Shown: positions 1-64,000 of the stretch, one piece after another
How the letters are laid out: each line of letters opens with the position of its first letter
Position numbering within the stretch: position 1 is the stretch's first letter
Source of the DNA: Flavisolibacter nicotianae
GTDB lineage: Bacteria > Bacteroidota > Bacteroidia > Chitinophagales > Chitinophagaceae
DNA: 64,000 bases
Assembly: GCF_003628535.1 (NCBI RefSeq)
Contig: NZ_RBCI01000001.1
Span: 682,001 to 746,000 of the forward strand
Direction of reading: 5' to 3'
Notes under the pieces: generated by a model
What the model saw: the letters and a program-made list of their open reading frames with translations, nothing else
The model's database searches: none
What the model was told of the DNA's origin: nothing
Translations under genes and position numbers: made by a program

Positions 1-2663
1 ATACCCTCGGTGTTGTGCATGGTGGCAGCAACAGGGCAAACGTTTTCGCAAGGTGCGTTTTCGCAATGCTGGCACAGCATGGGCTGGAAAACGACAGCCT
101 TCAGGTTGTCCGGATTTTTTTCATCCGTTACAAAATAACGGTCGATGCGCAGCCAGTGCATTTCGTGTGCACGCAGCACTTCGTTCTTGCCCACTACCGG
201 AACGTTGTTTTCCAGGTGACAGGCCACCACACAGGCGCCGCAACCATAGCAGGCATTCAGGTCGATGGACATGCCCCACTTGATCTCGTGGGTACGCAGT
301 GCAGGATCATCATACAAGGTACCTTCTGCACGGTAGTCGCCCGAACGTTTGGCAAAATCTTCTTGCAGCTCTTCGCGGAACTTAAGGAAGGCATCCGGTT
401 GTGCTTTGAAGGTTGCCAGCGTCGTTTCCTTTACGACGGCTGTTCGGCCTTCGTAAGAATTATGCATTTGGATGCGGGCAATCTTGTAGGCATCGCCGGC
501 CTTGGTCGATGTGGTAACCTCGTTCCAGTATTCGCGAACTTTTGCAGCGGCGTTCCAGCGGGCAAAACCAAATACGTTTTGTCCCAGTCCGGCGGCGGCT
601 TTGGAGAAGTTTTCGCTGCGGCCATAACCAACTGCAACCGCAATTGTATCGGGGTTCATACCCGGAACCACCATCGCCGGCAGCGATACTTTCCTGCCAT
701 TTACCGTCAGGTCGATCAGGGGCTTCTCCTGGTAGTATTCGTAATCCACTCCCTCGTAGTCGATGCCCAGCTCCTTTGCCTTTTTGGTGGAGATCATGGC
801 ATAGTTCTCATACGTGGTGCGGGTGATGGGATCCGGCAGTTCCAGCAACCAGGGGTTACCGGCTTGCTTGCCCGAAAGAATATTGACTTGCTGGAAGAGA
901 ACGATTTCGTCTTTCCCGGCCTTGCGTTGTCCTGTGATTGCGGTAACGGCGGCTGCCAGGTTACCTGTCGGCGCGGCGGTTGTTGTAACCGGCGTTACCG
1001 CCGGAGTGGGAACCGGCGCAATCGCGGCTCTGACCGTGTCGGCAATTGTAGCAGGTTGTGCTGCAGACTGGCTGCCTGCACTACCCAGTACACCATCTTG
1101 CAGGGCTTTGTCCAGCGCTGCTTCGCTGCCCAGTCTTCCCACCCAATACGTGCGGAAGTACGTCTCGTAATCCTGGTTGTTGCCACTCCACTTCAGCAGT
1201 GAAGTCTGGAAAGGACGTGTTTTGAACAGCGGGTAGATGGCCGGCTGGATAAAGGAAATATAACCGCTTCTGGGCTCTGCATCACCCCAGCTTTCGAGGT
1301 AGTGGTGGGCAGGCACCAGGTATTGACAAAGCTCCGAAGTCTCGTCGAGCTTTTCGTTGAAAGAAATAGTGAGCTTCACTTTGGCCAGGCCATTGGTGAA
1401 AGCTTTGGCATCCACATAATCGTAGGCAGGGTTGGCACCGTAGAGCAACAGGGCACCAATACGGCCGGCATTCATATCGTCCACGAGGGTTGCCATCGCG
1501 GCATCATCACCCTGGCGATAGTTCAAGGTCGTCGCCGTGTCGAGCGTTGTTCCGAATGCACCGGCGGCGCGGTTGATTTCGCGAACCACTGTTTGCACAT
1601 TGGGGTCGTTGCTGCCGCAAACCACGAGGGCTTTGCCGGCATGTGCTTTCAAATCCGCTGCTACTTTTTGGATGGTCTTTGTCAGGTTTGCATCCAGGGA
1701 AGGCGCCGTTACACCACCACCGAGAGCGGCCAGCAATGCAAGGGCCACTGCGCCGGTTTCGGAGGGCCGGTGTGTAAAGCGTTCGTCGGCACTTGCACCC
1801 GTTGGACTCAGGTGGCTTTCAAAAACGTAAAGTTTGCTCATGCCGTCTTCCGGGCTGCGCAGTTTGCGCTTGCTCGAAAACTGGCGGGCAAATTCCACCG
1901 GGGCCAGCCAGGTCGCAAGGAAATCGGCACCCAGGCTCACCACCAGGTCTGCACGGTCGAAATTGTGTGCCGGGATGCGGCCACCATGAGCCGTGCTCAG
2001 GCCCGAATAGGAAACCGCATCGTATTGTACGTGGCGGCTGCCGGGATATTTTGCTAAAAACTGGGAAATGACTTGTTTGGTCGACGGAGAAACGATCGTA
2101 CTGGTCAGCAAAACCACCGGGGCACCGGCGGCACCGGCCAGCGCTGCACCAATCTGCTGGTCGAGCTGGTCGAAGGTTGGAATCTCCTGGAAGCTGTTGC
2201 CGCTTTTGCGCTTGGGGTGTGGCGTGCGGTACATGTCGTACAGGTCCAGAACGGAAGCCTGCGTACGGGGCGAGGTACCTCCCTGCGTATACGGGTAGAG
2301 CGTGTTTCCTTCAATTTTGATCGGACGTCCTTCCCGGACTTTTACCACCACGGGAACCACGTCGCCATCCTGCACATAGGTGCTGGCATAATATTTCGCC
2401 ACACCGGGGGTCAGGTTTTCCGGGCGGTTGACATAGGGCATTGCCTTGCGCACCGGCACTTCACAGGAAGCGGCGATGGTGGCAGCGGCCGTGCTGAAGC
2501 CAACATATTTCAGGAAGTCGCGACGCGGCGTTTTTGCATCCAGGATGTTCTCATCCAGTTCGCCAAAAGGAAGTTCTTCCTTGAACTCGTCTTTATTCAG
2601 CTTGTCAACTTGTTCTTTATGTTTAAACTCAGCGAAACTTTGCCAGTACTTTTTATCGCTCAT
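1..2663 (-). CDS. actB: Alternative complex III subunit B (TAT-type molybdopterin-oxidoreductase-like iron-sulfur protein), 3' end outside window
   Basis: The reading frame opens at the ATG at 2663 and runs without a stop off the left edge, giving 887 codons of a protein usually near 1000 residues. Residues 47-52 are RRDFLK, a twin-arginine-like motif, followed by a hydrophobic stretch ending in AASC (C67). The middle is a molybdopterin-oxidoreductase-like domain; near the cut end come ferredoxin-type clusters, C805-x2-C808-x2-C811-x3-C815 and C864-x2-C867-x4-C872-x3-C876. In this family ActB carries Fe-S clusters but no molybdenum cofactor and passes quinol electrons to haem subunits. It lies 92 bases downstream of actA on the same strand, which fits an operon. 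A 395-codon open frame on the other strand is only an antisense shadow. Confidence 0.93.
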   Translation of the reverse strand, partial: MSDKKYWQSFAEFKHKEQVDKLNKDEFKEELPFGELDENILDAKTPRRDFLKYVGFSTAAATIAASCEVPVRKAMPYVNRPENLTPGVAKYYASTYVQDGDVVPVVVKVREGRPIKIEGNTLYPYTQGGTSPRTQASVLDLYDMYRTPHPKRKSGNSFQEIPTFDQLDQQIGAALAGAAGAPVVLLTSTIVSPSTKQVISQFLAKYPGSRHVQYDAVSYSGLSTAHGGRIPAHNFDRADLVVSLGADFLATWLAPVEFARQFSSKRKLRSPEDGMSKLYVFESHLSPTGASADERFTHRPSETGAVALALLAALGGGVTAPSLDANLTKTIQKVAADLKAHAGKALVVCGSNDPNVQTVVREINRAAGAFGTTLDTATTLNYRQGDDAAMATLVDDMNAGRIGALLLYGANPAYDYVDAKAFTNGLAKVKLTISFNEKLDETSELCQYLVPAHHYLESWGDAEPRSGYISFIQPAIYPLFKTRPFQTSLLKWSGNNQDYETYFRTYWVGRLGSEAALDKALQDGVLGSAGSQSAAQPATIADTVRAAIAPVPTPAVTPVTTTAAPTGNLAAAVTAITGQRKAGKDEIVLFQQVNILSGKQAGNPWLLELPDPITRTTYENYAMISTKKAKELGIDYEGVDYEYYQEKPLIDLTVNGRKVSLPAMVVPGMNPDTIAVAVGYGRSENFSKAAAGLGQNVFGFARWNAAAKVREYWNEVTTSTKAGDAYKIARIQMHNSYEGRTAVVKETTLATFKAQPDAFLKFREELQEDFAKRSGDYRAEGTLYDDPALRTHEIKWGMSIDLNACYGCGACVVACHLENNVPVVGKNEVLRAHEMHWLRIDRYFVTDEKNPDNLKAVVFQPMLCQHCENAPCENVCPVAATMHNTEG

Positions 2664-2668
2664 AGTAT

Positions 2669-2752
2669 AATGTGATAATTTGATAATTCGATAATGTGAT
2701 AATGTTTTGTGGCCTGCTGCTCGTTATCACATTATCCCATTAGCATATTGGC
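2669..2752. repeat. Period-8 GATAAT repeat between actA and actB
   Basis: The short gap between the two complex III genes contains four copies of a GATAAT-plus-two-bases word in tandem (about 2673-2704). After a spacer comes the reverse complement, TATCACATTATC (about 2724-2737). The layout (short words, then their complement) matches the other intergenic repeats of this window. It could fold as a long weak hairpin in the actA-actB message. Confidence 0.6.
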
Positions 2753-2755
2753 CAA

Positions 2756-4021
2756 TTAATAGTGACACTTCTGACATTCCAAACCACCGATGTCTTTTAC
2801 TGTCAGGCTATCCATTTTGCCTGATTTGAAATCGTTGTGGAATTTCTCGTAAATGCTATAGAATTTGTTCCCGGTGCTGTCGTTGTAATTGAAGGCGATC
2901 TTTTGCTGGCGGTGGCAGTTGATACACCATCCCATGCTAAGGCTTGAGGCCTGGGCCACTTTGTCCATTTCCTGGATGTTGCCGTGACAGGTTTGACAGG
3001 CGACGTTACCAACGCGGGTATGCTGTGCGTGGTTAAAGTACACGTGGTCGGGCAGGTTATGAATTTTCACCCATTGCGGCGACCTGGCTTTTGAAGGATC
3101 CCACTGGGCACCCGGACCTGGCGTAAAGCCGGCGTAATCGTACAGCTTTTTGATCTCGGCGGTACCGTTGATCTCCTTGCCGTTTTCGTCATAAATCTTG
3201 GGTCCTTTTTCATACGCATTGATCGCTTTGTGACAGTTCATACACACGTTCAACGGTGGGATCATGGCGTGCTTGCTCTCCAGTGCGGCGCTGTGGCAAT
3301 ACAGACAGTTGATCTGGTTGACGCCGGCGTGCACTTTGTGCGAGAAAAAGATCGGCTGTGTTGGCTGGTAGCCTTGCTGGCGACCCAGTCCGATGGCGCT
3401 TTTGGCGACATAGAAACCACCCACAACAAACAAGATCACGGCAAACAAGGCAATGTAGATTTTATTGCGCCAGAACGGAACGGGCTCGGGACGCAGGATT
3501 TGTTCCTTGTCGTCGGAAAGTTTTTTCAGGTTGCTGTTTACCTGCATCAGGATCAGCGCGATGATGGCCAGTACAATGGAGATGACTCCAAAGATCAACT
3601 CCCCGTTGCCGGTTTCCTGGGGCGCACCTGCGGCAGCAGGAGTTGCCGGCCCGGCACCGGGTGCAGGAGCCGATTTAATATAATCAAGAATGGAGAAAAT
3701 CTCTTTCTCGCTCAACTGGGGGAAGCTGGGCATAATCTGGCCGTTCATGGAAGCCGCCAGTTGTTGTGTATACGGCGTTGTTGGGATAAAACCACCGGGA
3801 TTGTGCACCCATTTTACCACGTTGGCCCTGTCCGTCCACGGACCGCGGGTTTCCACTCCCCTCAAGGCAGGCCCTGTCAGTTGCTTGTCCAACGCATGAC
3901 AGGAGGCGCAATTGGCACTGAAAATCGCTTTACCGTCTTGTGCTTGAAGAGAGATATATGAAAGAAAAAAAAGCAGTCCTAACAGAGCACCTTTTCTAAC
4001 ATTGGATGGTAAAAAATTCAT
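2756..4021 (-). CDS. actA: Alternative complex III subunit A, six-haem cytochrome c
   Basis: The 421-residue protein starts at the ATG at 4021; a 12-codon upstream extension is possible but would precede the signal peptide. After the signal peptide (ending near SLQAQ, about residue 28) comes a monohaem cytochrome c domain (CASCH, 38-42), a Pro/Ala-rich linker, two membrane segments (about 142-160 and 189-205), and a class III-like multihaem domain with CLYCH (239), CMNCH (260), CQTCH (342), CINCH (366) and CQKCH (416). This gives six CxxCH sites, one more than the classical pentahaem ActA, consistent with a fused monohaem cytochrome as found in Bacteroidota. It transfers electrons from quinol to periplasmic cytochrome c or oxidase. 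First gene of the act operon in the window. Confidence 0.92.
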   Translation of the reverse strand: MNFLPSNVRKGALLGLLFFLSYISLQAQDGKAIFSANCASCHALDKQLTGPALRGVETRGPWTDRANVVKWVHNPGGFIPTTPYTQQLAASMNGQIMPSFPQLSEKEIFSILDYIKSAPAPGAGPATPAAAGAPQETGNGELIFGVISIVLAIIALILMQVNSNLKKLSDDKEQILRPEPVPFWRNKIYIALFAVILFVVGGFYVAKSAIGLGRQQGYQPTQPIFFSHKVHAGVNQINCLYCHSAALESKHAMIPPLNVCMNCHKAINAYEKGPKIYDENGKEINGTAEIKKLYDYAGFTPGPGAQWDPSKARSPQWVKIHNLPDHVYFNHAQHTRVGNVACQTCHGNIQEMDKVAQASSLSMGWCINCHRQQKIAFNYNDSTGNKFYSIYEKFHNDFKSGKMDSLTVKDIGGLECQKCHY

Positions 4022-4300
4022 AGAAGTTATTCGTCTGAGATGTGGATAATTTCCCAAATCGGGGGCAAAAATATGACAGGGAAATTACAAAACCGCGCCT
4101 GTTTTAATTTTTTTTTGACGCTTGTCAGGCCTGCGTTTGACATTGGTCATCAATTTTTTCAGTGCGATTTAAAAAGGTTGGCCGCAGGATGGACGGATAG
4201 AAAACAAGAGTGTGAATATCGCGAAAAATGGCGCAACTTGCAGCCTTCGTTTGTGGTGGCGCTGCGGCGTTTTCACACGAAATCAAACAAAGTCGGTGTA

Positions 4301-4618
4301 ATGTTTTCGTCGTTGAGGAAAAGATGGAAGGTTGGCAAAAAAGAGTTTACCCTTATTCTTTGTGTTTTTGCCATCACCGGTTTTGCAACGGCCTGGCTTT
4401 CGCGGTCCGTTACCGGGTGGGTGGGCTTCACGTCCGAAACGCACTGGTCGGCAAAACTGTTGGTTCGCCTGGCCGTTCTTCTCTTCGGCTATCAGGCCAT
4501 TCTTTTAACGGTGGCGTTTCTGCTTGGCCAGTTTTCGTTTTTCTGGAAATTCGAAAAGCGGGTTTTGCAGCGCATCGGGCTGATGAAGGCAACCGACGCT
4601 TCATCTACTAAATCATAA
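4301..4618 (+). CDS. DUF6787-family small membrane protein
   Basis: A 105-residue protein with a basic N-terminus, two predicted membrane segments (about residues 14-33 and 48-74) and a charged tail. A longer open frame begins at 4040, but its first 87 codons are compositionally poor and overlap the start of the divergent actA gene, so the ATG at 4301 is preferred. It resembles the short DUF6787 proteins found next to purN in Bacteroidota. Function unknown. purN follows after 45 bases on the same strand. Confidence 0.7.
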   Translation: MFSSLRKRWKVGKKEFTLILCVFAITGFATAWLSRSVTGWVGFTSETHWSAKLLVRLAVLLFGYQAILLTVAFLLGQFSFFWKFEKRVLQRIGLMKATDASSTKS

Positions 4619-4663
4619 ACAATCTGGCGCATGGAAACAGGAAAGACCCATTTTACAGACCCA

Positions 4664-5257
4664 ATGACCAAACACAGACTGGCCGTTTTTGCTTCAGGCG
4701 CCGGCAGCAATGCACAAAAGCTGATCGATTATTTTAAGACCTCTCCATTCGCAACCGTGGCGCTGATTGTTTGCAACAAAGCCGGTGCCGGTGTGTTGAG
4801 TATTGCCGAGAAAGAAGGCATTCCATCGCTGCTGATCGAAAAAGAACAGTTTTTTCGCGGCAACGCCTACCTGCCGCAACTCCAGGAAGCCGGTATCGAC
4901 TTTTTGGTGCTTGCAGGGTTCCTTTGGAAAATTCCCCAGGTACTGATTAGTGCCTATCCAAAACGCATGGTCAACATTCATCCTGCCCTGCTGCCCAAGT
5001 TTGGCGGCAAGGGCATGTACGGGCAATATGTGCACGAAGCCGTGCTGCAGGCCGGCGAAATGGAGACGGGCATCACCATTCATTATGTTGATGAACACTA
5101 CGACAACGGCGATATTATTTTCCAGACAGCCTGCCCGGTGCTGGACGGCGACACACCGGAAGTTGTTGCCAACCGCATTCACCAACTGGAGCACCTGCAC
5201 TATCCACGAGTCGTGGAGGAAGTGGTGAGGAATCTCGAACAGACGAACAGGGACTGA
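4664..5257 (+). CDS. purN: Phosphoribosylglycinamide formyltransferase
   Basis: Transfers a formyl group from 10-formyl-tetrahydrofolate to GAR, step three of purine synthesis, in the cytosol. The 197-residue product begins with the nucleotide-binding strand and loop AVFASGAGSN, and has the catalytic Asn104 and His106 in VNIHPALLP and the acidic loop DNGDII (147-152), all characteristic of the family. An in-frame ATG at 4631 would add eleven residues; the ATG at 4664 places the first beta strand at the usual distance from the N-terminus. Length is typical. Confidence 0.93.
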   Translation: MTKHRLAVFASGAGSNAQKLIDYFKTSPFATVALIVCNKAGAGVLSIAEKEGIPSLLIEKEQFFRGNAYLPQLQEAGIDFLVLAGFLWKIPQVLISAYPKRMVNIHPALLPKFGGKGMYGQYVHEAVLQAGEMETGITIHYVDEHYDNGDIIFQTACPVLDGDTPEVVANRIHQLEHLHYPRVVEEVVRNLEQTNRD

Positions 5258-5280
5258 TGAATGTAAAAGGAAGAGAAAGA

Positions 5281-5328
5281 GCAGCCAGTTAGCAGTCGGC
5301 AGTCAACATGGCGTCAACAGTCAGCATG
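5281..5328. repeat. Period-7 GCAGTC-type intergenic repeat
   Basis: After purN the words AGCAGTC, GGCAGTC, AACATGG, CGTCAAC, AGTCAGC follow each other at seven-base spacing. The words are degenerate copies of one heptad. It is one of the many heptad/octad repeats in gaps of this window. No gene or promoter was recognised in the 5258-5404 gap besides this. Confidence 0.55.
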
Positions 5329-5404
5329 ATTCCAAACGCCACACCTCAAACGCCGAACTTCTTTTACCATACCTTTTAGATTTCCTTTTGTTATTTGCCC
5401 ACGC

Positions 5405-6151
5405 TTGAGAAAACCGGCCGTTCATATTAGTTGTATCCTGCTGTTCATTTTATTTATGTCCGGGCAGGCGTCTGCACAATATAAAGTGAAGGGGCATGTA
5501 TACGACAGCACACGCATCTTTCCTGTCGAACGGGTAACCGTGCAAAGTACGGGCGGGCAAATAAGCATGACCGACTCCACCGGCGCCTATACGATTTATG
5601 TCGGCGAAAAAGATTCCGTTTGGTTTTCGTACCTGGGCAAGCCTACGCCCAAGTACCCGGTACTGAAGATTGCCGACGTCACCCAGTTTGACATTGCGCT
5701 TCACCTGAAGCCCGACGTCATGCGGGAAGTGAAAATCCGCACACGCAACTACAAAGAAGACTCCATACAAAACCGGCGCGACTATGCCAAGGCGTTCGAC
5801 TTTCACCGGCCCTCGCTGGGCACCATGACCTCCATTACCAACTCCGGTGTCGGCTTTGACGTGGACGAGATTATCCGCCTGTTCCAGTTTCGCAAAAACC
5901 GGAGCATGGAGCATTTCAGGCAACGGCTCGAACAGGAGGAAAGGGATAAGTTCATCGACCGCCGCTTCAGCAAAGGGCTGGTTAAGCGACTCACCGGCAT
6001 CGACAAGGAAGACGAACTGTCCGACTTTATGCGCCGCTACCGTCCTACGTACGAATTCACCGCCGGCACGTCGGACTATGACTTCCAGTACTTCATTAAA
6101 ATTGCTTACCAGGAATACAAAAAGACAAAAGCCATGCCGGCGGGATTTTAA
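5405..6151 (+). CDS. Secreted CarboxypepD_reg-like domain protein
   Basis: A 248-residue protein with a signal peptide ending at GQASAQ (about residue 24), then a single carboxypeptidase-regulatory-like beta-sandwich (YKVKGHVYDSTRIFPVERVTVQ onward, about 26-105) and a basic, helical C-terminal half. Such stand-alone proteins are common in Bacteroidota envelopes; role unknown. The start is a TTG at 5405; the next ATG lies within the signal peptide, so TTG is the only start that gives a complete export signal. Confidence 0.7.
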   Translation: MRKPAVHISCILLFILFMSGQASAQYKVKGHVYDSTRIFPVERVTVQSTGGQISMTDSTGAYTIYVGEKDSVWFSYLGKPTPKYPVLKIADVTQFDIALHLKPDVMREVKIRTRNYKEDSIQNRRDYAKAFDFHRPSLGTMTSITNSGVGFDVDEIIRLFQFRKNRSMEHFRQRLEQEERDKFIDRRFSKGLVKRLTGIDKEDELSDFMRRYRPTYEFTAGTSDYDFQYFIKIAYQEYKKTKAMPAGF

Positions 6152-6284
6152 GAGGGGCTAACCAACGCTGGCCTGTCGGTCGCACACCGGATGCTGCCGC
6201 AACAGGCACACGAGTTTCCATCGATTGCAGGTGTTCTCCGCTACGATTCCGCAGAAAGAACTATTTTAAGCGCAAAACTTTTCC

Positions 6285-7451
6285 ATGCGGTTGTTTCTTT
6301 TCGTTACCCTTTTTCTTGTTTCCTGCCAGTCGTACAAAAGCCTCCATCAAAAAGCCATCCTTGCCGACACGCACAACGACGTGCTTTCCACCGCCACGAT
6401 GCGAGGCCTCAACATCGACAACGACCTGACCGGCCGAACCCATTCGGATCTTGCCCGGCTGAAGAAAGGCGGCGTGGACGTACAGGTCTTTTCTATTTTT
6501 TGCGATGAACGCTTTGGCAAAGACACGGCCTTCCGGTTTGCCAACACAGAAATCGATTCGCTCTATGCCATTGCGGCACGAAACAGGGATAAAATGAGCG
6601 TGGTGTCAACGCCGGGGCAATTGCAGCAGGCGCTGGGCGAAAAAAAGCTCGCTGCCTTGATGGGCGTGGAAGGCGGCCACATGATCGAGGATAACCTGGC
6701 CTTCCTGGACAGCTTTGCCCGAAGAGGCGTGTGCTACATGACGCTTACCTGGAACAATTCCACCTCGTGGGCAACATCGGCGCTCGACGAAACCATGAAA
6801 AAAGATTCATTGCCACACAAAGGCCTCACCGATTTTGGCAAACAGGTGGTGCGGCGCATGAACAGCCTGGGCATGATGGTGGATCTTTCCCACGTAGGCG
6901 AACAAACGTTTTGGGATGCCATCAATACCAGCACCAAACCCATACTGGTATCGCACAGTTGCGCCTACACCCTTTGTCCTGTCTTCCGAAACCTCAAAGA
7001 CGACCAGATTAAAGCGGTGGCAAAAAACGGTGGTGTGATCGACCTGAATTTTTATTCCGGCTTTTTGGACAGCAACTTTCAAAAACGGATAACAACTTTT
7101 GCTGCACGGCACAAAGCGGAAATCGACTCCATCCAATCCCTCAAATGGCCCGGTTATGAAGTGGAAGAATACTTTTTCAAAAAATACCCCGCAGAAGCCG
7201 GCAACCTGCGGCCTTCCCTCTCGGTTCTGCTGGATCACATTGATTATATCGTGAAGCTGGCCGGCGTGGATCATGTTGGCCTCGGCTCCGACTTCGACGG
7301 CATTTCCTCAGCGCCGAAAGAACTGAAAGATGTGACGAATTTCCCGCTGATCACCAAAGGTCTTTTGCAGAGAGGCTACAGCAAAAGCGATGTGCGAAAA
7401 ATTCTCGGCGGCAATTTCCTCCGCGTTTTTTCGGCTAACCAATCACGATAG
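6285..7451 (+). CDS. Membrane dipeptidase (peptidase family M19), lipoprotein
   Basis: A 388-residue zinc dipeptidase of the renal dipeptidase family, predicted to be anchored outside the cytoplasm by the lipobox LVSC (C14). Zinc ligands of the family are visible: H30-x-D32 in DTHND, bridging Glu129 in VEGGH, His203 in DLSH and His224 in SHS. GLGSDFDG near the end is the usual active-site strand. It cleaves dipeptides, possibly of peptidoglycan origin given the dipeptide epimerase elsewhere in the window, though the two are 30 kb apart. A terminator-like hairpin follows. Confidence 0.9.
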   Translation: MRLFLFVTLFLVSCQSYKSLHQKAILADTHNDVLSTATMRGLNIDNDLTGRTHSDLARLKKGGVDVQVFSIFCDERFGKDTAFRFANTEIDSLYAIAARNRDKMSVVSTPGQLQQALGEKKLAALMGVEGGHMIEDNLAFLDSFARRGVCYMTLTWNNSTSWATSALDETMKKDSLPHKGLTDFGKQVVRRMNSLGMMVDLSHVGEQTFWDAINTSTKPILVSHSCAYTLCPVFRNLKDDQIKAVAKNGGVIDLNFYSGFLDSNFQKRITTFAARHKAEIDSIQSLKWPGYEVEEYFFKKYPAEAGNLRPSLSVLLDHIDYIVKLAGVDHVGLGSDFDGISSAPKELKDVTNFPLITKGLLQRGYSKSDVRKILGGNFLRVFSANQSR

Positions 7452-7511
7452 GGAAGGCTTTGCAGGCAATCCTCACCTGCTTCATTTCCCTACTGCGGCA
7501 GAAAGGCCACG

Positions 7512-7555
7512 ACCGGCAAACCCGTTCTGTGCAGCCGGGCCGGTTTTCTTTTTTC
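7512..7555 (+). terminator. Rho-independent terminator after the dipeptidase gene
   Basis: ACCGGC...GCCGGT stem with an inner CCCG/CCGG pairing, followed by a T-rich run (7544-7554). It lies 60 bases after the dipeptidase stop. Confidence 0.55.
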
Positions 7556-7607
7556 ACACAATCTGTTTTATCTTCCTTTTTTCTGCTTTACCGTTAATCG
7601 ATCGAAC

Positions 7608-8900
7608 ATGAGAAAACTTTTTTTACTGCTGCTCACCATTGGACTGTTTGCAGAATCCGGCCTGGCCCAGCCAAAACAGGTCAGGACACTGTTGCCCGCC
7701 GCACCGGAATCGGCGGGACTTTCAACCGAACGTCTCAACCGCATCGACACGATGCTGGCCGGCTGGGTTGCCCGGGGACGCACCAACGGTGTTGTGGCCC
7801 TGATCGTTCGCGATGGAAAAATCGTTTACCAAAAAGCGTTTGGCTACAACGATCAAGAAAAAAAAGTCCCGGTTCGTACAGACGACATTTACCGCATTGC
7901 CTCGCAAACGAAAGCCATTACGTCGGTCGCCGTCATGATGCTGTACGAAGAAGGCAAGCTGTTACTGGATGATCCCATCTCCCGGTACATCCCGGAATTC
8001 AGTAAGCCGCAGGTACTCGATAAATTCAACCCGGCCGATTCAACCTACACGACGGTGCCCGCCAAAAGCGAGATTACCATTCGCCAGTTGCTGACCCACA
8101 CATCGGGTATCGGCTATGCGCAGATCGGCAGCAAAGAAGCCAATGCCATTTATGCCAGGGCCAACCTCACGGCAGGTATCGGCGCCGATGGCGAGCACAC
8201 GCTGGCCACCGACATCAAAAAGCTGGCAAAGCTGCCGCTGCTGCACCAGCCCGGCGAACGATGGACCTATGGCCTGAATACCGATGTTCTCGGCTACCTG
8301 GTCGAAGTGCTTTCCGGCACAAGCCTCGACCAGTTTTTCCGCACACGGATCTTTGAACCGCTGGGTATGAAGGACACCTATTTCAATGTACCCTCGGCCA
8401 AACAGTCAAGGGTTGTGAACCTGTTTACCGAGAACAACGGGCACCTGATAAAAGCGCAACCCGTAATTGTCCAAAACGGAAAATTCCAGGTTGATTATCC
8501 CAAAACAGGGACCCGCTATTTTTCGGGCGGTGCCGGACTTTCGTCTACCGCACTGGATTATGCCACCTTCCTGCAAATGCTGCTCAATGGCGGGGAATAC
8601 AACGGGAAACGGCTGCTGGCAAAGAATACCGTGCGGCTGATGACCATGAACCAGATCGGCGATATTGAATTCGGCGCCAACAAATTCGGCCTGGGCTTTG
8701 GCATTACCACCGAAAAAGGAAGCGGGATCATTCCCACGCCGGCCGGTGTGTTCGAGTGGGGCGGCGCCTTTGCCACCACGTATTGGGCCGATCCCAAAGA
8801 AAGGCTCATCGGTATTTTATACCGCCAGTTGTGGGGCGTTAATCATCCCGATGCGGTAGACAAATACAAGGTGCTGGTGTACAGTGCGCTCAATGACTGA
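7608..8900 (+). CDS. Beta-lactamase-fold serine hydrolase (class C/esterase type), secreted
   Basis: A 430-residue protein with a signal peptide ending near GLAQ (about residue 21). The catalytic S99-Q-T-K102 (SxxK) and the second motif around YGLN (Y221) mark it as a class C beta-lactamase/DD-peptidase-like hydrolase (S12). A late glycine-rich segment, GVFEWGGAFATTYW, fits the third motif. Family members act as esterases, D-peptidases or beta-lactamases; the substrate cannot be told from sequence. A second S12 gene follows in the same orientation, but identity between the two is low, so they are not a recent duplication. Confidence 0.88.
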   Translation: MRKLFLLLLTIGLFAESGLAQPKQVRTLLPAAPESAGLSTERLNRIDTMLAGWVARGRTNGVVALIVRDGKIVYQKAFGYNDQEKKVPVRTDDIYRIASQTKAITSVAVMMLYEEGKLLLDDPISRYIPEFSKPQVLDKFNPADSTYTTVPAKSEITIRQLLTHTSGIGYAQIGSKEANAIYARANLTAGIGADGEHTLATDIKKLAKLPLLHQPGERWTYGLNTDVLGYLVEVLSGTSLDQFFRTRIFEPLGMKDTYFNVPSAKQSRVVNLFTENNGHLIKAQPVIVQNGKFQVDYPKTGTRYFSGGAGLSSTALDYATFLQMLLNGGEYNGKRLLAKNTVRLMTMNQIGDIEFGANKFGLGFGITTEKGSGIIPTPAGVFEWGGAFATTYWADPKERLIGILYRQLWGVNHPDAVDKYKVLVYSALND

Positions 8901-9018
8901 CCGGTCGGACCCGGATTTTCAGTTGCCATTTCCGTCAGCCACCGGTTGCAAAAGGAACCTCTGCCTGGCCGTTATCCGATTCGCCTTCCGGCGATCTTCA
9001 CATTCAAACCAGAACAAA

Positions 9019-10533
9019 ATGAAACGCTTTCTTTTGGCTGCTGTCCTTTTCTGTTTTTTCTGCTGTGCGCAGGCGCAGCCATCGTTTGTGCGGGACAGCC
9101 TCGATACCTATGTCCAAAGGGCCATGGCCGACTGGCACATTCCCGGCGTGGCGGTTTGCATTGTCAAAGACGGGAAGGTTGCCCTGATGAAAGGCTACGG
9201 CGTATCGGAATGGGGAACCAACAAGAGCGTGGATGAGAACACGCTGTTTGGCATCGGTTCCAACACCAAGGCGTTCACGGCCACCCTGGCGGCAATTTTG
9301 GATGCGGAGAAAACCCTGTCACTCGATGACAAAGTGCAAAAATGGCTGCCCGATTTCAAACTCTATGATCCCTGGGTAGCAAAGGAAGCCACCCTGCGGG
9401 ACCTGCTCTGTCACCGCCTGGGTTTTGAAACCTTCCAGGGTGATTTTATGTACTTCGACTCCGACCTGACCAAAGCGGAAGTGCGGCAAAAATTCGGGCA
9501 GGTAAAACCGCTGTACAGCTTCCGCAGCCGCTGGGGCTACACCAATGCGGCCTTTCTGACCGCCGGCGAAGTACTCGCAAAAGCAACCGGTAAACCATGG
9601 AATCAACTGTTGCAGGAACGCATTTTTTCACCGCTCGGCATGAACCGGACCGTCGCTACCGACGAAGGGGTGGATTCATCGGCCAATCTTTCTGCCGCAC
9701 ATACCGTGGTTAACGGAACGGTTCAAAAGATCGCCTATGGTCGTCTCAATAACATGGCGCCGGCCGGTGCCATTTACTCCAGCGTGATGGACCTGAGCAA
9801 GTGGGTGCAGATGCTCCTGGCCAACGGAAAAGTTGGTGACAAGACGGTGGTCCCTGCAAGCGCCATCGGGCAAACAAGAACGCCGCAATCGATCCTGGGC
9901 AATGGCGGGCACCCGTTCAACAAAGCGCATTTTGCCCTTTACGGCCTGGGGTGGTTTTTGGAAGAATACAGCGGCCGAAAGATCGTGGCGCATACCGGCG
10001 GGGTCAATGGTTTTGTCACCAGCGTGGCACTGGTGCCGGAAGAGTCTCTCGGTATCGTTGTACTCACCAATACGGACGCCAACAATTTTTATGAATCCCT
10101 GCGCTACGAGATCATGGATTCGTACCTCGGCCTGCCCTACCGCAACTACAGCGGTATCGGGTACCAACGTTTTCAGCAAACTGAAAAGGCCCAGCAGGAC
10201 TGGCTGCAAAAGAAAAAGGACACCGTGGCCATGAACCTGAAAACCCAGGTGCCACTCACAGCGCTGGCGGGCCGCTACCAGCATCCCGTTTATGGCTGGA
10301 TGGAGATTGCCATCAAAAACGGGAAGGCGGTGGCCACCTTCCAGCATCACAAAGGCCGTTATGCAACGGTGGAACCATTGGGCGGCAACCGCTATCTTGC
10401 ACAATTCAACGAAGCCCTGTACGGCAACAAAGTATGGCCGTTTACAATTGCCAACGGAAAGGTCCGTTCGGTAACGGTAACGGTGGCCGACTTTGTGGAG
10501 TTCACGCCGTACGAATTCGTCAAAACAAACTGA
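9019..10533 (+). CDS. Beta-lactamase-fold serine hydrolase with C-terminal DUF3471-like domain, secreted
   Basis: A 504-residue protein beginning at the ATG at 9019, giving a clean signal peptide (cleavage near CAQAQ, about residue 20); an open frame starting at 8884 overlaps the previous gene and lacks an export signal. The catalytic S81-N-T-K84 and Y174-T-N motifs and a late HTGG motif are present. The last ~110 residues (from about 395) match the DUF3471-type beta domain often attached to these enzymes. Likely periplasmic or surface peptidase/esterase. The next gene starts three bases after its stop. Confidence 0.88.
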   Translation: MKRFLLAAVLFCFFCCAQAQPSFVRDSLDTYVQRAMADWHIPGVAVCIVKDGKVALMKGYGVSEWGTNKSVDENTLFGIGSNTKAFTATLAAILDAEKTLSLDDKVQKWLPDFKLYDPWVAKEATLRDLLCHRLGFETFQGDFMYFDSDLTKAEVRQKFGQVKPLYSFRSRWGYTNAAFLTAGEVLAKATGKPWNQLLQERIFSPLGMNRTVATDEGVDSSANLSAAHTVVNGTVQKIAYGRLNNMAPAGAIYSSVMDLSKWVQMLLANGKVGDKTVVPASAIGQTRTPQSILGNGGHPFNKAHFALYGLGWFLEEYSGRKIVAHTGGVNGFVTSVALVPEESLGIVVLTNTDANNFYESLRYEIMDSYLGLPYRNYSGIGYQRFQQTEKAQQDWLQKKKDTVAMNLKTQVPLTALAGRYQHPVYGWMEIAIKNGKAVATFQHHKGRYATVEPLGGNRYLAQFNEALYGNKVWPFTIANGKVRSVTVTVADFVEFTPYEFVKTN

Positions 10534-10535
10534 AG

Positions 10536-11075
10536 ATGGAGCAACTGAACCTCGGCATCGGCACACGTTTGCAGCACACCCAGTACGGACCGGGTGTCAT
10601 CGTGGGTGTTCGCTATGCCACTTACCTGATCTCGTTCATTTACCACGGCATCAAAGAAATCGACAAGAACGACACGGCGCTGGAAGAAATCATCCCGGAA
10701 AACGTGACCGAAGAAATCGAAACGCATGCCGACGTAGAGAAAAGCCTGCTGAAGATCCTGCGCCTCTGGGGCGGCTTCTCGGAAGTAGTACCTCTTGGTG
10801 ATCGCTGGCAGCACGGCACGATGATTCTGCAACCGGCCGATAAAACCCTTAAGCCAAAAGAAATTCCCATCGAAGACTTCTTTCACAAGATCGTGATGCT
10901 GCGTGACCGCCTGCGGGTGATGGAGCAACAGGTCAATGCACACAAAAGCCTGAGCGACGAAGACAAGGTGAACCTGCAGCAATACATTACCCGCATTTAT
11001 GGCACCCTGACCACCTTTAATGTGCTGTTCAAAAACAAGGAGCAGTGGTTTGTGGGTGAAAAGACGGGCGGTTAA
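10536..11075 (+). CDS. Conserved hypothetical cytoplasmic protein
   Basis: A 179-residue soluble protein without signal peptide or membrane segment. The N-terminal LGIGTRLQHTQYGPGVIVGV resembles the small beta-barrel (SH3-like) start seen in proteins beginning with a fixed-position GxGxVxGV motif; the C-terminal half is helical and charged. It starts two bases after the stop of the preceding hydrolase gene, so the two are probably cotranscribed. No function can be assigned. Confidence 0.75.
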   Translation: MEQLNLGIGTRLQHTQYGPGVIVGVRYATYLISFIYHGIKEIDKNDTALEEIIPENVTEEIETHADVEKSLLKILRLWGGFSEVVPLGDRWQHGTMILQPADKTLKPKEIPIEDFFHKIVMLRDRLRVMEQQVNAHKSLSDEDKVNLQQYITRIYGTLTTFNVLFKNKEQWFVGEKTGG

Positions 11076-11220
11076 GCATAATGCTGCAAAGCATTGCACA
11101 TGGCAATCTGCATACAAACCGACAGATAGGGTCTCTGGCTGCTTTTTGGTGGCCCTCTGCCGAAAAACCGGCTGCCGCCAAGGGGAAACCGTTACATTCG
11201 GCGGCAAAAATCGAGCGACC

Positions 11221-14052
11221 TTGCCCCGGTTCTTCCACCTGTTTTTTTCCTTTTTCCTGGCCTGTGCCTGTCAGTTGGCAGTGGCGCAGGCGACGGCTGT
11301 TGATGTCATTCCCCACCAGCCATCGCCCGAAGCGTACGACCTTCTGCGCGACAGCAAAGGCTATCTCTGGGTGGGCCATAATCTGGGCATAAGCCGTTAC
11401 GACGGTTCCCAGTTCATCAACCTGCACAATCCCCGGCAAAACTCCCTTTCGCTGTCTGACCTAATGGAAGATAAACGGGGCCGGATCTGGTGTCACAACT
11501 TCGGTGGCCAGATCTTTTACGTTGAGAACCTGCAACTGCATTTACTTACGCAATACAAGTCCGAAGAAGAGTATGGCTTTCCGCGGATGATAATTTGCGG
11601 CGATGAACTGATTGCCACTTCAGCCAAAGGTCTTTTTGTGTATAACACCGTTACCGACCAGGCGAAATATTACTCGGTACCCAAAGGAACGAGTTCGCTG
11701 ACAAAAGTGGGAAACAAGATTATCTGCTACAGCAACTCCTGGGAATGGTATTGCTACGAAGCAGGCAAACCCATTTCCAAATTAAAGACTGATTTGTATT
11801 TACCCAACCAGGGCTCCGTTTTGCAAAATGTCAGCTTGAACGACACCTTCTACCTTACAACCAATAAAACCGGGCATTATTACAAGCTGACACTGGAAAA
11901 CAATGCAGTAAAACTTCATTCGGCCAACAAACTGTCAACGTTCATTAACACCATAAGTGTCGATTTCGGCCAAGCCTGGGTCCATACATGGAATTTCAGC
12001 TTTACCACCGATGGAAAAGATTCGGTCAGGGGACAAAATCTTTCCGACCTGTTGTCAGACGCGCAGGGACATCGCTGGATGAGCAGCCTGAAAGCAGGCC
12101 TTTGCGTTCAATACAACGTACCGCAGGCGAGGTTGCTGCAAAGCTCTCTTTTGAACCCGAAGGATTATATCCGTAGCATGCACACAGAAAACAACGAAGT
12201 CCTCTGGGGCATGACCAGCGGTAAATTGTACAGGTTCAATGGCCATTCATCGCTGCAGTATGTGTTGTCCGTTCCAAAACAGGCAGGCGCCATCGAAAAC
12301 ATCGCCTCCCTGGGCAATGGGCAACTGCTTATAGCAGCGTCGATCGGCCTCTATTACTATGACGGCCGGAAACGATCGTTGAACCAAGTGCCCATAGAAA
12401 CAACGGTCAAGGATATAAGCGAGAACGAGGGTAAGGTTTATATCGCCACGACGGCCGGTATAAAATTCTTCCCTTTGGAAAACCTGCATCAAACGGACCG
12501 CCCTTTCTCCTGGCAACAGGTCTATAGTGACGGTGCACGATGCAGGAGTATCGCCTTTACCGGCGACAGTTTGATCGCCGTTTTCAACACCGGCACTTAC
12601 ATTATCCGTCGGAACAACTTCCAGCCTTTACTGTATAAGCACCATCCCATTTACGCTTCGAGAGTCAGAAACATTGGCGGTAAAATAGTTATTGCCACGT
12701 TCGGCCAGGGCGTGCTGGTCCTGGAAAATGGCACCCTTAGAAACCTAACAGAAAAAGAGGGATTGGCGTCCAACACGGTAATGGACATCAAATCGAATAA
12801 CGGCACGACCTGGCTGATTTATACGGATCGGTTTCAGCAACTTAACCAGGCCGCAACCAGTGTGGAAGATTATGCCTTCCCGTATGCCAAAATAGACGGC
12901 ATCAACCAGTTTGCCTACCTGAATAACTGCGTTTATGTTTCAACAACAACCGGCGTATTCTGCATGCAGATTACCAAGCCTGCAGCCGAAATCGGCAGGG
13001 CAACCTATATTGATCGCATCCTGGTAAACGGGAAGGAGAACAACTCCGGCAGGGAACTGCACCACAACGAGAACTTCCTCCAGTTCCAGGTTTCCACGCC
13101 CTATTTCTCTCCCTACTCCCATATCCTTTACCAATACCGGATTAAAAATGCACCGGATAGTGCCTGGCAGCGCGGCGCCTCGGGCCAGACGGCTTTCACC
13201 ATTGCTGCCCTGGAGCCGGGCTCCTACGATTTCGAAGTGGTCGCTACCGATGAAAGCCGGCGGATCGTTTCTTCTCCTGCCGAATACCATTTTGAAATCC
13301 TTCCGCCCTGGTACCAGCGACTGGTCTTTAAGATCGGCCTGGGCATACTGGTTGCAGGCTCGGCTTTTTACCTGGTTTGGCTTTATTACCGCCGCCGCCT
13401 TCGCAAGCAACGGCAGGAATATGAAAAGCTCCTGGTAATCCAGGCCGAGCGCCAGCGAATTTCGTCCGAAATCCACGACGATGTGGGTGCGGGCCTGTCG
13501 GCCGTTCGCCTGCTCACCGAACTGACCAGGAACAAACTGCCGGATACGGAGGCCCGGCAGGAGGTGGGTAAAATCCACGCCTCGCTCAGCGAACTGTCGT
13601 ATAAAATGCGGGAGGTGATCTGGAGTTTGAACGCCGACAACGATAACCTGGAAAATCTGCTCTATTACCTCCGGCGTCAGGCACGGCAACTGTTTGAAAA
13701 CAGCCCCATCGACCTGCAGATCACCTTCCCGGCACAGGACATCCCGGACATTGTGATCAGCGGCGAAAAAAGGCGGCATATTTACCTGGCGGTGAAAGAA
13801 GCGCTTCACAACAGCCTGAAACATTCCGAAGCAACGACTTGCGAACTATCGATCCGCATTGAAGGCCGGTTTTTGCGGATCACGGTTGTCGATGATGGTA
13901 AGGGATTTGTACCCCTGAAAAAAGAAACGGCCAGCAATGGGCTGAACAATATGAAACGAAGAATACAGGAAATGAACGGACAGCTTGAAATTTGGTCGCA
14001 GGAGAAAACAGTCGTTGCTTTTCGAATCCCTCTAACTGAAAAACATGCATAA
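11221..14052 (+). CDS. Two-component sensor histidine kinase with Reg_prop propeller, Y_Y_Y and HisKA_3 domains
   Basis: About 943 residues from a TTG start at 11221, the first start that gives a signal peptide (PRFFHLFF...QLAVAQ). The periplasmic part has two-bladed-propeller repeats of Reg_prop type (LLRDSKGYLWVG, DLLSDAQGHRWM and others), then a Y_Y_Y beta-sandwich (about 610-697) and one membrane helix (about 700-723). The kinase part is of the NarX/DesK type: phospho-acceptor H752 in ISSEIHDDVGAG, N-box EALHNSLKHSEA (about 858-869) and G-box DDGKGF (about 890). The stop overlaps the start of the regulator gene by eight bases. Ligand unknown. Confidence 0.88.
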   Translation: MPRFFHLFFSFFLACACQLAVAQATAVDVIPHQPSPEAYDLLRDSKGYLWVGHNLGISRYDGSQFINLHNPRQNSLSLSDLMEDKRGRIWCHNFGGQIFYVENLQLHLLTQYKSEEEYGFPRMIICGDELIATSAKGLFVYNTVTDQAKYYSVPKGTSSLTKVGNKIICYSNSWEWYCYEAGKPISKLKTDLYLPNQGSVLQNVSLNDTFYLTTNKTGHYYKLTLENNAVKLHSANKLSTFINTISVDFGQAWVHTWNFSFTTDGKDSVRGQNLSDLLSDAQGHRWMSSLKAGLCVQYNVPQARLLQSSLLNPKDYIRSMHTENNEVLWGMTSGKLYRFNGHSSLQYVLSVPKQAGAIENIASLGNGQLLIAASIGLYYYDGRKRSLNQVPIETTVKDISENEGKVYIATTAGIKFFPLENLHQTDRPFSWQQVYSDGARCRSIAFTGDSLIAVFNTGTYIIRRNNFQPLLYKHHPIYASRVRNIGGKIVIATFGQGVLVLENGTLRNLTEKEGLASNTVMDIKSNNGTTWLIYTDRFQQLNQAATSVEDYAFPYAKIDGINQFAYLNNCVYVSTTTGVFCMQITKPAAEIGRATYIDRILVNGKENNSGRELHHNENFLQFQVSTPYFSPYSHILYQYRIKNAPDSAWQRGASGQTAFTIAALEPGSYDFEVVATDESRRIVSSPAEYHFEILPPWYQRLVFKIGLGILVAGSAFYLVWLYYRRRLRKQRQEYEKLLVIQAERQRISSEIHDDVGAGLSAVRLLTELTRNKLPDTEARQEVGKIHASLSELSYKMREVIWSLNADNDNLENLLYYLRRQARQLFENSPIDLQITFPAQDIPDIVISGEKRRHIYLAVKEALHNSLKHSEATTCELSIRIEGRFLRITVVDDGKGFVPLKKETASNGLNNMKRRIQEMNGQLEIWSQEKTVVAFRIPLTEKHA

Positions 14053-14662
14053 GACCATCTCAATCGTAGAAGACAATGCGCTTTTCCAGCAGGCGCTGGT
14101 GGATGTGATCCGGAGCGACCGGGCTTTTGCATTGGGCGAGGTGTACGGTTCGGCCGAAGCGGCAATGGACATGCTGAAAAACCCGCCCGACATTGCCATT
14201 GTCGACATCAACCTTCCCGGGAAAAGCGGCATTGAGCTGATTGCACAGTTGCAGGCAAATGCCGCCATTCAATGCCTGGTCTGCAGCCTGCACGACGACG
14301 ACGACCACATTATGCGGGCCCTGGAAAGCGGGGCTGTTGGTTATATCCTGAAAGACTCCACCGTCGGACAAATCAGCAATGCCCTGCACGAGCTGGTCAA
14401 AGGCGGCGCACCCATGAGTCCTTACATTGCCAACCGTGTGATTTCGTTTTTCCGCAAGCCAAAGATCCGGGAAGAAAGTGCGCTGCTAAGCGTCCGCGAA
14501 AGGGAAGTGCTGCAGTTGCTGGCCAAGGGACTCCAGTACAAGGAAATCGCCGACCAGTTGTTTCTCAGCACGGAAACCGTCAAAAAGCACATGAAAAACA
14601 TCTACCAGAAGCTGCACGTGCAAAACAAAGTGGAAGCCATCAACAAGTTCCGGTTCATGTAA
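14045..14662 (+). CDS. NarL/LuxR-family response regulator
   Basis: A 205-residue regulator: receiver domain with acidic pocket E9/D10, phospho-acceptor D54 (VDINLPGKSG) and K103, then a LuxR-type helix-turn-helix (about 148-205, LSVREREVLQLLAKGLQYKEIA ... STETVKKHMKNIYQKL). It overlaps the kinase gene, so it is surely its partner. Target genes cannot be told from the window. Confidence 0.93.
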   Translation: MHKTISIVEDNALFQQALVDVIRSDRAFALGEVYGSAEAAMDMLKNPPDIAIVDINLPGKSGIELIAQLQANAAIQCLVCSLHDDDDHIMRALESGAVGYILKDSTVGQISNALHELVKGGAPMSPYIANRVISFFRKPKIREESALLSVREREVLQLLAKGLQYKEIADQLFLSTETVKKHMKNIYQKLHVQNKVEAINKFRFM

Positions 14663-14856
14663 GCAGAACCTCTCCTTTCGGTTGACTTGCATTCCTGCCG
14701 GTAAATACCTAGTTTCGGATGTCTTGCCAGACACCTGTGGAAAGACTGTATTCATACCGTCGCAGGAAAGTGCGATTGAAAAACGGGCAAAAGGGTTGTC
14801 GATGGATGGTTGTGCTGGCATCCAACGTTGTTACCTCTTCAGCTAAATAAACCAAC

Positions 14857-15402
14857 ATGAAAAAAATCCTACTTTTTTCCACCGCAGCCGTATTCTTCCT
14901 TGCCGCTTGCAACAGCAGCGACCAGGCCACTGTAAAAGGTATGAACACCGGAAAAGAAAGTCCGGCCGAAGCCCCTGCCGCCGTCTCCAAATCGCAGCGC
15001 AACCGGCAAACGGTCGAAACCATGTTCGACAACATGAACAAGCACGATGTGGCTGCCATGTTCAGTGCCATGGCTCCGGACTGCATGGATTATGGCGATG
15101 GCTCCGGTAAGCCTTCCCCCCTCGACAGCGTGAAAGCCGGGATGACCAATTGGTTTACGGCCTTTCCCGATTTCAGGTCCGACAACAAGCAGGTAATGGC
15201 CGATGGAGATTGGGTCATGGTCTGGTCCGACCAGTCGGGAACGTGGAAAGGCTACCTGTCTGGCCAAAAGCCGACCGGCAAGGCCTTCAAAGCGCAGGAC
15301 GTAGATATTTTCCGGCTCAACGCAGAAGGAAAAGTAACGGAGCACCACAACATTCAATCCTTTGCCACCTTAGCCCAGCAAATTGGGTTTAAACTAAAAT
15401 AG
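14857..15402 (+). CDS. SnoaL-like/NTF2-fold lipoprotein
   Basis: A 181-residue lipoprotein with lipobox LAAC (C18), a short Ser/Ala-rich linker, then a SnoaL/ester-cyclase-type NTF2 fold (about 50-181: MFDNMNKHDVAAMFSAMAPDC ... WSDQSGTWKGYLSGQKPTGK ... DVDIFRLNAEGKVTEHH). Extracellular members usually have unknown ligands. It is followed by a strong terminator, so it is likely a single-gene unit. Confidence 0.8.
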   Translation: MKKILLFSTAAVFFLAACNSSDQATVKGMNTGKESPAEAPAAVSKSQRNRQTVETMFDNMNKHDVAAMFSAMAPDCMDYGDGSGKPSPLDSVKAGMTNWFTAFPDFRSDNKQVMADGDWVMVWSDQSGTWKGYLSGQKPTGKAFKAQDVDIFRLNAEGKVTEHHNIQSFATLAQQIGFKLK

Positions 15403-15430
15403 AACAGCAACTCTTTTCCATTCGGTTCCG

Positions 15431-15459
15431 GGCTTTTGCTTTTGGCAAAAGCCTTTTTT
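15431..15459 (+). terminator. Rho-independent terminator
   Basis: A perfect stem GGCTTTTGC / GCAAAAGCC with a TTTTG loop and six T residues, 28 bases after the stop of the SnoaL-like gene and just before the convergent gene's stop at 15473. Confidence 0.85.
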
Positions 15460-15472
15460 ATGGCCCTTTGTT

Positions 15473-16516
15473 TCAGCCCACTGCCTGCAGCACATCGCTG
15501 ATGGCCTTGTCCAGCTTTTCAAACAGGTCGGCAATGTTCAGCCGGTCGTAGCGGATGCAGTTCTCGGCCTGTATATCAAACGGGATCTTGTCCTGCTGGG
15601 TGATGAAAATGATCTTTTTCTTTTCGGGGTTGCCGGCTCCTGCGGGAGCGACGCCCATGCCATGCGCCAGGCCCACTTCGTAAAATACGTTCGGGTTATC
15701 ACCGCTGATATCAGCGACGATCAGTTCGGCATCCTGGATCCGTAAAATCATCCGCTCAACAATATTGCCGGTAAAAAAAGCCTGGTCTACCCGTTCACTA
15801 ACGCGGCCGTTTTTTTCGATGGCCTGCTTGATGCCAAAAAGATAAACGTCGTCGAAATTCCGGTCGAAGGGCATGGCCACAAACACATGGCTGGCCTTTA
15901 GTTTTACCTGGTTGTAATCGATGTACTGTCGCTGCTGGCTGCCAACATCACTGGGCAGAAATACTTCGCTTTGTTCGTACTGCAGGAGGTTTTTCCGCAC
16001 CAGGAAACCGATCCGCTCCTGCAGGCGCTCAAACACCGATTTGTCTTTTTCTGCGAAAATGATCTCGGACAGCCCGTGATCCGGGAACTCGCTTTGCAGC
16101 TCGTTGGCCATTCCCATGATCATTTTCTCCATGGCCTCCGATGCATCCAGCCCGGCGCCAGGGCCGTGGATGGCGGTTGCAATGCTGCTCACTGGCGGGT
16201 CTCCCGGCCGGTCGGCCATAGCGAAGCGGATCATTTCCCTTGCATACGAATCCACCGAAGAATAGGTAAACGGCAAATCGTCTTCGTGGAAATTGATCAC
16301 GTGAATAATGGGATAGGGAAGGCGGTTGTAGGTGAACACGTCTCTCGCCTCGTCGGTTTCCTTTTCGAAGAATACATTGCTGCCGTCTTCCCGCAGTGCC
16401 TGGTTGAGCGCCGCCTCGGGCATGGACAGGCTTTTTTCGATGTGCTTGACGAACAGCAGCGAACAGTGAACGTCGGTGATATCGCCGGGAAAAAGGGTAA
16501 TCTTCAGTCTGTTCAT
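15473..16516 (-). CDS. Macro-like plus TIR/nucleoside-deoxyribosyltransferase-like fusion protein
   Basis: A 347-residue soluble protein from the ATG at 16516. Residues 1-165 show a macro-domain-like order of motifs: GDIT (11-14), a buried strand IIHVINF (70-76), helix then strand SIATAIHGPGAG (110-122) and a late strand LSEIIFAEKD. The bona fide macro protein at 58613 shows the same order. Residues 208-347 form a TIR-like or deoxyribosyltransferase-like domain: VFVAMPFD (211-218), LIVADIS (265-271), NPNVFYEVGLAH with candidate catalytic Glu280, and a last strand KKIIFITQQ. Such domains hydrolyse NAD or nucleosides in bacterial immune systems. It stands alone between convergent and divergent neighbours. 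Domain assignment is by motif pattern only; the function is inferred. Confidence 0.65.
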   Translation of the reverse strand: MNRLKITLFPGDITDVHCSLLFVKHIEKSLSMPEAALNQALREDGSNVFFEKETDEARDVFTYNRLPYPIIHVINFHEDDLPFTYSSVDSYAREMIRFAMADRPGDPPVSSIATAIHGPGAGLDASEAMEKMIMGMANELQSEFPDHGLSEIIFAEKDKSVFERLQERIGFLVRKNLLQYEQSEVFLPSDVGSQQRQYIDYNQVKLKASHVFVAMPFDRNFDDVYLFGIKQAIEKNGRVSERVDQAFFTGNIVERMILRIQDAELIVADISGDNPNVFYEVGLAHGMGVAPAGAGNPEKKKIIFITQQDKIPFDIQAENCIRYDRLNIADLFEKLDKAISDVLQAVG

Positions 16517-16762
16517 GACAGGGTTTGTTGGGTTTCGAAGGTTGGTGGGCACGGAAGGTGCATTCGCGGGGCGGAGTCAAGCTGAAATAAATATACGTTT
16601 TTGCACACAGCTTACACGGCGGGAGATTGCCGGCGGCAAAACCGAAACCCAGGCAGGCGGTCCTCTTGCCGACCACGGAAATCTTGCGTAATTAACGGAA
16701 GATTAAGCGAAAGCACATACCAAAACAGGCACTTGCTTTGTTAGTACACTAAAATAAATTGT

Positions 16763-17407
16763 ATGTGCATGAAGCGAATGATTGCCTGGATACCGCTCAC
16801 TGTTGCCGCACTGGTAACGGTCAGCAGTTGCACCAAGGACCCGATAAAAAATTTGTCGGATGAGGAAAGTCGTCTTTACATTACCAACAGGGATAGCAGT
16901 GCCAATTTTGCAAGCTACAAGACCTACAGCATTGCCGACTCGGTGGCCGTAATTGAGAACAATAGTTTTTCCGGCGACCAGGCTACAGCGGCCGACCAGC
17001 AGGCGCTGGCTGCAGTGCGTGCCGCCCTGGAAAGCCGCGGCTATGTACGGGTGGGACGTAACCAGTCGCCTGACCTTGGCGTGAATGTGAGCCGCCTGTA
17101 CAACACGACGACCAACGTGGTAGACCTGAACAATTACTGGAATGACTATGGTGGGTATTACGACCCGTACTACTGGGGCTACGGCGGGTATGGCTATGGT
17201 TACCCTTCGGCCTATGGCCTGGTGCAAAGCACCGAAGCAATGCTCTCCGTTGATATTCTCGACCTGAAAAACGCACCGGTCAGCCGGACCATCCGCGTGA
17301 TCTGGAACGGCCTAATTCGCGGATCGGGGGTATTTGGCAGCGACGCCATGACATCCGGAATCCAGGCCCTGTTTGCCCAATCGCCCTACCTGAAAACCGT
17401 TCAATAA
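16763..17407 (+). CDS. DUF4136-domain lipoprotein
   Basis: A 214-residue lipoprotein with lipobox VSSC (C23 region) and the DUF4136 pattern (DFASYKTYSI-like strand, a DQQALAAVRAALESRGY helix and a PDLGVNVS strand). It carries a Gly/Tyr-rich insert (about 130-152, YYDPYYWGYGGYGYGYP). The ATG at 16769 is an equally good start. Role unknown; an outer-membrane beta-barrel gene follows after ten bases, suggesting a shared envelope role. Confidence 0.82.
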   Translation: MCMKRMIAWIPLTVAALVTVSSCTKDPIKNLSDEESRLYITNRDSSANFASYKTYSIADSVAVIENNSFSGDQATAADQQALAAVRAALESRGYVRVGRNQSPDLGVNVSRLYNTTTNVVDLNNYWNDYGGYYDPYYWGYGGYGYGYPSAYGLVQSTEAMLSVDILDLKNAPVSRTIRVIWNGLIRGSGVFGSDAMTSGIQALFAQSPYLKTVQ

Positions 17408-17417
17408 AAACAAACAC

Positions 17418-18041
17418 ATGAAACAGCATAAAATCGTTTTGCTCCTCCTGGTCTTTCTTTTCGCCCTGGGTGCACAGGCACAGCGAAAAGGCAGCACCCA
17501 GTTCGATATTCAACTCAATGCCGGTCTGCCGGTGGGTTCGTTAAAAAATGCCGTCTCCGATCATTCGTTGCGGGGCATAAAGGCCAGCGTCCTGTATGCC
17601 GTCGACGACCAACTGGCCATTGGCCTGGGAACCGGTTTCCAGGATTTTTACCAGAAATACCCGCGGCAATTGTACAAGCTCTCTGATGGCAGCGACATGT
17701 CGGCCGTGCGTTCGTTTTCCATCCAGGTGATTCCCATACTGGCCGAAGCCAAATGGAACTTCAGCCCCGACGCAGCGGTACGGCCCTATGCCGCGCTGGG
17801 CCTGGGAGGAAACCTGATCAACTACAACGACTATGTCGGTGAATTTTCGCTCGACCAAAAAACCAAGATCGGTTTTGCCGCAAGGCCCGACCTGGGTGTG
17901 TACATTCCCTTTCGCAAGGGAGGCGAGTCGGGGATGACTGTTGGTGCCTCGTTCAACTTTATGCCCTTCACGGCAGGCGATGTGACAAACCTGAACCACG
18001 TGGGCATCCATGCAGGCTTCAGCCTTCCGTTGCGCAAGTAA
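17418..18041 (+). CDS. Outer-membrane beta-barrel protein (porin family)
   Basis: A 207-residue protein with a signal peptide ending at GAQAQ (about residue 21), followed by alternating hydrophobic strands (FDIQLNAGLPVG, GIKASVLYAV, LAIGLGTGFQDFY, PYAALGLGGNLINY, GIHAGFSLPL) typical of an eight-stranded barrel. Ten bases after the DUF4136 gene. No specific function visible. Confidence 0.78.
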   Translation: MKQHKIVLLLLVFLFALGAQAQRKGSTQFDIQLNAGLPVGSLKNAVSDHSLRGIKASVLYAVDDQLAIGLGTGFQDFYQKYPRQLYKLSDGSDMSAVRSFSIQVIPILAEAKWNFSPDAAVRPYAALGLGGNLINYNDYVGEFSLDQKTKIGFAARPDLGVYIPFRKGGESGMTVGASFNFMPFTAGDVTNLNHVGIHAGFSLPLRK

Positions 18042-18049
18042 TCACTATT

Positions 18050-18120
18050 AGATAGTAGGATATTGGATATTGGGATATTGGTAGCCTCCAGTATCCCAAT
18101 ATCCAATATCGCAATATCCT
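18050..18120. repeat. Period 7-8 ATATTGG repeat with inverted partner
   Basis: GGATATT words occur three times in tandem (18057-18081), then after a short spacer their complements (CCCAATATCCAATATCGCAATATCC) follow. The block could fold into a hairpin of about 30 bases. The same vocabulary recurs at 47047 and 58521. Confidence 0.7.
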
Positions 18121-18174
18121 GCAATCAGTCCGCCAAGTGAGAACGGCAGAAAAACAGCACTGGATGTTTAAAAT

Positions 18175-18208
18175 AAAAAAAGGCAGGTAGTGATACCTGC
18201 CTTTTTTT
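18175..18208. terminator. Bidirectional Rho-independent terminator
   Basis: Stem GGCAGGTA / TACCTGCC with GTGA loop, flanked by seven A residues on one side and seven T residues on the other, so it serves both the barrel gene (plus) and the SGNH gene (minus). Confidence 0.88.
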
Positions 18209-18968
18209 ATTTCTGTCGCAGGGCGGCAGCAATGCCCTGGTCTACCAATGGCTCCATCACTTTGTACCCGGCCAGGGTCGGGTGCACGCCATCGTGAGTC
18301 AGTTCGGTTTTCAGGCCGTTGCGGCTATCTGCCATCACGGCAAAATAATCCACGTACACCAGCTTGTTCTTCGCAGCGTAGGACCGGATCATGGCATTTA
18401 GCTTCACCACTTTTTCTGCGGGCTGTAAGCCGGGGCGCCACGGGAAATCGTAGGCCGGCAACACCGAGCACAGAACTGCTTTGATGCCATTGGCCTTTGC
18501 CAGTTCGGCCATCGACACCAGGTTGCCAAAGGTTTGCTCCAGGGTCATTGGACCCGTGTTCTGTGCAATGTCGTTAATGCCGGCCAGGATCACCACCACG
18601 GCCGGTTTTAGTTCGATCACATCGGGACGAAAACGCACCAGCATTTGCGGGGTGGTTTGCCCGCTGATCCCACGGTCGATATAACCTCTTGCAGCAAAGA
18701 AACTGCTGTCGGCATTCTTCCATCCTTCCGTGATGGAATTCCCCATGAAGACCACCCGTTTTTCACCTTTGGCCACCGGCGGCAGGGCGCTGTTTTCAGG
18801 CGCATATTTGGCGAGGTTTGCCCAGTCGTTGTGAAAACGCTCATCGGCTTTTTTTCTTCGTTCTTCCAGTTGTTCGGGAGTGGGTTGTGCCTGCTGCGAA
18901 AAGGCCTGGCCGCCGAGCAGCAAAGCAGCAAAAAAGGGAAGGGATTTCAGGAAACGATTTCTTTTCAT
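18207..18968 (-). CDS. SGNH/GDSL-family hydrolase, secreted
   Basis: A 253-residue protein with a signal peptide ending near GQAFSQ (about 25). SGNH blocks are present: catalytic Ser78 in GNSIT, GISG (block II), GIND (block III) and DGVHP near the C-terminus with the catalytic Asp and His. Members of this branch deacylate carbohydrates or lipids; substrate unknown. It shares a bidirectional terminator with the convergent barrel gene. Confidence 0.9.
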   Translation of the reverse strand: MKRNRFLKSLPFFAALLLGGQAFSQQAQPTPEQLEERRKKADERFHNDWANLAKYAPENSALPPVAKGEKRVVFMGNSITEGWKNADSSFFAARGYIDRGISGQTTPQMLVRFRPDVIELKPAVVVILAGINDIAQNTGPMTLEQTFGNLVSMAELAKANGIKAVLCSVLPAYDFPWRPGLQPAEKVVKLNAMIRSYAAKNKLVYVDYFAVMADSRNGLKTELTHDGVHPTLAGYKVMEPLVDQGIAAALRQK

Positions 18969-19274
18969 GGCAAACGTTTAAATGCCACTGCAACATCGCG
19001 ATGCAGAAAGCAGGAACGAATTTTTTTAAGGGTTCAAGATAGCGAATTTCCGGTCCGCTTCGTTGGTGGCGCAGAAGATACGCGAACACTTCCCTGCGGT
19101 GCACAAAAACAAAACGCCCCTGCCGTTCTCCCTGCAAAAGACACAGTTTGACAAAAGAATAATTTTCCGGTTCCGTTTGGAATCGTGTACCTTGTATAGC
19201 ATCTGCACATCCTCCCCTGATAACCACCGCCTGCTCTCCGGAAATGAATTTTTTTTACCACTAAAACTTCCATC
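18969..19274. other. Divergent intergenic region, no gene seen
   Basis: About 300 bases between the SGNH gene and the TPR gene, which diverge, so promoters for both must lie here. TTTG at about 19174-19180 and TACCTTGT near 19188 recall Bacteroidota promoter elements, but their spacing does not fit the consensus well. No convincing ORF or hairpin. Confidence 0.3.
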
Positions 19275-20057
19275 ATGAAAAGAAATCTGATTTCCGTTCC
19301 GGCTTTGCTGCTGTTCGCCTTTCTGACTACGGGCAGCTTTGCACAAAAACCTGTTGGCATGTCGGAAGGTTCCATGACATGGACAACGAAATCACAACAA
19401 GCCAAAAAGCTCACGGCCATGGGCATTGCGCACATCATGAACGTAGAAAGGGAACAGGCCTGGCAGGAATTCCAGGCAGCGATCGAAAACGATCCCAATT
19501 TCAGCGTAGCCCTTGCGTTTTTGGCCAACCTGTCGCAGGGTGAAACACGAAAAGCCTTTACGAAAAGAGCAATTGAAAGTGCCCAGAACAAGACCGAGGG
19601 CGAAAAGCTGTTTGCATCGCTGACCGATGAAAAAGCCACAGAGGAATCAAGAAGAGAAACCTGGAGCAAGCTGCACGTGCTGTATCCGAACGACCGAGCC
19701 ATCGGCCACTTCTATGCCATTACACGGGCCACGCCGGACGAACGGTTTGCCGCCATGGATGAATACGTAAAAAAATACCCCGAAGAAGCCAGTATGTACA
19801 ACATGCTTGGCTATTATTACATGAACGATAAGAAAGACAATGCCACGGCAAAAACCTATTTTGAAAAATACATCCAGCTTCACCCCGACGGGCCCAACCC
19901 CTATGACTCGATGGGCGAATTTTACCTGAATAACGGCGATATGGAGAACGCAGAAAAATATTACAAAATGGCGCTGGAAAAATATCCGTTTATGTCCAGT
20001 TCACTGGAAGCGTTGCAAAAAATAGAGGCAGCGAAAAAGAAGACAGATAAAAATTAA
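19275..20057 (+). CDS. Secreted tetratricopeptide-repeat protein
   Basis: A 260-residue protein with a signal peptide ending near GSFAQ (about 23). At least two canonical TPR units are visible near the C-terminus (SMYNMLGYYYMNDKKDNATAKTYFEKYIQLHP and DSMGEFYLNNGDMENAEKYYKMALEKYP), with more degenerate helical repeats before them. Probably a periplasmic or outer-membrane-associated scaffold. A strong terminator follows 11 bases after the stop. Confidence 0.85.
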   Translation: MKRNLISVPALLLFAFLTTGSFAQKPVGMSEGSMTWTTKSQQAKKLTAMGIAHIMNVEREQAWQEFQAAIENDPNFSVALAFLANLSQGETRKAFTKRAIESAQNKTEGEKLFASLTDEKATEESRRETWSKLHVLYPNDRAIGHFYAITRATPDERFAAMDEYVKKYPEEASMYNMLGYYYMNDKKDNATAKTYFEKYIQLHPDGPNPYDSMGEFYLNNGDMENAEKYYKMALEKYPFMSSSLEALQKIEAAKKKTDKN

Positions 20058-20067
20058 TTCAAGCAAC

Positions 20068-20098
20068 AAAAAAGGCCGGTGGTGTACCGGCCTTTTTT
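20068..20098 (+). terminator. Rho-independent terminator after the TPR gene
   Basis: Stem AAAAAAGGCCGGT / ACCGGCCTTTTTT with a GGTGT loop. The symmetric A and T tracts could stop transcription in both directions, serving the S9 peptidase gene too. Confidence 0.9.
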
Positions 20099-20265
20099 GT
20101 TTAGGGAAAGACGATGCTTCAGACTAATTTTTAAAATGCAATTTATCCCAGGCGACTTCTATTACCTTATTCAAAGTTGATGTCAATTCTCTTACACCCT
20201 TCCGGGTTTTTGGTATCCATCGACATTTAGAACCTGCCGTTTCAACCGTCGGAAAACAACGGCCA

Positions 20266-22257
20266 TCACATCGCCGCCCCGTTCAAATATTTGTTGAACC
20301 ACCGGATGTGCCGCTCGTGCCGGTCCTTGATGTACGACGGCACCACGATGCCGTGGTTTTGCCCGGGATAGATCACCAGTTCCGTGGGCACGCCCAGCGA
20401 ACGCAAGGCCTGGTACATCTGTTCGGCACCGGCCACCGGCACGTTAAAATCGTTCTGGCTGGCCATGAAAAGTGTTGGCGTTTTAATGCGGTCGGCATGA
20501 AAGAACGGGTACGAAAGATCGATCCATTTTTGCGGGTTCTTCCACGGCGCACCCAGTTCCGTTTCGTACTGCGAGATGTATTGGTCGGTGCCGTACATCG
20601 TCAGTTGCAGGGAACTGCCTGCACCACTGATGGCCGCTTTAAAACGCGGATCGGAGGCAACGGTGTAATTGGTCGTAATTCCGCCATAACTCCACCCGGC
20701 AATGCCTAAACGGTTTTCGTCGGCAATGCCTTTTTCGATCAGGTAGTTGGCCGCACCAACAACGTCCTGCACTTCCTTATTGCCCCAATCGCCGTAAATG
20801 GCTTTGGTAAACTCGATACCGCGGCCGTTGCTGCCGCGATAGTTCACACCTGCCACGGCAAAACCGGCTGCGGCATACATCTGGCGGGTCATATCAAAAC
20901 CATAATTGTCCTGTCCCACGGGGCCGCCGTGGATGTACAATACCAGCGGGAGCTTTTGCCCTTTCGGTGCATTGGGCGGCAGGTAAAGCAGGCCGGAGAT
21001 CAACGCGCCGTCCTTGCTCTTCGATTGGAAACCTTGAACAGTGGCCAGTTTTACCTGCGCAAGAAATGAATCCTGCACATGCGTAAGGCGACGCGGCGCA
21101 CCGTTTTCAATGGCATATAATTCTGTCGGCAGTTGCGGCTCACTCAATGAAGCCACCCACGAGTTGGTGGATGGATTTGTTTCCAGCGAACCAAACGCAC
21201 GGTCGCCGGCAGAAATGTTTTTCCGCACGCCATCGGTTGCAAACGAAACAAGATTGACCTGGCGGTCGTCATCCATGAGCACCCAGATCGATTTGCCGTC
21301 TTTGGCCCAGCGCGGCTGGCGCACCGGCCTGTCTGCAGCCTGCGAAAGCAATTTGGGCTGGCCGCCCTCTTTGGAAAGAAGGGCCAAAATGGGCTGACCA
21401 TACATCGTGAATGCCTGGTTGCTGCTGCTTTGCAGGTAAGCGATCCATTTCCCGTCCGGGCTCCAAACGGGGCTGCCGTCTGCGCCTTCCCAGTTTGTGA
21501 GCTTGCGAGGCTGGGCACCGGCTTTGGCATCCATGACGTAAATGTCGGTATTGTCGTTCTTGTCGGGGTCCTGTGTGCGGTTGCTGACAAACGCAATCTG
21601 CGAACCATCCGGGCTGAAGGCTGCGTCGTTTTCGGAATAATTTCCCCTTGTCAGCGTGTCCAGCTTTTTGCTGTCAAGATCAAAAAGGTAAAGGTGCGAA
21701 TTGCGGTTGTCGAGATAACCCTGGTAATCCCGCTTGAACTGGTAGCGGTCGATCACGTAGGGCGTCCGCACCTTGGATTTGGCGGTATCGGAAAGATCTT
21801 TTTCCCGCAGGGTCAGCAAGATCTTTTTGGCATCGGGACTCCAATCGTAATCTTCCATATCGGCTTTGATATTGGTCAGCTTCCGGGCCTCGCCGCCGCG
21901 GCGGTCCATGATCCAGAGCTGCGAACCCTCTTCTTCTTTTTCTTCGCCGCTCTTGCGGGATGAAACAAAGGACAGGTAGCGCCCATCGGGACTCCATTTC
22001 GGGTTGGATTCGCCATTGGGACTGTTGGTCAGTTGAACGGTCTCTTTGCCGTCCCAGCTAACCATCCACACATCGGTGGTGCGGCGGTCCTTGGCGGTGT
22101 CGACGGAACTTAACACGTAGGCTACCCATTTGCCGTCGGGAGAAATTTGTGGACTGCTGATGTCCTTGAAGCGGTACACATCGGAAGGCTGCAAGGTGCG
22201 TTGCGCAACAGCCGAAAGGGCCGTGGAGGCCAGAAACAAAAGAGCAATATTCTTCAT
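20266..22257 (-). CDS. S9-family prolyl-oligopeptidase-like peptidase
   Basis: A 663-residue protein from the ATG at 22257 (signal peptide MKNIALLFLASTALSAVAQ). The first ~390 residues form a WD40/TolB-like propeller (ISPDGKWVAYV, WSPDGRYLSFVS, FSPDGSQIAFVS, WSPDGKWIAYL). The C-terminal alpha/beta hydrolase has nucleophile S523 in GWSYGG, an Asp in NDFNVP and His in NHGI. It probably trims peptides in the periplasm. A longer frame upstream to 22632 is not used: it has no export signal and runs through repeat-like DNA. Length and order are typical for acylaminoacyl-peptidase-like S9C members. Confidence 0.9.
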   Translation of the reverse strand: MKNIALLFLASTALSAVAQRTLQPSDVYRFKDISSPQISPDGKWVAYVLSSVDTAKDRRTTDVWMVSWDGKETVQLTNSPNGESNPKWSPDGRYLSFVSSRKSGEEKEEEGSQLWIMDRRGGEARKLTNIKADMEDYDWSPDAKKILLTLREKDLSDTAKSKVRTPYVIDRYQFKRDYQGYLDNRNSHLYLFDLDSKKLDTLTRGNYSENDAAFSPDGSQIAFVSNRTQDPDKNDNTDIYVMDAKAGAQPRKLTNWEGADGSPVWSPDGKWIAYLQSSSNQAFTMYGQPILALLSKEGGQPKLLSQAADRPVRQPRWAKDGKSIWVLMDDDRQVNLVSFATDGVRKNISAGDRAFGSLETNPSTNSWVASLSEPQLPTELYAIENGAPRRLTHVQDSFLAQVKLATVQGFQSKSKDGALISGLLYLPPNAPKGQKLPLVLYIHGGPVGQDNYGFDMTRQMYAAAGFAVAGVNYRGSNGRGIEFTKAIYGDWGNKEVQDVVGAANYLIEKGIADENRLGIAGWSYGGITTNYTVASDPRFKAAISGAGSSLQLTMYGTDQYISQYETELGAPWKNPQKWIDLSYPFFHADRIKTPTLFMASQNDFNVPVAGAEQMYQALRSLGVPTELVIYPGQNHGIVVPSYIKDRHERHIRWFNKYLNGAAM

Positions 22258-22293
22258 AATTAATAAGCGAGGATTAAAGATAGGGGGCAACCC

Positions 22294-22330
22294 TTGAATG
22301 TTTGACATTTGACGTTCAAAGTTGAGGGTT
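22294..22330. repeat. Weak heptad repeat (TTTGACA/TTTGACG words)
   Basis: AATGTTTGACATTTGACGTTCAAAGTTGAGG contains related words at 6-8 base spacing upstream of the S9 peptidase gene. Shorter and less regular than the other copies. Confidence 0.35.
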
Positions 22331-22638
22331 GGAGAAGCGTTCGCGTTTGGCATTTCGCATTTAAAGCAGCCGCCGGCAACTTGTGCAAATGTGTTAGTGC
22401 AAGTCCTGGTGCACGTATTCAAGGCTTTGGTGTCTTTGCACACTGACACACCGCCGGCAATAAACACGGAAGCCTCCGGCTTCACCTGAAAAGAAATAAT
22501 CTCCTTACCTGGCAGTCGTTTGCTAGAGAGGTTCATCCAAATCTTAGCCAGTAAAAATGCACGCCTGTTGCAGCCAGGCTGCCAAGAAAAAAGAGAGAGG
22601 CGCATGGAGGATCGTCGAACATCAAAACCCAAACGGTT

Positions 22639-22845
22639 TTAATACTTGAACTGCCGCGTATCAATATGGAACAGCGAATACAGCGGGCAGCGGCCCGTCA
22701 CCGCTGTTAGGCCAAAAACGATGGCAACGGCAAGCAGCAGGTAATTGAGCGGGGAAGAAATGTCTTTGGTAAAAAACAGGATCACCAGCACTACTGCGAG
22801 TACAAAGCGAATGAAACGGTCGCCAACAGCCATGTTCTTTTTCAT
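22639..22845 (-). CDS. DUF2892 (YgaP-like) small membrane protein
   Basis: A 68-residue protein from the ATG at 22845. The pattern VGDRFIRFVLAVVLVILFF ... LNYLLLAVAIVFGLTAVTGRCPLYSLF is typical of DUF2892: two membrane helices and the conserved T-x-x-C-P-x-Y/L motif after the second helix. Function unknown. Confidence 0.85.
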   Translation of the reverse strand: MKKNMAVGDRFIRFVLAVVLVILFFTKDISSPLNYLLLAVAIVFGLTAVTGRCPLYSLFHIDTRQFKY

Positions 22846-22970
22846 AAAGAAGCTTTTTGGCGAAGCTATTTTCCCGCCGAAAAAAAGAGCATGATTTTGC
22901 TCAGCCGGCTGCAAGAGTAAAATTTGGTTTACATTTAATTGCTCCTGCATCTATCAATCAAACCACGCTT

Positions 22971-24203
22971 ATGCTTACCACGCTGATCAAACTCCGGACG
23001 GAGCCGAATGTAGCCACGCCTGCACTACCACGAACACAGTACCGGATCAACTCCATTGACCTCCTCCGCGGGTTGGTCATGATCATCATGGCGCTGGATC
23101 ATGTGCGGGATTTCACGCACCGCGAAGCGATGATCGACGACCCGCTCAACTTTGCCACCACCACGCCCCTTTTGTTTTTCACGCGGTGGATCACGCATTT
23201 TTGTGCGCCGGTTTTTGTGTTCCTGGCCGGCACATCGGGCTTTCTGCAAAGCCTGCGCAAATCCACCAAAGAGCTTTCCCTCTTTCTCATCAAACGGGGA
23301 CTGTGGCTGGTGTTGCTGGAGGTCACACTGATCACTTTTGCAATTACGTTTGATGTTCACTGGGGCATCCTGGGTTTGCAAACCATCTGGGCCATCGGCA
23401 TTAGCATGGTGTTTTTGGGCCTGGCCGTTTGGTTGCCCTTCAAAGCCATTCTTGCGTTGGGATTGCTGATTGTGCTGGGGCACAACAGTCTTGATTTTTA
23501 CGAAGCGGGTCACAAAGGCGGCTATTCTGTTTTTTACTCGCTCCTGCACCGGCAGGGATTCTTCCCGCTTTGGGACAACCATGGCCTGCTCATTCTTTAC
23601 CCGTTTCTTTCGTGGACAGGACTGATGCTGCTGGGGTATTGCTTTGGCAAAATCTTTACGCTGTATGAAGGCGTGCAGCGCAGAAAAGTGTTGACGGCCA
23701 TTGGGCTTGGCGTGATCGCATTTTTTATTGCGTTGCGGGCCACCAACACCTATGGCGATCCTTCGCACTGGTCCACACAAAAAAATTCACTATTCACCGT
23801 TCTATCGTTTATCAATACCACCAAGTACCCACCGTCGCTCCTGTACATGTGCATGACCATCGGGCCGGCCATCCTGTTTCTGGCCTGGATGAACAACTTT
23901 AAAAACGGCCTCTCCAGGATCATCACGGTCTACGGCCGGGTGCCGTTCTTTTACTACGTTCTGCACTTTTACCTGATACACGCTGTTGCGCTGGTGCTTT
24001 CTCTCCTTCGCGGGCACAGCTTTGCCGCGGGGGCGGCAGGCGCACCAAACATTCCCTTCAAGTTTGTTTTTCCCGGCGAAGGGGTTTCGCTGGGAGTGAC
24101 CTACCTGATCTGGCTGGGCGTGGTGGTGGTTCTTTATCCTTTGTGTAAACGGTTCAGCGATTACAAGCAAACGCACCGGCAGTGGTGGCTGAGTTATTTG
24201 TAA
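22971..24203 (+). CDS. DUF1624/heparan-alpha-glucosaminide acetyltransferase-like membrane protein
   Basis: A 410-residue polytopic membrane protein from the ATG at 22971; the longer frame from 22857 would overlap the divergent gene's upstream region. R-x-x-S-I-D-x-L-R-G (RINSIDLLRG), then ALDHVRDF, are the signature of the acyltransferase-like DUF1624 family, with about ten predicted membrane segments. Members transfer acetyl groups across the membrane to sugars; the acceptor here is unknown. Confidence 0.85.
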   Translation: MLTTLIKLRTEPNVATPALPRTQYRINSIDLLRGLVMIIMALDHVRDFTHREAMIDDPLNFATTTPLLFFTRWITHFCAPVFVFLAGTSGFLQSLRKSTKELSLFLIKRGLWLVLLEVTLITFAITFDVHWGILGLQTIWAIGISMVFLGLAVWLPFKAILALGLLIVLGHNSLDFYEAGHKGGYSVFYSLLHRQGFFPLWDNHGLLILYPFLSWTGLMLLGYCFGKIFTLYEGVQRRKVLTAIGLGVIAFFIALRATNTYGDPSHWSTQKNSLFTVLSFINTTKYPPSLLYMCMTIGPAILFLAWMNNFKNGLSRIITVYGRVPFFYYVLHFYLIHAVALVLSLLRGHSFAAGAAGAPNIPFKFVFPGEGVSLGVTYLIWLGVVVVLYPLCKRFSDYKQTHRQWWLSYL

Positions 24204-24216
24204 GGAAATGGCCGCC

Positions 24217-24250
24217 AGATCCCCTGAGGTTTTTAAAACCACCGGGGTCT
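24217..24250. repeat. Imperfect palindrome before the D-aminoacylase gene
   Basis: AGATCCCCTGAGGTTTT pairs imperfectly with AAAACCACCGGGGTCT. It lies in the 70-base gap between two same-strand genes. A different perfect palindrome lies on the other side of the next gene (25887-25915). Confidence 0.55.
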
Positions 24251-24273
24251 GGCGGAGATCCTTAATTTTAGGC

Positions 24274-25863
24274 ATGCGGTATTGTGTTCTTACGCTTCTT
24301 ATCTTTTTATTTTCTCCCTGTCTGCACGCACAAACAACAGCAGACATCCTGATCAAAAACGGCCGGATCCTCGACGGCAGCGGCAACTCCTGGTTCCGCG
24401 GCGACGTGGCAGTAAAAGACGGAAAGATTTTTAAAATCGGTCACTTGCAAAACCTGCCGGCAACAAAAGTCATTGATGCAAGCGGACTGCTGGTTGCTCC
24501 CGGCTTTATCGACGTGCACACCCACATTGAAGGTGACGAGGTGAAAAATCCGACCGCCGACAATTTTCTTTACGATGGCGTGACCACTGTTGTCACCGGC
24601 AACTGTGGTTCCTCGCACACCGCCATCAAAGCCTATTTGCAAAGCCTCGATTCTTTGCGGCTTTCCATCAATGTGGCCACGCTTGTGGGGCACAACGATG
24701 TGCGCAAGGCCGTGATGGGCACGGCCAACCGCAAGCCCACCGAAGATGAAATGCAACGCATGGAAGGCCTTGTGGACATGGCCATGCGGGACGGCGCGGT
24801 AGGCCTCAGCACAGGGCTCATTTACATACCCGGCACCTATGCGTCCACCGAAGAAGTCTTACGACTGGCAAAGGTAGCAGCCCGGTATCACGGTGTCTAC
24901 ACATCGCACATGCGGGACGAAGGCGACAGTGTAACACAAGCCATTGAAGAAGCCCTGTACATTGGAAAAGAAGCCGGGATGCCCGTGGAGATCTCGCATT
25001 TCAAACTGAGCGGCCAGCAGAACTGGGGACGCAGCCGCGAAACGGTGCCGATGATCATCCGGGCACGGGAACAGGGCATTGACGTCACCATTGACCAGTA
25101 TCCCTACACGGCCAGCAGCACAGGCCTCAGCACCTTGTTGCCCGACGAAATTTTGGCCGATGGCCAGGACTCCATCAAAGCACGCCTGCAGCGGCCGGAG
25201 GTTCGCCGTTACGTGACGGCTTACATGCTGGCCAAACTCAAAAAGCGCAAGCTGAAACATTTCAGCTATCCTGTGGTGGCCTATTACAAGGCCGACACAA
25301 CCCTCAACGGAAAAAGCATTGAGCAGGCAAACCTTCTGCTGAAGCGTAAGCATAAGGCAAAACTGGAAACAGAAACCGTCATGGATATGATGAGCAACGG
25401 CGGCGCCTCCATGGTGTTTCATGGCATGAGCGAAGAGGACATCCGGCGCATTATGCAATATCCCTTCAACATGTTTGCCTCCGATGCGTCCATCCGCGTG
25501 TTTAACCAGGGGTCGCCGCACCCGAGAGGCTATGGCACCAATGCACGGGTGCTGGGTCGCTATGTACGCGAACAGCATGTGCTTGCACTCGAAGAAGCCA
25601 TTCGCCGCATGACCTCCCTGCCCGCCCAGCGATTTGGCCTGCGGGACAGGGGACTGCTGCGGGAAGGGTTTGCAGCCGACCTTGTTGTATTTGATGAAAA
25701 CGAAGTGACGGACCTCTCGACCTACACACAACCACATGCCTATTCAAAAGGCTTCCGCTATGTGCTGGTCAACGGGAAAGTAACCATTGCCGAAGGCAGG
25801 CATACGGGTGAGCGGAGCGGGATGACCCTGCGACACGAAAGAGAAGCGGAAAGGGTTTTATAA
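24274..25863 (+). CDS. D-aminoacylase (N-acyl-D-amino-acid deacylase), amidohydrolase family
   Basis: A 529-residue enzyme from the ATG at 24274, which gives a signal peptide ending at LHAQ (20). Amidohydrolase landmarks: H82-T-H84 (IDVHTH), conserved C111 in TGNCG, SHMRDEGDS, EISHFKLSG, and DASIRVFNQGSPHPRGYGTNARVLGRY near the C-terminus. It hydrolyses N-acyl-D-amino acids or related N-acyl bonds, here outside the cytoplasm. Upstream codons to 24208 lie in a palindrome and are not used. Confidence 0.92.
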   Translation: MRYCVLTLLIFLFSPCLHAQTTADILIKNGRILDGSGNSWFRGDVAVKDGKIFKIGHLQNLPATKVIDASGLLVAPGFIDVHTHIEGDEVKNPTADNFLYDGVTTVVTGNCGSSHTAIKAYLQSLDSLRLSINVATLVGHNDVRKAVMGTANRKPTEDEMQRMEGLVDMAMRDGAVGLSTGLIYIPGTYASTEEVLRLAKVAARYHGVYTSHMRDEGDSVTQAIEEALYIGKEAGMPVEISHFKLSGQQNWGRSRETVPMIIRAREQGIDVTIDQYPYTASSTGLSTLLPDEILADGQDSIKARLQRPEVRRYVTAYMLAKLKKRKLKHFSYPVVAYYKADTTLNGKSIEQANLLLKRKHKAKLETETVMDMMSNGGASMVFHGMSEEDIRRIMQYPFNMFASDASIRVFNQGSPHPRGYGTNARVLGRYVREQHVLALEEAIRRMTSLPAQRFGLRDRGLLREGFAADLVVFDENEVTDLSTYTQPHAYSKGFRYVLVNGKVTIAEGRHTGERSGMTLRHEREAERVL

Positions 25864-25886
25864 ATTTTTCTTTACCGGCCATCTCC

Positions 25887-25915
25887 ACCGAACAGGTCTT
25901 CGAGACCTGTTCGGT
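25887..25915. repeat. Perfect 13-bp-stem palindrome after the D-aminoacylase gene
   Basis: ACCGAACAGGTCT, loop TCG, AGACCTGTTCGGT. There is no T tract, so it is a poor terminator; the sequence looks like one of the short palindromic intergenic repeats of this genome. It lies between convergent genes. Confidence 0.65.
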
Positions 25916-25943
25916 CTGATTTGTTGGATTTGGCTTCGGTCTG

Positions 25944-26675
25944 CTACATCACCTGCTTCAAAATTTCGCGGTGACTGCGCTCGACCAGGGGCTTGAATTT
26001 TTCGTACCAGGCCTGCCATGCTTCCTGGTGCATGCTGCCGGTAAGCGAAGCCTCGTAGTCCATCAGGCTGTCGAAGCCTTCTTCGAAAATGAGACGGTAG
26101 GCATCGCCAGTAAAATCGGTGAAGACCCTTGCCTGTTGCGCTTCGGGCATCAGCTTTTGCTGCACGGCTTCGTCGAGCAATTTCTTGGCGGCCCTGTACT
26201 GGCCAAACTTTAACTGGAAAATGTCGCGAACCAGGTAAGTTGTCCGCGAATTGACGGCCGCCTGTTTGGCCCCCAGTTGCTTCAGCAGAACGTCAGTCAT
26301 CATGTAAATATTGGCTTCCTGCACCAGCCCGTTTTTGAGCTGGTAGGTAATGCACATCGGGACGCTGATTTCTTTGCCTGTGGCGGGAATGCCTTCGATC
26401 TCGCCAATGTGTTTTCCTTTGATGACCGCTTCCACCACGGCCTTGTCTTCGGTGACGACCGCATTGGTCATGTCGGCTTTGGCATCGAAGGCCACATGGT
26501 AGAAATAGTGGAGCATGGCTCCCACCTCGGCCCGGCCCCGGTAGGTTTCGCCGGTACTGATGTTGCGGAACACGGCGTCTTCGGCAATGTACTTGACGTC
26601 ATGGGTTTGAAAATAAGCGTGCAGGTTTTGCTGTGCCAGCAACAGGGCATCGCTCTTCTGGATGGTTTCTTCCAT
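25944..26675 (-). CDS. SnoaL-like and NIPSNAP-like domain fusion
   Basis: A 243-residue soluble protein. Residues 1-128 look like a SnoaL/NTF2 fold (QQNLHAYFQTHDVKYIAEDAVFRNISTGETYRGRAEV, ADMTNAVVTEDKAVVEA, PMCITYQLKNGLVQEANIY). Residues 140-243 (TTYLVRDIFQLKFGQYRAAKKLLDEA ... EASLTGSMHQEAWQAWYEKFKPLV) resemble a NIPSNAP/dimeric alpha-beta-barrel stress protein. Both folds are small-molecule binders; no substrate visible. Domain calls rest on pattern recognition. Confidence 0.65.
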   Translation of the reverse strand: MEETIQKSDALLLAQQNLHAYFQTHDVKYIAEDAVFRNISTGETYRGRAEVGAMLHYFYHVAFDAKADMTNAVVTEDKAVVEAVIKGKHIGEIEGIPATGKEISVPMCITYQLKNGLVQEANIYMMTDVLLKQLGAKQAAVNSRTTYLVRDIFQLKFGQYRAAKKLLDEAVQQKLMPEAQQARVFTDFTGDAYRLIFEEGFDSLMDYEASLTGSMHQEAWQAWYEKFKPLVERSHREILKQVM

Positions 26676-26875
26676 AATTCAAAATTTTGTTGGTGAATGT
26701 TTGGGTCTTCAGGGCCACGCAGTCAGGGGATACAGAGAAGAAAGGCGCTGTTTAAAGATAGGTAATTCCGCAACAGCAACGAATGCAGCGAGCCTGCAGG
26801 GCTGTGCGTTTTTTGGATTGGAATAGCCGCGGAAAAAGGGAAAGGTTGCATGCTGTATTGCGGGCCGACCGCAAC

Positions 26876-26921
26876 AAAAAGGCGTGCCGCCACAGGCTTT
26901 AAGAACCTGCGGAGACACGCC
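26876..26921 (-). terminator. Rho-independent terminator of the lysine-rich protein gene
   Basis: Read on the minus strand, GGCGTGTCTCCGCAGG pairs with CCTGTGGCGGCACGCC across a short loop and is followed by five T residues, 19 bases after the stop at 26940. Confidence 0.85.
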
Positions 26922-26939
26922 GTTGTATGCGAAAAACGC

Positions 26940-27293
26940 TTACTGCTTGTTACGGGCTTTCAGGGCCGACTCGCTGACATAGATATGCTTGCCATGGCCA
27001 TTCACCCAGTAATACTTGTTGCCGTCGTCGACATAGATGGTTTGCCCTTCAGGGCCTACCCACTGATCCGATTTTTTATCGGTAACATGGGCCGCGCCTT
27101 TGGAGGTCACTTCGGCTGTTTTATTGCCCACGGCCTTGGCCCCTTTCTTAGTGCCGTGCCAGGCTTTGCTAGCCCCTTTTTTTGTACCGCTCCATGCTTT
27201 TTTTGCACCTTTTTCCACTTTACTGTCCTGTGAAAAAGCAGGCGCCGAAAGCCCCAGCAGTGCGATAAAAGCCAATCCAACTACTTTTTTCAT
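26940..27293 (-). CDS. Secreted lysine-rich repeat protein of unknown function
   Basis: A 117-residue protein with a signal peptide ending near PAFSQ (about 22). Residues 28-70 hold degenerate repeats of the type KKAWSGTKKGASKAWHGTKKGAKAVGNK, very basic and alanine/glycine-rich. The end (WVGPEGQTIYVDDGNKYYWVNGHGKHIYV) looks like a small beta hairpin pair. No family recognised; the repeats suggest binding of a polyanion such as nucleic acid or LPS. Its own terminator follows. Confidence 0.75.
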   Translation of the reverse strand: MKKVVGLAFIALLGLSAPAFSQDSKVEKGAKKAWSGTKKGASKAWHGTKKGAKAVGNKTAEVTSKGAAHVTDKKSDQWVGPEGQTIYVDDGNKYYWVNGHGKHIYVSESALKARNKQ

Positions 27294-28088
27294 GGTTCTG
27301 CGATTTTTTGTTTACGAATGATTTAGCGATCCTGGGTAGTTAGTACGAAAACAATGCCAGCGGCCCGGTCCCAGCGCCGATTTAACGTCTAGTCGGACAG
27401 TTTTCATGCACAATTCAGACGTTCTCTGTTCTTCTTCCGCACACCACTCATGGTTTTGTACGTGCCGTCCTAAACTTTTATTCAGTTTGGCGAAAACGGT
27501 GTCGTGGACGTGATCCAGGGCAGCAACCGGCCAGGTAGCAAAATCGTTAAACAATAAAGACTGTTTCTCTATTGCAGAACATCCGGAAAGTTGCACTGTT
27601 TTATAGGCGGATCGTCTTTCAAACACTTCGGTGAAAAGTATTGAAAGGCTTTTTTGTTTTTGTGCCTTCCATTTTTAACGGAAATAAAAGTTTAAATCCA
27701 ACACTGCCCTCGCAATTTCAAATGAAGAGAATGGGATGCTGTTGACGGTTAGTGCCGGTCCGATCCGGGTTGAATAAGGAAGATTTTCCGGCAATTGAAT
27801 CTTCGGACAAAAACCGCCTGACGATTTACCATAAAAAAACAATCCACCCTGCCGCCTGCATTCTACTTTGTGTCGCCATGAACTTTCCCATTGTAAAGCC
27901 GGTTGCCTGTTTGGGAGGTTGTCTTCTTACAGCCTGCGAATCGCGGCGCCGATGGCTGTTGCCAGTGCCAGAAAAACGGCCGCTCCAAGTATTGCCAGGT
28001 TTTTTTCCTTGTTTTTCATAACGTAAACCGTACAAGTTTCATTCCTTCCTGCCCGCCATTTTGTGCAGAGTTCTTCTTTCGAAAAGCT
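27294..28088. other. Long intergenic region
   Basis: Nearly 800 bases without a large gene. The promoter of the lysine-rich protein gene should be at its left end. Apart from a possible 30-residue membrane peptide at 27927-28019, the open frames present are unrecognisable and look non-coding. No repeat or terminator recognised. Confidence 0.4.
27927..28019 (-). CDS. Possible small single-span membrane peptide
   Basis: Thirty codons from an ATG: a basic start (MKNKEKN) followed by one hydrophobic helix LAILGAAVFLALATAIGAAI and a basic end RRL. The layout, positive-hydrophobic-positive, is that of a small inner-membrane protein. No homolog is recognised and no ribosome site is visible, so it may be chance. 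Confidence 0.3.
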   Translation of the reverse strand: MKNKEKNLAILGAAVFLALATAIGAAIRRL

Positions 28089-28904
28089 TCAGAGCTTTGC
28101 ACCGCACCACTTGCAGAAGGCCGCATCACTGTCGTGCCCTTCGCGGCCGCAGGAGGGGCAGACTTCACCGGCTGTTTTTTTGACCCGGGTGCCGGCCACC
28201 ACTTCGGAAGTCACGATGCCCGTGGGTACGGCAATGATGCCGTAACCAATGAACATAATGAAAGACGCAATGAATTTCCCCAGCGGCGTTACCGGCGAAA
28301 TGTCGCCATAGCCAACGGTGGTCAGCGTCACGATGGCCCAGTAGATACTATCCGGAATGCTTTTAAAGCCGTTCTCCCGGCCTTCCACCAGGTACATCAC
28401 CGAGCCAAGGATAATGACCAGCGTGAGCACCGCCAGCATAAAAACAGAAATCTTTTTCAGGCTGGCCGTTAAAGCGGTGCGCAGGAACTGCATCTCGGAT
28501 AAAAAATGCGTCAGTTTGAAAATCCGGAAAATGCGCAGCAAGCGCAGCGATCGCACCACCAGCAAGGTTTGTGCACCGGCATAAAAAATACTGAGGTAGG
28601 AGGGAACGATGGCCAGCAGGTCGATGATACCCAGCACCGACACCATGTACTGCCAGGGCTTTCGAATGGAAACCAGGCGCAGGAGGTACTCGATGGTAAA
28701 AAGAATGGTGAAGGACCACTCCAGCCAAAAGAAGAGAAGACTGTAACGCTGGTGCAGGCCCTGCACGCTGTCGAGCATCACCACGATGATGCTGATGACG
28801 ATGCAAAGCAGCAGGGCCACATCGAAGGCCTTGCCCGCCTGCGTGTTACTTTCGTAGATCACTTCGTGGAGCCTGTCCCTCCAGTGGAGCGCCTTTTTTT
28901 GCAT
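28089..28904 (-). CDS. Voltage-gated (KvAP-type) ion channel with C-terminal zinc ribbon
   Basis: A 271-residue channel subunit. Six membrane segments are visible; S4 is VVRSLRLLRIFRIFKL (about 116-131) with arginines every third residue, and the potassium filter TVGYGD is at 196-201. After S6 the tail carries C249-PSC252 ... C264-KWC267, a zinc-ribbon. Bacterial Kv channels usually lack such a ribbon. It should form a tetramer in the inner membrane. Confidence is high for a K+ channel and moderate for metal binding by the tail. Confidence 0.92.
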   Translation of the reverse strand: MQKKALHWRDRLHEVIYESNTQAGKAFDVALLLCIVISIIVVMLDSVQGLHQRYSLLFFWLEWSFTILFTIEYLLRLVSIRKPWQYMVSVLGIIDLLAIVPSYLSIFYAGAQTLLVVRSLRLLRIFRIFKLTHFLSEMQFLRTALTASLKKISVFMLAVLTLVIILGSVMYLVEGRENGFKSIPDSIYWAIVTLTTVGYGDISPVTPLGKFIASFIMFIGYGIIAVPTGIVTSEVVAGTRVKKTAGEVCPSCGREGHDSDAAFCKWCGAKL

Positions 28905-28948
28905 GGTGCTGAATCGTTCTTATACCAAACCGCTTGCCCATTGAAATC

Positions 28949-28990
28949 GTGTCATTCGATCACGGATGACGAATGATAGATGATAGTAGA
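28949..28990. repeat. Heptad repeat (GATGACG / GATGATA words)
   Basis: GTCATTCGATCACGGATGACGAATGATAGATGATAG shows related words every seven bases with an inverted word at the front. It lies upstream of the channel gene. Confidence 0.45.
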
Positions 28991-29152
28991 GAAAAGAGTT
29001 GTGCCTTTCTCGGCAACCTGCTGTTTCCTCCTGGTGACGGTTGGATATTAAAGATAGGCATTGCCGCTACCGCGCCGGTGCTTTTGCCGAACAATCCGGG
29101 TTGACCTGTTGCCATCCGACAGGACTCGCAAAACACAAAAAGGTAATGCCCC

Positions 29153-31579
29153 TTAGCCATTGCCCACCCGCTGGATCTCTTCTCCTGCCGATCCCTGCGA
29201 CCCTTTAGTGGTCTTGAAGATTTTGCCAAAACGGTAGTTGAAAGAAAGGGTCAGTACCCGTGTGTCGCGGGTAAGCTTGAAGGTTTCATTGGCCAGGTGA
29301 AACTGGGTCAGTCCCTTCATCCAGCCCGTGTACAGGAGATCCCGTGCCGCCAGCCGGAACGTGCCTTTGTTTTTGAATACCGCTTTGGACAAGCCAATCG
29401 ACAACTGGCCGGACGGATCGAGCACTTCCTGGATGTCGGTCTGGCTACGCGAGGTATAAAAGCCCGACACCTCGCCTGCCCAGCCCTTGTTGAACCGCAG
29501 TTGGTTGTTGAGATTGAAACCGGCCTGCGTGATCAGCACACTGTATTCCCTGTCGATCAATCCTTCCAGCTTTTTCCGAAGCACATTGCCCTGTGCCGTC
29601 AGCGACCACCAGGCAGCCGGTGCCAGCTTCACCGAAACCGACGCTCCCCAGGTTTGCTGGCGCCGCAGGTTTCCTTCGGTGTAGATCACGATGCCGTTGC
29701 TGTTCACGGGAAACACCTGCGAGAAATAATCGTGTGCAACACTGTAGGTCAGGCTGGTGGTCAGCACCGATTTGTACTGGTGCGAAAACTCAAGGTTCCA
29801 GGTGTACTGTGGCCGGTAAAAGGGGTTGCCCTGCTGAAACGTGTATTTGTTAATGATAAACAGGAAGGGGTTGAGTTTTTGAAACGGCGGCCGGTCGATC
29901 CGGCGGCTGGCGCTGAGAGAAAAGGTGTGGACCGAATCCGGCGCAAAGCTGGCCGACGAAGAGGGAAACAGGCTGGCGTAGCTGCGGGAAAACGACGAAT
30001 CCTTCACCATGGCGTTGCCCAGTTGCCGGGCATCGTAATGGGTGGCTTCGAAGCGAAGGCCGCCCTGCCAGCTCCATCTTTTGCCCTTGGTTTCGGCATT
30101 GGCGTAGAGGGCCTGTATGTTTTCGTTGTAGAGAAAATGATTGGTCTTGCCCAGGTCATCCTTCCAGGTAGCCCCGTCGAAGTACTGGTAGGCTACGAGG
30201 TTGTCGGTCCTGATCTGGGAGGTTTTGGCGCCGCCTCGAAGTATCCAGTTTTTCTGTTGTTGCGAATAATCGGTTTTGGCAGAAAGAATATGGATGGTCG
30301 ACGGCATATCCGCCTTCGATGCTTCAGTGTAAGCCCACGGTAAAAGGCCGTCGTTTTCAAAAAACTGTTCGCCACCAATGCGGTAGCCAATCAGGTCCGC
30401 GTCGGCCGACCATTCGCTGCCGGCAGTGAAGACATGCCGGAAATTCAGGCTGACGCCGCCGTTCTTCCAGTCGTTGTGGGTGCGGCTGTGCGTAGCGATA
30501 AGAGAATCTGTGTGACCGGTGGCATCCAGCCACAGCGCCCTGTTGTTGCCAGTGCCCCTGCGCCAGAGCGACAGCCCGTTCAGCAAAAGTCCCACGGTCG
30601 TTTTGCGGCCGAGCGCCAGGTCGATGCCGGTGCGCAGGCTATGCGAAGACACGGTGCCCGCCAAATACCCAGGCTGCTCCAGCATGGAGGCAACCGAACC
30701 GTCGTTTTTGAAATAGGTTCGAAAGGCATCGAGGCGGGTAAAGCTTTGCGATTGGTTGAAGCCGTAATTCAAAAACAAATTGACGGCACCGGTGCGGTAA
30801 TTCAACTGAAGGCTGTTGCTGGTTTTGGGGTAGTGCCCCTGGGCATAAGCGGCAGAAAGACTGCCGTTGAAGCCTTTCTGCGTGTTTTTTTTCAGTTTGA
30901 GGTTGATGATTCCCGCATTGCCGGCCGCATCAAACTGGGCGGAAGGCTGATCCATGATCTCCACCTGGCTGAGTTGGGAGGCATTCATCCCAGCGAGCAG
31001 GTTGGAAAGCTGGGCTGCATCCAGGTAGGTTTGTTTTCCGTCGATCAGGACCATCACACCGCTTTTGCCTTTCAGCAAAAGACGGCCGTCTTTGTCGATG
31101 GTGATGCCGGGTAGTTTTTCCAGTGCTTCCAGTACGCTGGTTCCTGCACTGCTGATCGCCGCATCCATGTTTACGACAGTCATCCCGGGTTTGACTTCGA
31201 CAAATGCTTTGCGGGCCAGGACAGTAACGGAACGCAGCTTGTCGCCGGCTACCTGCAGCGCAATTGCCGGCAGGTCAATGTATTTGTCATCTATCAGCGC
31301 AAATCGTTGGGTCAGGTGGGTTTGATAGCCCAGGTGCGTAATCCGCACCAGGTAGTTGCCCGCCGGCAGGTTTCGGAAGGTAGTCGAACCTGCGTCGTCG
31401 GTAAGCTGCAATTTGCGGAGCGAGGAGTCTTTTGCCACCAGCAATTCGGCTGTGGCACCGGCCAGCGGTTCCTCCTGTTCGCCGGTGACAATAACGCTTA
31501 TCCCGCTTTTATTCTGCGCCGAAAGCACTAGTCCCCACACACTGAACAGCACAAAAAAAAGGTATCGGCAAAACGTCAT
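29153..31579 (-). CDS. Outer-membrane beta-barrel family protein (TonB-receptor-like, OMP_b-brl_3)
   Basis: An 808-residue protein with signal peptide (ending near LSAQ), an N-terminal CarboxypepD_reg-like sandwich (about 25-110), a plug domain (VEVKPGMTVVNMDAAI ... VMVLIDGKQTYLDAAQLSNLLAGMNASQLSQVEIMDQPSAQFDAAGNAGIINLKLKK in segments, about 125-235) and a large barrel ending in LSFNYRFGK. The family resembles TonB-dependent receptors but usually lacks a SusD partner; none is adjacent. The gene at 53121 is a paralog with the same plan. Confidence 0.9.
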   Translation of the reverse strand: MTFCRYLFFVLFSVWGLVLSAQNKSGISVIVTGEQEEPLAGATAELLVAKDSSLRKLQLTDDAGSTTFRNLPAGNYLVRITHLGYQTHLTQRFALIDDKYIDLPAIALQVAGDKLRSVTVLARKAFVEVKPGMTVVNMDAAISSAGTSVLEALEKLPGITIDKDGRLLLKGKSGVMVLIDGKQTYLDAAQLSNLLAGMNASQLSQVEIMDQPSAQFDAAGNAGIINLKLKKNTQKGFNGSLSAAYAQGHYPKTSNSLQLNYRTGAVNLFLNYGFNQSQSFTRLDAFRTYFKNDGSVASMLEQPGYLAGTVSSHSLRTGIDLALGRKTTVGLLLNGLSLWRRGTGNNRALWLDATGHTDSLIATHSRTHNDWKNGGVSLNFRHVFTAGSEWSADADLIGYRIGGEQFFENDGLLPWAYTEASKADMPSTIHILSAKTDYSQQQKNWILRGGAKTSQIRTDNLVAYQYFDGATWKDDLGKTNHFLYNENIQALYANAETKGKRWSWQGGLRFEATHYDARQLGNAMVKDSSFSRSYASLFPSSSASFAPDSVHTFSLSASRRIDRPPFQKLNPFLFIINKYTFQQGNPFYRPQYTWNLEFSHQYKSVLTTSLTYSVAHDYFSQVFPVNSNGIVIYTEGNLRRQQTWGASVSVKLAPAAWWSLTAQGNVLRKKLEGLIDREYSVLITQAGFNLNNQLRFNKGWAGEVSGFYTSRSQTDIQEVLDPSGQLSIGLSKAVFKNKGTFRLAARDLLYTGWMKGLTQFHLANETFKLTRDTRVLTLSFNYRFGKIFKTTKGSQGSAGEEIQRVGNG

Positions 31580-31718
31580 CGCGGCAAAATAACATAAAGA
31601 AACGTGCCGATGCGTGATTTTTGGCTAGGGACAGAATTTATCGGCGAACTGTGCAAGAGGTTGGTTGTAAAGGCATGACGGCGGGACGATAACCAATTTT
31701 TTTTGCCAATTTTAAACC

Positions 31719-31934
31719 ATGAAATTCCTCAACGTTTACTGCGAGAACCGCAAAGCCGAAGTTTTTATCAGCCTCGATAAAATTGTACTGATCCAAAAAG
31801 AAGAGGAGGGCAGCCTGATTGAACTGGAAGGCGGCAAAAGCGAAGCCGTGAAAGTGCTCCTGTCTGCCGAAGACCTGGTGCGCAAGATCAACGGAGAGGA
31901 CCGGATTGGAATCGGGTTTCGCACGGGCCGCTAA
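31719..31934 (+). CDS. Small conserved hypothetical protein
   Basis: A 71-residue beta-rich protein (MKFLNVYCENRKAEVFI, then an acidic stretch EEEGSLIELEGG and KVLLSAEDLVRKI). Its plan recalls small FlbD-like proteins but no gene of flagella is near. It ends 12 bases before the stop of the convergent E1 gene. Confidence 0.6.
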   Translation: MKFLNVYCENRKAEVFISLDKIVLIQKEEEGSLIELEGGKSEAVKVLLSAEDLVRKINGEDRIGIGFRTGR

Positions 31935-31946
31935 GCCTTTCCCGCC

Positions 31947-34025
31947 TCAAAACGCCAGGAGTTTTTGCACGGTTTCGTCCAGGCGGCTTTTGGCCAAAAA
32001 GGTTTTTTCCAGTTCCAGGTTAAACGGCACGGGTGTGTCCAGCGAAGCGCACCGCATGACTGGCGCATCGAGGTCGCGAAAACAGTTTTCACCAATCCAG
32101 GCAGCCAGCTCCCCGCCAATGCCACCCACCAACGTGTCTTCGTGCAGGAGCAAGATTTTTCCCGTTCGTTTTACCGCCGCGGCAACCGCTTCATAGTCGA
32201 GCGGAAGCAGGGTGCGCAGGTCCAGGATGTCGATGGAAATTTCGGGGTGGGCGGCCGCATAGTCCATGGCCCAGTGCACGCCGGCGCCGTAGGTAATAAT
32301 GGAAAGATCTTCGCCGTTTTGCACCTGCCGCGCCTTGCCGATTTCCACTTCGTACATCCCTTCCGGAACGGGACCGCTGATGCTGCGGTACAGCGCCTTG
32401 TGCTCAAAGTATAGCACCGGGTTGGGATCGTTGATGGCGGCGATCAGCAGGCCTTTTGCATCATGCGGGGTGGAAGGATAGACGACTTTCAGCCCGGGTG
32501 TGTGCACAAACCAGGCTTCGTTGCTTTGGCTGTGAAAGGGTCCTGCACCCACACCGGCGCCGGTGGGCATGCGTATCACCACATCTGCGTTTTGCCCCCA
32601 GCGGTAGTGGATCTTTGCAAGATTGTTGACGATCTGGTTGAAGCCCACCGTTACAAAATCGGCAAACTGCATTTCCATCATGCTTTTGAATCCCTCAAGG
32701 GATAAGCCCAGCGCGGCGCCCACGATGGCACTTTCGCAAAGCGGCGTGTTGCGCACCCGTTTTTTGCCAAAAGCTTCCACGAACCCTTCGGTGATCTTGA
32801 ACGCACCGCCATATTCGGCAATGTCCTGTCCCATCAACACCAGATTGGAATGCTGTTCCATCGATTGATAGAGTCCTTCCTTGATGGCATCGATGAACCG
32901 AATTGCCCCCCTAACAGCCTCCCCAAACCCCTCCAGGGAAGGGCTTTCCATCGCACTGGCCTCGCTTTTCAACGGGGTTGTGTAATTGTTTGTCTCTTGC
33001 GTACGCAAGGGCTGTGTGTTGGCCACTCCCCCCCTGGGGAGCGGGGGGACCGCATAAACATCTTTTAACTCGTCTTCCGCTTTTGCAACAAGTGGCGCAC
33101 TGTCGAAACCAATGCGCAGTTCTTCTTCGATCCTTTGCTTCATTTGTTCCCGTGTGCGGGCAATTGCATCTTCCGTCAGCACGCCTTCTTTCAGCAGCCA
33201 CTCTTCAAAGTTTTTAATGGGATCTTTCTCCTGCCAGGCATCAAACAATTCCTTCGGCACATACTTCGTTCCGCTGGCCTCTTCGTGGCCGCGCATGCGG
33301 AAGGTGAGACATTCAACGAGATAAGGCTTTTGGTTGCGGATGCAGTAATCCCGAATACCCTTCACCGTATCGTACACTTCCAGGATGTTGTTGCCGTCGA
33401 TGACCACCGACTCCATGCCGTAACCCCGGCCCTTGTCGGCCAGGCTTTGGCAACGGTATTGTTCCTGCACCGGCGTACTCAGGCCATAGCCGTTGTTTTC
33501 GATGATGAAGATCACCGGCAGGTCCCACACAGCCGCTACATTGAGTGCTTCGTGAAAATCGCCTTCGCTGGTGCCGCCATCACCCGTAAAGGCCAGCGAC
33601 ACTTTGGGCTGTTCGTTTATTTTATACGCCAGCGCTACCCCATCGGCAATGGCCAGTTGCGGTCCCAGGTGCGAGATCATACCGCAGATGTGGTGCTCTT
33701 TCGAACCGAAATGAAAGCTTCGTTCGCGGCCTTTGGTGTAGCCGTCCTGTGCTCCCTGCCATTGCTTAAAGAGTTTGTGCAGCGGCATGTTGCGGGTTGT
33801 GAACACACCAAGATTGCGGTGCAGGGGCATGATCCATTCGTCGGGCTGCAGGGCCATTGTGGCCCCCACGGCGATGGCTTCCTGGCCGATGCCGCTGAAC
33901 CATTTGGAAATGCGTCCCTGCCGCAGGAGAACCAGCATTTTTTCCTCGACCAGTCGCGGCCACACTAAATTTTGGTAAAGCAGAATCAACTCTTCGTCGC
34001 GAAGGTCGTGGCGGTGAAACGTCAT
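31947..34025 (-). CDS. Fused alpha/beta E1 component of a 2-oxoacid dehydrogenase
   Basis: A 692-residue fusion. The alpha part (about 1-320) has the thiamine-diphosphate motif GDG...ENN (148-178: GDGGTSEGDFHEALN ... FIIENN); the beta part (about 375-692) has MGQDIAEYGGAFKITEGF and the typical transketolase C domain (LSIITYGAGVHWAMDYA, DLRTLLPLDYE). It decarboxylates branched-chain or related 2-oxoacids for acyl-CoA formation. The linker, residues about 322-373, is encoded by palindromic DNA of intergenic-repeat type (32905-33050). Fused E1 is usual in this family of Bacteroidota; E2 and E3 are not in the window. Confidence 0.92.
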   Translation of the reverse strand: MTFHRHDLRDEELILLYQNLVWPRLVEEKMLVLLRQGRISKWFSGIGQEAIAVGATMALQPDEWIMPLHRNLGVFTTRNMPLHKLFKQWQGAQDGYTKGRERSFHFGSKEHHICGMISHLGPQLAIADGVALAYKINEQPKVSLAFTGDGGTSEGDFHEALNVAAVWDLPVIFIIENNGYGLSTPVQEQYRCQSLADKGRGYGMESVVIDGNNILEVYDTVKGIRDYCIRNQKPYLVECLTFRMRGHEEASGTKYVPKELFDAWQEKDPIKNFEEWLLKEGVLTEDAIARTREQMKQRIEEELRIGFDSAPLVAKAEDELKDVYAVPPLPRGGVANTQPLRTQETNNYTTPLKSEASAMESPSLEGFGEAVRGAIRFIDAIKEGLYQSMEQHSNLVLMGQDIAEYGGAFKITEGFVEAFGKKRVRNTPLCESAIVGAALGLSLEGFKSMMEMQFADFVTVGFNQIVNNLAKIHYRWGQNADVVIRMPTGAGVGAGPFHSQSNEAWFVHTPGLKVVYPSTPHDAKGLLIAAINDPNPVLYFEHKALYRSISGPVPEGMYEVEIGKARQVQNGEDLSIITYGAGVHWAMDYAAAHPEISIDILDLRTLLPLDYEAVAAAVKRTGKILLLHEDTLVGGIGGELAAWIGENCFRDLDAPVMRCASLDTPVPFNLELEKTFLAKSRLDETVQKLLAF
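32905..33050. repeat. Two C/G palindromic repeat arms inside the E1 fusion gene
   Basis: At 32905-32944 and 33024-33049 lie C/G-rich tracts, CTCCCCAAACCCCTCC and CTCCCCCCCTGGGGAGCGG, of the same style as the intergenic C/G palindromes at 38602, 48116 and 63153. They bracket about 80 bases, and the whole is read in frame as the linker of the E1 protein. Confidence 0.65.
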
Positions 34026-34134
34026 AAGAAAGATTGTGGCAGCGAATGTAACGAGGCTTCTTTATTCTCTCTTCTTTTCGGCTGCCAGGGAAATACTTTA
34101 TACGCAACCGTCCTCAAGACGGGTTGATTACCGG

Positions 34135-34220
34135 GTGAAACGGGAGACGAGAAACGGGAGACAGAAGGCCACTTTCCAAGAAAAATGACTTTCCCGTTTC
34201 GCGTTTGACGTTTGACGTCG
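34135..34220. repeat. Heptad repeat with inverted partner
   Basis: GAAACGG-GAGACGA-GAAACGG-GAGAC at 34137-34162, a 35-base spacer, then CCCGTTTCGCGTTTGACGTTTGACG (34193-34217), its complement. It lies between the E1 and holin-like genes. Confidence 0.72.
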
Positions 34221-34239
34221 CCTTAATACCCGTTGGGCA

Positions 34240-34584
34240 TTAGTCTTTGTCTCTTACAAGGCTGTTGAGAATGGAGCTTACGAACGAAACGATCAGGCTA
34301 AAGAGCAAAGCCGACAACCAGCCCCGCACTTCAAAGCCATCGATCAGGGCATCGGTCAGTTTCACGATGATGATGTTGATGACCAGCAGGAAAAGGCCCA
34401 GCGTGAGGATGGTAATGGGAATGGTGAGGATGACGAGAATTGGTTTAACGATAGCGTTGAGGATGGCAAAGACCAGGGCCACGATCACCGCAGTGGATGC
34501 GGCGTTGATGCTGACACCCGGCAGGAGCCAGGCGGCAAAATAGGCGGCAACGGCAATGGCGAGTACTTTGATGATAAATCCCAT
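34240..34584 (-). CDS. Phage-holin family (4TM superfamily IV) membrane protein
   Basis: A 114-residue protein with four hydrophobic segments (VLAIAVAAYFAAWLLPGVSI, AVIVALVFAILNAIVKPILVILTIP, LTLGLFLLVINIIIV, ALLFSLIVSFVSSIL). This is the PF04020-type family, named after holins but widespread as a chromosomal gene with unknown role; no phage genes are near. Confidence 0.85.
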   Translation of the reverse strand: MGFIIKVLAIAVAAYFAAWLLPGVSINAASTAVIVALVFAILNAIVKPILVILTIPITILTLGLFLLVINIIIVKLTDALIDGFEVRGWLSALLFSLIVSFVSSILNSLVRDKD

Positions 34585-34672
34585 GATGGTTTGAGGTTTT
34601 GGGTTTGGCGTTGTTTTATTTCATTTACTTCTTCCTTCCTTCATCATTCCTTGTTCTTCTGTTCGATATGCC

Positions 34673-35020
34673 CTACTTCCGTTCGTCTTTCCACACAAGC
34701 CGGATGAATTGCGCACTGTCTTTAAAGTTAGGACATTTACGGTCGCCCCTGCCGGTGAAACCGCCACTCGGCGCACAAAGGTAATTGCAGTTTTCATCCA
34801 CCAGTTCGTTGTACTGGTCGCAGCAGTTGCTGCTGAAAAGAAAGGCCCGTTTACCATTGTAAACATATTCTTCCACCTGCGCCGGCGGGTTCCAGCGGGG
34901 TTGTTTTTTGATTTCTTCGATGCGGGCCTGGATGCAGGAAGGGGTGACGACAACGGCCTTGTCGCATTTTTGCTGGGTCATGTTCACCACGATGGCGGCG
35001 GTCAGTAAGTAATGTTTCAT
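34673..35020 (-). CDS. DUF6970-like secreted cysteine-rich protein
   Basis: A 115-residue protein from the ATG at 35020, with a weak signal sequence and about six cysteines. [18 protein letters not shown], a glycine/aromatic core, then [36 protein letters not shown] is the DUF6970 pattern. Role unknown. A start at 35080 would remove the hydrophobic N-terminus from the first position. Confidence 0.7.
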
Positions 35021-35066
35021 AGTTGCGGGATGCTCTCCGTTATCTTTGCAAAGCAAAAACAATACC

Positions 35067-36074
35067 TTGGAGAAAAGCAATTTTGTAGACCAGATACGGA
35101 TTTACTGTCGCAGCGGCCATGGTGGCGCAGGGATCAAACACTTTCGCCGGGACAAGCTGACCGCCATGGGCGGCCCCGATGGCGGCGACGGTGGTCGCGG
35201 TGGCCATATCATTTTAAAAGGCAACCGGAACCTATGGACGCTGCTCCATTTGCGCTATTATAAAAACGTGCTCGCCGAAGACGGCGACAAAGGACGCGAC
35301 AACAACCAAACGGGGAGAAACGGGAAAGACATTGTGCTGGAAGTACCGCTGGGCACCATTGCCCGCGACGAAGAAACCGGCGAGAAAGAAGCCGAAATCC
35401 TCCACGACGGCCAGGAGATCGTGTGGCTGCCCGGTGGCAAGGGCGGTTTGGGCAACACCAATTTTAAAACGGCTACCAACCAGGCGCCGGAACATGCACA
35501 GCCAGGGCTTCCCGGCGTGGAGGGCTGGCGGGTACTGGAGCTGAAAGTGCTGGCAGATGTGGGCCTCGTGGGTTTTCCCAATGCCGGCAAATCCACCCTC
35601 CTGTCGGTGATGACGGCTGCCAAACCAAAGATTGCCGATTATGCGTTTACCACCATCACACCCAACCTGGGCATGGTGGAATACCGCGACGGAAAAAGCT
35701 TTTGCATCGCCGACCTGCCGGGTATTATTGAAGGAGCAGCGGAAGGCAAAGGCCTGGGACATCGCTTCCTGCGCCACATCGAACGCAACTCCATTCTGCT
35801 TTTTCTCATTCCCGCCGACAGCAAAGACCACCGCAAAGAATTTGACGTGCTGGTGAGCGAACTGGAAGAATATAACCCGGAGCTTCTGCACAAGCAATTC
35901 ATCATTGCCATTTCCAAAAGCGATATGCTGGACGGAGAACTGATGCAGGCCATCGAACAGGAGTTGCCCCAGGACATCCCCCATCTTTTCATTTCATCGG
36001 TTGCCAACAAAAACATCCAACAGCTCAAGGACCTGCTGTGGAAGACCCTGAATTCACCCATCAATCAAGCCTAA
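35067..36074 (+). CDS. obg: GTPase Obg (ribosome assembly, stringent response)
   Basis: A 335-residue GTPase. The glycine-rich Obg fold opens the protein ([15 protein letters not shown] ... [12 protein letters not shown]), then the G domain with P-loop GFPNAGKST (169-177), G3 DLPGIIEGA and G4 ISKSD. The start is a TTG at 35067 that gives [17 protein letters not shown], the usual family N-terminus; an upstream in-frame TTG at 35046 adds seven atypical residues. Acts on the 50S subunit. Confidence 0.94.
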
Positions 36075-36086
36075 AGACTATCCTGT

Positions 36087-36380
36087 ATGGAAGCCGTTTT
36101 TCGCATCTTCATGTACCTTTTTCCCTATGGCGCATCCATTGCCCTTTATATCTGGGTCTTCCGTAAAGCGCAGCGGGTGCCAAACAAGGTTGCTAAAGGC
36201 ATTGCCCTTGCGCTGGTCGTTGCCGGCCTTGGCTACACGGCCTATCAAATTGCCACCACCGTCGGCGCCGTTATGACCGACGACCGCTTTCACTTCCAGA
36301 TCATGATCATTACGATCGTCGTTCTTTTTTTTGCGTCCATTGCCATGGCGTTTGGCGAACCGGAGGACAAGAAAGAATAG
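36087..36380 (+). CDS. Small membrane protein of unknown function
   Basis: A 97-residue protein with three hydrophobic segments (YLFPYGASIALYIWVF, GIALALVVAGLGYTAYQIATTVGAVM, FQIMIITIVVLFFASIAMAF). It follows obg by 12 bases. No family recognised. Confidence 0.65.
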   Translation: MEAVFRIFMYLFPYGASIALYIWVFRKAQRVPNKVAKGIALALVVAGLGYTAYQIATTVGAVMTDDRFHFQIMIITIVVLFFASIAMAFGEPEDKKE

Positions 36381-36470
36381 GAAATGAGCCATCAGGCAAT
36401 ACACAAGAAGTGATTTGCAATCGGGAGGCGTTGGGGATGTTTCTTTCCATTGCCAGTTGGCTATTGGTCT

Positions 36471-37010
36471 TTACTGGATCTTTAGATCAAATCTTCCGTC
36501 GGTCACCGTAATGGGCGCACTGCCGTAACGGGCATTGCCGGTGAAGTGGAAGGTTCCGGCGATCACCCGGCTGGCCGTGTCGTACCGGGTGAGCACCACT
36601 TCGCCGGTCGCCTTTTCCGATGTGATCCATTCGTCCTCCACCTGGATCTTTCGCCTGACGTAATACGCATAGGCGGCGGATTGGTTAGGATACACGTCTG
36701 TTGCCTGGTCGAGCCGGTAGGTGCCCGGCCCCGTTACATTGCGCAGGTAAATTTCCATCTCGGTCTCAAGGGGTGTGCGGCTAAAGTTGCGGGCATTGAT
36801 GAAAACCGAATTCTCCACGCCAAAGCGGGCTTCGAGGATCGGCGCTGTCGGCAGGATGCCCGCCTTCAGCGGGCCCCAGTTCTCCCCGTTTATTTTGGCG
36901 CCAAACGTGTTGGCACCGGTCTGGGTTTCGTCCGGCAGGTTGCTGATTTCTTTTTTACAGGCGGACAGACACAGAGCCGCCACAGCGGCAAGAAGAAAAA
37001 ATTTTTTCAC
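36471..37010 (-). CDS. DUF6252-type lipoprotein
   Basis: A 179-residue lipoprotein with the lipobox LSAC and the pattern ANTFGAKINGENW (substrate-like start), then beta strands and ITVTDGRFDLKI at the end, typical of short Bacteroidota DUF6252 lipoproteins. A GTG at 37010 is the start that places the signal peptide at the N-terminus; the frame upstream of it lacks a good start. Function unknown. Confidence 0.7.
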   Translation of the reverse strand: MKKFFLLAAVAALCLSACKKEISNLPDETQTGANTFGAKINGENWGPLKAGILPTAPILEARFGVENSVFINARNFSRTPLETEMEIYLRNVTGPGTYRLDQATDVYPNQSAAYAYYVRRKIQVEDEWITSEKATGEVVLTRYDTASRVIAGTFHFTGNARYGSAPITVTDGRFDLKIQ

Positions 37011-37109
37011 GAGAACGGCTTTTGTTTGCGTCTGCAGAAACTGTGCGCCTTTTGCGACGGGTGCCGGAGTTTGCAACGTTTTAACGTACTTGCAGAAAAA
37101 ACCATCCGC

Positions 37110-38225
37110 ATGCAGGGAACCGCTATTCGATCGATTGAGCTTTATAAATTGTTTGTTCCGCTAAAAGAACCCTTTGTGATTTCGCTGGGCCCGATCCACA
37201 CGGTACAGAACGTGGTCGTCATCATCCGCACCGAAGACGGGTGTGCCGGCTACGGTGAATGCAGTCCCTACATGACCATCAACGGCGAAAGCGTGGATAC
37301 CTGTTTTATCGTGGGGCAATATTTTGCCAAAGTGCTAAAAGACAAAAATGCCCTGGACATTGCAGGTTGCACAGAGGCCATGGACAAGACCATTTATGCA
37401 AACAACAGCATCAAAAGCGCTTTCGACATAGCCCTGCACGACATTGCCGCCCAGCATTCGGGTGTGCCGCTTTACCGGTTTTTAGGCGGCGACAAAAACA
37501 AGGTGCTCGAAACCGATATGACAGTCAGCATCGGGGAGCCGCAAAAGATGAAGGAAGATGCCAGGCGCTTTCAGGCCGAAGGGTTTCCGGCCATCAAAGT
37601 AAAACTGGGTGGAACCAAAGAAGACGATGTGGCCAGGATCAGGGCCATCCGGGAAGGCATCGGCAGCAACCATCCCCTGCGCATCGATGCCAACCAAGGA
37701 TGGGGCACGGCAGATTATGCCATCGACGTCCTGCAGGCCCTGGCTGAATACGGCATTGAGCACTGCGAAGAACCCATTGCCCGTTACCGGTTCATGGAAC
37801 TGCCCAGGGTATCGGCGGCTTCGCCCATTCCCATCATGGCCGATGAAAGCTGCGGCGACGATCACGATGCGGAGCGGCTGATTGCCTTAAAGGCCTGCCC
37901 GATGTTCAACATCAAGCTGGGTAAATCGGGTGGTTTTTTTAAAGGAAAAAAGATCGCCGACCTGGGTGCGGCAGCCGGCCTGCACATGCAGGTGGGTGGG
38001 TTTATGGAGTCGCGGCTGGGAATGACGGCGGCGGCCCACCTGGCACTTAGCAACGCTGCCATTCACCATTGCGACTTCGACACGCCGCTGATGTTCACCG
38101 AAGACCCGGTGATCGGCGGAATTTCGTACCTGGAAAACGGGGTCATAGATGTGCCGGAAACACCGGGCCTCGGAGCGGTTATCGATGAGAGTTATCTGCG
38201 CAATGCGGAGTGTTGGATTTTATAA
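37110..38225 (+). CDS. Dipeptide epimerase (L-Ala-D/L-Glu epimerase-like, enolase superfamily)
   Basis: A 371-residue enolase-superfamily enzyme from the ATG at 37110 (a frame from 36546 is antisense to the lipoprotein gene). The acid-base lysine pair KVKLG (K163, K165), metal ligands D193 (DANQGW), E220 (EEP) and D245 (MADES), and K269 in the last strand are the L-Ala-D/L-Glu epimerase set. It epimerises cell-wall-derived dipeptides such as L-Ala-D-Glu. Substrate is inferred; other dipeptides are possible. Confidence 0.88.
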   Translation: MQGTAIRSIELYKLFVPLKEPFVISLGPIHTVQNVVVIIRTEDGCAGYGECSPYMTINGESVDTCFIVGQYFAKVLKDKNALDIAGCTEAMDKTIYANNSIKSAFDIALHDIAAQHSGVPLYRFLGGDKNKVLETDMTVSIGEPQKMKEDARRFQAEGFPAIKVKLGGTKEDDVARIRAIREGIGSNHPLRIDANQGWGTADYAIDVLQALAEYGIEHCEEPIARYRFMELPRVSAASPIPIMADESCGDDHDAERLIALKACPMFNIKLGKSGGFFKGKKIADLGAAAGLHMQVGGFMESRLGMTAAAHLALSNAAIHHCDFDTPLMFTEDPVIGGISYLENGVIDVPETPGLGAVIDESYLRNAECWIL

Positions 38226-38227
38226 AA

Positions 38228-38664
38228 CCTCACCCGGCCCTCTCCTCAAGGAGAGGAAGCCACAACGCACAGCGCCAGCTTAAGCAAGTTGTTTTGATAT
38301 GCTGCAGAATTCCATCCCTTCGGGGATGGAATTCTTTTTTGCCCAGCTGCGTTCCGAACGTTGAAGGGAGCGTCGCAACGGAAGCTTAATAGTTATTCTA
38401 GTGCTGGTGACAAAAAACATATCGCTCCTACGGAGCTTTATTCTCTCTATTGCTCTTTCTTTCTACTAACACGTTGCCCCGCCGGGGCAAAAGAGAAAGC
38501 TGTTGGCGAGGACGCCAACCAGCAGCAAAAAGCCTCCATCAAAATGACTGATGAAGGCTTTGAAGTATCGTGCAAAAGCAAGGGTCTGTGCAGATGCCAC
38601 TCCCTCCTTTGGAGGGCGGGGAGGCTGAGGAAAAAAGAAAGGGGCCCCGAACCAAGGCCCCTTT
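38228..38664. repeat. Palindrome array: at least seven hairpin modules in a row
   Basis: Within ~440 bases after the epimerase gene lie: CCTCACCCGGCCCTCTCC..AAGGAGAGG (38228-38256), the GAATTCCATCCC hairpin (38307-38334), GCTCC/GGAGC (38424-38436), TTGCCCC/GGGGCAA (38474-38490), GTTGGCG/CGCCAAC (38502-38519), AAAGCC..GGCTTT (38528-38561), CCCTCC/GGAGGG (38602-38616) and AAAGGGGCC/GGCCCCTTT (38638-38664). A 48-base core (38556-38603) between the last modules is nearly identical to 63108-63155. A small open frame here is a by-product. Confidence 0.75.
38307..38341 (+). terminator. Perfect hairpin with TTCG loop and T run
   Basis: GAATTCCATCCC-TTCG-GGGATGGAATTC followed by six T residues, 80 bases after the epimerase stop. 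It works as a terminator and is also one module of the palindrome array. Confidence 0.85.
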
Positions 38665-38975
38665 TACAAGCCACCATCCTCTTCCACCTAAGAGGTCGTT
38701 TATACTAAGTTTGTAAGGTAAGGGTGAAGCGTTTGTCGCGTTCGTGTTGTAGTGAAACAAACATGATACCAATTCCATTTTCTGCTTTAAAGACGGCCTT
38801 GTCTCTTTTTTTTCCCAAAAAATTGTTGACGAAAGACAACACCTGTGATTTTGGTAACGAAATTTTTACCCACTTTCGTTCACAAACTCAACATTATCAG
38901 TCAACCACATCACTAACATCGGCGTCACTACCGGGCTTGCTGTTTCACCGGCGCACCCCTTTACCTTTGCGGCGC

Positions 38976-40103
38976 ATGCGCATTGCCGTCAACACACGTT
39001 TTTTATTGCAGCAGCAACTGGAAGGGTTTGGCTATTTCACCCGCGAGGTGCTTTCCACCCTGACCCGGCAGCACCCGGAGCACGAATTTCATTTTTTCTT
39101 CGACCGCCCCTTTCCCGAGGAATTTCTGTTTTCCGGTAACGTCAAAGGCCATGTGCTTGCGCCGCCGGCCCGCCACCCGCTTCTGTGGAAGTACTGGTTC
39201 GACGTCAGCGTATCCCGGCGCTTGAAACAGCTCAAAGCCGATGTTTTTCTTTCTCCCGACGGCCAGTGTTCGCTGACAACATCGGTACCGCAATGCCTCG
39301 TGGTGCACGACCTGGGTTTTTTGCATTACCCGGAAGGCTATCAAAAAAGCCACCTGGCCTATTACAAACGCTACACGCCAAAATTCATCCGCAAGGCCGC
39401 CATCGTGGCGACTGTTTCGGCGTTTTCGAAAAACGATATCGTGCGCCAGTACAAAACACCGCCGGAGAAAATCGCGGTCGTGTACAACGGGGTGAAAGAG
39501 ATTTTTGCTCCCACCGGCTTTGAAGAGAAGATGGCCGTAAAGGAATCTTATACCGGCGGAGCCGAATATTTTCTTTATGCCGGTGCCATCCAGCCGCGAA
39601 AAAACATTGTTAACCTGCTCAAGGCATTTTCCATTTTCAAGCGTCGCATGCACAGTTCTCTGAAACTGGTGCTGGCCGGGCGGCTGGCCTGGAAGAACGA
39701 GGACTTCCTCGCCCTGCTGAAAACCTACAAGTATAAAGACGATGTGGTGCTGACAGGCTACCTGGCGGAAAGCGAGCTGGCACAGCTGATGGCCGCGGCC
39801 TATGCTTTTGTGTACCCGTCGCATTTTGAAGGGTTTGGCGTGCCTGTGCTGGAGGCCATGAAGTGCGGTGTGCCGGTGCTGACCTCGAAGGGCTCGGCGA
39901 TGGAGGAGATCAGCGAAGGGACGGCCCTTTTCTTCGACCCGGCCAATGTGGACGATATTGCTTACCAGCTCATGTTCGTTTACAAAAACGAAGGCGAGCG
40001 AAGTGCACTGGTGCAAAAAGGAAAGGAAGTTGCTGCCCCTTATACCTGGCAACGAACGGCCGACCGGCTATGGGCTTGTTTGCTGCAGGCAGCAGGAGGG
40101 TGA
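38976..40103 (+). CDS. GT4-family glycosyltransferase (glycosyltransferase family 1 domain)
   Basis: A 375-residue GT-B enzyme from the ATG at 38976 (MRIAVNTRFLL). The N-terminal domain binds the acceptor; the donor domain begins near YFLYAGAIQPRKN (about 203) and ends with the GT4 signature HFEGFGVPVLEAMKCGVPVLTS-x-x-x-A (E-x7-E-like, about 288-310). Transfers a sugar from an NDP-sugar, perhaps to LPS or exopolysaccharide. The long leader upstream (38665-38975) is not coding. Confidence 0.9.
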   Translation: MRIAVNTRFLLQQQLEGFGYFTREVLSTLTRQHPEHEFHFFFDRPFPEEFLFSGNVKGHVLAPPARHPLLWKYWFDVSVSRRLKQLKADVFLSPDGQCSLTTSVPQCLVVHDLGFLHYPEGYQKSHLAYYKRYTPKFIRKAAIVATVSAFSKNDIVRQYKTPPEKIAVVYNGVKEIFAPTGFEEKMAVKESYTGGAEYFLYAGAIQPRKNIVNLLKAFSIFKRRMHSSLKLVLAGRLAWKNEDFLALLKTYKYKDDVVLTGYLAESELAQLMAAAYAFVYPSHFEGFGVPVLEAMKCGVPVLTSKGSAMEEISEGTALFFDPANVDDIAYQLMFVYKNEGERSALVQKGKEVAAPYTWQRTADRLWACLLQAAGG

Positions 40104-40192
40104 TTGGCCCATGGTGAAATGGCTACGAGCTGTTTGGATGGACGAAAGGTTGCCGTGCACACAGTGTTAGCAGGACCAAATGAAAACTTTCT

Positions 40193-40230
40193 TCCATTCA
40201 CACTCACCATTGACCATTCACCACCTCACC
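40193..40230. repeat. Heptad repeat (ATTCACC / ATTGACC words)
   Basis: CATTCAC-ACTCACC-ATTGACC-ATTCACC-ACCTCACC, five words at seven-base spacing, ending 31 bases before gldC. Confidence 0.65.
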
Positions 40231-40261
40231 TTTTCCTATCTTCGCCGCCTAATTTATTCGC

Positions 40262-40609
40262 ATGGCAAAATCGACAATCAAAATCGATGTGGAGCTGGAT
40301 GAACAAAAGATTCCGGCCAGTATAGAATGGTCGGCAACCGACAGTACGATCGAAAGGCCGCAGCAAGCCAAGGCCTTTATGCTTTCGCTGTGGGATGGTG
40401 CTGACAAAGCTGCTCTTCGCATTGACCTGTGGACTCAAAAAATGATGGTGGATGAAATGGCTGATTTTTATTACCAGACCTTCATGACCATGGCGGACAC
40501 CTTTCAGCGGGCCACCCGCATGACAGAGCTGACCGACGAAATGAAAGCGCATGCACAGGAATTCTACAAGAAATTCCAGGAACTGCAGATGCGGGAGAAC
40601 AAAGCGTAA
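40262..40609 (+). CDS. gldC: Gliding motility protein GldC
   Basis: A 115-residue cytosolic protein matching GldC: STIKIDVELDEQKIPASIEWSA, then KAFMLSLWDG and ALRIDLWTQKMMVDEMADFYYQTFMTMADTFQRAT with a C-terminal helix. In gliding Flavobacteria GldC accompanies GldB; here gldB is not in the window. Chitinophagaceae that do not glide often retain the gene, so motility should not be inferred from it. Confidence 0.88.
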   Translation: MAKSTIKIDVELDEQKIPASIEWSATDSTIERPQQAKAFMLSLWDGADKAALRIDLWTQKMMVDEMADFYYQTFMTMADTFQRATRMTELTDEMKAHAQEFYKKFQELQMRENKA

Positions 40610-40610
40610 G

Positions 40611-40678
40611 AATTGATGAATGTTGAATGCTGAATTGGCATTTCGTTCATAATTTAAAATTTGCCATTTATAATTTCT
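40611..40678. repeat. Heptad repeat (TGAATGT / TGAATGC words) with inverted partner
   Basis: TTGATGAATGTTGAATGCTGAATTGGC followed by CATTTCGTTCATAATTTAAAATTTGCCATTTATAATTTC, in the gap between gldC and the YqeY-like gene. Same design as the other heptad repeats. Confidence 0.65.
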
Positions 40679-40682
40679 TTAT

Positions 40683-41135
40683 ATGAGCCTTGAATTACAA
40701 GTGATGGCCGAAATGAAAGAGGCCATGAAAGCAAAAGACGAAGCCACCCTGCGCGGGTTGCGGGCCATCAAAGCCGAAATCATCAAAGCCAAAACCGAAC
40801 CCGGTGCCGGCGGCGACGTATCGGCTGAAAAGGAAGTCAGCCTGCTGCAAAAAATGGTGAAACAACGCCGCGACTCACTCGACATCTATCAACAGCAGAA
40901 CCGTGCCGACCTTGCACAAAAAGAAGAAGAAGAAATCCGGGTGATCGAAAAATTCCTGCCCAAACAATTGAGTCCGGAAGAACTCAAAGCTGCTCTGCAG
41001 CAGATCATTTCCGAAACCGGCGCCGCGTCGCCTGCCGACATGGGAAAGGTCATGGGTGTGGCTACGAAACAACTGGCCGGGAAAGCCGATGGCAAATCTA
41101 TCTCAGCAGCGGTAAAGGAGCTGCTTTCCAAATAA
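40683..41135 (+). CDS. GatB/YqeY-domain protein
   Basis: A 150-residue helical protein of the YqeY family (MSLELQVMAEMKEAMKAKDEATLRGLRAIKAEIIKAK ... FLPKQLSPEELKAALQQIISETGA ... AADMGKVMGVATKQLAGKADGKSISAAVKELL in segments). Related to the tail of GatB, which binds tRNA; the stand-alone role is unclear. Confidence 0.9.
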   Translation: MSLELQVMAEMKEAMKAKDEATLRGLRAIKAEIIKAKTEPGAGGDVSAEKEVSLLQKMVKQRRDSLDIYQQQNRADLAQKEEEEIRVIEKFLPKQLSPEELKAALQQIISETGAASPADMGKVMGVATKQLAGKADGKSISAAVKELLSK

Positions 41136-41138
41136 GCG

Positions 41139-41191
41139 GTAGAAAGTTGGCAGTCAAATGATGCAACTGCCTACTGCTTACTGCCTACTTT
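41139..41191. repeat. Heptad repeat (ACTGCCT / ACTGCTT words)
   Basis: AACTGCCT-ACTGCTT-ACTGCCT-ACTTT near 41165-41191, with AGAAAGTTGGCAGTC as a partial complement before it. Fills almost the whole 62-base gap between YqeY and CvpA genes. Confidence 0.65.
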
Positions 41192-41197
41192 ACTCCT

Positions 41198-41740
41198 ATG
41201 CTGATTGACATCATCGCCCTGATCTTACTGGTTGTGGCTGTATTCAAAGGATTGCGCAAAGGGCTGGTGGTTGCCCTTTTTTCGTTCGTGGCTTACCTCG
41301 TTGGTCTTGCCGCAGCACTGAAGCTGTCCACGCTGATGGCAGGATATATCGGTACCAATGTGGACGTGTCGCAACGCTGGCTGCCCTTCCTGGCTTTTTT
41401 CCTGGTGTTTGTCATTGTGGTGTTGCTGGTGCGGCTGGGGGCAAAAGCGATTGAAGGCGCCATGCGCCTGATGCTGCTTGGCTGGCTGAACCGGCTGGGT
41501 GGCGTGGTGCTGTATCTGCTGATTTATTTTTTCATTTTCAGCATCCTTCTTTTTTACGCGACGCAATTGCACTGGCTGAAGGAAAACACAATCCGCACGT
41601 CGGTGACGTACGGTTTTATCGAACCCTTTGCACCAAAGATCATGGATATCCTTGGCGCCATTCTTCCCTTCTTCCGGCATATGTTTGACGAACTGCTGGA
41701 TTTTTTTGGAAAGGTCGGTGCCAAAAAGGCAAGCGCCTAG
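41198..41740 (+). CDS. CvpA family membrane protein
   Basis: A 180-residue protein with four hydrophobic segments; the opening MLIDIIALILLVVAVFKGLRKGLVVALFSFVAYLVGLAAAL is typical of CvpA. In E. coli CvpA affects colicin V export and envelope homeostasis. Confidence 0.85.
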   Translation: MLIDIIALILLVVAVFKGLRKGLVVALFSFVAYLVGLAAALKLSTLMAGYIGTNVDVSQRWLPFLAFFLVFVIVVLLVRLGAKAIEGAMRLMLLGWLNRLGGVVLYLLIYFFIFSILLFYATQLHWLKENTIRTSVTYGFIEPFAPKIMDILGAILPFFRHMFDELLDFFGKVGAKKASA

Positions 41741-41920
41741 CCGGTAAGTCGACCGTGCTTGACACAGAAAAACACGGATTGACTTCGTGCATTCCGGCAG
41801 AATGGAGCCAACGGTTGTGCACAGCGGAAATCATGATTTTGAACACTTTCGCAACATGGCCCCTCACTTCGTGCTATTTGTAAAAAACAGTTACTTTAGC
41901 AACATTAGAACACAATATTC

Positions 41921-42697
41921 ATGCAATACCAGGTAAAAGAACAAGGAAGGTTTAAGTTTATTGAAGAGGGTGAAGGCGAACCTCTCGTATTGCTGCACGG
42001 GCTTTTTGGTGCACTCAGCAACTTTAGAGATTTGGTGGAGCATTTCAGAAAGCAGTACAAAGTTGTGGTGCCCCTTTTGCCGCTGTTTGACCTGGACATC
42101 CTCCACACCACTGTTGGCGGCCTGGCCAAGTACGTTCATAAATTTTTGGAAACAAGAGATTATACCGGCGTTCATCTCCTGGGCAATTCGCTGGGCGGAC
42201 ACGTTGCCCTTGTGCATACGCTGAAGCACCCGGAACGAATCAAATCGCTCATTCTCACCGGCTCTTCGGGTTTATTCGAAAACGGTATGGGCGATACCTA
42301 TCCCAAGCGCGGCGACTACGAATACATCCGGAAAAAAACAGAGATCACCTTTTATGACCCGGCCATGGCCACCAAAGAACTGGTGGACGAAGTGTTTGAA
42401 ATTACCCGCAACCGGCTAAAAGTGATCAAGATCATTGCCCTTGCCAAAAGCGCCATCCGCAACAACCTGGGCGAGGAGTTGAAAAACATCCGGCAACCGA
42501 CCTTGCTTGTCTGGGGCAACAACGACACCATTACCCCTCCTTTCGTGGCACGGGAATTTCACCGTCTGATCCCGGGCAGCGAACTGCATTTCATCGACCG
42601 GTGCGGCCATGCACCGATGATGGAACGGCCGGAAGAGTTCAACGTGATTTTGGAAAATTTTTTGAAAAAACTTGCTACCACTGCAACAGTTGCTTAG
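41921..42697 (+). CDS. Alpha/beta hydrolase
   Basis: A 258-residue cytosolic hydrolase: oxyanion loop HGLFG (26-30), nucleophile S90 in GNSLGG, Asp202 in WGNNDTITPP, His230 in DRCGHAPMM. Resembles 2-hydroxy-muconate-type or MhpC-like hydrolases; substrate unknown. It precedes the CBS-protein gene by 32 bases, a pair common in Bacteroidota. Confidence 0.88.
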   Translation: MQYQVKEQGRFKFIEEGEGEPLVLLHGLFGALSNFRDLVEHFRKQYKVVVPLLPLFDLDILHTTVGGLAKYVHKFLETRDYTGVHLLGNSLGGHVALVHTLKHPERIKSLILTGSSGLFENGMGDTYPKRGDYEYIRKKTEITFYDPAMATKELVDEVFEITRNRLKVIKIIALAKSAIRNNLGEELKNIRQPTLLVWGNNDTITPPFVAREFHRLIPGSELHFIDRCGHAPMMERPEEFNVILENFLKKLATTATVA

Positions 42698-42729
42698 GTT
42701 AGCATGTCTTACCTAAAGACAACCGTTCT

Positions 42730-43386
42730 ATGTTAACCCGTGATCTCATATCGAATGCCATTCCTTATCTCCACAAAGGCGATACTGTTTATCATGCGTT
42801 GCAACTGATGAACGATTACCACGTTGCTCACCTGCCGGTGGTGGAAGACGATCATTATCTTGGTATCATCAGCGAAGAACAATTGCTTCAGAACGACGAA
42901 GAAACCCAGCTTACCGACCTGGAAATCACCGACGGCACCACGTCCGTGCAGGCCAACGAGCATTTTTTGAAAGCCATTCAAACCGCTGTTGTCAACAAAT
43001 TGAGCATTGTACCGGTGGTGGAAGAAAAACAGTTGCTGGGGATCGTTACCTACAACGACCTGCTGCGCTATGCATCGGAGTTCATGAGCCTTAACCAGCC
43101 CGGCGCTCTGATTGTGCTGGAAGTGGAAAACCACAACTACTCTTTTACCGAAATCAACCGCATTGTCGAGTCGGTTGGTGCACAAATTACCCAACTTAAC
43201 ACCTATACCGACGTGGAAAGCGGAACGACCCAGGTGACCATCCGCGTCAACAAAGTCGAGGTCTCGGACCTGGTAAGCACGTTTCAACGTTACGAGTACA
43301 ACGTAAAATATTATTTTGGAGAAGAGTTGTACCAGAACGAGCTAAAGGCCAACTACGACAATCTGATGAATTATCTCAATATTTAA
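42730..43386 (+). CDS. CBS-pair protein with C-terminal ACT-like domain
   Basis: A 218-residue protein with two CBS motifs (HALQLMNDYHVAHLPVVEDDHYLGIISEE about 22-50; FLKAIQTAVVNKLSIVPVVEEKQLLGIVTYNDLL about 76-114) and an ACT-like tail (ALIVLEVENHNYSFTEINRIVESVGAQI, about 130-200). CBS and ACT modules sense adenosyl compounds and amino acids. It is the first gene of the run CBS, POTRA/barrel, NAD kinase, porG, uppS found in this phylum. Confidence 0.88.
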   Translation: MLTRDLISNAIPYLHKGDTVYHALQLMNDYHVAHLPVVEDDHYLGIISEEQLLQNDEETQLTDLEITDGTTSVQANEHFLKAIQTAVVNKLSIVPVVEEKQLLGIVTYNDLLRYASEFMSLNQPGALIVLEVENHNYSFTEINRIVESVGAQITQLNTYTDVESGTTQVTIRVNKVEVSDLVSTFQRYEYNVKYYFGEELYQNELKANYDNLMNYLNI

Positions 43387-43522
43387 CCGCCCTTGCAGAA
43401 TTCCCGCTGCACGCCACGGATACCTGTATTTCCACCGGATTTTGCTTATCTTCCTGACTGCGAATCTGTGATTTTTAGAACGGTACGTTATTCGTATCAT
43501 ATTTGTTGGAGGAAAGCCACTG

Positions 43523-44965
43523 ATGAAAATTTGCTTGCTTTTTGGGTTTTTGTGCGTGGCCTTTTTGTTTGGCGCCAAGCTAAGGGCGCAGGAGGCGTTG
43601 GCCAGCGACCACCTGATTTATTCTACCAGCCATCCCGAAGAAACAGTTCAGGCCAGCAGTGACGTGGCGTTTACCGTTCGCGAGGTATCCGTCAGCGGGA
43701 ACAAGCGCACAAGACGGTCCACCGTGCTGCGGGAACTTCCCTTCCAGGCAGGCGAATCGTATCCCTTGCCCGAAATCATCAAAAAACTGGAACAGGCCAA
43801 ACAGCAGTTGATGAATACATCGCTGTTTCGCAACGTGGTCGTCAGCCTGCGAAGCGTGAAAGACCTCGATGCCTATGTTACCGTGGATGTGGAAGAGAAG
43901 TGGTATTTCTATCCCCAGCCTTTCCTCCGCTTGGCCAACGGCACTTTTTCACAATGGAACGAAAGGGGCCGGAAACTGGAACATCTGAACTACGGCTTAA
44001 AGCTTACGCAATACAATTTCTCCGGACGCGGCGACAAGATGTACGTCAACCTGACCAACGGCTACACCAAAAAAGTAGACCTGCAGTACCGCGGTTTTTT
44101 TCTCGATAAAGAATTGAAGTGGTCGTCGAGCATCAACTTTACCTACGGCAAAAACCGCGAGCTGAATTATGCCACCGAAAACAACAAGCTTCTGCCGATC
44201 AAAACCCCCGATGGTTACCTCTACGAATTTTACGAAAGTTCCGTTGATGTCAGCTACAGGCCGGCCATCAAAACCCGTCACACATTTTCCATTGGCTACA
44301 AATACAACAGGATCGGCGATACGGTGCGCAAGCTCAATAGCTTTTACACGCCATCCAACAACACGTTCAACTATCCCTATATTACGTACAGGGTCTTATT
44401 CCAGGACCTCGATTTCAACCCCTATCCCACCAAGGGAAAAGAAGGCGAAGTGTCGCTCCACAAGGCCGGCTTTGGCGGCGATGTCAACCTCTGGCAGCTT
44501 TCGCTGAAGGGTTCCCGTTACTGGCCGCTGGGTACCCGGTATTTTTTCAGTCTCAATGCGGGCGGTGTTTTAAAGTTGCCTTTCCGCCAGCCGTATTTCA
44601 CCCAGCACTTCCTGGGTTACGGGGATGCATATTTGCAGGGCTACGAAAACTACATTATCGACGGTGTGACCGGCGGCTATGCAAAGGCAACCATTTCCCG
44701 CAGTCTTTTGAAAACAGCCGTATCGCTGCCACAGAACAAGTGGTTCAAATCGCTGCGCAGCATCCCGGTGAAACTGTTTGTGAAATCATTTGTCAATACC
44801 GGCTACGCTTACAACGGAAACGAAACACCATACAATGGCTTAAACAACCGAATGCTCTACAGCGCCGGTGTGGGTGCGGACCTTGTGCTGTTCACCGACC
44901 TTGTTTTCAAGTTTGAATGGAGCTTTAACCAGTTAGGGCAAAACGGTCTATATTTACATCAATAG
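43523..44965 (+). CDS. Outer-membrane POTRA and beta-barrel protein (BamA/TamA-related)
   Basis: A 480-residue protein with a signal peptide (ending LRAQ, about 23), one POTRA domain (about 50-130: VREVSVSGNKRTRRSTVLREL ... LMNTSLFRNVVVSL ... VTVDVEEKWYF) and a barrel to the C-terminus. It is shorter than BamA (five POTRA), so it is a BamA/FhaC-like relative rather than BamA itself. Its stop codon overlaps the heptad repeat beginning at 44965. Confidence 0.8.
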   Translation: MKICLLFGFLCVAFLFGAKLRAQEALASDHLIYSTSHPEETVQASSDVAFTVREVSVSGNKRTRRSTVLRELPFQAGESYPLPEIIKKLEQAKQQLMNTSLFRNVVVSLRSVKDLDAYVTVDVEEKWYFYPQPFLRLANGTFSQWNERGRKLEHLNYGLKLTQYNFSGRGDKMYVNLTNGYTKKVDLQYRGFFLDKELKWSSSINFTYGKNRELNYATENNKLLPIKTPDGYLYEFYESSVDVSYRPAIKTRHTFSIGYKYNRIGDTVRKLNSFYTPSNNTFNYPYITYRVLFQDLDFNPYPTKGKEGEVSLHKAGFGGDVNLWQLSLKGSRYWPLGTRYFFSLNAGGVLKLPFRQPYFTQHFLGYGDAYLQGYENYIIDGVTGGYAKATISRSLLKTAVSLPQNKWFKSLRSIPVKLFVKSFVNTGYAYNGNETPYNGLNNRMLYSAGVGADLVLFTDLVFKFEWSFNQLGQNGLYLHQ

Positions 44966-45070
44966 TTCACGAGTTCACAAGTTTACGGTTCACAAGTTGG
45001 AAGCCTTTAGTGGCAATTTCTTCCACAGGCGCCAGACTCGTGAATGTATAAACTCGTGAACGGGTAAACT
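44965..45070. repeat. Octad repeat GTTCACAA/GTTCACGA with inverted partner
   Basis: AGTTCACGAGTTCACAAGTTTACGGTTCACAAGTTGG (44964-45000), a ~34-base spacer, then its complement, ACTCGTGAATGTATAAACTCGTGAACGGGTAAAC (about 45036-45070). The same words occur at 47127, 52203, 56536 and 56621. Confidence 0.75.
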
Positions 45071-45077
45071 GATTATC

Positions 45078-45956
45078 TTGAAAGTAGCGATCTACAGCCG
45101 GGTATTCGACGAGACACAAAAACGGGACATTCAGCTATTTTTTGATGAACTGGAGAAAGAAGGTATTCAGCCGGTGATCTTCCGCGAATACTATGAAAAA
45201 ATTGCCAGCCACCTGACCCTTTCCGCAACGATCGAAACCTTTTCGCACCACGCAGAACTAACCAATGAAATTGATTTTTTGATCAGTCTTGGCGGCGACG
45301 GCACCCTGCTCGATACCGTTACGCTGGTGCGGGAAAAAACACTGCCGGTGGTGGGGATCAATTTTGGCCGCCTGGGTTTCCTGGCCTCCATCGGCCGCGA
45401 AGAAATGACGGAAGCCATCAAAGCCCTGGCCCGCCGCTCCTACATTATCGACAAGCGGTCGCTCATCCACCTGGACTCGAACATCCCACTTTTCAACGAA
45501 GTGCCCTATGCCCTGAATGAATTTGCCATCCACAAGCGGGACATAGCCCCCATGATCAAGATCCACACCTATCTCAATGGTGAATTGCTCAATACCTACT
45601 GGGCCGATGGCTTGATCCTGGCCACACCAACCGGTTCTTCCGGCTACTCGTTAAGCTGTGGTGGTCCGGTGGTGTTTCCCGAATCGCGGTCTTTCGTTCT
45701 GACCCCGATTGCGCCGCACAACCTGAACGTACGGCCGATCGTGATCCCGGACAACACCATCGTTTCCTTTGAAGTGGAAAGCCGCACCGATGAAATCATT
45801 TGCGCCCTGGACTCCCGGCGGGAATGGGTGGACAAAAACGTGCTGCTGGCCGTACGGAAAGAGAATTTCTCCATCAACCTGGTGCGCCTGAACGAAAATA
45901 ATTTTCTGCAAACCCTGCGCAACAAACTTTCCTGGGGACTGGACAAGCGGAACTAG
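45078..45956 (+). CDS. nadK: NAD kinase
   Basis: A 292-residue cytosolic enzyme that phosphorylates NAD to NADP. GGDGT (72-76) and the family motif TPTGSSGYSLSCGGP are present, and INFGRLGFL. The start is TTG at 45078 (LKVAIYSRVF), eight bases after the heptad repeat; no ATG nearby gives the first strand. Confidence 0.94.
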   Translation: MKVAIYSRVFDETQKRDIQLFFDELEKEGIQPVIFREYYEKIASHLTLSATIETFSHHAELTNEIDFLISLGGDGTLLDTVTLVREKTLPVVGINFGRLGFLASIGREEMTEAIKALARRSYIIDKRSLIHLDSNIPLFNEVPYALNEFAIHKRDIAPMIKIHTYLNGELLNTYWADGLILATPTGSSGYSLSCGGPVVFPESRSFVLTPIAPHNLNVRPIVIPDNTIVSFEVESRTDEIICALDSRREWVDKNVLLAVRKENFSINLVRLNENNFLQTLRNKLSWGLDKRN

Positions 45957-46033
45957 GGAACGGCAAATAAGAAACAGGAGCGCACCAAAGGTAAAGGCCC
46001 GCTTGTTTCACGTTTCACGTTTGCCGTTTCACC
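45956..46033. repeat. Heptad repeat GTTTCAC with weak inverted partner
   Basis: GTTTCAC-GTTTCAC-GTTTGCC-GTTTCAC at about 46005-46033 preceded by GGGAACGGCAAATAAGAAAC (45956-45975). In the nadK-porG gap. Confidence 0.65.
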
Positions 46034-46100
46034 GCCACTGCATACCAAAGACCAAATTTTTTCGTTTGAGATTTATTGAAAATAAGATATTCGTGACGCG

Positions 46101-46943
46101 ATGAAAAAATTTGTTACTGCTTTACTATTCTGTCTGCCACTGGCCGTTTTTGCGCAAAACAGCATTGTTCAGGAAGGCGAATTCGGCTTTGGCGTTGGTG
46201 CCGGTCATTATTTTGGCGACCTGAACACAAGGGCGAAGATCAACCGGCCCAAGTTGGCCGCCAGCCTTTTCTTCCGCAAAAACTTTGGCAACTACATCGC
46301 CCTTCGACTGGCCGGAAACTTTACGCAGTTGGGCTACTCGGATATCTACAATACGCAAAACGAATACATGCGCCGTCGCAACCTAAGCTTCAACTCCAAA
46401 GTATGGGAGCTGGGACTGCAGGGCGATTTTAATTTCTACCGCTTTTTGCCCGGCGAACCCGATTTTAGCTTTACGCCGTACATCACGTTTGGCGTCAGTG
46501 CTTTCAGTTACGACCCTTATGCCTTTTTGAAAGGGGATAAATATTATCTCCGCGAGCTTGGCACAGAAGGGCAGGGAAGTGCCCTTTATCCCGACCGCAA
46601 GCCATACAGCAGCATGGCGATGGCCATCCCGTTTGGCGTAGGTTTTAAATATGCCCTCAACGAACGCACAAACTTCGGGTTCGAGATCGTCCACCGCTTC
46701 ACCAATACCGATTACCTGGATGATGTGAGCAAGACCTATGTCGACCCGGCCGTTTTTCCGCCCAATCCGGACGGAACGCCATCGGCGGGCTACCTGCTGC
46801 ATGACCGTTCGTATGAAACCGGAACACCGATCGGTATAAAAGGACAGCAGCGCGGGAACAGCCAGAACAAAGACCAGTTTGCCACGGCAATCTTTTACCT
46901 GAGCTTCAACCTGCAATCGTATAAATGTCCGTCGGCTAACTAA
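46101..46943 (+). CDS. porG: PorG-like (DUF6089) outer-membrane protein
   Basis: A 280-residue protein with a signal peptide (ending VFAQ) and an outer-membrane barrel: GEFGFGVGAGHYFGDLN, then the conserved arginine-rich loop NEYMRRRNLSFNSKVWELGLQGDFNFY and FTPYITFGVSAFSY. This matches the DUF6089/PorG family, a type IX secretion component in Porphyromonas. Its place between NAD kinase and uppS is the usual one in the phylum. The gene symbol rests on family and synteny. Confidence 0.78.
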   Translation: MKKFVTALLFCLPLAVFAQNSIVQEGEFGFGVGAGHYFGDLNTRAKINRPKLAASLFFRKNFGNYIALRLAGNFTQLGYSDIYNTQNEYMRRRNLSFNSKVWELGLQGDFNFYRFLPGEPDFSFTPYITFGVSAFSYDPYAFLKGDKYYLRELGTEGQGSALYPDRKPYSSMAMAIPFGVGFKYALNERTNFGFEIVHRFTNTDYLDDVSKTYVDPAVFPPNPDGTPSAGYLLHDRSYETGTPIGIKGQQRGNSQNKDQFATAIFYLSFNLQSYKCPSAN

Positions 46944-46973
46944 CCGCGGATGAGCAGGGTTTCAAATGGATGT

Positions 46974-47002
46974 AGCACGGCGTTTTTCCGTGCTTTCTTT
47001 TT
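46974..47002 (+). terminator. Rho-independent terminator after porG
   Basis: AGCACGG-CGTTTTT-CCGTGCT stem-loop followed by TTCTTTTT, 31 bases past the stop. Confidence 0.8.
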
Positions 47003-47046
47003 ATCGCAGATGACGCCATGTAGACGGCTCTCCCCCGACAGAAATC

Positions 47047-47159
47047 AGAATATCGCCATATCCAATATCCCAATATCATTTCCTCTCTGCAGTTTACCTT
47101 TGCCCTCTGTTCACCGGAACAACCAATGTGTGAACGCCTGAACTTGTGAACCCGTAAAC
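47047..47159. repeat. Two different period 7-8 repeats in the porG-uppS gap
   Basis: At 47047-47080 the ATATCC words (GAATATCGCCATATCCAATATCCCAATATC) match the 18050 and 58521 family; at 47127-47159 the GTGAAC words (TGTGAACGCCTGAACTTGTGAACCCGTAAAC) match the 44965 and 52203 family. Two vocabularies side by side show the families combine. Confidence 0.65.
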
Positions 47160-47167
47160 ATCATCGC

Positions 47168-47917
47168 ATGGATCTTCTGCAACAAATCGATAAAAACCGC
47201 CTGCCCCGTCATATCGCCATCATCATGGATGGCAACGGCCGCTGGGCCAAAGAACAGGGACAGGACCGCCTGTTTGGCCATTACCAGGGTGTGGAAAGCG
47301 TACGCGATATTGTGGAAGGCTGTGCGGAACTGGGCATCGGCTACCTGACCCTCTATGCCTTCTCCACCGAGAATTGGGACCGGCCGCAGTACGAAGTAAT
47401 CGGCCTGATGGAGCTGCTGGTGAAAACCATCCGCGGCGAAGTGGAAAGCCTCAATAAAAACAACATCCGCCTGCACGTGATCGGCGACATCAACATGCTG
47501 CCCGATTATGCACAGCGGGAGCTGGCCGAAGCTCTCCAGATCACCAAAGAAAACACCGGCCTGCAATTGATCATGGCCCTGAGCTACAGTGGACGCTGGG
47601 AATTGCTCAATGCCGTCAAAAGCATTGCCTACGAGGTAAAAAGCGGGCGACTGAACGTGGAGGAAATTGACCAGGACACACTGCAGAAGTATTTGACAAC
47701 GTCGGAATTTCCCGACCCCGAGCTAATGATCCGCACCAGCGGCGAATACCGCATTTCGAATTTCCTTCTTTACCAGCTGGCCTATGCGGAACTGTACTTC
47801 ACACAGGTGCGCTGGCCCGACTTTCGCAAACAAAATTTGTATGAAGCCCTTCTCGATTACCAGCATCGGGAAAGAAGATTTGGTAAAACAAGCGAGCAGG
47901 TAATCTCCGTGTCTTAA
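47168..47917 (+). CDS. uppS: Isoprenyl transferase (undecaprenyl diphosphate synthase type)
   Basis: A 249-residue cis-prenyltransferase: catalytic Asp21 in IMDGNGRWAK, then YLTLYAFSTENWDRP and the substrate region DPELMIRTSGEYRISNFLLYQLAYAELYFT near the end (in part). It makes the C55 lipid carrier for cell wall and O-antigen, from isopentenyl diphosphates. Lies just after the porG gene. Confidence 0.95.
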   Translation: MDLLQQIDKNRLPRHIAIIMDGNGRWAKEQGQDRLFGHYQGVESVRDIVEGCAELGIGYLTLYAFSTENWDRPQYEVIGLMELLVKTIRGEVESLNKNNIRLHVIGDINMLPDYAQRELAEALQITKENTGLQLIMALSYSGRWELLNAVKSIAYEVKSGRLNVEEIDQDTLQKYLTTSEFPDPELMIRTSGEYRISNFLLYQLAYAELYFTQVRWPDFRKQNLYEALLDYQHRERRFGKTSEQVISVS

Positions 47918-47926
47918 AAGGGAGAC

Positions 47927-47984
47927 GTCGGAGGAAGAAACTTTTTTTCTAGCGAGTCGGAGGAAGAAACTTTTTTTCTAGCGA
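47927..47984. repeat. Perfect tandem duplication of a 29-bp unit
   Basis: Two identical 29-base units (47927-47955 and 47956-47984), each holding AGGAAGAAACTTTTTTTCTAGCGA. The core AGAAAC..TTTTCT is nearly self-complementary. It begins just after uppS, and the T tracts may end transcription. Confidence 0.85.
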
Positions 47985-48115
47985 ACAGTTCTATTGCATA
48001 AGGTTGAAAGCAGACAAGCTAGTTAGAACCCTACATAAATTAAATTTTTAACCTTAAAACATTCTGTCGCTTTGTTCTTTTGGACAGTTGGAGAAAGAGC
48101 AGCGTGACAGATCTA

Positions 48116-48142
48116 CGTCGCCCCTTTAGGGGGACAGGGGGA
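48116..48142. repeat. C/G palindrome against the murA start codon
   Basis: CGCCCCTTTAGGGGGACAGGGGGA, ending four bases before the ATG of murA. It is of the same family as the C/G palindromes in the arrays at 38602 and 63153. It occupies the ribosome-binding position. Confidence 0.7.
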
Positions 48143-48145
48143 ATT

Positions 48146-49456
48146 ATGACAGGAGCAGCATTTGAAGTTATCGGCGGAAAAAAATTGAAAGGCGAGATCA
48201 TCCCGCAGGGCGCCAAGAACGAAGCCCTGCAGATTATCAGTGCAATTTTGCTGACCGATGAAAAAGTAACCATCACCAACATCCCGGACATTCTCGACGT
48301 CAACAACCTGATCGAACTGCTCAGGGCCATGAATGTAAAAGTGTACCGGCCCGACCGCCACACCTGCACCTTCCAGGCTGATGATGTGGACCTGAACATC
48401 CTGCGCAGTCCCGAGTTCAAAAGCAAGAGCGGCATGCTGCGCGGCTCGGTGATGCTGGCCGGTCCCATGCTGGGGCGTTATAAAAAAGCCTTTATTCCCA
48501 AACCCGGCGGCGACAAGATCGGCCGGCGCCGGCTGGACACCCACCTGTTGGGCTTTCAAAAGCTGGGAGCGGAGTTCATCTATTACCCGGATGATGCGTT
48601 TTTTTACTTCTCCACCGACGGATTGAAAGGAACCTATATTTTGCTGGACGAACCCTCCGTGACCGGAACGGCCAACATCGTCATGGCGGCCGTGCTGGCA
48701 AAAGGCGAAACGGCCATCTACAACGCGGCCTGCGAGCCCTACATCCAGCAACTTTGCCGCATGCTCAACCGGATGGGTGCGGATATCAGCGGCATTGGCA
48801 GCAACCTGCTGGTGATCTCCGGCGTGGAAAAGCTGCACGGCACTACGCACCGCATCCTGCCCGACATGATCGAGATCGGCTCCTTCATCGGCCTGGCCGC
48901 CATGACGCAAAGCGACATCACCATCAAGGATTGCAGCGTGGAATACCTGGGCGTCATCCCCGAAAAGTTCCGCCAGCTGGGCATTCAAATGAACATTGTC
49001 GGCGACGACATTCATATACCCGAACAGGATATTTACCAGGTGCAAACCTACATGGATGGTGGTGTGCTGACAATTTACGATCATCCGTGGCCGGGGTTTA
49101 CACCGGACCTGTTAAGCATCGTGCTGGTAGTAGCCACGCAGGCAAGAGGCTCGCTGCTGGTGCACCAGAAAATGTTCGAAAGCCGCCTGTTCTTCGTGGA
49201 CAAGCTCATTGACATGGGAGCGCAAATTATTCTTTGCGATCCGCACCGGGCCGCCGTGATCGGGTTGGAACGGAAGTACAAGCTGCGGGGCATCACCATG
49301 AGTTCTCCGGACATTCGCGCCGGCGTGGCGCTGTTGATCGCGGCCTTAAGCGCCGAGGGAAAAAGCGTCATCCAGAACATCGACCAGATCGACAGGGGCT
49401 ACCAGTATATCGATACACGCTTGCAGGGCCTGGGAGCAGAGATCCGACGGGTGTAA
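48146..49456 (+). CDS. murA: UDP-N-acetylglucosamine 1-carboxyvinyltransferase, Cys-to-Asp variant
   Basis: A 436-residue enzyme from the ATG at 48146; it transfers enolpyruvate from PEP to UDP-GlcNAc, the first committed peptidoglycan step. QGAKNEAL (K24-N25) and the loop PGGDKIGRRRLDTHL are visible. At the residue where E. coli has the catalytic Cys115, this protein has Asp123, the known variant that keeps activity and resists fosfomycin. A frame from 48080 is a read-through into the palindrome. Confidence 0.95.
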   Translation: MTGAAFEVIGGKKLKGEIIPQGAKNEALQIISAILLTDEKVTITNIPDILDVNNLIELLRAMNVKVYRPDRHTCTFQADDVDLNILRSPEFKSKSGMLRGSVMLAGPMLGRYKKAFIPKPGGDKIGRRRLDTHLLGFQKLGAEFIYYPDDAFFYFSTDGLKGTYILLDEPSVTGTANIVMAAVLAKGETAIYNAACEPYIQQLCRMLNRMGADISGIGSNLLVISGVEKLHGTTHRILPDMIEIGSFIGLAAMTQSDITIKDCSVEYLGVIPEKFRQLGIQMNIVGDDIHIPEQDIYQVQTYMDGGVLTIYDHPWPGFTPDLLSIVLVVATQARGSLLVHQKMFESRLFFVDKLIDMGAQIILCDPHRAAVIGLERKYKLRGITMSSPDIRAGVALLIAALSAEGKSVIQNIDQIDRGYQYIDTRLQGLGAEIRRV

Positions 49457-49685
49457 TGTGGTAACATAGCCAAAGAAATTTGCCGAACAACTTCAGCGAA
49501 AATTTGACGCTCTGCAACGGTAGCCAGATACAGGAAACAACTCTGCTTCCATCAAAGGCTTAAAAAGCATTCTGATGGGAAGAAGAAACCGGATTTACTA
49601 CTAGGTGGCAAACAAGAAAATCATCGTGTTGAATATTTACGACACAAGGATCAACTCTTTGCGAAACAAGTTGAAATAAAAATTG

Positions 49686-51401
49686 CTATCTGTATTGAAT
49701 GACAAAAGGTGCCGACAAAATCGCATCAGGCAACAAACCGGTTCGAATCCCAAAATAAATCTGGTACTCACCTTTTGGCAACTCTTTCAGGGGAATGTCT
49801 AGTTCTTTTTGCCTGCTGCCCTTCGCAGGAATTGGATCAGTGCCCGAAACCACCGCCACAGCATCGGCCCTGATCACACGATTATCTTTTTCGATGGAAC
49901 AAATGATGGATGTCGTTTCACTGCCGTTGGCAAAATTCACGGGCCACCTTCGCTCATTTTCGATTTCCAGTACAACATGCAGGGCCGTATCGGCCCGACG
50001 AACGACCGGCAAGACTGGCTTTAGGGTAATCCCCGTGTAAAACGATTGAAAGGAAGAAATGGTGGTATAAAAGAACGTTTGACCAATGGCTGTTTTCCAT
50101 TCCGTGCTTCCGGCAAACGGGTACTTCGTCACCAGCAACACGTCTTTCCCCTGCAGGCTGTCTTCGTAGCCCCACAATTCGTACTGCGATTTTTTTGCGG
50201 GACGGTTGTACAGGGTCACTCCCTGCTTGCCCGAATAAAACGAATAGAGCGACGATTCCCGCAGGTTGTTGGGCATGAACACCGGCTTGTTGCCGGCTAC
50301 GATTGAAAGCTCTTTTGCCCAGGCTTTTCGTCCATGGTATACATCTTCACCCACATGCATTCCCGGAATAAGCGGAATCATTAACAGCAACCGGGCAAGA
50401 AAAAACAACACAACAAACGGCAGGATGAGCCAGCGAAACAACGTTGTTTTCTCCGGCCGGTTGTAATAGTCCACCGCGAAATAGAGCAGCGGGAAAAGCG
50501 CAATCGACGTCCAGTGAAAATGAACAAAGGTTTTGAAGGAACTCACCAAAAAAAAGAGCAACGTGCCAATGATGATGAATCTGAGTGTTCGCTCAAAGAC
50601 ATCTTTTGCCCTGCAAACAAAGGGGAGAAAGATCAGTCCCGGGCCGATGGCAACGATTTGCTGCGAAACGTATTCGCCAACATGCCGGAACGACCATTGA
50701 CTTGTGCGGCCGCTCAAGTGGTATTTCAACGTGGGAAACGCATGCTGGTATTGCCACCACAAATGCGGTAGAAACAGCACGGCGGCCACCAAAAGCGAGA
50801 GGTAAAAATAGCCCTGCTTCAACAGCCTGGGATTGGCCATTACCGTGAACAGCAGCACCAGTGAACCGTGATACTTGGCATAGGCCATCAGGGCCAGTGA
50901 AACGCCAAGCAGCAGGGAGGTAGCAAGATTTTTCTCTTTTACAAACTGTTTGTACACTACCAAAAAAAGCAGGCTGAAAGTCAGCAGCGGACCATCGGGA
51001 AAAACCAAGAACGTGAGGTAGTGCAGCAAGGGCGCTGACAGCATCACCAGGTAGGTGCGGTTGGTGTGTTTGATCCTTTCCGGCAGCAAGGAAAAGAAAA
51101 GCGCCAGCGCTGCCGTGCTCAAAAGCACGTTGAAAAAACGTACCCCCAGTTCGCCCGGGAACAGAAAGCTTCCCAACCGGATCATCACCGCCACCAGGGG
51201 CGGGTGATCGTAATAGCCCCACTGCAGGTGCTGTGCGTAAAACCAGTAATAGCCTTCGTCGCTGGTCAGTTCCATAAAGGCAACCTGCAGAAGGTTCAGT
51301 ACAAGCCAAAAGAGAAGGAAAAAAACAACCGGTCTTCCGCCTGCCTTTTCACCAATGCGCTGCGACCACGTTTTTGCGGGAAGGGATACCGTCTGGGACA
51401 T
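49686..51401 (-). CDS. GT39-type glycosyltransferase (ArnT/dolichyl-phosphate-mannose-like)
   Basis: A 571-residue polytopic membrane protein, about ten segments, with the acidic first-loop motif ELTSDEGYYWFYA and HLQWGYYDHPPLVA, typical of lipid-linked sugar transferases of GT39. The last ~180 residues form a soluble, beta-rich domain in the periplasm. It probably adds a sugar from a polyprenyl donor to a lipid or protein. Convergence with no partner; the gap of 230 bases after murA (49457-49685) shows nothing recognisable. Confidence 0.82.
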   Translation of the reverse strand: MSQTVSLPAKTWSQRIGEKAGGRPVVFFLLFWLVLNLLQVAFMELTSDEGYYWFYAQHLQWGYYDHPPLVAVMIRLGSFLFPGELGVRFFNVLLSTAALALFFSLLPERIKHTNRTYLVMLSAPLLHYLTFLVFPDGPLLTFSLLFLVVYKQFVKEKNLATSLLLGVSLALMAYAKYHGSLVLLFTVMANPRLLKQGYFYLSLLVAAVLFLPHLWWQYQHAFPTLKYHLSGRTSQWSFRHVGEYVSQQIVAIGPGLIFLPFVCRAKDVFERTLRFIIIGTLLFFLVSSFKTFVHFHWTSIALFPLLYFAVDYYNRPEKTTLFRWLILPFVVLFFLARLLLMIPLIPGMHVGEDVYHGRKAWAKELSIVAGNKPVFMPNNLRESSLYSFYSGKQGVTLYNRPAKKSQYELWGYEDSLQGKDVLLVTKYPFAGSTEWKTAIGQTFFYTTISSFQSFYTGITLKPVLPVVRRADTALHVVLEIENERRWPVNFANGSETTSIICSIEKDNRVIRADAVAVVSGTDPIPAKGSRQKELDIPLKELPKGEYQIYFGIRTGLLPDAILSAPFVIQYR

Positions 51402-51488
51402 GAAAGGGAATGCTGCTTTTTCGGGCTAAATATAAACAATGCAAAAGGACGGGGATTTCTTTCTATCTTTCTGTACCAGCTTTTTGTC

Positions 51489-52202
51489 ATGAAAACCGTT
51501 TACTGCGACATCACCAAACAGGAAGTTCCTGCCACAGAGGCTTACCGCGGCGGCGAGATCAGAACCGCCTTGCTGAAGCTGATACAGAAGGACCACCCGG
51601 ACTTCACAGCCGATAAGTTTATTTCGTTTGACAAGCTGAACGAATACCGCAAGGACTACATTGCAAAGCTGATCGAGCAGGAGGTGGGTGAGATCAGCCA
51701 GCTGGAAGAAGAAGTGATCCATGCCATACAGAGCAACAAGCTCCTGTCGGAAAATATTGAAGAGGACATCAACGAGCCGCTCACCTTTGGGCAACGGCTG
51801 GCCGACATGATCGCCTCGTTTGGCGGCAGCTGGACCTTTATCATTATTTTCTTCTGCTTTATTGCTTTCTGGATGCTGGTGAACATGTGGATACTGGCAC
51901 ACCGGTCGTTTGACCCCTTCCCGTTTATTTTGCTGAACCTGATCCTGTCCTGCCTCGCTGCCATCCAGGCACCCATCATCATGATGAGCCAGAACCGGCA
52001 GGAAGACAAGGACCGCCGCCGCAGTGAGCACGATTACAAAGTGAACCTGAAGGCCGAGATCGAGATCCGTCTGCTGCACGAAAAACTGGATCACCTGATG
52101 GTGCACCAAAACCAGCGCCTGCTCGAGATCCAGCAACTGCAATCGGATTTCCTGGCCGATATCTTACACGAAGTCAAAGGCGTCAATGGCAAGGGAACAT
52201 AA
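51489..52202 (+). CDS. DUF1003 membrane protein
   Basis: A 237-residue protein from the ATG at 51489, preceded by a divergent gene at 51401. After a cytosolic N-terminus comes the DUF1003 signature (LADMIASFGGSWTFIIIFFCFIAFWMLVN ... FDPFPFILLNLILSCLAAIQAPIIMMSQNRQ in part), two helices, and a C-terminal coiled-coil (LLHEKLDHLMVHQNQRLLEIQQLQSDFLADI). Function unknown. Confidence 0.85.
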   Translation: MKTVYCDITKQEVPATEAYRGGEIRTALLKLIQKDHPDFTADKFISFDKLNEYRKDYIAKLIEQEVGEISQLEEEVIHAIQSNKLLSENIEEDINEPLTFGQRLADMIASFGGSWTFIIIFFCFIAFWMLVNMWILAHRSFDPFPFILLNLILSCLAAIQAPIIMMSQNRQEDKDRRRSEHDYKVNLKAEIEIRLLHEKLDHLMVHQNQRLLEIQQLQSDFLADILHEVKGVNGKGT

Positions 52203-52354
52203 GTTCACGGGTTCACGGGTTCACGGGTTTACAAGTTGGCGGAATACCTTCACTCCAGTTTGTTAGAGAATTGCAGCTCACCATTCCTTGTCCGGCAAAC
52301 CGCTGAGCCCTCATCCATTCATCATTGACCATTCAGCATTCACGACTTCACCCA
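52203..52354. repeat. Octad (GTTCACGG) and heptad (ATTCAGC/ATTGACC) repeats
   Basis: Directly after the DUF1003 stop, GTTCACGG occurs three times, then GTTTACAA (52203-52241). A second block at 52311-52354 shows heptads CATTCATC-ATTGACC-ATTCAGC-ATTCACG; it holds the stop codon of the convergent nitroreductase gene. Confidence 0.72.
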
Positions 52355-52927
52355 CTCCACTTTTTCGTCCAGCGGCTTGCGCTTGCTGTCGGGAGAAGGA
52401 ACGGCCACATGCGCCAGGTAAAAAAAGCCAAGCAGCTTGTCGTCTTCACCCAGGCCAAAAAATTCTTTGGCACTGGCTTTATACGTTACACCACCCGTTG
52501 TCCAGTAGCCGCCAAGGCCATAGGCCGCGGTGGTGAGATACATGTTTTGCACCGCACAGGAAACGGCGGCAATTTCTTCCTGCTCGGGGAATTTTTTATT
52601 GGGATCACGCTTCAGGCAGATGGCGATCACATGCGAGGCCTTCAGCGGGTTGGCCAACAGGTTTTGATACGTGGCTTCCTTGAAATTGGCAGCGGATTCT
52701 TTCTTGTATAATTCAGCTTGAAACGTGGCCAGCTTCTGCAGTCCTTCGCCGCTGAACACCACAAACTTCCAGGGTTCTGTTTGCCCGTGGTTGGGCGCCC
52801 AAGTTGCATTCTCCAGGATTTGCCGGACAATGGCTTCGTCCACGGTTTTTCCTTCGGCGTATTGCTTGGGAAAAACGGAGCGGCGGTGGCGGATCAACCG
52901 GTTGATTTCTTCTACATTGTATTCCAT
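52340..52927 (-). CDS. Nitroreductase family protein
   Basis: A 195-residue FMN-dependent enzyme from the ATG at 52927 (MEYNVEEINRLIRHRRSVFPKQYAEG); M1 at 52936 is also possible. Blocks ILENATWAPNHGQTEPWKFVV, a middle helix and GYWTTGG are typical of NfnB/NfsA-like flavoproteins. It reduces nitro or quinone compounds with NAD(P)H. The final codons and stop lie in a heptad repeat. Confidence 0.9.
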   Translation of the reverse strand: MEYNVEEINRLIRHRRSVFPKQYAEGKTVDEAIVRQILENATWAPNHGQTEPWKFVVFSGEGLQKLATFQAELYKKESAANFKEATYQNLLANPLKASHVIAICLKRDPNKKFPEQEEIAAVSCAVQNMYLTTAAYGLGGYWTTGGVTYKASAKEFFGLGEDDKLLGFFYLAHVAVPSPDSKRKPLDEKVEWVKS

Positions 52928-53120
52928 GCTTCTCATTTAAGTGGCCGCAAAATTCAGGCTTTGCGGGGATTTGGCTGAAAAAGTTTTGGTGTAAAAAAAC
53001 GACACGATCTTTTTCGTAATACATTTTCTTTCGTCCGTCTATCGCAGTATACGGCAGTTAACAGAGTTTCCCTTCTTTTCCCTGAAATGAAGGTGCTTCT
53101 TTACAGCAAAATCAAAGAAG

Positions 53121-55592
53121 ATGAAGAAAATTTTTACGTGTGTTCTTGCCGGTATGCTCACCGCCGCTGCCTTTGCGCAGGCAGGAAAAGGCAAGGCAAC
53201 CGTAACGGTGCTGAACGGGCAAAACGCACCGGTGGAAGGCGCAACGGTTGAACTGTTGCGCAGCAAAGACTCCGCGTTGGTCAAGTCCGCCATTTCCGAT
53301 AAAGCCGGTGCAGCCGAGATAGACGGCATCACGCCGTCGGGCTATATGGTCCGGATTTCAGTGGTTGGCTACACGCCGTCATACAGCAAGACCTTTGACG
53401 TGAAGGAAGGTGAAACAGTATCGGTTCCCTCCATTGCCATGAAGGAAAAAGCAGAGAACCAGCTACAGGGTGTGACGGTGAGTGCACGGAAGCCTTTTAT
53501 TCAACGGCTGAACGACCGGCTGGTGGTGAACGTGGAAAACAGCGTGGTCAATGCCGGCAGTGCCGCCATTGACGTGCTGGAGCGTTCTCCCGGTATCACC
53601 CTCGACCAGAACGACAACATCATTCTTCGCGGCAAGCAGGGCGTCATCGTCATGATCGACGGCCGTCCTTCGCCCATGACCGGCGCGGACCTGGCAAATT
53701 ACCTGCGGGGACTGCCGGTGAATGCCATCGAACGCATCGAAATCATTACCAACCCGTCAAGCAAATACGACGCGGCGGGCAACTCGGGCATCATCGACAT
53801 CCGGTTGAAAAAAGACCAGCGTCTTGGCAGCAATGGTACGCTGACCGCAGGCTACAGCCAGGGTGTGTATCCCAAATGGAATGCCGGCAGCACGTTTAAC
53901 TACCGCAACAAGGGCGTGAACGTTTTCGGCAATTACAACTACGCCTACAGGGAAATGCTCAATCACCTGCTCATCAACCGTAACTTTTACACGAATGGCG
54001 TGTTCAAAGGATCGGACGACAAGGACAACTTCATGTTCATGAATCTCAAATCGCACACGGCCCGTTTGGGCGCCGATTTCTTCCCGTCGAAAAATACGAT
54101 CGTTGGAGTTGTGGTGAACGGAAACTTCAATGGATTCAATCGCAGGGCCGATATCAATACCGTGGTGAACGACCTGTCGTTCCAACCCGATTTCCGGTTC
54201 AATTCGATCAGCACAAACAAGGATCATTTCGACAATGTCTTTGCCAATATCAACCTGAAGCAAAAACTCGACAGCAACGGCAAGGAACTGACAGCCGATG
54301 TGGATTATGGCGTGTTCAAAAACGGTTCGCTGACCCGCACGTCCTCGCTGTTTTATAACCTCAATGGCAGCAAGCGCAAAGAAGACGATATTCTCGATGG
54401 CGACCAGGCCGGGAAACTGACCTTGAAAACAGCAAAAGTGGATTTGACTAATCCGCTGAAGAATGGCGCCAAGCTGGAAGCCGGCGTAAAAACAAGTTAT
54501 GTTTCTTCCGACAACGACGCGAAGTTCTATAATGTAACGCCTTCGGAGATCACCGTGGATGCGACCAAGACCAACCGTTTTTATTACGAGGAATACAACA
54601 ATGCTGCCTACACCAATTTCAGCAAGGAGTATAAAAAATTCAACCTGCAACTGGGCTTACGGGGCGAACTGACCAACCTGCGCACCCGCCAGGTAAAAGG
54701 CGACAGGCAATACAGCAAGGATTATTTCCAGCTGTTCCCAAGCGCCTTCTTCAACTACAAGCTGAAGCCCGAGCAAACGCTTGGTGTTTCCGTGAGCCGC
54801 CGCATCGACCGCCCGGGTTATTCGGAGCTCAATCCGTTCCTGTTCCAGGTGGATGCCACGATCTATTCGACCGGCAACCCGCTGCTGAAGCCGCAAATGA
54901 CCTGGTCGTACGAATTGAACTATACGCTCAAGAACCTCAACTTCACATTTGCCTACAGCCACACCACGGATCCGCAGAACGGCGTGCTGGCCAAAATTCT
55001 GGATGTCATTCCAACCTTCGAAATCAAACCGGGACAGGACTCCAACATTACCGTGCAAATCCCGGTCAACCTTGAATCGTCCGATTACCTGGGCTTTACC
55101 GCATCCGCTCCTGTCCGCATCAACAAGTGGTGGAGCATGATGAACAACTTCAACCTGTTTTACAACAAATTCAACGGCAACCTAAGTGGCGCCCAGTTGA
55201 ATGATGGGAAACCGGCAGCCAACATCCGCACCAACAACACATTTACGTTTAAAAAGGGCTGGACGGCCGAACTGAATGCCAACCTGAATACCGGCGGCCG
55301 CTATGGCTACATGGTGTTTCAACCGCAATGGGGCCTGGGTACCGGCGTGCAAAAAACACTGCTCGACGGCAAGGGTACTCTGCGCTTCAACATCACCGAT
55401 ATTTTCTGGACCAGCCTTCCCAAAGCCCGGGTGGAATACAAAGGAAGCTACGTGGAGAACTGGCATGCTTACCGCGACTCCCGGGTGGCCAGCCTGACCT
55501 TTACCTATCGCTTTGGCAACAGCAAGGTGCAGGCAGCCCGCAGAAGAACAACGGCGTCGGAAGAAGAGCGGCAACGGGCAGGGGGAAACTGA
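53121..55592 (+). CDS. Outer-membrane beta-barrel family protein (OMP_b-brl_3)
   Basis: An 823-residue paralog of the 29153 protein: signal peptide (ending FAQA), CarboxypepD_reg-like sandwich (about 28-113), plug (about 130-237: VIVMIDGRPSPMTGADLANYLRGL ... NPSSKYDAAGNSGIIDIRLKKDQ) and a large barrel ending LTFTYRFGN, followed by a basic tail. Ligand unknown; no SusD partner. Confidence 0.9.
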   Translation: MKKIFTCVLAGMLTAAAFAQAGKGKATVTVLNGQNAPVEGATVELLRSKDSALVKSAISDKAGAAEIDGITPSGYMVRISVVGYTPSYSKTFDVKEGETVSVPSIAMKEKAENQLQGVTVSARKPFIQRLNDRLVVNVENSVVNAGSAAIDVLERSPGITLDQNDNIILRGKQGVIVMIDGRPSPMTGADLANYLRGLPVNAIERIEIITNPSSKYDAAGNSGIIDIRLKKDQRLGSNGTLTAGYSQGVYPKWNAGSTFNYRNKGVNVFGNYNYAYREMLNHLLINRNFYTNGVFKGSDDKDNFMFMNLKSHTARLGADFFPSKNTIVGVVVNGNFNGFNRRADINTVVNDLSFQPDFRFNSISTNKDHFDNVFANINLKQKLDSNGKELTADVDYGVFKNGSLTRTSSLFYNLNGSKRKEDDILDGDQAGKLTLKTAKVDLTNPLKNGAKLEAGVKTSYVSSDNDAKFYNVTPSEITVDATKTNRFYYEEYNNAAYTNFSKEYKKFNLQLGLRGELTNLRTRQVKGDRQYSKDYFQLFPSAFFNYKLKPEQTLGVSVSRRIDRPGYSELNPFLFQVDATIYSTGNPLLKPQMTWSYELNYTLKNLNFTFAYSHTTDPQNGVLAKILDVIPTFEIKPGQDSNITVQIPVNLESSDYLGFTASAPVRINKWWSMMNNFNLFYNKFNGNLSGAQLNDGKPAANIRTNNTFTFKKGWTAELNANLNTGGRYGYMVFQPQWGLGTGVQKTLLDGKGTLRFNITDIFWTSLPKARVEYKGSYVENWHAYRDSRVASLTFTYRFGNSKVQAARRRTTASEEERQRAGGN

Positions 55593-55593
55593 G

Positions 55594-55684
55594 TACGTGA
55601 GACGTCAAACGTGAGAGGTCAAACCAAAGAGACTGACGTATCGGCGTTCATGCCTGTTTCACGTCTCACGTCTCACGTTTGACA
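55594..55684. repeat. Heptad repeat GTGAGAC/GTCAAAC with inverted partner
   Basis: GTGAGAC-GTCAAAC-GTGAGAG-GTCAAAC at 55597-55624, a ~30-base spacer, then GTTTCAC-GTCTCAC-GTCTCAC-GTTTGAC (about 55655-55683). The second half codes the last codons of the AraC-type gene at 55659. Confidence 0.75.
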
Positions 55685-56555
55685 TCAACGCCAGGTGTGG
55701 CTGTATAATGTCGATCGTGTGCTTGCAAAGAAATTCTTTCAGGTGTTTGTGAAAATGGCTGTAGTCGTAGTAGCCAAACTGGCTGAAGTGAAAGTCGCCG
55801 GGAGCAGTGGTTAGTTTTTCAACGGCCCTGCGAATGCGAAGAATTTGCAGGGCCCGTTTGGTGGTGATGCTGGTGGTGGCTTCAAAATAACGCTGCAGGG
55901 TACGGGTACTGATGGCATACCGGCTGGCCAGTTCTTCAACCGAAAGTTCAAAGGAATTTTTTGCAGAACAATCCTGCAGAATTTGCGTTACAATGTCGAC
56001 AGGTGTCAACGAGCCGGCGTGTTGCTGAATGATCTCATCATAATAAGCTGTCAGGATTTGCACCCGCTGTTCGAAGGTTGAGGCGCCTTTGATTTTTTCC
56101 ACCACGGCCCTGTCGATGAGGTAGGCCAGCGGAAAAATGTATTCGCGGTACTCCGAAAAATTGACTTTTTTCTGGAAGATGACCGGCGAAACATTGAACT
56201 TGATGCCGAAGATTTTATTTCCAGCCGAATGGTGGCAGATCATGTTTTTGTGCCGCGGCAAAAAGCCATCTCCTTTGAGTTCGAACTTCTCCTCTTCCAG
56301 TTGCATCACGAAGGGTGTGCCAAGATTGATCAGGTAGGTGTAGCCAATATTGGGAAACAGCGCATCTGAAAACCCTTCCGGATATTGTTTGAACAAGTCG
56401 TCGAAGTCCGTTTCCCAGAAAAAGTCGATGAACTGCGAAAGCGATTTTTTGGCCTTTACGCGGTGATAACGGAATGCGAAATGATCTCTATGGAAAAACT
56501 CGACGTGCTGCACGGTTTTAAAGGTAGGGCAAATCAGTTCACAAGGAAAGTTCAC
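55659..56555 (-). CDS. AraC-family transcriptional regulator
   Basis: A 298-residue regulator with an N-terminal sensor domain (LPRHKNMICHHSAGNKIFGIKFN about 100-122) and a C-terminal double helix-turn-helix (about 205-285: LSVEELASRYAISTRTLQRYFEATTSITTKRALQILRIRRAVEKL). The GTG at 56555 lies in the upstream repeat; the GTG at 56513 would give a shorter N-terminus with the usual distance to the sensor. The last residues (NVRRET) and stop are encoded by the heptad repeat 55594-55684, so both ends of the gene touch repeats. Confidence 0.82.
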   Translation of the reverse strand: MNFPCELICPTFKTVQHVEFFHRDHFAFRYHRVKAKKSLSQFIDFFWETDFDDLFKQYPEGFSDALFPNIGYTYLINLGTPFVMQLEEEKFELKGDGFLPRHKNMICHHSAGNKIFGIKFNVSPVIFQKKVNFSEYREYIFPLAYLIDRAVVEKIKGASTFEQRVQILTAYYDEIIQQHAGSLTPVDIVTQILQDCSAKNSFELSVEELASRYAISTRTLQRYFEATTSITTKRALQILRIRRAVEKLTTAPGDFHFSQFGYYDYSHFHKHLKEFLCKHTIDIIQPHLALMSNVRRET

Positions 56556-56655
56556 GGGTTGGTTGTTCGATGTTGTAATATTTCGCTAATCGGAAAAATT
56601 TTCGTTTTGCCGACATCCCGCCTTGTGAACTCGTGAACTTGCGAACTCGTGAACT
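56536..56655. repeat. GTTCAC/GTGAAC octad repeats on both sides of the araC-murI promoter region
   Basis: GTTCACAAGGAAAGTTCACGGG at 56536-56558 and GTGAACTCGTGAACTTGCGAACTCGTGAAC at 56625-56655, inverted copies separated by about 65 bases. The murI start at 56667 follows 11 bases after the second block. Confidence 0.7.
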
Positions 56656-56666
56656 ACTTTTGCGCC

Positions 56667-57485
56667 ATGTCTCCCATCGGTGTTTTCGATTCTGGTTATG
56701 GCGGCCTGACCGTGCTGCGGGAAATTGTAAAAAGTTTACCGCAGTACGATTATCTCTATCTCGGCGACAATGCCCGTGCGCCCTACGGTACCCGCAGCTT
56801 TGAAACCGTTTACCGCTACACCCTGCAATGCGTGGAATGGCTGCTGAAGCAAAACTGTCCCCTCATCATCCTTGCCTGCAACACGGCGTCGGCCAAAGCC
56901 CTTCGCAGCATACAGCAAAATGACCTGCAGCGATTGCATCCCACCGCCCGTGTGCTGGGCGTGCTTCGTCCCACCACGGAGATCATTGGCAAACATTCCG
57001 CCACGCATCACATCGGCATTTTGGCAACGAACGGCACGGTGCAATCCCGCTCGTATGAAATCGAGATTGAAAAGTTTTTCCCCGACGTAACGCTCGAACA
57101 GGAAGCCTGCCCCATGTGGGTGCCGCTGGTGGAGAACAACGAGCACCTGTCGGCAGGCGCCGACTATTTTGTGCAGAAGCATATCAACAACATCCTGGGC
57201 AAGGACAAAAACATCGATACTCTTCTTCTTGCCTGCACGCATTATCCTTTACTCAAGGAGAAAATTGAAAAGTATCTACCGCAACATGTCAAACTGCTTT
57301 CGCAGGGAGAGATCGTGGCGCACAGCCTGCAGGACTACCTGCAGCGTCACCCGGAGATTGAAACAAAAATTTCAAAGGACAGTCGCCGTATTTTTTTCAC
57401 CACTGATTCAGCAGCGGATTTTACCGCCAAAGCCTCCCTGTTTTTTGGCGAAAGCATCGAGGGGAAACATGTTGATTTGTACTAA
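56667..57485 (+). CDS. murI: Glutamate racemase
   Basis: A 272-residue enzyme from the ATG at 56667, making D-glutamate for peptidoglycan. Catalytic cysteines C71 (LACNTAS) and C190 (LACTHYPLL) are both present, with the opening PIGVFDSGYGGLTV. A GTG at 56649 is less likely. Confidence 0.94.
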   Translation: MSPIGVFDSGYGGLTVLREIVKSLPQYDYLYLGDNARAPYGTRSFETVYRYTLQCVEWLLKQNCPLIILACNTASAKALRSIQQNDLQRLHPTARVLGVLRPTTEIIGKHSATHHIGILATNGTVQSRSYEIEIEKFFPDVTLEQEACPMWVPLVENNEHLSAGADYFVQKHINNILGKDKNIDTLLLACTHYPLLKEKIEKYLPQHVKLLSQGEIVAHSLQDYLQRHPEIETKISKDSRRIFFTTDSAADFTAKASLFFGESIEGKHVDLY

Positions 57486-57521
57486 TTTGTATGGTATTAC
57501 GAACGGCATCAACCCCTGTTT

Positions 57522-58445
57522 ATGAAAAAAGCGATTTTTCTTGCCTGCCTGAGTTGCTTGTTCCTCGTTTGTTCTGCACAAGACGAAACGGTTAAAAAAT
57601 TAAAGGACGAAGCGGGCAAAACCATCAAAAAAGGCGAAGCCGACACGATCGCATGGCGCAGGGGCGGCCTTTACAACCTGAACCTGGCGCAGGGCTCTCT
57701 CAGCAACTGGGCGGCCGGCGGCGATGATTTTTCGCTCTCGCTAACGTCTTACCTTAACCTGTTTTCGTTTTACAAAAAAGATAAACACAGTTGGGACAAC
57801 ACGCTTGACTTCAACTTCGGTTATATCCGGACCACAAGCCTTGGCAGCCGTAAAAATGACGACCGGCTGGACCTGCTTTCCAAGTATGGGTATGCGCTTG
57901 ACTCGACGTGGAACCTGGCGCTGCTGGCCAACTTCCGTTCGCAACTCGCCAAAGGGTACACCTATCCCGATAACGTCAAAACCTTTTCATCGGCCTTTCT
58001 TTCGCCGGCCTATCTCCTGGCCAGTCTTGGTTTTGATTACAAACCCGGGCCGAACTTCTCGTTCTTCATTTCACCCGCCACCATTCGTTGGGTGATCGTT
58101 AAAGACGACACGCTTTCTGCAAAAGGCCTGTACGGTGTGGAACCGGGAAAACACAGCAAGTCGGAATTTGGGGCCTTTGCCAGCGCCAACTATATCAAGA
58201 CCTTCAATAAAAGTCTGCAATACCGCGGACGGCTTGACCTGTTCTCCAACTACCGGCACAACCCGCAGAACATCGATCTGTTTATGACCAATGTTTTTTC
58301 GGTGTCTGTCTCGAAAGTGCTTACGGCCAGTTGGAACCTTGATTTCATTTATGACGATGATGCACGGCTTTTTGGAAAGAACGGGAAATCGCCGGCGCTG
58401 CAGGTAAAATCATTGGTAGGACTAGGATTGCAAATGAAATTCTAA
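57522..58445 (+). CDS. DUF3078 outer-membrane-associated protein
   Basis: A 307-residue protein with a signal peptide (ending CSAQ, about 20) and the DUF3078 pattern (LNLAQGSLSNWAAGGDDFSLSLTSYLNL, DNTLDFNFGYIRTTSLGSRKNDDRLDL). It is a predicted beta-barrel; role unknown. Follows murI by 36 bases. Confidence 0.85.
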   Translation: MKKAIFLACLSCLFLVCSAQDETVKKLKDEAGKTIKKGEADTIAWRRGGLYNLNLAQGSLSNWAAGGDDFSLSLTSYLNLFSFYKKDKHSWDNTLDFNFGYIRTTSLGSRKNDDRLDLLSKYGYALDSTWNLALLANFRSQLAKGYTYPDNVKTFSSAFLSPAYLLASLGFDYKPGPNFSFFISPATIRWVIVKDDTLSAKGLYGVEPGKHSKSEFGAFASANYIKTFNKSLQYRGRLDLFSNYRHNPQNIDLFMTNVFSVSVSKVLTASWNLDFIYDDDARLFGKNGKSPALQVKSLVGLGLQMKF

Positions 58446-58520
58446 CGGCCTTTTATCCGCAAAACAAGAAAGGAGCACCACATTTATACCGCTTGCACTT
58501 CGGGGCTTGCAACTAAGAAA

Positions 58521-58556
58521 GCAGGATATTGGGATATTTAGATATTGGATATTTTC
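58521..58556. repeat. Period 7-8 GATATT repeat
   Basis: GCAGGATATTGGGATATTTAGATATTGGATATTTTC, four related words in a row, of the 18050 vocabulary. In the 168-base gap between DUF3078 and the macro gene. Confidence 0.6.
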
Positions 58557-58612
58557 TGCTATTACTATCACACTTTCCCGCTATCGAACTGGCATTAGCG
58601 GACGACCAACTA

Positions 58613-59137
58613 TTACCAGCTGTTCACCTTATCCAACTCTCGTTGGATAAGGTGAAAATTCTCTTCATCAAAACAAGCAAAGATCACTTTCTCTATTTCG
58701 TTTGTGTTCCGCAAAAAAGCAGCCACGGTTTTCACTGCAATAACGGCGGCTTCGTCTTTGGGAAACCGGTAAACGCCAGTGCTGATATTGGGAAACGCAA
58801 CGGTTTTGCACTTGTTTTCGACAGCCAGTTGCAGTGAATGAGTGTAGCAGTTGGCAAGCAGCTCGCTTTCTTTTGGCTTGCCGTTCCAGACCGGACCTAC
58901 GGTGTGAATGACAAATTTTGCAGGCAGGTTGCCCCCGGTGGTGATTACGGCTTCACCGGTTTTACAGCCGCCTTGCCGGGCCACGATCTGTTTGCATTCT
59001 TCCAGGATCGCCGGGCCGCCGGCACGGTGGATGGCCCCGTCCACACCGCCGCCGCCCATCAGGGATGAATTGGCAGCGTTGACAATGGCATCCACGGCAA
59101 GTTTGGTAATGTCGGCTTTAACGACTTCCAGTTTCAT
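58613..59137 (-). CDS. Macro-domain protein (O-acetyl-ADP-ribose deacetylase-like)
   Basis: A 174-residue macro domain from the ATG at 59137: [37 protein letters not shown] (ADP-ribose pocket), [11 protein letters not shown], and [15 protein letters not shown]. It removes acetyl-ADP-ribose or ADP-ribose esters. Shares motif order with the fusion protein at 15473. Confidence 0.93.
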
Positions 59138-59176
59138 GAAAAAAATTTTTAGGCAGGGTAGCAACGACCCCTGTCT

Positions 59177-60739
59177 TTAAAACAAACTTCCCCTTCTCCG
59201 GCGGGTGCTTCCGCCCAGGCCCAATACACCAAGCAGGGAGCGGGTCAGCATGGTTGCGGCCGTACGGCCGGCTGAACGTACGATGGGATTGTCCATCCAG
59301 CTTTCTTCCTTGGCAGCCCTGCCTTTTGGTGCAGCTTTTTGCGCCTGCGCTTCTTCGGCTGCTTCCGCAGACTGCTGCTGCGCCACCGCCAGTTTCTGGT
59401 TCAGGATCTCGTATGCACTTTCGCTGTCCACGTCTTTGTTGTATTTCGCCGCAAGCCTGGAAGAAACCACCAGGTTGTTTACTTCGGCATCCGTCAGCAC
59501 GTCCATGCGGCTGGTAGGTGGTTTCATCATCACATGCACCAGCGGTGTAGGAATTCCCTTTTCATTGAGCAGGGTGACGAGGGCCTCACCAATCCCCAAT
59601 TGTGTAATCAGGTCTTCGGTTTTGTAGTAGTCGGTTTCGGGATAGTTCTCGGCGGCCTGCTTGATGGCTTTTCGATCCACGGCCGTAAAGGCCCGAAGGG
59701 CGTGCTGCACCTTCATTCCCAATTGTCCCAACACCGATTGCGGAATGTCCATGGGGTTTTGCGTGGAAAAGAAGATGCCGATCCCTTTGGAGCGAATGAG
59801 CTTGATGACTGTTTCGATCTGTTCGAGCAGCATTTCAGAGGCTTCGTTGAAAATGAGGTGGGCTTCATCGATAAAGATCACCAGCTTGGGTTTATCGAGG
59901 TCGCCTTCTTCCGGTGCGGTGGCATACAATTCGGCCAGCAGTTGCAGCATGAAGGTGGAGAACATCTTGGGGCGATCCTGCAATTCTGTAACCCGCAGGA
60001 TGGAAATCACGCCGCGGCCGTCGTCGGCAATGCGCATCAGGTCATCCACCTCGAAGCTTTTTTCACCAAAGAAATCATCGGCACCCTGCTGCTGCAGCTC
60101 GATCACCTTGCGCAGGATGGTGCCGGTAGAGGTCGTGGAAATTTTCCCGTAGTCTTTTTCAATGTCGGCCTTGCCTTCGTTGGTAATGTATTGCAGCACC
60201 TTGGTAAAATCTTTCAGATCCAAAAGCGGGAGCTGTTTGTCGTCGCAGTATTTGAAGATCATGGCCACGAGGCCGCCCTGCGTATCGTTGAGGCCCAGGA
60301 TTTTGGAAAGCAACACCGGGCCGAATTCGCTCACGGTAGCCCGCAACCGTACACCGGGTTTATTTTTGCTGAGTGTCAGCAACTCCACCGGGTAGGCCCC
60401 GGGTTTGTAGTCGATGCCAATGAGGGTGGACCGTTCCTGTATTTTATCGTTGGGAGTGCCCGCTGCGGCAATGCCACTCAGGTCGCCTTTGATGTCGAGC
60501 AGCAGCACCGGCACACTGGCGCTGCTCAGGCTTTCGCTGATCATTTGCAGCGACTTGGTTTTACCCGTGCCGGTAGCACCGGCAATCAGCCCGTGACGGT
60601 TCATGGTTTTCAGAGGCAGGTAGACATCGGCACCATCCACCACTTCGCCGTTGAACATGGCTCTTCCAATGCGGACGGATTCGCCTTTGAACGTGTAACC
60701 GTCTTTGACACTTTGCAGGAATTGTTCTTTTGTTGCCAT
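59177..60739 (-). CDS. HerA/DUF853-like ATPase
   Basis: A 520-residue protein with P-loop GATGTGKT (54-61), a late KLVIFIDEAHLIF (Walker B) and a sensor region, i.e. the HerA-FtsK-like DUF853 family. The function of this stand-alone branch is unclear; a DNA-pumping or signalling role is possible. No NurA-like nuclease is adjacent, so it is not a typical HerA-NurA pair. Confidence 0.86.
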   Translation of the reverse strand: MATKEQFLQSVKDGYTFKGESVRIGRAMFNGEVVDGADVYLPLKTMNRHGLIAGATGTGKTKSLQMISESLSSASVPVLLLDIKGDLSGIAAAGTPNDKIQERSTLIGIDYKPGAYPVELLTLSKNKPGVRLRATVSEFGPVLLSKILGLNDTQGGLVAMIFKYCDDKQLPLLDLKDFTKVLQYITNEGKADIEKDYGKISTTSTGTILRKVIELQQQGADDFFGEKSFEVDDLMRIADDGRGVISILRVTELQDRPKMFSTFMLQLLAELYATAPEEGDLDKPKLVIFIDEAHLIFNEASEMLLEQIETVIKLIRSKGIGIFFSTQNPMDIPQSVLGQLGMKVQHALRAFTAVDRKAIKQAAENYPETDYYKTEDLITQLGIGEALVTLLNEKGIPTPLVHVMMKPPTSRMDVLTDAEVNNLVVSSRLAAKYNKDVDSESAYEILNQKLAVAQQQSAEAAEEAQAQKAAPKGRAAKEESWMDNPIVRSAGRTAATMLTRSLLGVLGLGGSTRRRRGSLF

Positions 60740-60804
60740 AGAAAAAAGATGTTAAGTATGAATATAAGGTGAGAACGAGGTTGTTTAAAAAATTTGTTTG
60801 GCTT

Positions 60805-61253
60805 TGCAGCGCTGTCACCCTGAGCTTGCCGAAGGGTTGGTGGGTGGCCTTTCCTCCTCAGCAGCTTTTGTGTTTTGCAGGGTATGCTTTTCAGCAGTAC
60901 ACTTTGCCAATTCCTTCAGCAATCATGATCTTGCACAAACAATTCTTCCTTCTTCGCGCTTGACCATCCTTTCAGTTGCTTTTCTCTTTGAATAGCCTGC
61001 ATGATTTCGGCGTACTGCTCAAAATATTTCAAAACGACGGGTCTTCGTTTAAAGGTAAAGCAGGTCAAATTCACCCCCTCATTGTGCTCCTGCAAACGTC
61101 GCTTAAGATCATTAGTTACTCCTGTGTAGTAGAAACCATCGCGACACTGCACAACATAGAGAAAGTCGTTATGAGCTATTTTCATATTCGAGGTTTCAAA
61201 TGATAAACCCACATCGCATTACCCTTCGGCAAGCTCAGGGTGACAGCGCTGCA
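60805..61253. mobile_element. Minimal mobile-like unit: GIY-YIG nuclease gene in a perfect 33-bp inverted repeat
   Basis: The left arm (60805-60837, TGCAGCGCTGTCACCCTG...) and the right arm (61221-61253) are exact reverse complements over 33 bases. Each arm can fold on itself (ACCCT...AGGGT), as REP-like elements do. Only the nuclease gene lies inside the 449-base unit. No target-site duplication is obvious. The unit lies between the convergent kdsB end and the HerA-like start. Confidence 0.75.
60916..61185 (-). CDS. GIY-YIG family nuclease
   Basis: An 89-residue protein from the ATG at 61185. FLYVVQCRDGFYYTGVTNDLKRRLQEHNEG (GIY-YIG pattern: YVV...YTG, with the following arginine in LKRR) and the family end KGWSSAKKEEL are seen. 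Such small single-domain nucleases include UvrC-like and selfish ones. It lies inside the inverted-repeat unit 60805-61253; the longer frame from 61212 is not used. Confidence 0.88.
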   Translation of the reverse strand: MKIAHNDFLYVVQCRDGFYYTGVTNDLKRRLQEHNEGVNLTCFTFKRRPVVLKYFEQYAEIMQAIQREKQLKGWSSAKKEELFVQDHDC

Positions 61254-61283
61254 GAAATTCATTCCTGCATCTGTTTGCAGGCA

Positions 61284-62000
61284 TCACAACAGTTGCTCGG
61301 CCCGCTGCAGGTCTTCCGGCGTATCGATCTCCACCCCCATAAAATCCGTCACCACCATGCGCAGGGGAATACCGTTTTCGAGGTAGCGAAGACACTCCAC
61401 TTTTTCGGCGTCTTCCAGCGGAGAAACTGGCCAGGTCGTGAAATCGATCAGGGCCTGCTTGCGAAAGGCATACACGCCAATGTGTTCATAATAGATGATG
61501 GCGATATTTTTGTTTCGCGGATAAGGAATCACGCTGCGGCTGAAGAAAAGTGCATTCATTTTTTTATCCACGCACACCTTGACATAATTGGGATCGGCAA
61601 TCAGCGCTTCATCGTCCAGTACCTGCATTAAAGATCCGACCTGCACCGAGTCGTCTTCAAATTGCCGCAGGAGTTTTTGCAGCGGCTCTTTTTTCACAAA
61701 CGGTGTATCGCCCTGCACATTCACGATCACATCCGCTTCCAGGTGCTGCGCTGCTTCGGCAATGCGGTCGGTGCCGCTTTCGTGGTTGCCGGTAGTCATC
61801 ACTGCTTTGCCGCCGTGTGCGGTGATTTCCTGGAAAATAATATCGCTGTCCGTTGCGACGATCACTTCAGCAAACAGGCCAGTGGCAACGGTGGCGTCGT
61901 AAGTATGGCGAATGACTGTTTTGCCTTTCAGTTCGGCCATTAACTTTCCGCGAAAACGGGTGGCCGCGTAGCGGGCCGGGATGAGCGCAATGCTTTTCAT
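61284..62000 (-). CDS. kdsB: 3-deoxy-manno-octulosonate cytidylyltransferase
   Basis: A 238-residue enzyme that makes CMP-Kdo for LPS. The nucleotidyltransferase opening IPARYAATRFRGKLMAEL, the TDSDIIFQEITAHGG region and NVQGDTPFV (metal site) mark KdsB. Length is typical. Confidence 0.94.
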   Translation of the reverse strand: MKSIALIPARYAATRFRGKLMAELKGKTVIRHTYDATVATGLFAEVIVATDSDIIFQEITAHGGKAVMTTGNHESGTDRIAEAAQHLEADVIVNVQGDTPFVKKEPLQKLLRQFEDDSVQVGSLMQVLDDEALIADPNYVKVCVDKKMNALFFSRSVIPYPRNKNIAIIYYEHIGVYAFRKQALIDFTTWPVSPLEDAEKVECLRYLENGIPLRMVVTDFMGVEIDTPEDLQRAEQLL

Positions 62001-62013
62001 GAGAGCAAAAGTA

Positions 62014-62084
62014 GGGTGTGAGTCATGAATCGTTCGGACCAGGTCGGGCGTTTAATGTCTCACCAGTCACCGTTCACGATTTCA
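62014..62084. repeat. Heptad repeat (TCTCACC/AGTCACC words)
   Basis: GTGTGAGTCATGAATCG near 62014-62030 and TCTCACC-AGTCACC-GTTCACG-ATTTCAT at 62057-62084, related inverted words. The stop codon of the sterol-desaturase-like gene (62074) lies inside. Confidence 0.6.
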
Positions 62085-62898
62085 TTCTCCCGAAGGGCTT
62101 TTTCAACAGGAGCAAAAAGTTCTCGTCGTGCTCATTGGGATAGTGACGGTCGAGGCCATATTTCAGTTGCGATGGCTCGAGCTCACGAAAGGTGCCAAAC
62201 AGCCGGTCCCAAATGGAAAGCACCGCGCCGTAATTGCTGTCGGTGTAGGGCTGCACCCAGTGGTGATGCACCTTGTGCATATTGGGTGAAACAAAAAACC
62301 AGGAGAGGGCTTTGTCGAGCTTTCGTGGCAGGCTGATGTTGGCATGCGTAAACGCGGTGAAGAAAACCAGGATGGTCTGGTAGATCATGAGCGCATAAAC
62401 CGGTGCACCGGCTACGATTGTTGCAAGCAGGAAAAACACGCCGCGGATCATGCTTTCTACGGGGTGATGACGCAGGCCCGTTGTGGCATCCACATTGTTA
62501 TCGGCGTGGTGAACGGTATGAAAACGCCAGAGTACAAAGGTTTGGTGCAAGACGAAGTGGGCCATCCACCCGATAAAAAGATCGTACACAAAAAACGAAA
62601 TAACGAGGGTGCCCCACACACCCGCCCCGGCCCAGTGCACGAGCCCGAATTGCTGCCGCTGGCACCAGTCGGCCAGCAGCACAATGACGATGGCAATGCC
62701 GGTTTGAATAACAAGGTGCATAACCGTAAAGGCAAAGTTTACCGCCGCATGCCGGGTCTTGTTCTTTTTGTATTGCTGTTCCAGCAGGGGAATGGCGCTT
62801 TCCATCATCCAAAAAAACAGCAGGCCGCCCACCAGGATCAGGAGCCGCTGCACGGGGTGCTGTTCAAGCGTTTTGAAATAGGAGAGAATGTTTTCCAT
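62074..62898 (-). CDS. Sterol-desaturase/fatty-acid-hydroxylase superfamily membrane protein
   Basis: A 274-residue protein from the ATG at 62898, with four to five membrane segments and the histidine boxes HFVLHQ, HTVHHAD, RHHP and MHKVHHHW that bind a di-iron centre. It hydroxylates or desaturates a lipid. A frame from 62985 reads through the palindromic repeat before it and is not real. The last codons (MKS, stop) lie in a heptad repeat. Confidence 0.9.
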   Translation of the reverse strand: MENILSYFKTLEQHPVQRLLILVGGLLFFWMMESAIPLLEQQYKKNKTRHAAVNFAFTVMHLVIQTGIAIVIVLLADWCQRQQFGLVHWAGAGVWGTLVISFFVYDLFIGWMAHFVLHQTFVLWRFHTVHHADNNVDATTGLRHHPVESMIRGVFFLLATIVAGAPVYALMIYQTILVFFTAFTHANISLPRKLDKALSWFFVSPNMHKVHHHWVQPYTDSNYGAVLSIWDRLFGTFRELEPSQLKYGLDRHYPNEHDENFLLLLKKPFGRMKS

Positions 62899-62939
62899 AT
62901 AGCAAAATGTGGGTATGTGAATATAAGGAAATAACAGCA

Positions 62940-63177
62940 CCTCACCCCGGCCCTCTCCGCAAGGAGAGGGAGTCCTCGTGCACAAAGGCCGGCTTCGGAA
63001 AGATGCTTTTTCCTATCGGGGACTTCAACTGAAATGTTGGCGACAAAAAGGGACGCCATCCCTTCGAGGATGGCGTCCTTCAAAAAAGCCGCGAGCAGAA
63101 TGCTGGCGGCTTTGAACTATCGTGTAAAAGCAAGGGTCTGTGCAGATGCCACTTCCCCCTTGGGGGATCGAGGGGAT
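62940..63177. repeat. Second palindrome array, sister of 38228-38664
   Basis: In the same order as the first array: CCTCACCCCGGCCCTCTCC..AAGGAGAGG (62940-62970), hairpin GGACGCCATCC/GGATGGCGTCC (63051-63078), hairpin AAAGCCGC..GCGGCTTT (63085-63113), the shared core (63108-63155; 45 of 48 bases match 38556-38603) and the C/G palindrome (63153-63177). It fills the gap between the sterol-desaturase and dnaN genes. Confidence 0.78.
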
Positions 63178-64000
63178 TTACTGGTTCAGCATCAGCGGCA
63201 TCACCAGCATCAGCAGTTCCTCGTTCTCGTCTTTTTCGGTAGGTTTTATCAACCCTGCCTTCGTGGGTGTGCTCAGTTCCATGCGCACGTCGTCGCTGTC
63301 GGCGGCGTTGAGCATTTCAATCAGGAAGCGGGCATTGAAGGCAATGGTGATGTCTTCGCCATCGTACTGGCACTTCATGCGTTCGTTTCCTTCAAAGGAA
63401 AAGTCCACGTCCTGCGCCGCCAGTTGCAGTTCGCTACCGTTGATCTGCAGGGCCACCTGGTTGGTGCTTTTATTACTGAAGATACTTACCCGGCGAAGGG
63501 CACTTTGAAACTCACTTTTGCCAACAACCATTTTGTACGGATTGTCCGCGGGGATCACCACTTTGTAATCCGGGAAGCGGGCATCGATCAGGCGACAACT
63601 CATCTGCGTGGTGCCATGCTTCACAAAAAGATGGTTGCTGTTGTAGCTGACGGTGATTTCGTCTTCATTCAGCGGCAGGGCAGACTTCAACAGGTTCAGC
63701 GGTTTTTTCGGTACGATGAACGAGTCGTTCTTCGGGCAGCTTACATCGGTTCGCTTGTAGCGTACCAGCCGATGTGCATCGGTCGCTACAAACTGGATAT
63801 AGTCTTTATTCAGCTCGAAGAACACGCCGGTCATTGCCGGGCGAAGATCATCGTTGCTCACGGCAAACAGGGTCTTGTTGATGGCTGTTACCAGGGCCGA
63901 TGCGGTCATGGTAAAGTTTGTTGTATCGTCGGCAGCAGGCTCTTTGGGAAAATTGTCGGGATTTTCGCCCATCACTTTGTACTTACCATTATCGCTGGTG
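63178..64000 (-). CDS. dnaN: DNA polymerase III beta subunit (sliding clamp), 5' end outside window
   Basis: The frame is open to the right edge (codons to 64000), so only the C-terminal ~270 residues are visible. TDAHRLVRYKR, then SYNSNHLFVKHGTTQMSCRLIDARFPDY and the C-terminal VMPLMLNQ are the DnaN pattern (MPL-type end). The clamp binds DNA polymerase and other factors at the replication fork. An internal GTG/ATG at 63975 is not the real start. The stop lies against the palindrome array. Confidence 0.95.
   Translation of the reverse strand, partial: TSDNGKYKVMGENPDNFPKEPAADDTTNFTMTASALVTAINKTLFAVSNDDLRPAMTGVFFELNKDYIQFVATDAHRLVRYKRTDVSCPKNDSFIVPKKPLNLLKSALPLNEDEITVSYNSNHLFVKHGTTQMSCRLIDARFPDYKVVIPADNPYKMVVGKSEFQSALRRVSIFSNKSTNQVALQINGSELQLAAQDVDFSFEGNERMKCQYDGEDITIAFNARFLIEMLNAADSDDVRMELSTPTKAGLIKPTEKDENEELLMLVMPLMLNQ

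Follow-up and report, generated by a model that had tools for sequence, protein, structure and literature searches.

CGTC REPs form a superfamily of short bacterial palindromes with a CGTC head, often changed to TGTC or CCTC, and a stem of 8-9 bp whose first and second positions are complementary A and T (PMC3733652). The CGTC REPs described by Di Nocera et al. in 2013 include the dRS3 repeat of Neisseria and the RPE-4 and RPE-6 repeats of Rickettsia (PMC3733652). The passages of the 2013 survey drawn on here report no dedicated enzyme for these repeats, do not mention GIY-YIG proteins and leave the cause of their spread open (PMC3733652). Among the matches listed for the openly licensed PMC literature, by titles and abstract starts, none joins GIY-YIG genes with bacterial REPs.

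The window, a stretch of 64,000 nt from Flavisolibacter nicotianae, contains a unit in which two inverted REP-like arms enclose one GIY-YIG gene (60805..61253, no strand assigned, 449 bp outer span). As the original prediction had it, the arms are perfect, with 33 nt each, 100% reverse complementarity and a spacing of 383 nt. The left arm (60805..60837, plus strand) is a TGTC-headed hairpin repeat with its head outward, and the right arm (61221..61253, minus strand) is its reverse complement. Exact arms of at least 18 nt occur in 0/129 displaced windows and in 19/5112 swapped flank pairs of related loci, and the arm pair is not a product of chance. The sole plausible gene between the arms, again as predicted, lies at 60916..61212 on the minus strand and encodes a small class I GIY-YIG nuclease (PF01541, E 2.3e-15) of 98 aa from a GTG, with a later in-frame ATG as another possible start; no transposase gene was found between the arms. 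In the nuclease alignment A1, Y15, Y25, G27, R35 and H39 are invariant and E73 is nearly so. These positions, which we take to be the GIY-YIG catalytic residues, are kept in the window domain, as in a freestanding GIY-YIG homing endonuclease. The gene has a GC content of 41%, lower than that of the window (52%) and of its two neighbour genes (53-54%), which hints at import, and the window copy is probably an imported, low-copy member of its group. Besides this one, the genome has two further GIY-YIG matches, inside open frames of 610 and 460 aa, and two PF01797 genes outside the unit.

The arms were proposed to contain REP-like folds, and this holds for the arm type more than for the single arm. 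A single window arm forms a weak 5-bp hairpin with a fold energy no better than that of shuffles, whereas the stem covaries across arms of the same type: its most variable position is paired in 27/29 sequences (shuffled maximum 21), as C-G, G-C, A-T or T-A. Both window arms have the TGTC head of the CGTC superfamily. The stem, ACCCT/AGGGT, has 5 bp, starts with A-C and contains inner mismatches, against the 8-9 bp and A, T start of the superfamily. The superfamily also has many genomic copies, whereas the 15-nt core of the arm has three exact copies in the genome, two of them in the arms themselves and one solo, plus one further copy with 1 mismatch; the first 15 nt of the arm are confined to the two arms. 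The window arms are a divergent, low-copy variant that is not filed as CGTC REPs, and the window unit would work like CGTC-REP units. The exact solo copy of the core (L005:1481-1540) is a hairpin situated within a terminator-like stem, in its loop, and follows a gene that is presumably chaperonin-like. A bidirectional terminator pair, which the original prediction had named as a reason to abandon it, is rejected as the identity of the arms, since 60600-61500 has 0 terminator-like sites (a stem-loop followed by a T run). A known RNA family was also rejected: three weak matches below family cut-offs in eight loci left no credible family at the arms.

Alternative alleles of such units occur in relatives. 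In Sphingobium, the gap between fnrL and a response regulator gene holds unit DNA in 7/11 records that have both genes. Of these seven, four are identical over the length of the query. TYG73 matches the nuclease in two pieces, so that its frame may be broken. TYG64 and TYG74 (2/11) have one palindromic CGTC REP at the site and no nuclease, and TYG72 and TYG65 (2/11) have neither. In sequence, the solo REP of TYG64 is the left-arm head fused to the right arm at an 8-nt stretch common to both, and that of TYG74 has two differences in it. Judged by sequence, such a solo REP would fit insertion into a hairpin and deletion between arms equally. No target duplication was seen in the Sphingobium alignment. 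In genus g76, an intergenic site holds the nuclease amid several dimers of ~116 bp in three genomes (G063, G074 and G090); two others (G136 and G199) keep both flanks of the site at 85-92% identity and lack the nuclease, with one dimer or two at the site, in a count that excludes genomes matching the left flank only. A search for empty sites with a Rhizobium locus (L314) as query yielded two kinds of record, some covering it in full and others over about two fifths of its length. The same site with and without the gene, as known from homing endonucleases, is thus found in relatives, and the window itself was compared by its neighbours only. Arm copies with and without the nuclease, and empty sites, had been suggested as a check: the relatives (Sphingobium, g76) provide them, whereas the genome of the window offers one exact solo core.

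The place of the window unit is not fixed, contrary to what the prediction had listed as a second reason to give it up, namely arms found at one place in all relatives. The right-hand neighbour gene is present in 17/18 genomes of the genus, its own included. G006 and G014 keep both neighbours without the unit, having neither nuclease nor arms, and carry another gene pair in the slot, which we take to be toxin-antitoxin-like; the comparison covers these two genomes, the left neighbour lying outside the retrieved stretch in the other loci. This small pair, classed by eye, is found at about 2215-2838 of L180 and L182, where the window has the unit. A different occupant in two relatives makes the slot look like a hot spot for insertion.

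We read the unit as a minimal selfish element, a REP-dedicated GIY-YIG nuclease that would spread into CGTC/TGTC-headed REP hairpins by cutting and repair, and give this a probability of about one half. The nuclease would recognise its own REP, folded into a hairpin or cruciform, and cut there. A cut solo REP could then be repaired from a REP-nuclease-REP donor with the arms as homology, and the repair would turn the solo REP into REP-nuclease-REP, which amounts to homing into the repeat. Loss between the arms may leave a solo REP behind, a direction of change that we infer from the alleles. Short nuclease-free dimers would be non-autonomous copies, and the nuclease would be dedicated to CGTC/TGTC REPs as RAYT is to GTAG REPs. 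Cut-and-repair homing would explain the allelic series, the match between arm type and nuclease, the near-identical arms and the leftover solo REPs. The solo-REP alleles may be deletion scars and not targets.

Repeats without the nuclease are abundant in some genomes. The GTCA pattern has 147, 77 and 76 matches in G009, G011 and G016, against 0, 2 and 3 for the reversed control. Twenty inverted pairs in G009, picked because they were listed as such, measure 129-137 bp end to end and are partly conserved inside. Of the dimer ends in this genome, 17/34 match 18-25 of the 28 subterminal bases of a nuclease unit from that genome and the remaining 17 only 9-11, next to a mean of 7.1 and a maximum of 25/28 for a random control that may land on true ends. 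Many of the G009 dimers (L199-L218) have a second, perfect hairpin outside the GTCA arm; some of these are terminator-like, and the stem sequence differs between copies.

Dispersed dimers of near-constant length, as in G009, are also what a transposase-like role would produce, and this is the main rival to homing. The nuclease, in the manner of RAYT-like mobilisation, would excise or copy REP pairs, sometimes the whole unit, and insert them at new sites. A nuclease unit occurs twice in G013, on separate contigs; the copies are 80% identical over ~770 bp, and beyond this stretch only shorter repeats match. Some Sphingobium strains lack any REP where others carry the unit. Both observations agree with such a role. 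Neither a target duplication nor a constant target was found, and the presence of a solo REP or a dimer as an alternative allele of one site fits conversion of a REP. GIY-YIG domains are known as nucleases and are not known to act as strand-transfer enzymes. On this balance mobilisation is unlikely, though it is the alternative that fares best.

Across the phylum, genomes with a strong nuclease are richer in the repeat pattern, with exceptions. A second repeat pattern has 6279 matches in 296 genomes of the phylum, versus 657 for the reversed pattern. At least 20 matches are present in 67/140 genomes with a strong nuclease match versus 15/156 others, a correlation that counts genomes as independent and that gives p values of 0.003 and 0.05 in the two large families alone; inside two small families there is no signal. 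Fewer than 10 matches are found in 52/140 strong-nuclease genomes, and at least 20 pattern matches in 12/103 genomes without any A1 match; at most 16 nuclease candidates were scored per genome, so that the per-genome counts are lower bounds. G039 has 467 matches to the GTCA repeat pattern but neither a Y1 transposase nor a small GIY-YIG gene, its GIY-YIG matches lying only in frames of 609 and 460 aa. Its repeats are either an orphan family or one that has lost its enzyme.

The pairing of nuclease and arms recurs well beyond the window. Homologues are present in 23/38 genomes of relatives, a count that includes the genome of the window, and a single genome can have as many as 13 matches. Exact inverted arms of at least 14 nt flank 12/64 small GIY-YIG ORFs (4/68 left out) versus 16/4246 swapped flank pairs, and 8/29 loci of a second sample from a phylum-wide search (2/31 rows left out) versus 0/56 displaced windows and 21/810 swapped pairs. 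Among named loci from a genome scan, arms of at least 13 nt are found at 34/72 (8/80 left out for short flanks) versus 0/129 displaced windows and 240/5112 swapped pairs. The swapped-flank values at 14 nt (21/810) and at 13 nt (240/5112) are raised by common motifs. Taxa with arms of at least 13 nt include Bacteroidota, Nitrospinaceae, Acidobacteria, Chloroflexi and Gemmatimonadetes, as well as Myxococcales, Clostridiales, Parcubacteria, Syntrophales and Omnitrophota. By eye, most of the longer arms consist of GTCA followed by an imperfect hairpin. The window unit is one case of a recurrent, multi-phylum architecture of a nuclease with inverted REP-like arms. One class I nuclease unit (L282:884-2071) lies within a tandem array of 537-bp units, with 2.2 copies and 96% matches.

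The arms fall into five motif types, which lie at most 350 nt from 88/165 nuclease loci; control windows, 291 of them at 700 nt each, gave 14 counts. A tree of 134 nucleases was built from 99 columns and has many open forks; arm type changes along it 21 times, versus 35-44 times in 300 shuffles. Against 200 shuffles, types a, b and c stand out singly, with 8, 18 and 1 changes versus shuffled minima of 11, 22 and 8, and types d and e do not track the tree. The window nuclease belongs to an 11-row group (SH-aLRT 88) in which L099, L108, L111 and L117 have arms of its own type and the others have none or another type. Own-type arms are also found nearby in L102, L103, L106 and L110, where L102 and L106 are Nitrospinaceae.

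The nuclease-linked repeats differ from the repeats of RAYT-type genes. Y1 transposase (PF01797) genes are present in 38/45 genomes, a chosen and mostly repeat-rich set. A GTCA-type motif is found at 1/40 RAYT-type loci, mostly the best-scoring among the matches listed, and other exact inverted arms of at least 13 nt are found at 18/40, showing that the method does see classical palindromes. The identification of the arms as RAYT repeats was accordingly dropped as unsupported, the GTCA-type motif being so rare at RAYT-type loci of the same genomes.

The nuclease and the repeats might keep company passively, both gathering between genes with no function, or the arms might merely insulate the gene. 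Both are indeed intergenic, and the common motifs that raise the swapped-flank control would lend some colour to this. Against it, the RAYT-type genes of the same genomes are hardly ever framed by these motifs, arm type tracks the nuclease tree, the window arms hold no terminator, and both arms are present around the window gene though its genome has almost no other copies. Passive company is therefore improbable. A domesticated nuclease that clears REP cruciforms or junctions for the host, and is therefore kept near REPs, is less probable still: a weak partial PDB profile match to the structure-specific nuclease SLX1 (E 0.0067) speaks for it. Against it, the nuclease is patchily distributed, a genome can have as many as 16 matches (at most 16 scored), many of the listed matches have internal stops, and strains differ in presence and absence.

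The reading as a homing element dedicated to CGTC/TGTC REPs draws further on named plasmid and chromosome-sized records. CGTC- or TGTC-headed stem-loops flank the gene on both sides in 8/22 named records versus 1/58 displaced windows (5/58 for any side), with a CGTC REP rule of at most 2 mismatches, a stem of 9-10 bp and an A-T start; of the plasmid records, 12/41 and 10/38 were chosen for reading, and for Alphaproteobacteria the use of plasmid records makes the sample a biased one. Seven of the 22 are two-sided CGTC records, from Azospirillum lipoferum, Neisseria gonorrhoeae (dRS3), Rhizobium CIAT894, two Shinella, Aeromonas caviae and Neorhizobium, and the eighth two-sided record, from Planktothrix, has TGTC heads in direct order. 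In S. meliloti the repeat is seen by eye on both sides, and the head of the near downstream copy is altered. Nine other named records have inverted arms (scores of 11 to 40) that fall outside the rule, and no arms were found in Subdoligranulum, Variovorax, Cupriavidus and Rhizobium L51/94 (4/22 named records). Photobacterium has a REP at one side of the nuclease only.

In Planktothrix agardhii (L321), the nuclease and its TGTC repeats have a type IIL restriction enzyme gene on one side and drmA, a DISARM gene, on the other. In Sinorhizobium medicae (H89-H93), just 30-31 nuclease residues match, at 87-90% identity, and these matches look like decayed remnants.

The original prediction that a GIY-YIG nuclease may take the role of RAYT gains from the recurrent pairing across phyla, the nuclease-free dimers and alleles, and repeats that are not those of RAYT; the genome of the window is almost without other copies, and the window unit does not belong to a large local family. 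Somewhat more tentatively than for the window unit, the small GIY-YIG nucleases could be the enzymes dedicated to CGTC-type REPs that have been missing so far. RAYT and GTAG REPs would then have a counterpart in about a dozen phyla, a second REP system with selfish homing, repeats as non-autonomous copies and a sister branch that behaves similarly at tRNA genes. CGTC-type REPs are widespread, and a nuclease that is recurrently framed by REPs is a concrete candidate enzyme that can be expressed and assayed.

The sister type of small GIY-YIG gene in the same genomes adjoins tRNA genes or tRNA 3' parts in 42/44 cases (a tRNA or T-loop motif nearby), with 36 of the tRNAs on the same strand and 1 on the opposite strand. 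Exact arms of at least 13 nt are found at 0/44 of these genes, and class I genes have tRNAs at 0/24 and arms at 14/24, the two classes having been split by residue pattern after the flanks were known and thus not blindly. Examples between tRNA genes or tRNA 3' halves are L055:1772-3851, L056:2178-3189, L050:1-1296, L041 and L064. Some of the sister-type genes are in tandem arrays of 351- or 430-bp units, and G030 has about ten of them with several different tRNAs.

Among known systems, MITEs and insertion sequences share with the unit the inverted ends and the combination of autonomous and short copies, and they differ in that no transposase lies between the window arms and no target duplication was found, the Sphingobium alignment included. 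The UPF0213 proteins are the closest solved relatives of the nuclease group by PDB profile search (1zg2, E 1.1e-12; 1ywl, E 1.8e-9) and are deposited as hypothetical proteins. CGTC-tagged REPs have the same CGTC/TGTC head, short stem-loop and inverted dimers and adjoin the nuclease in several Proteobacteria, and the window arms differ from them by a shorter stem and an A-C instead of A-T start. GIY-YIG homing endonucleases such as I-BmoI share the catalytic domain and a site with and without the gene; here there is no intron, and the putative target is a dispersed repeat, not one gene. REPtrons, with RAYT and GTAG REPs or terminal inverted repeats, likewise place a small enzyme gene between inverted palindromes and have enzyme-free dimers elsewhere. 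Their enzyme is a Y1 HUH transposase, whereas the only gene of the window unit encodes a GIY-YIG nuclease, and the palindromes in the same genomes are others. If the homing reading is true, GIY-YIG nucleases solve the same problem as RAYTs in a second, unrelated way.
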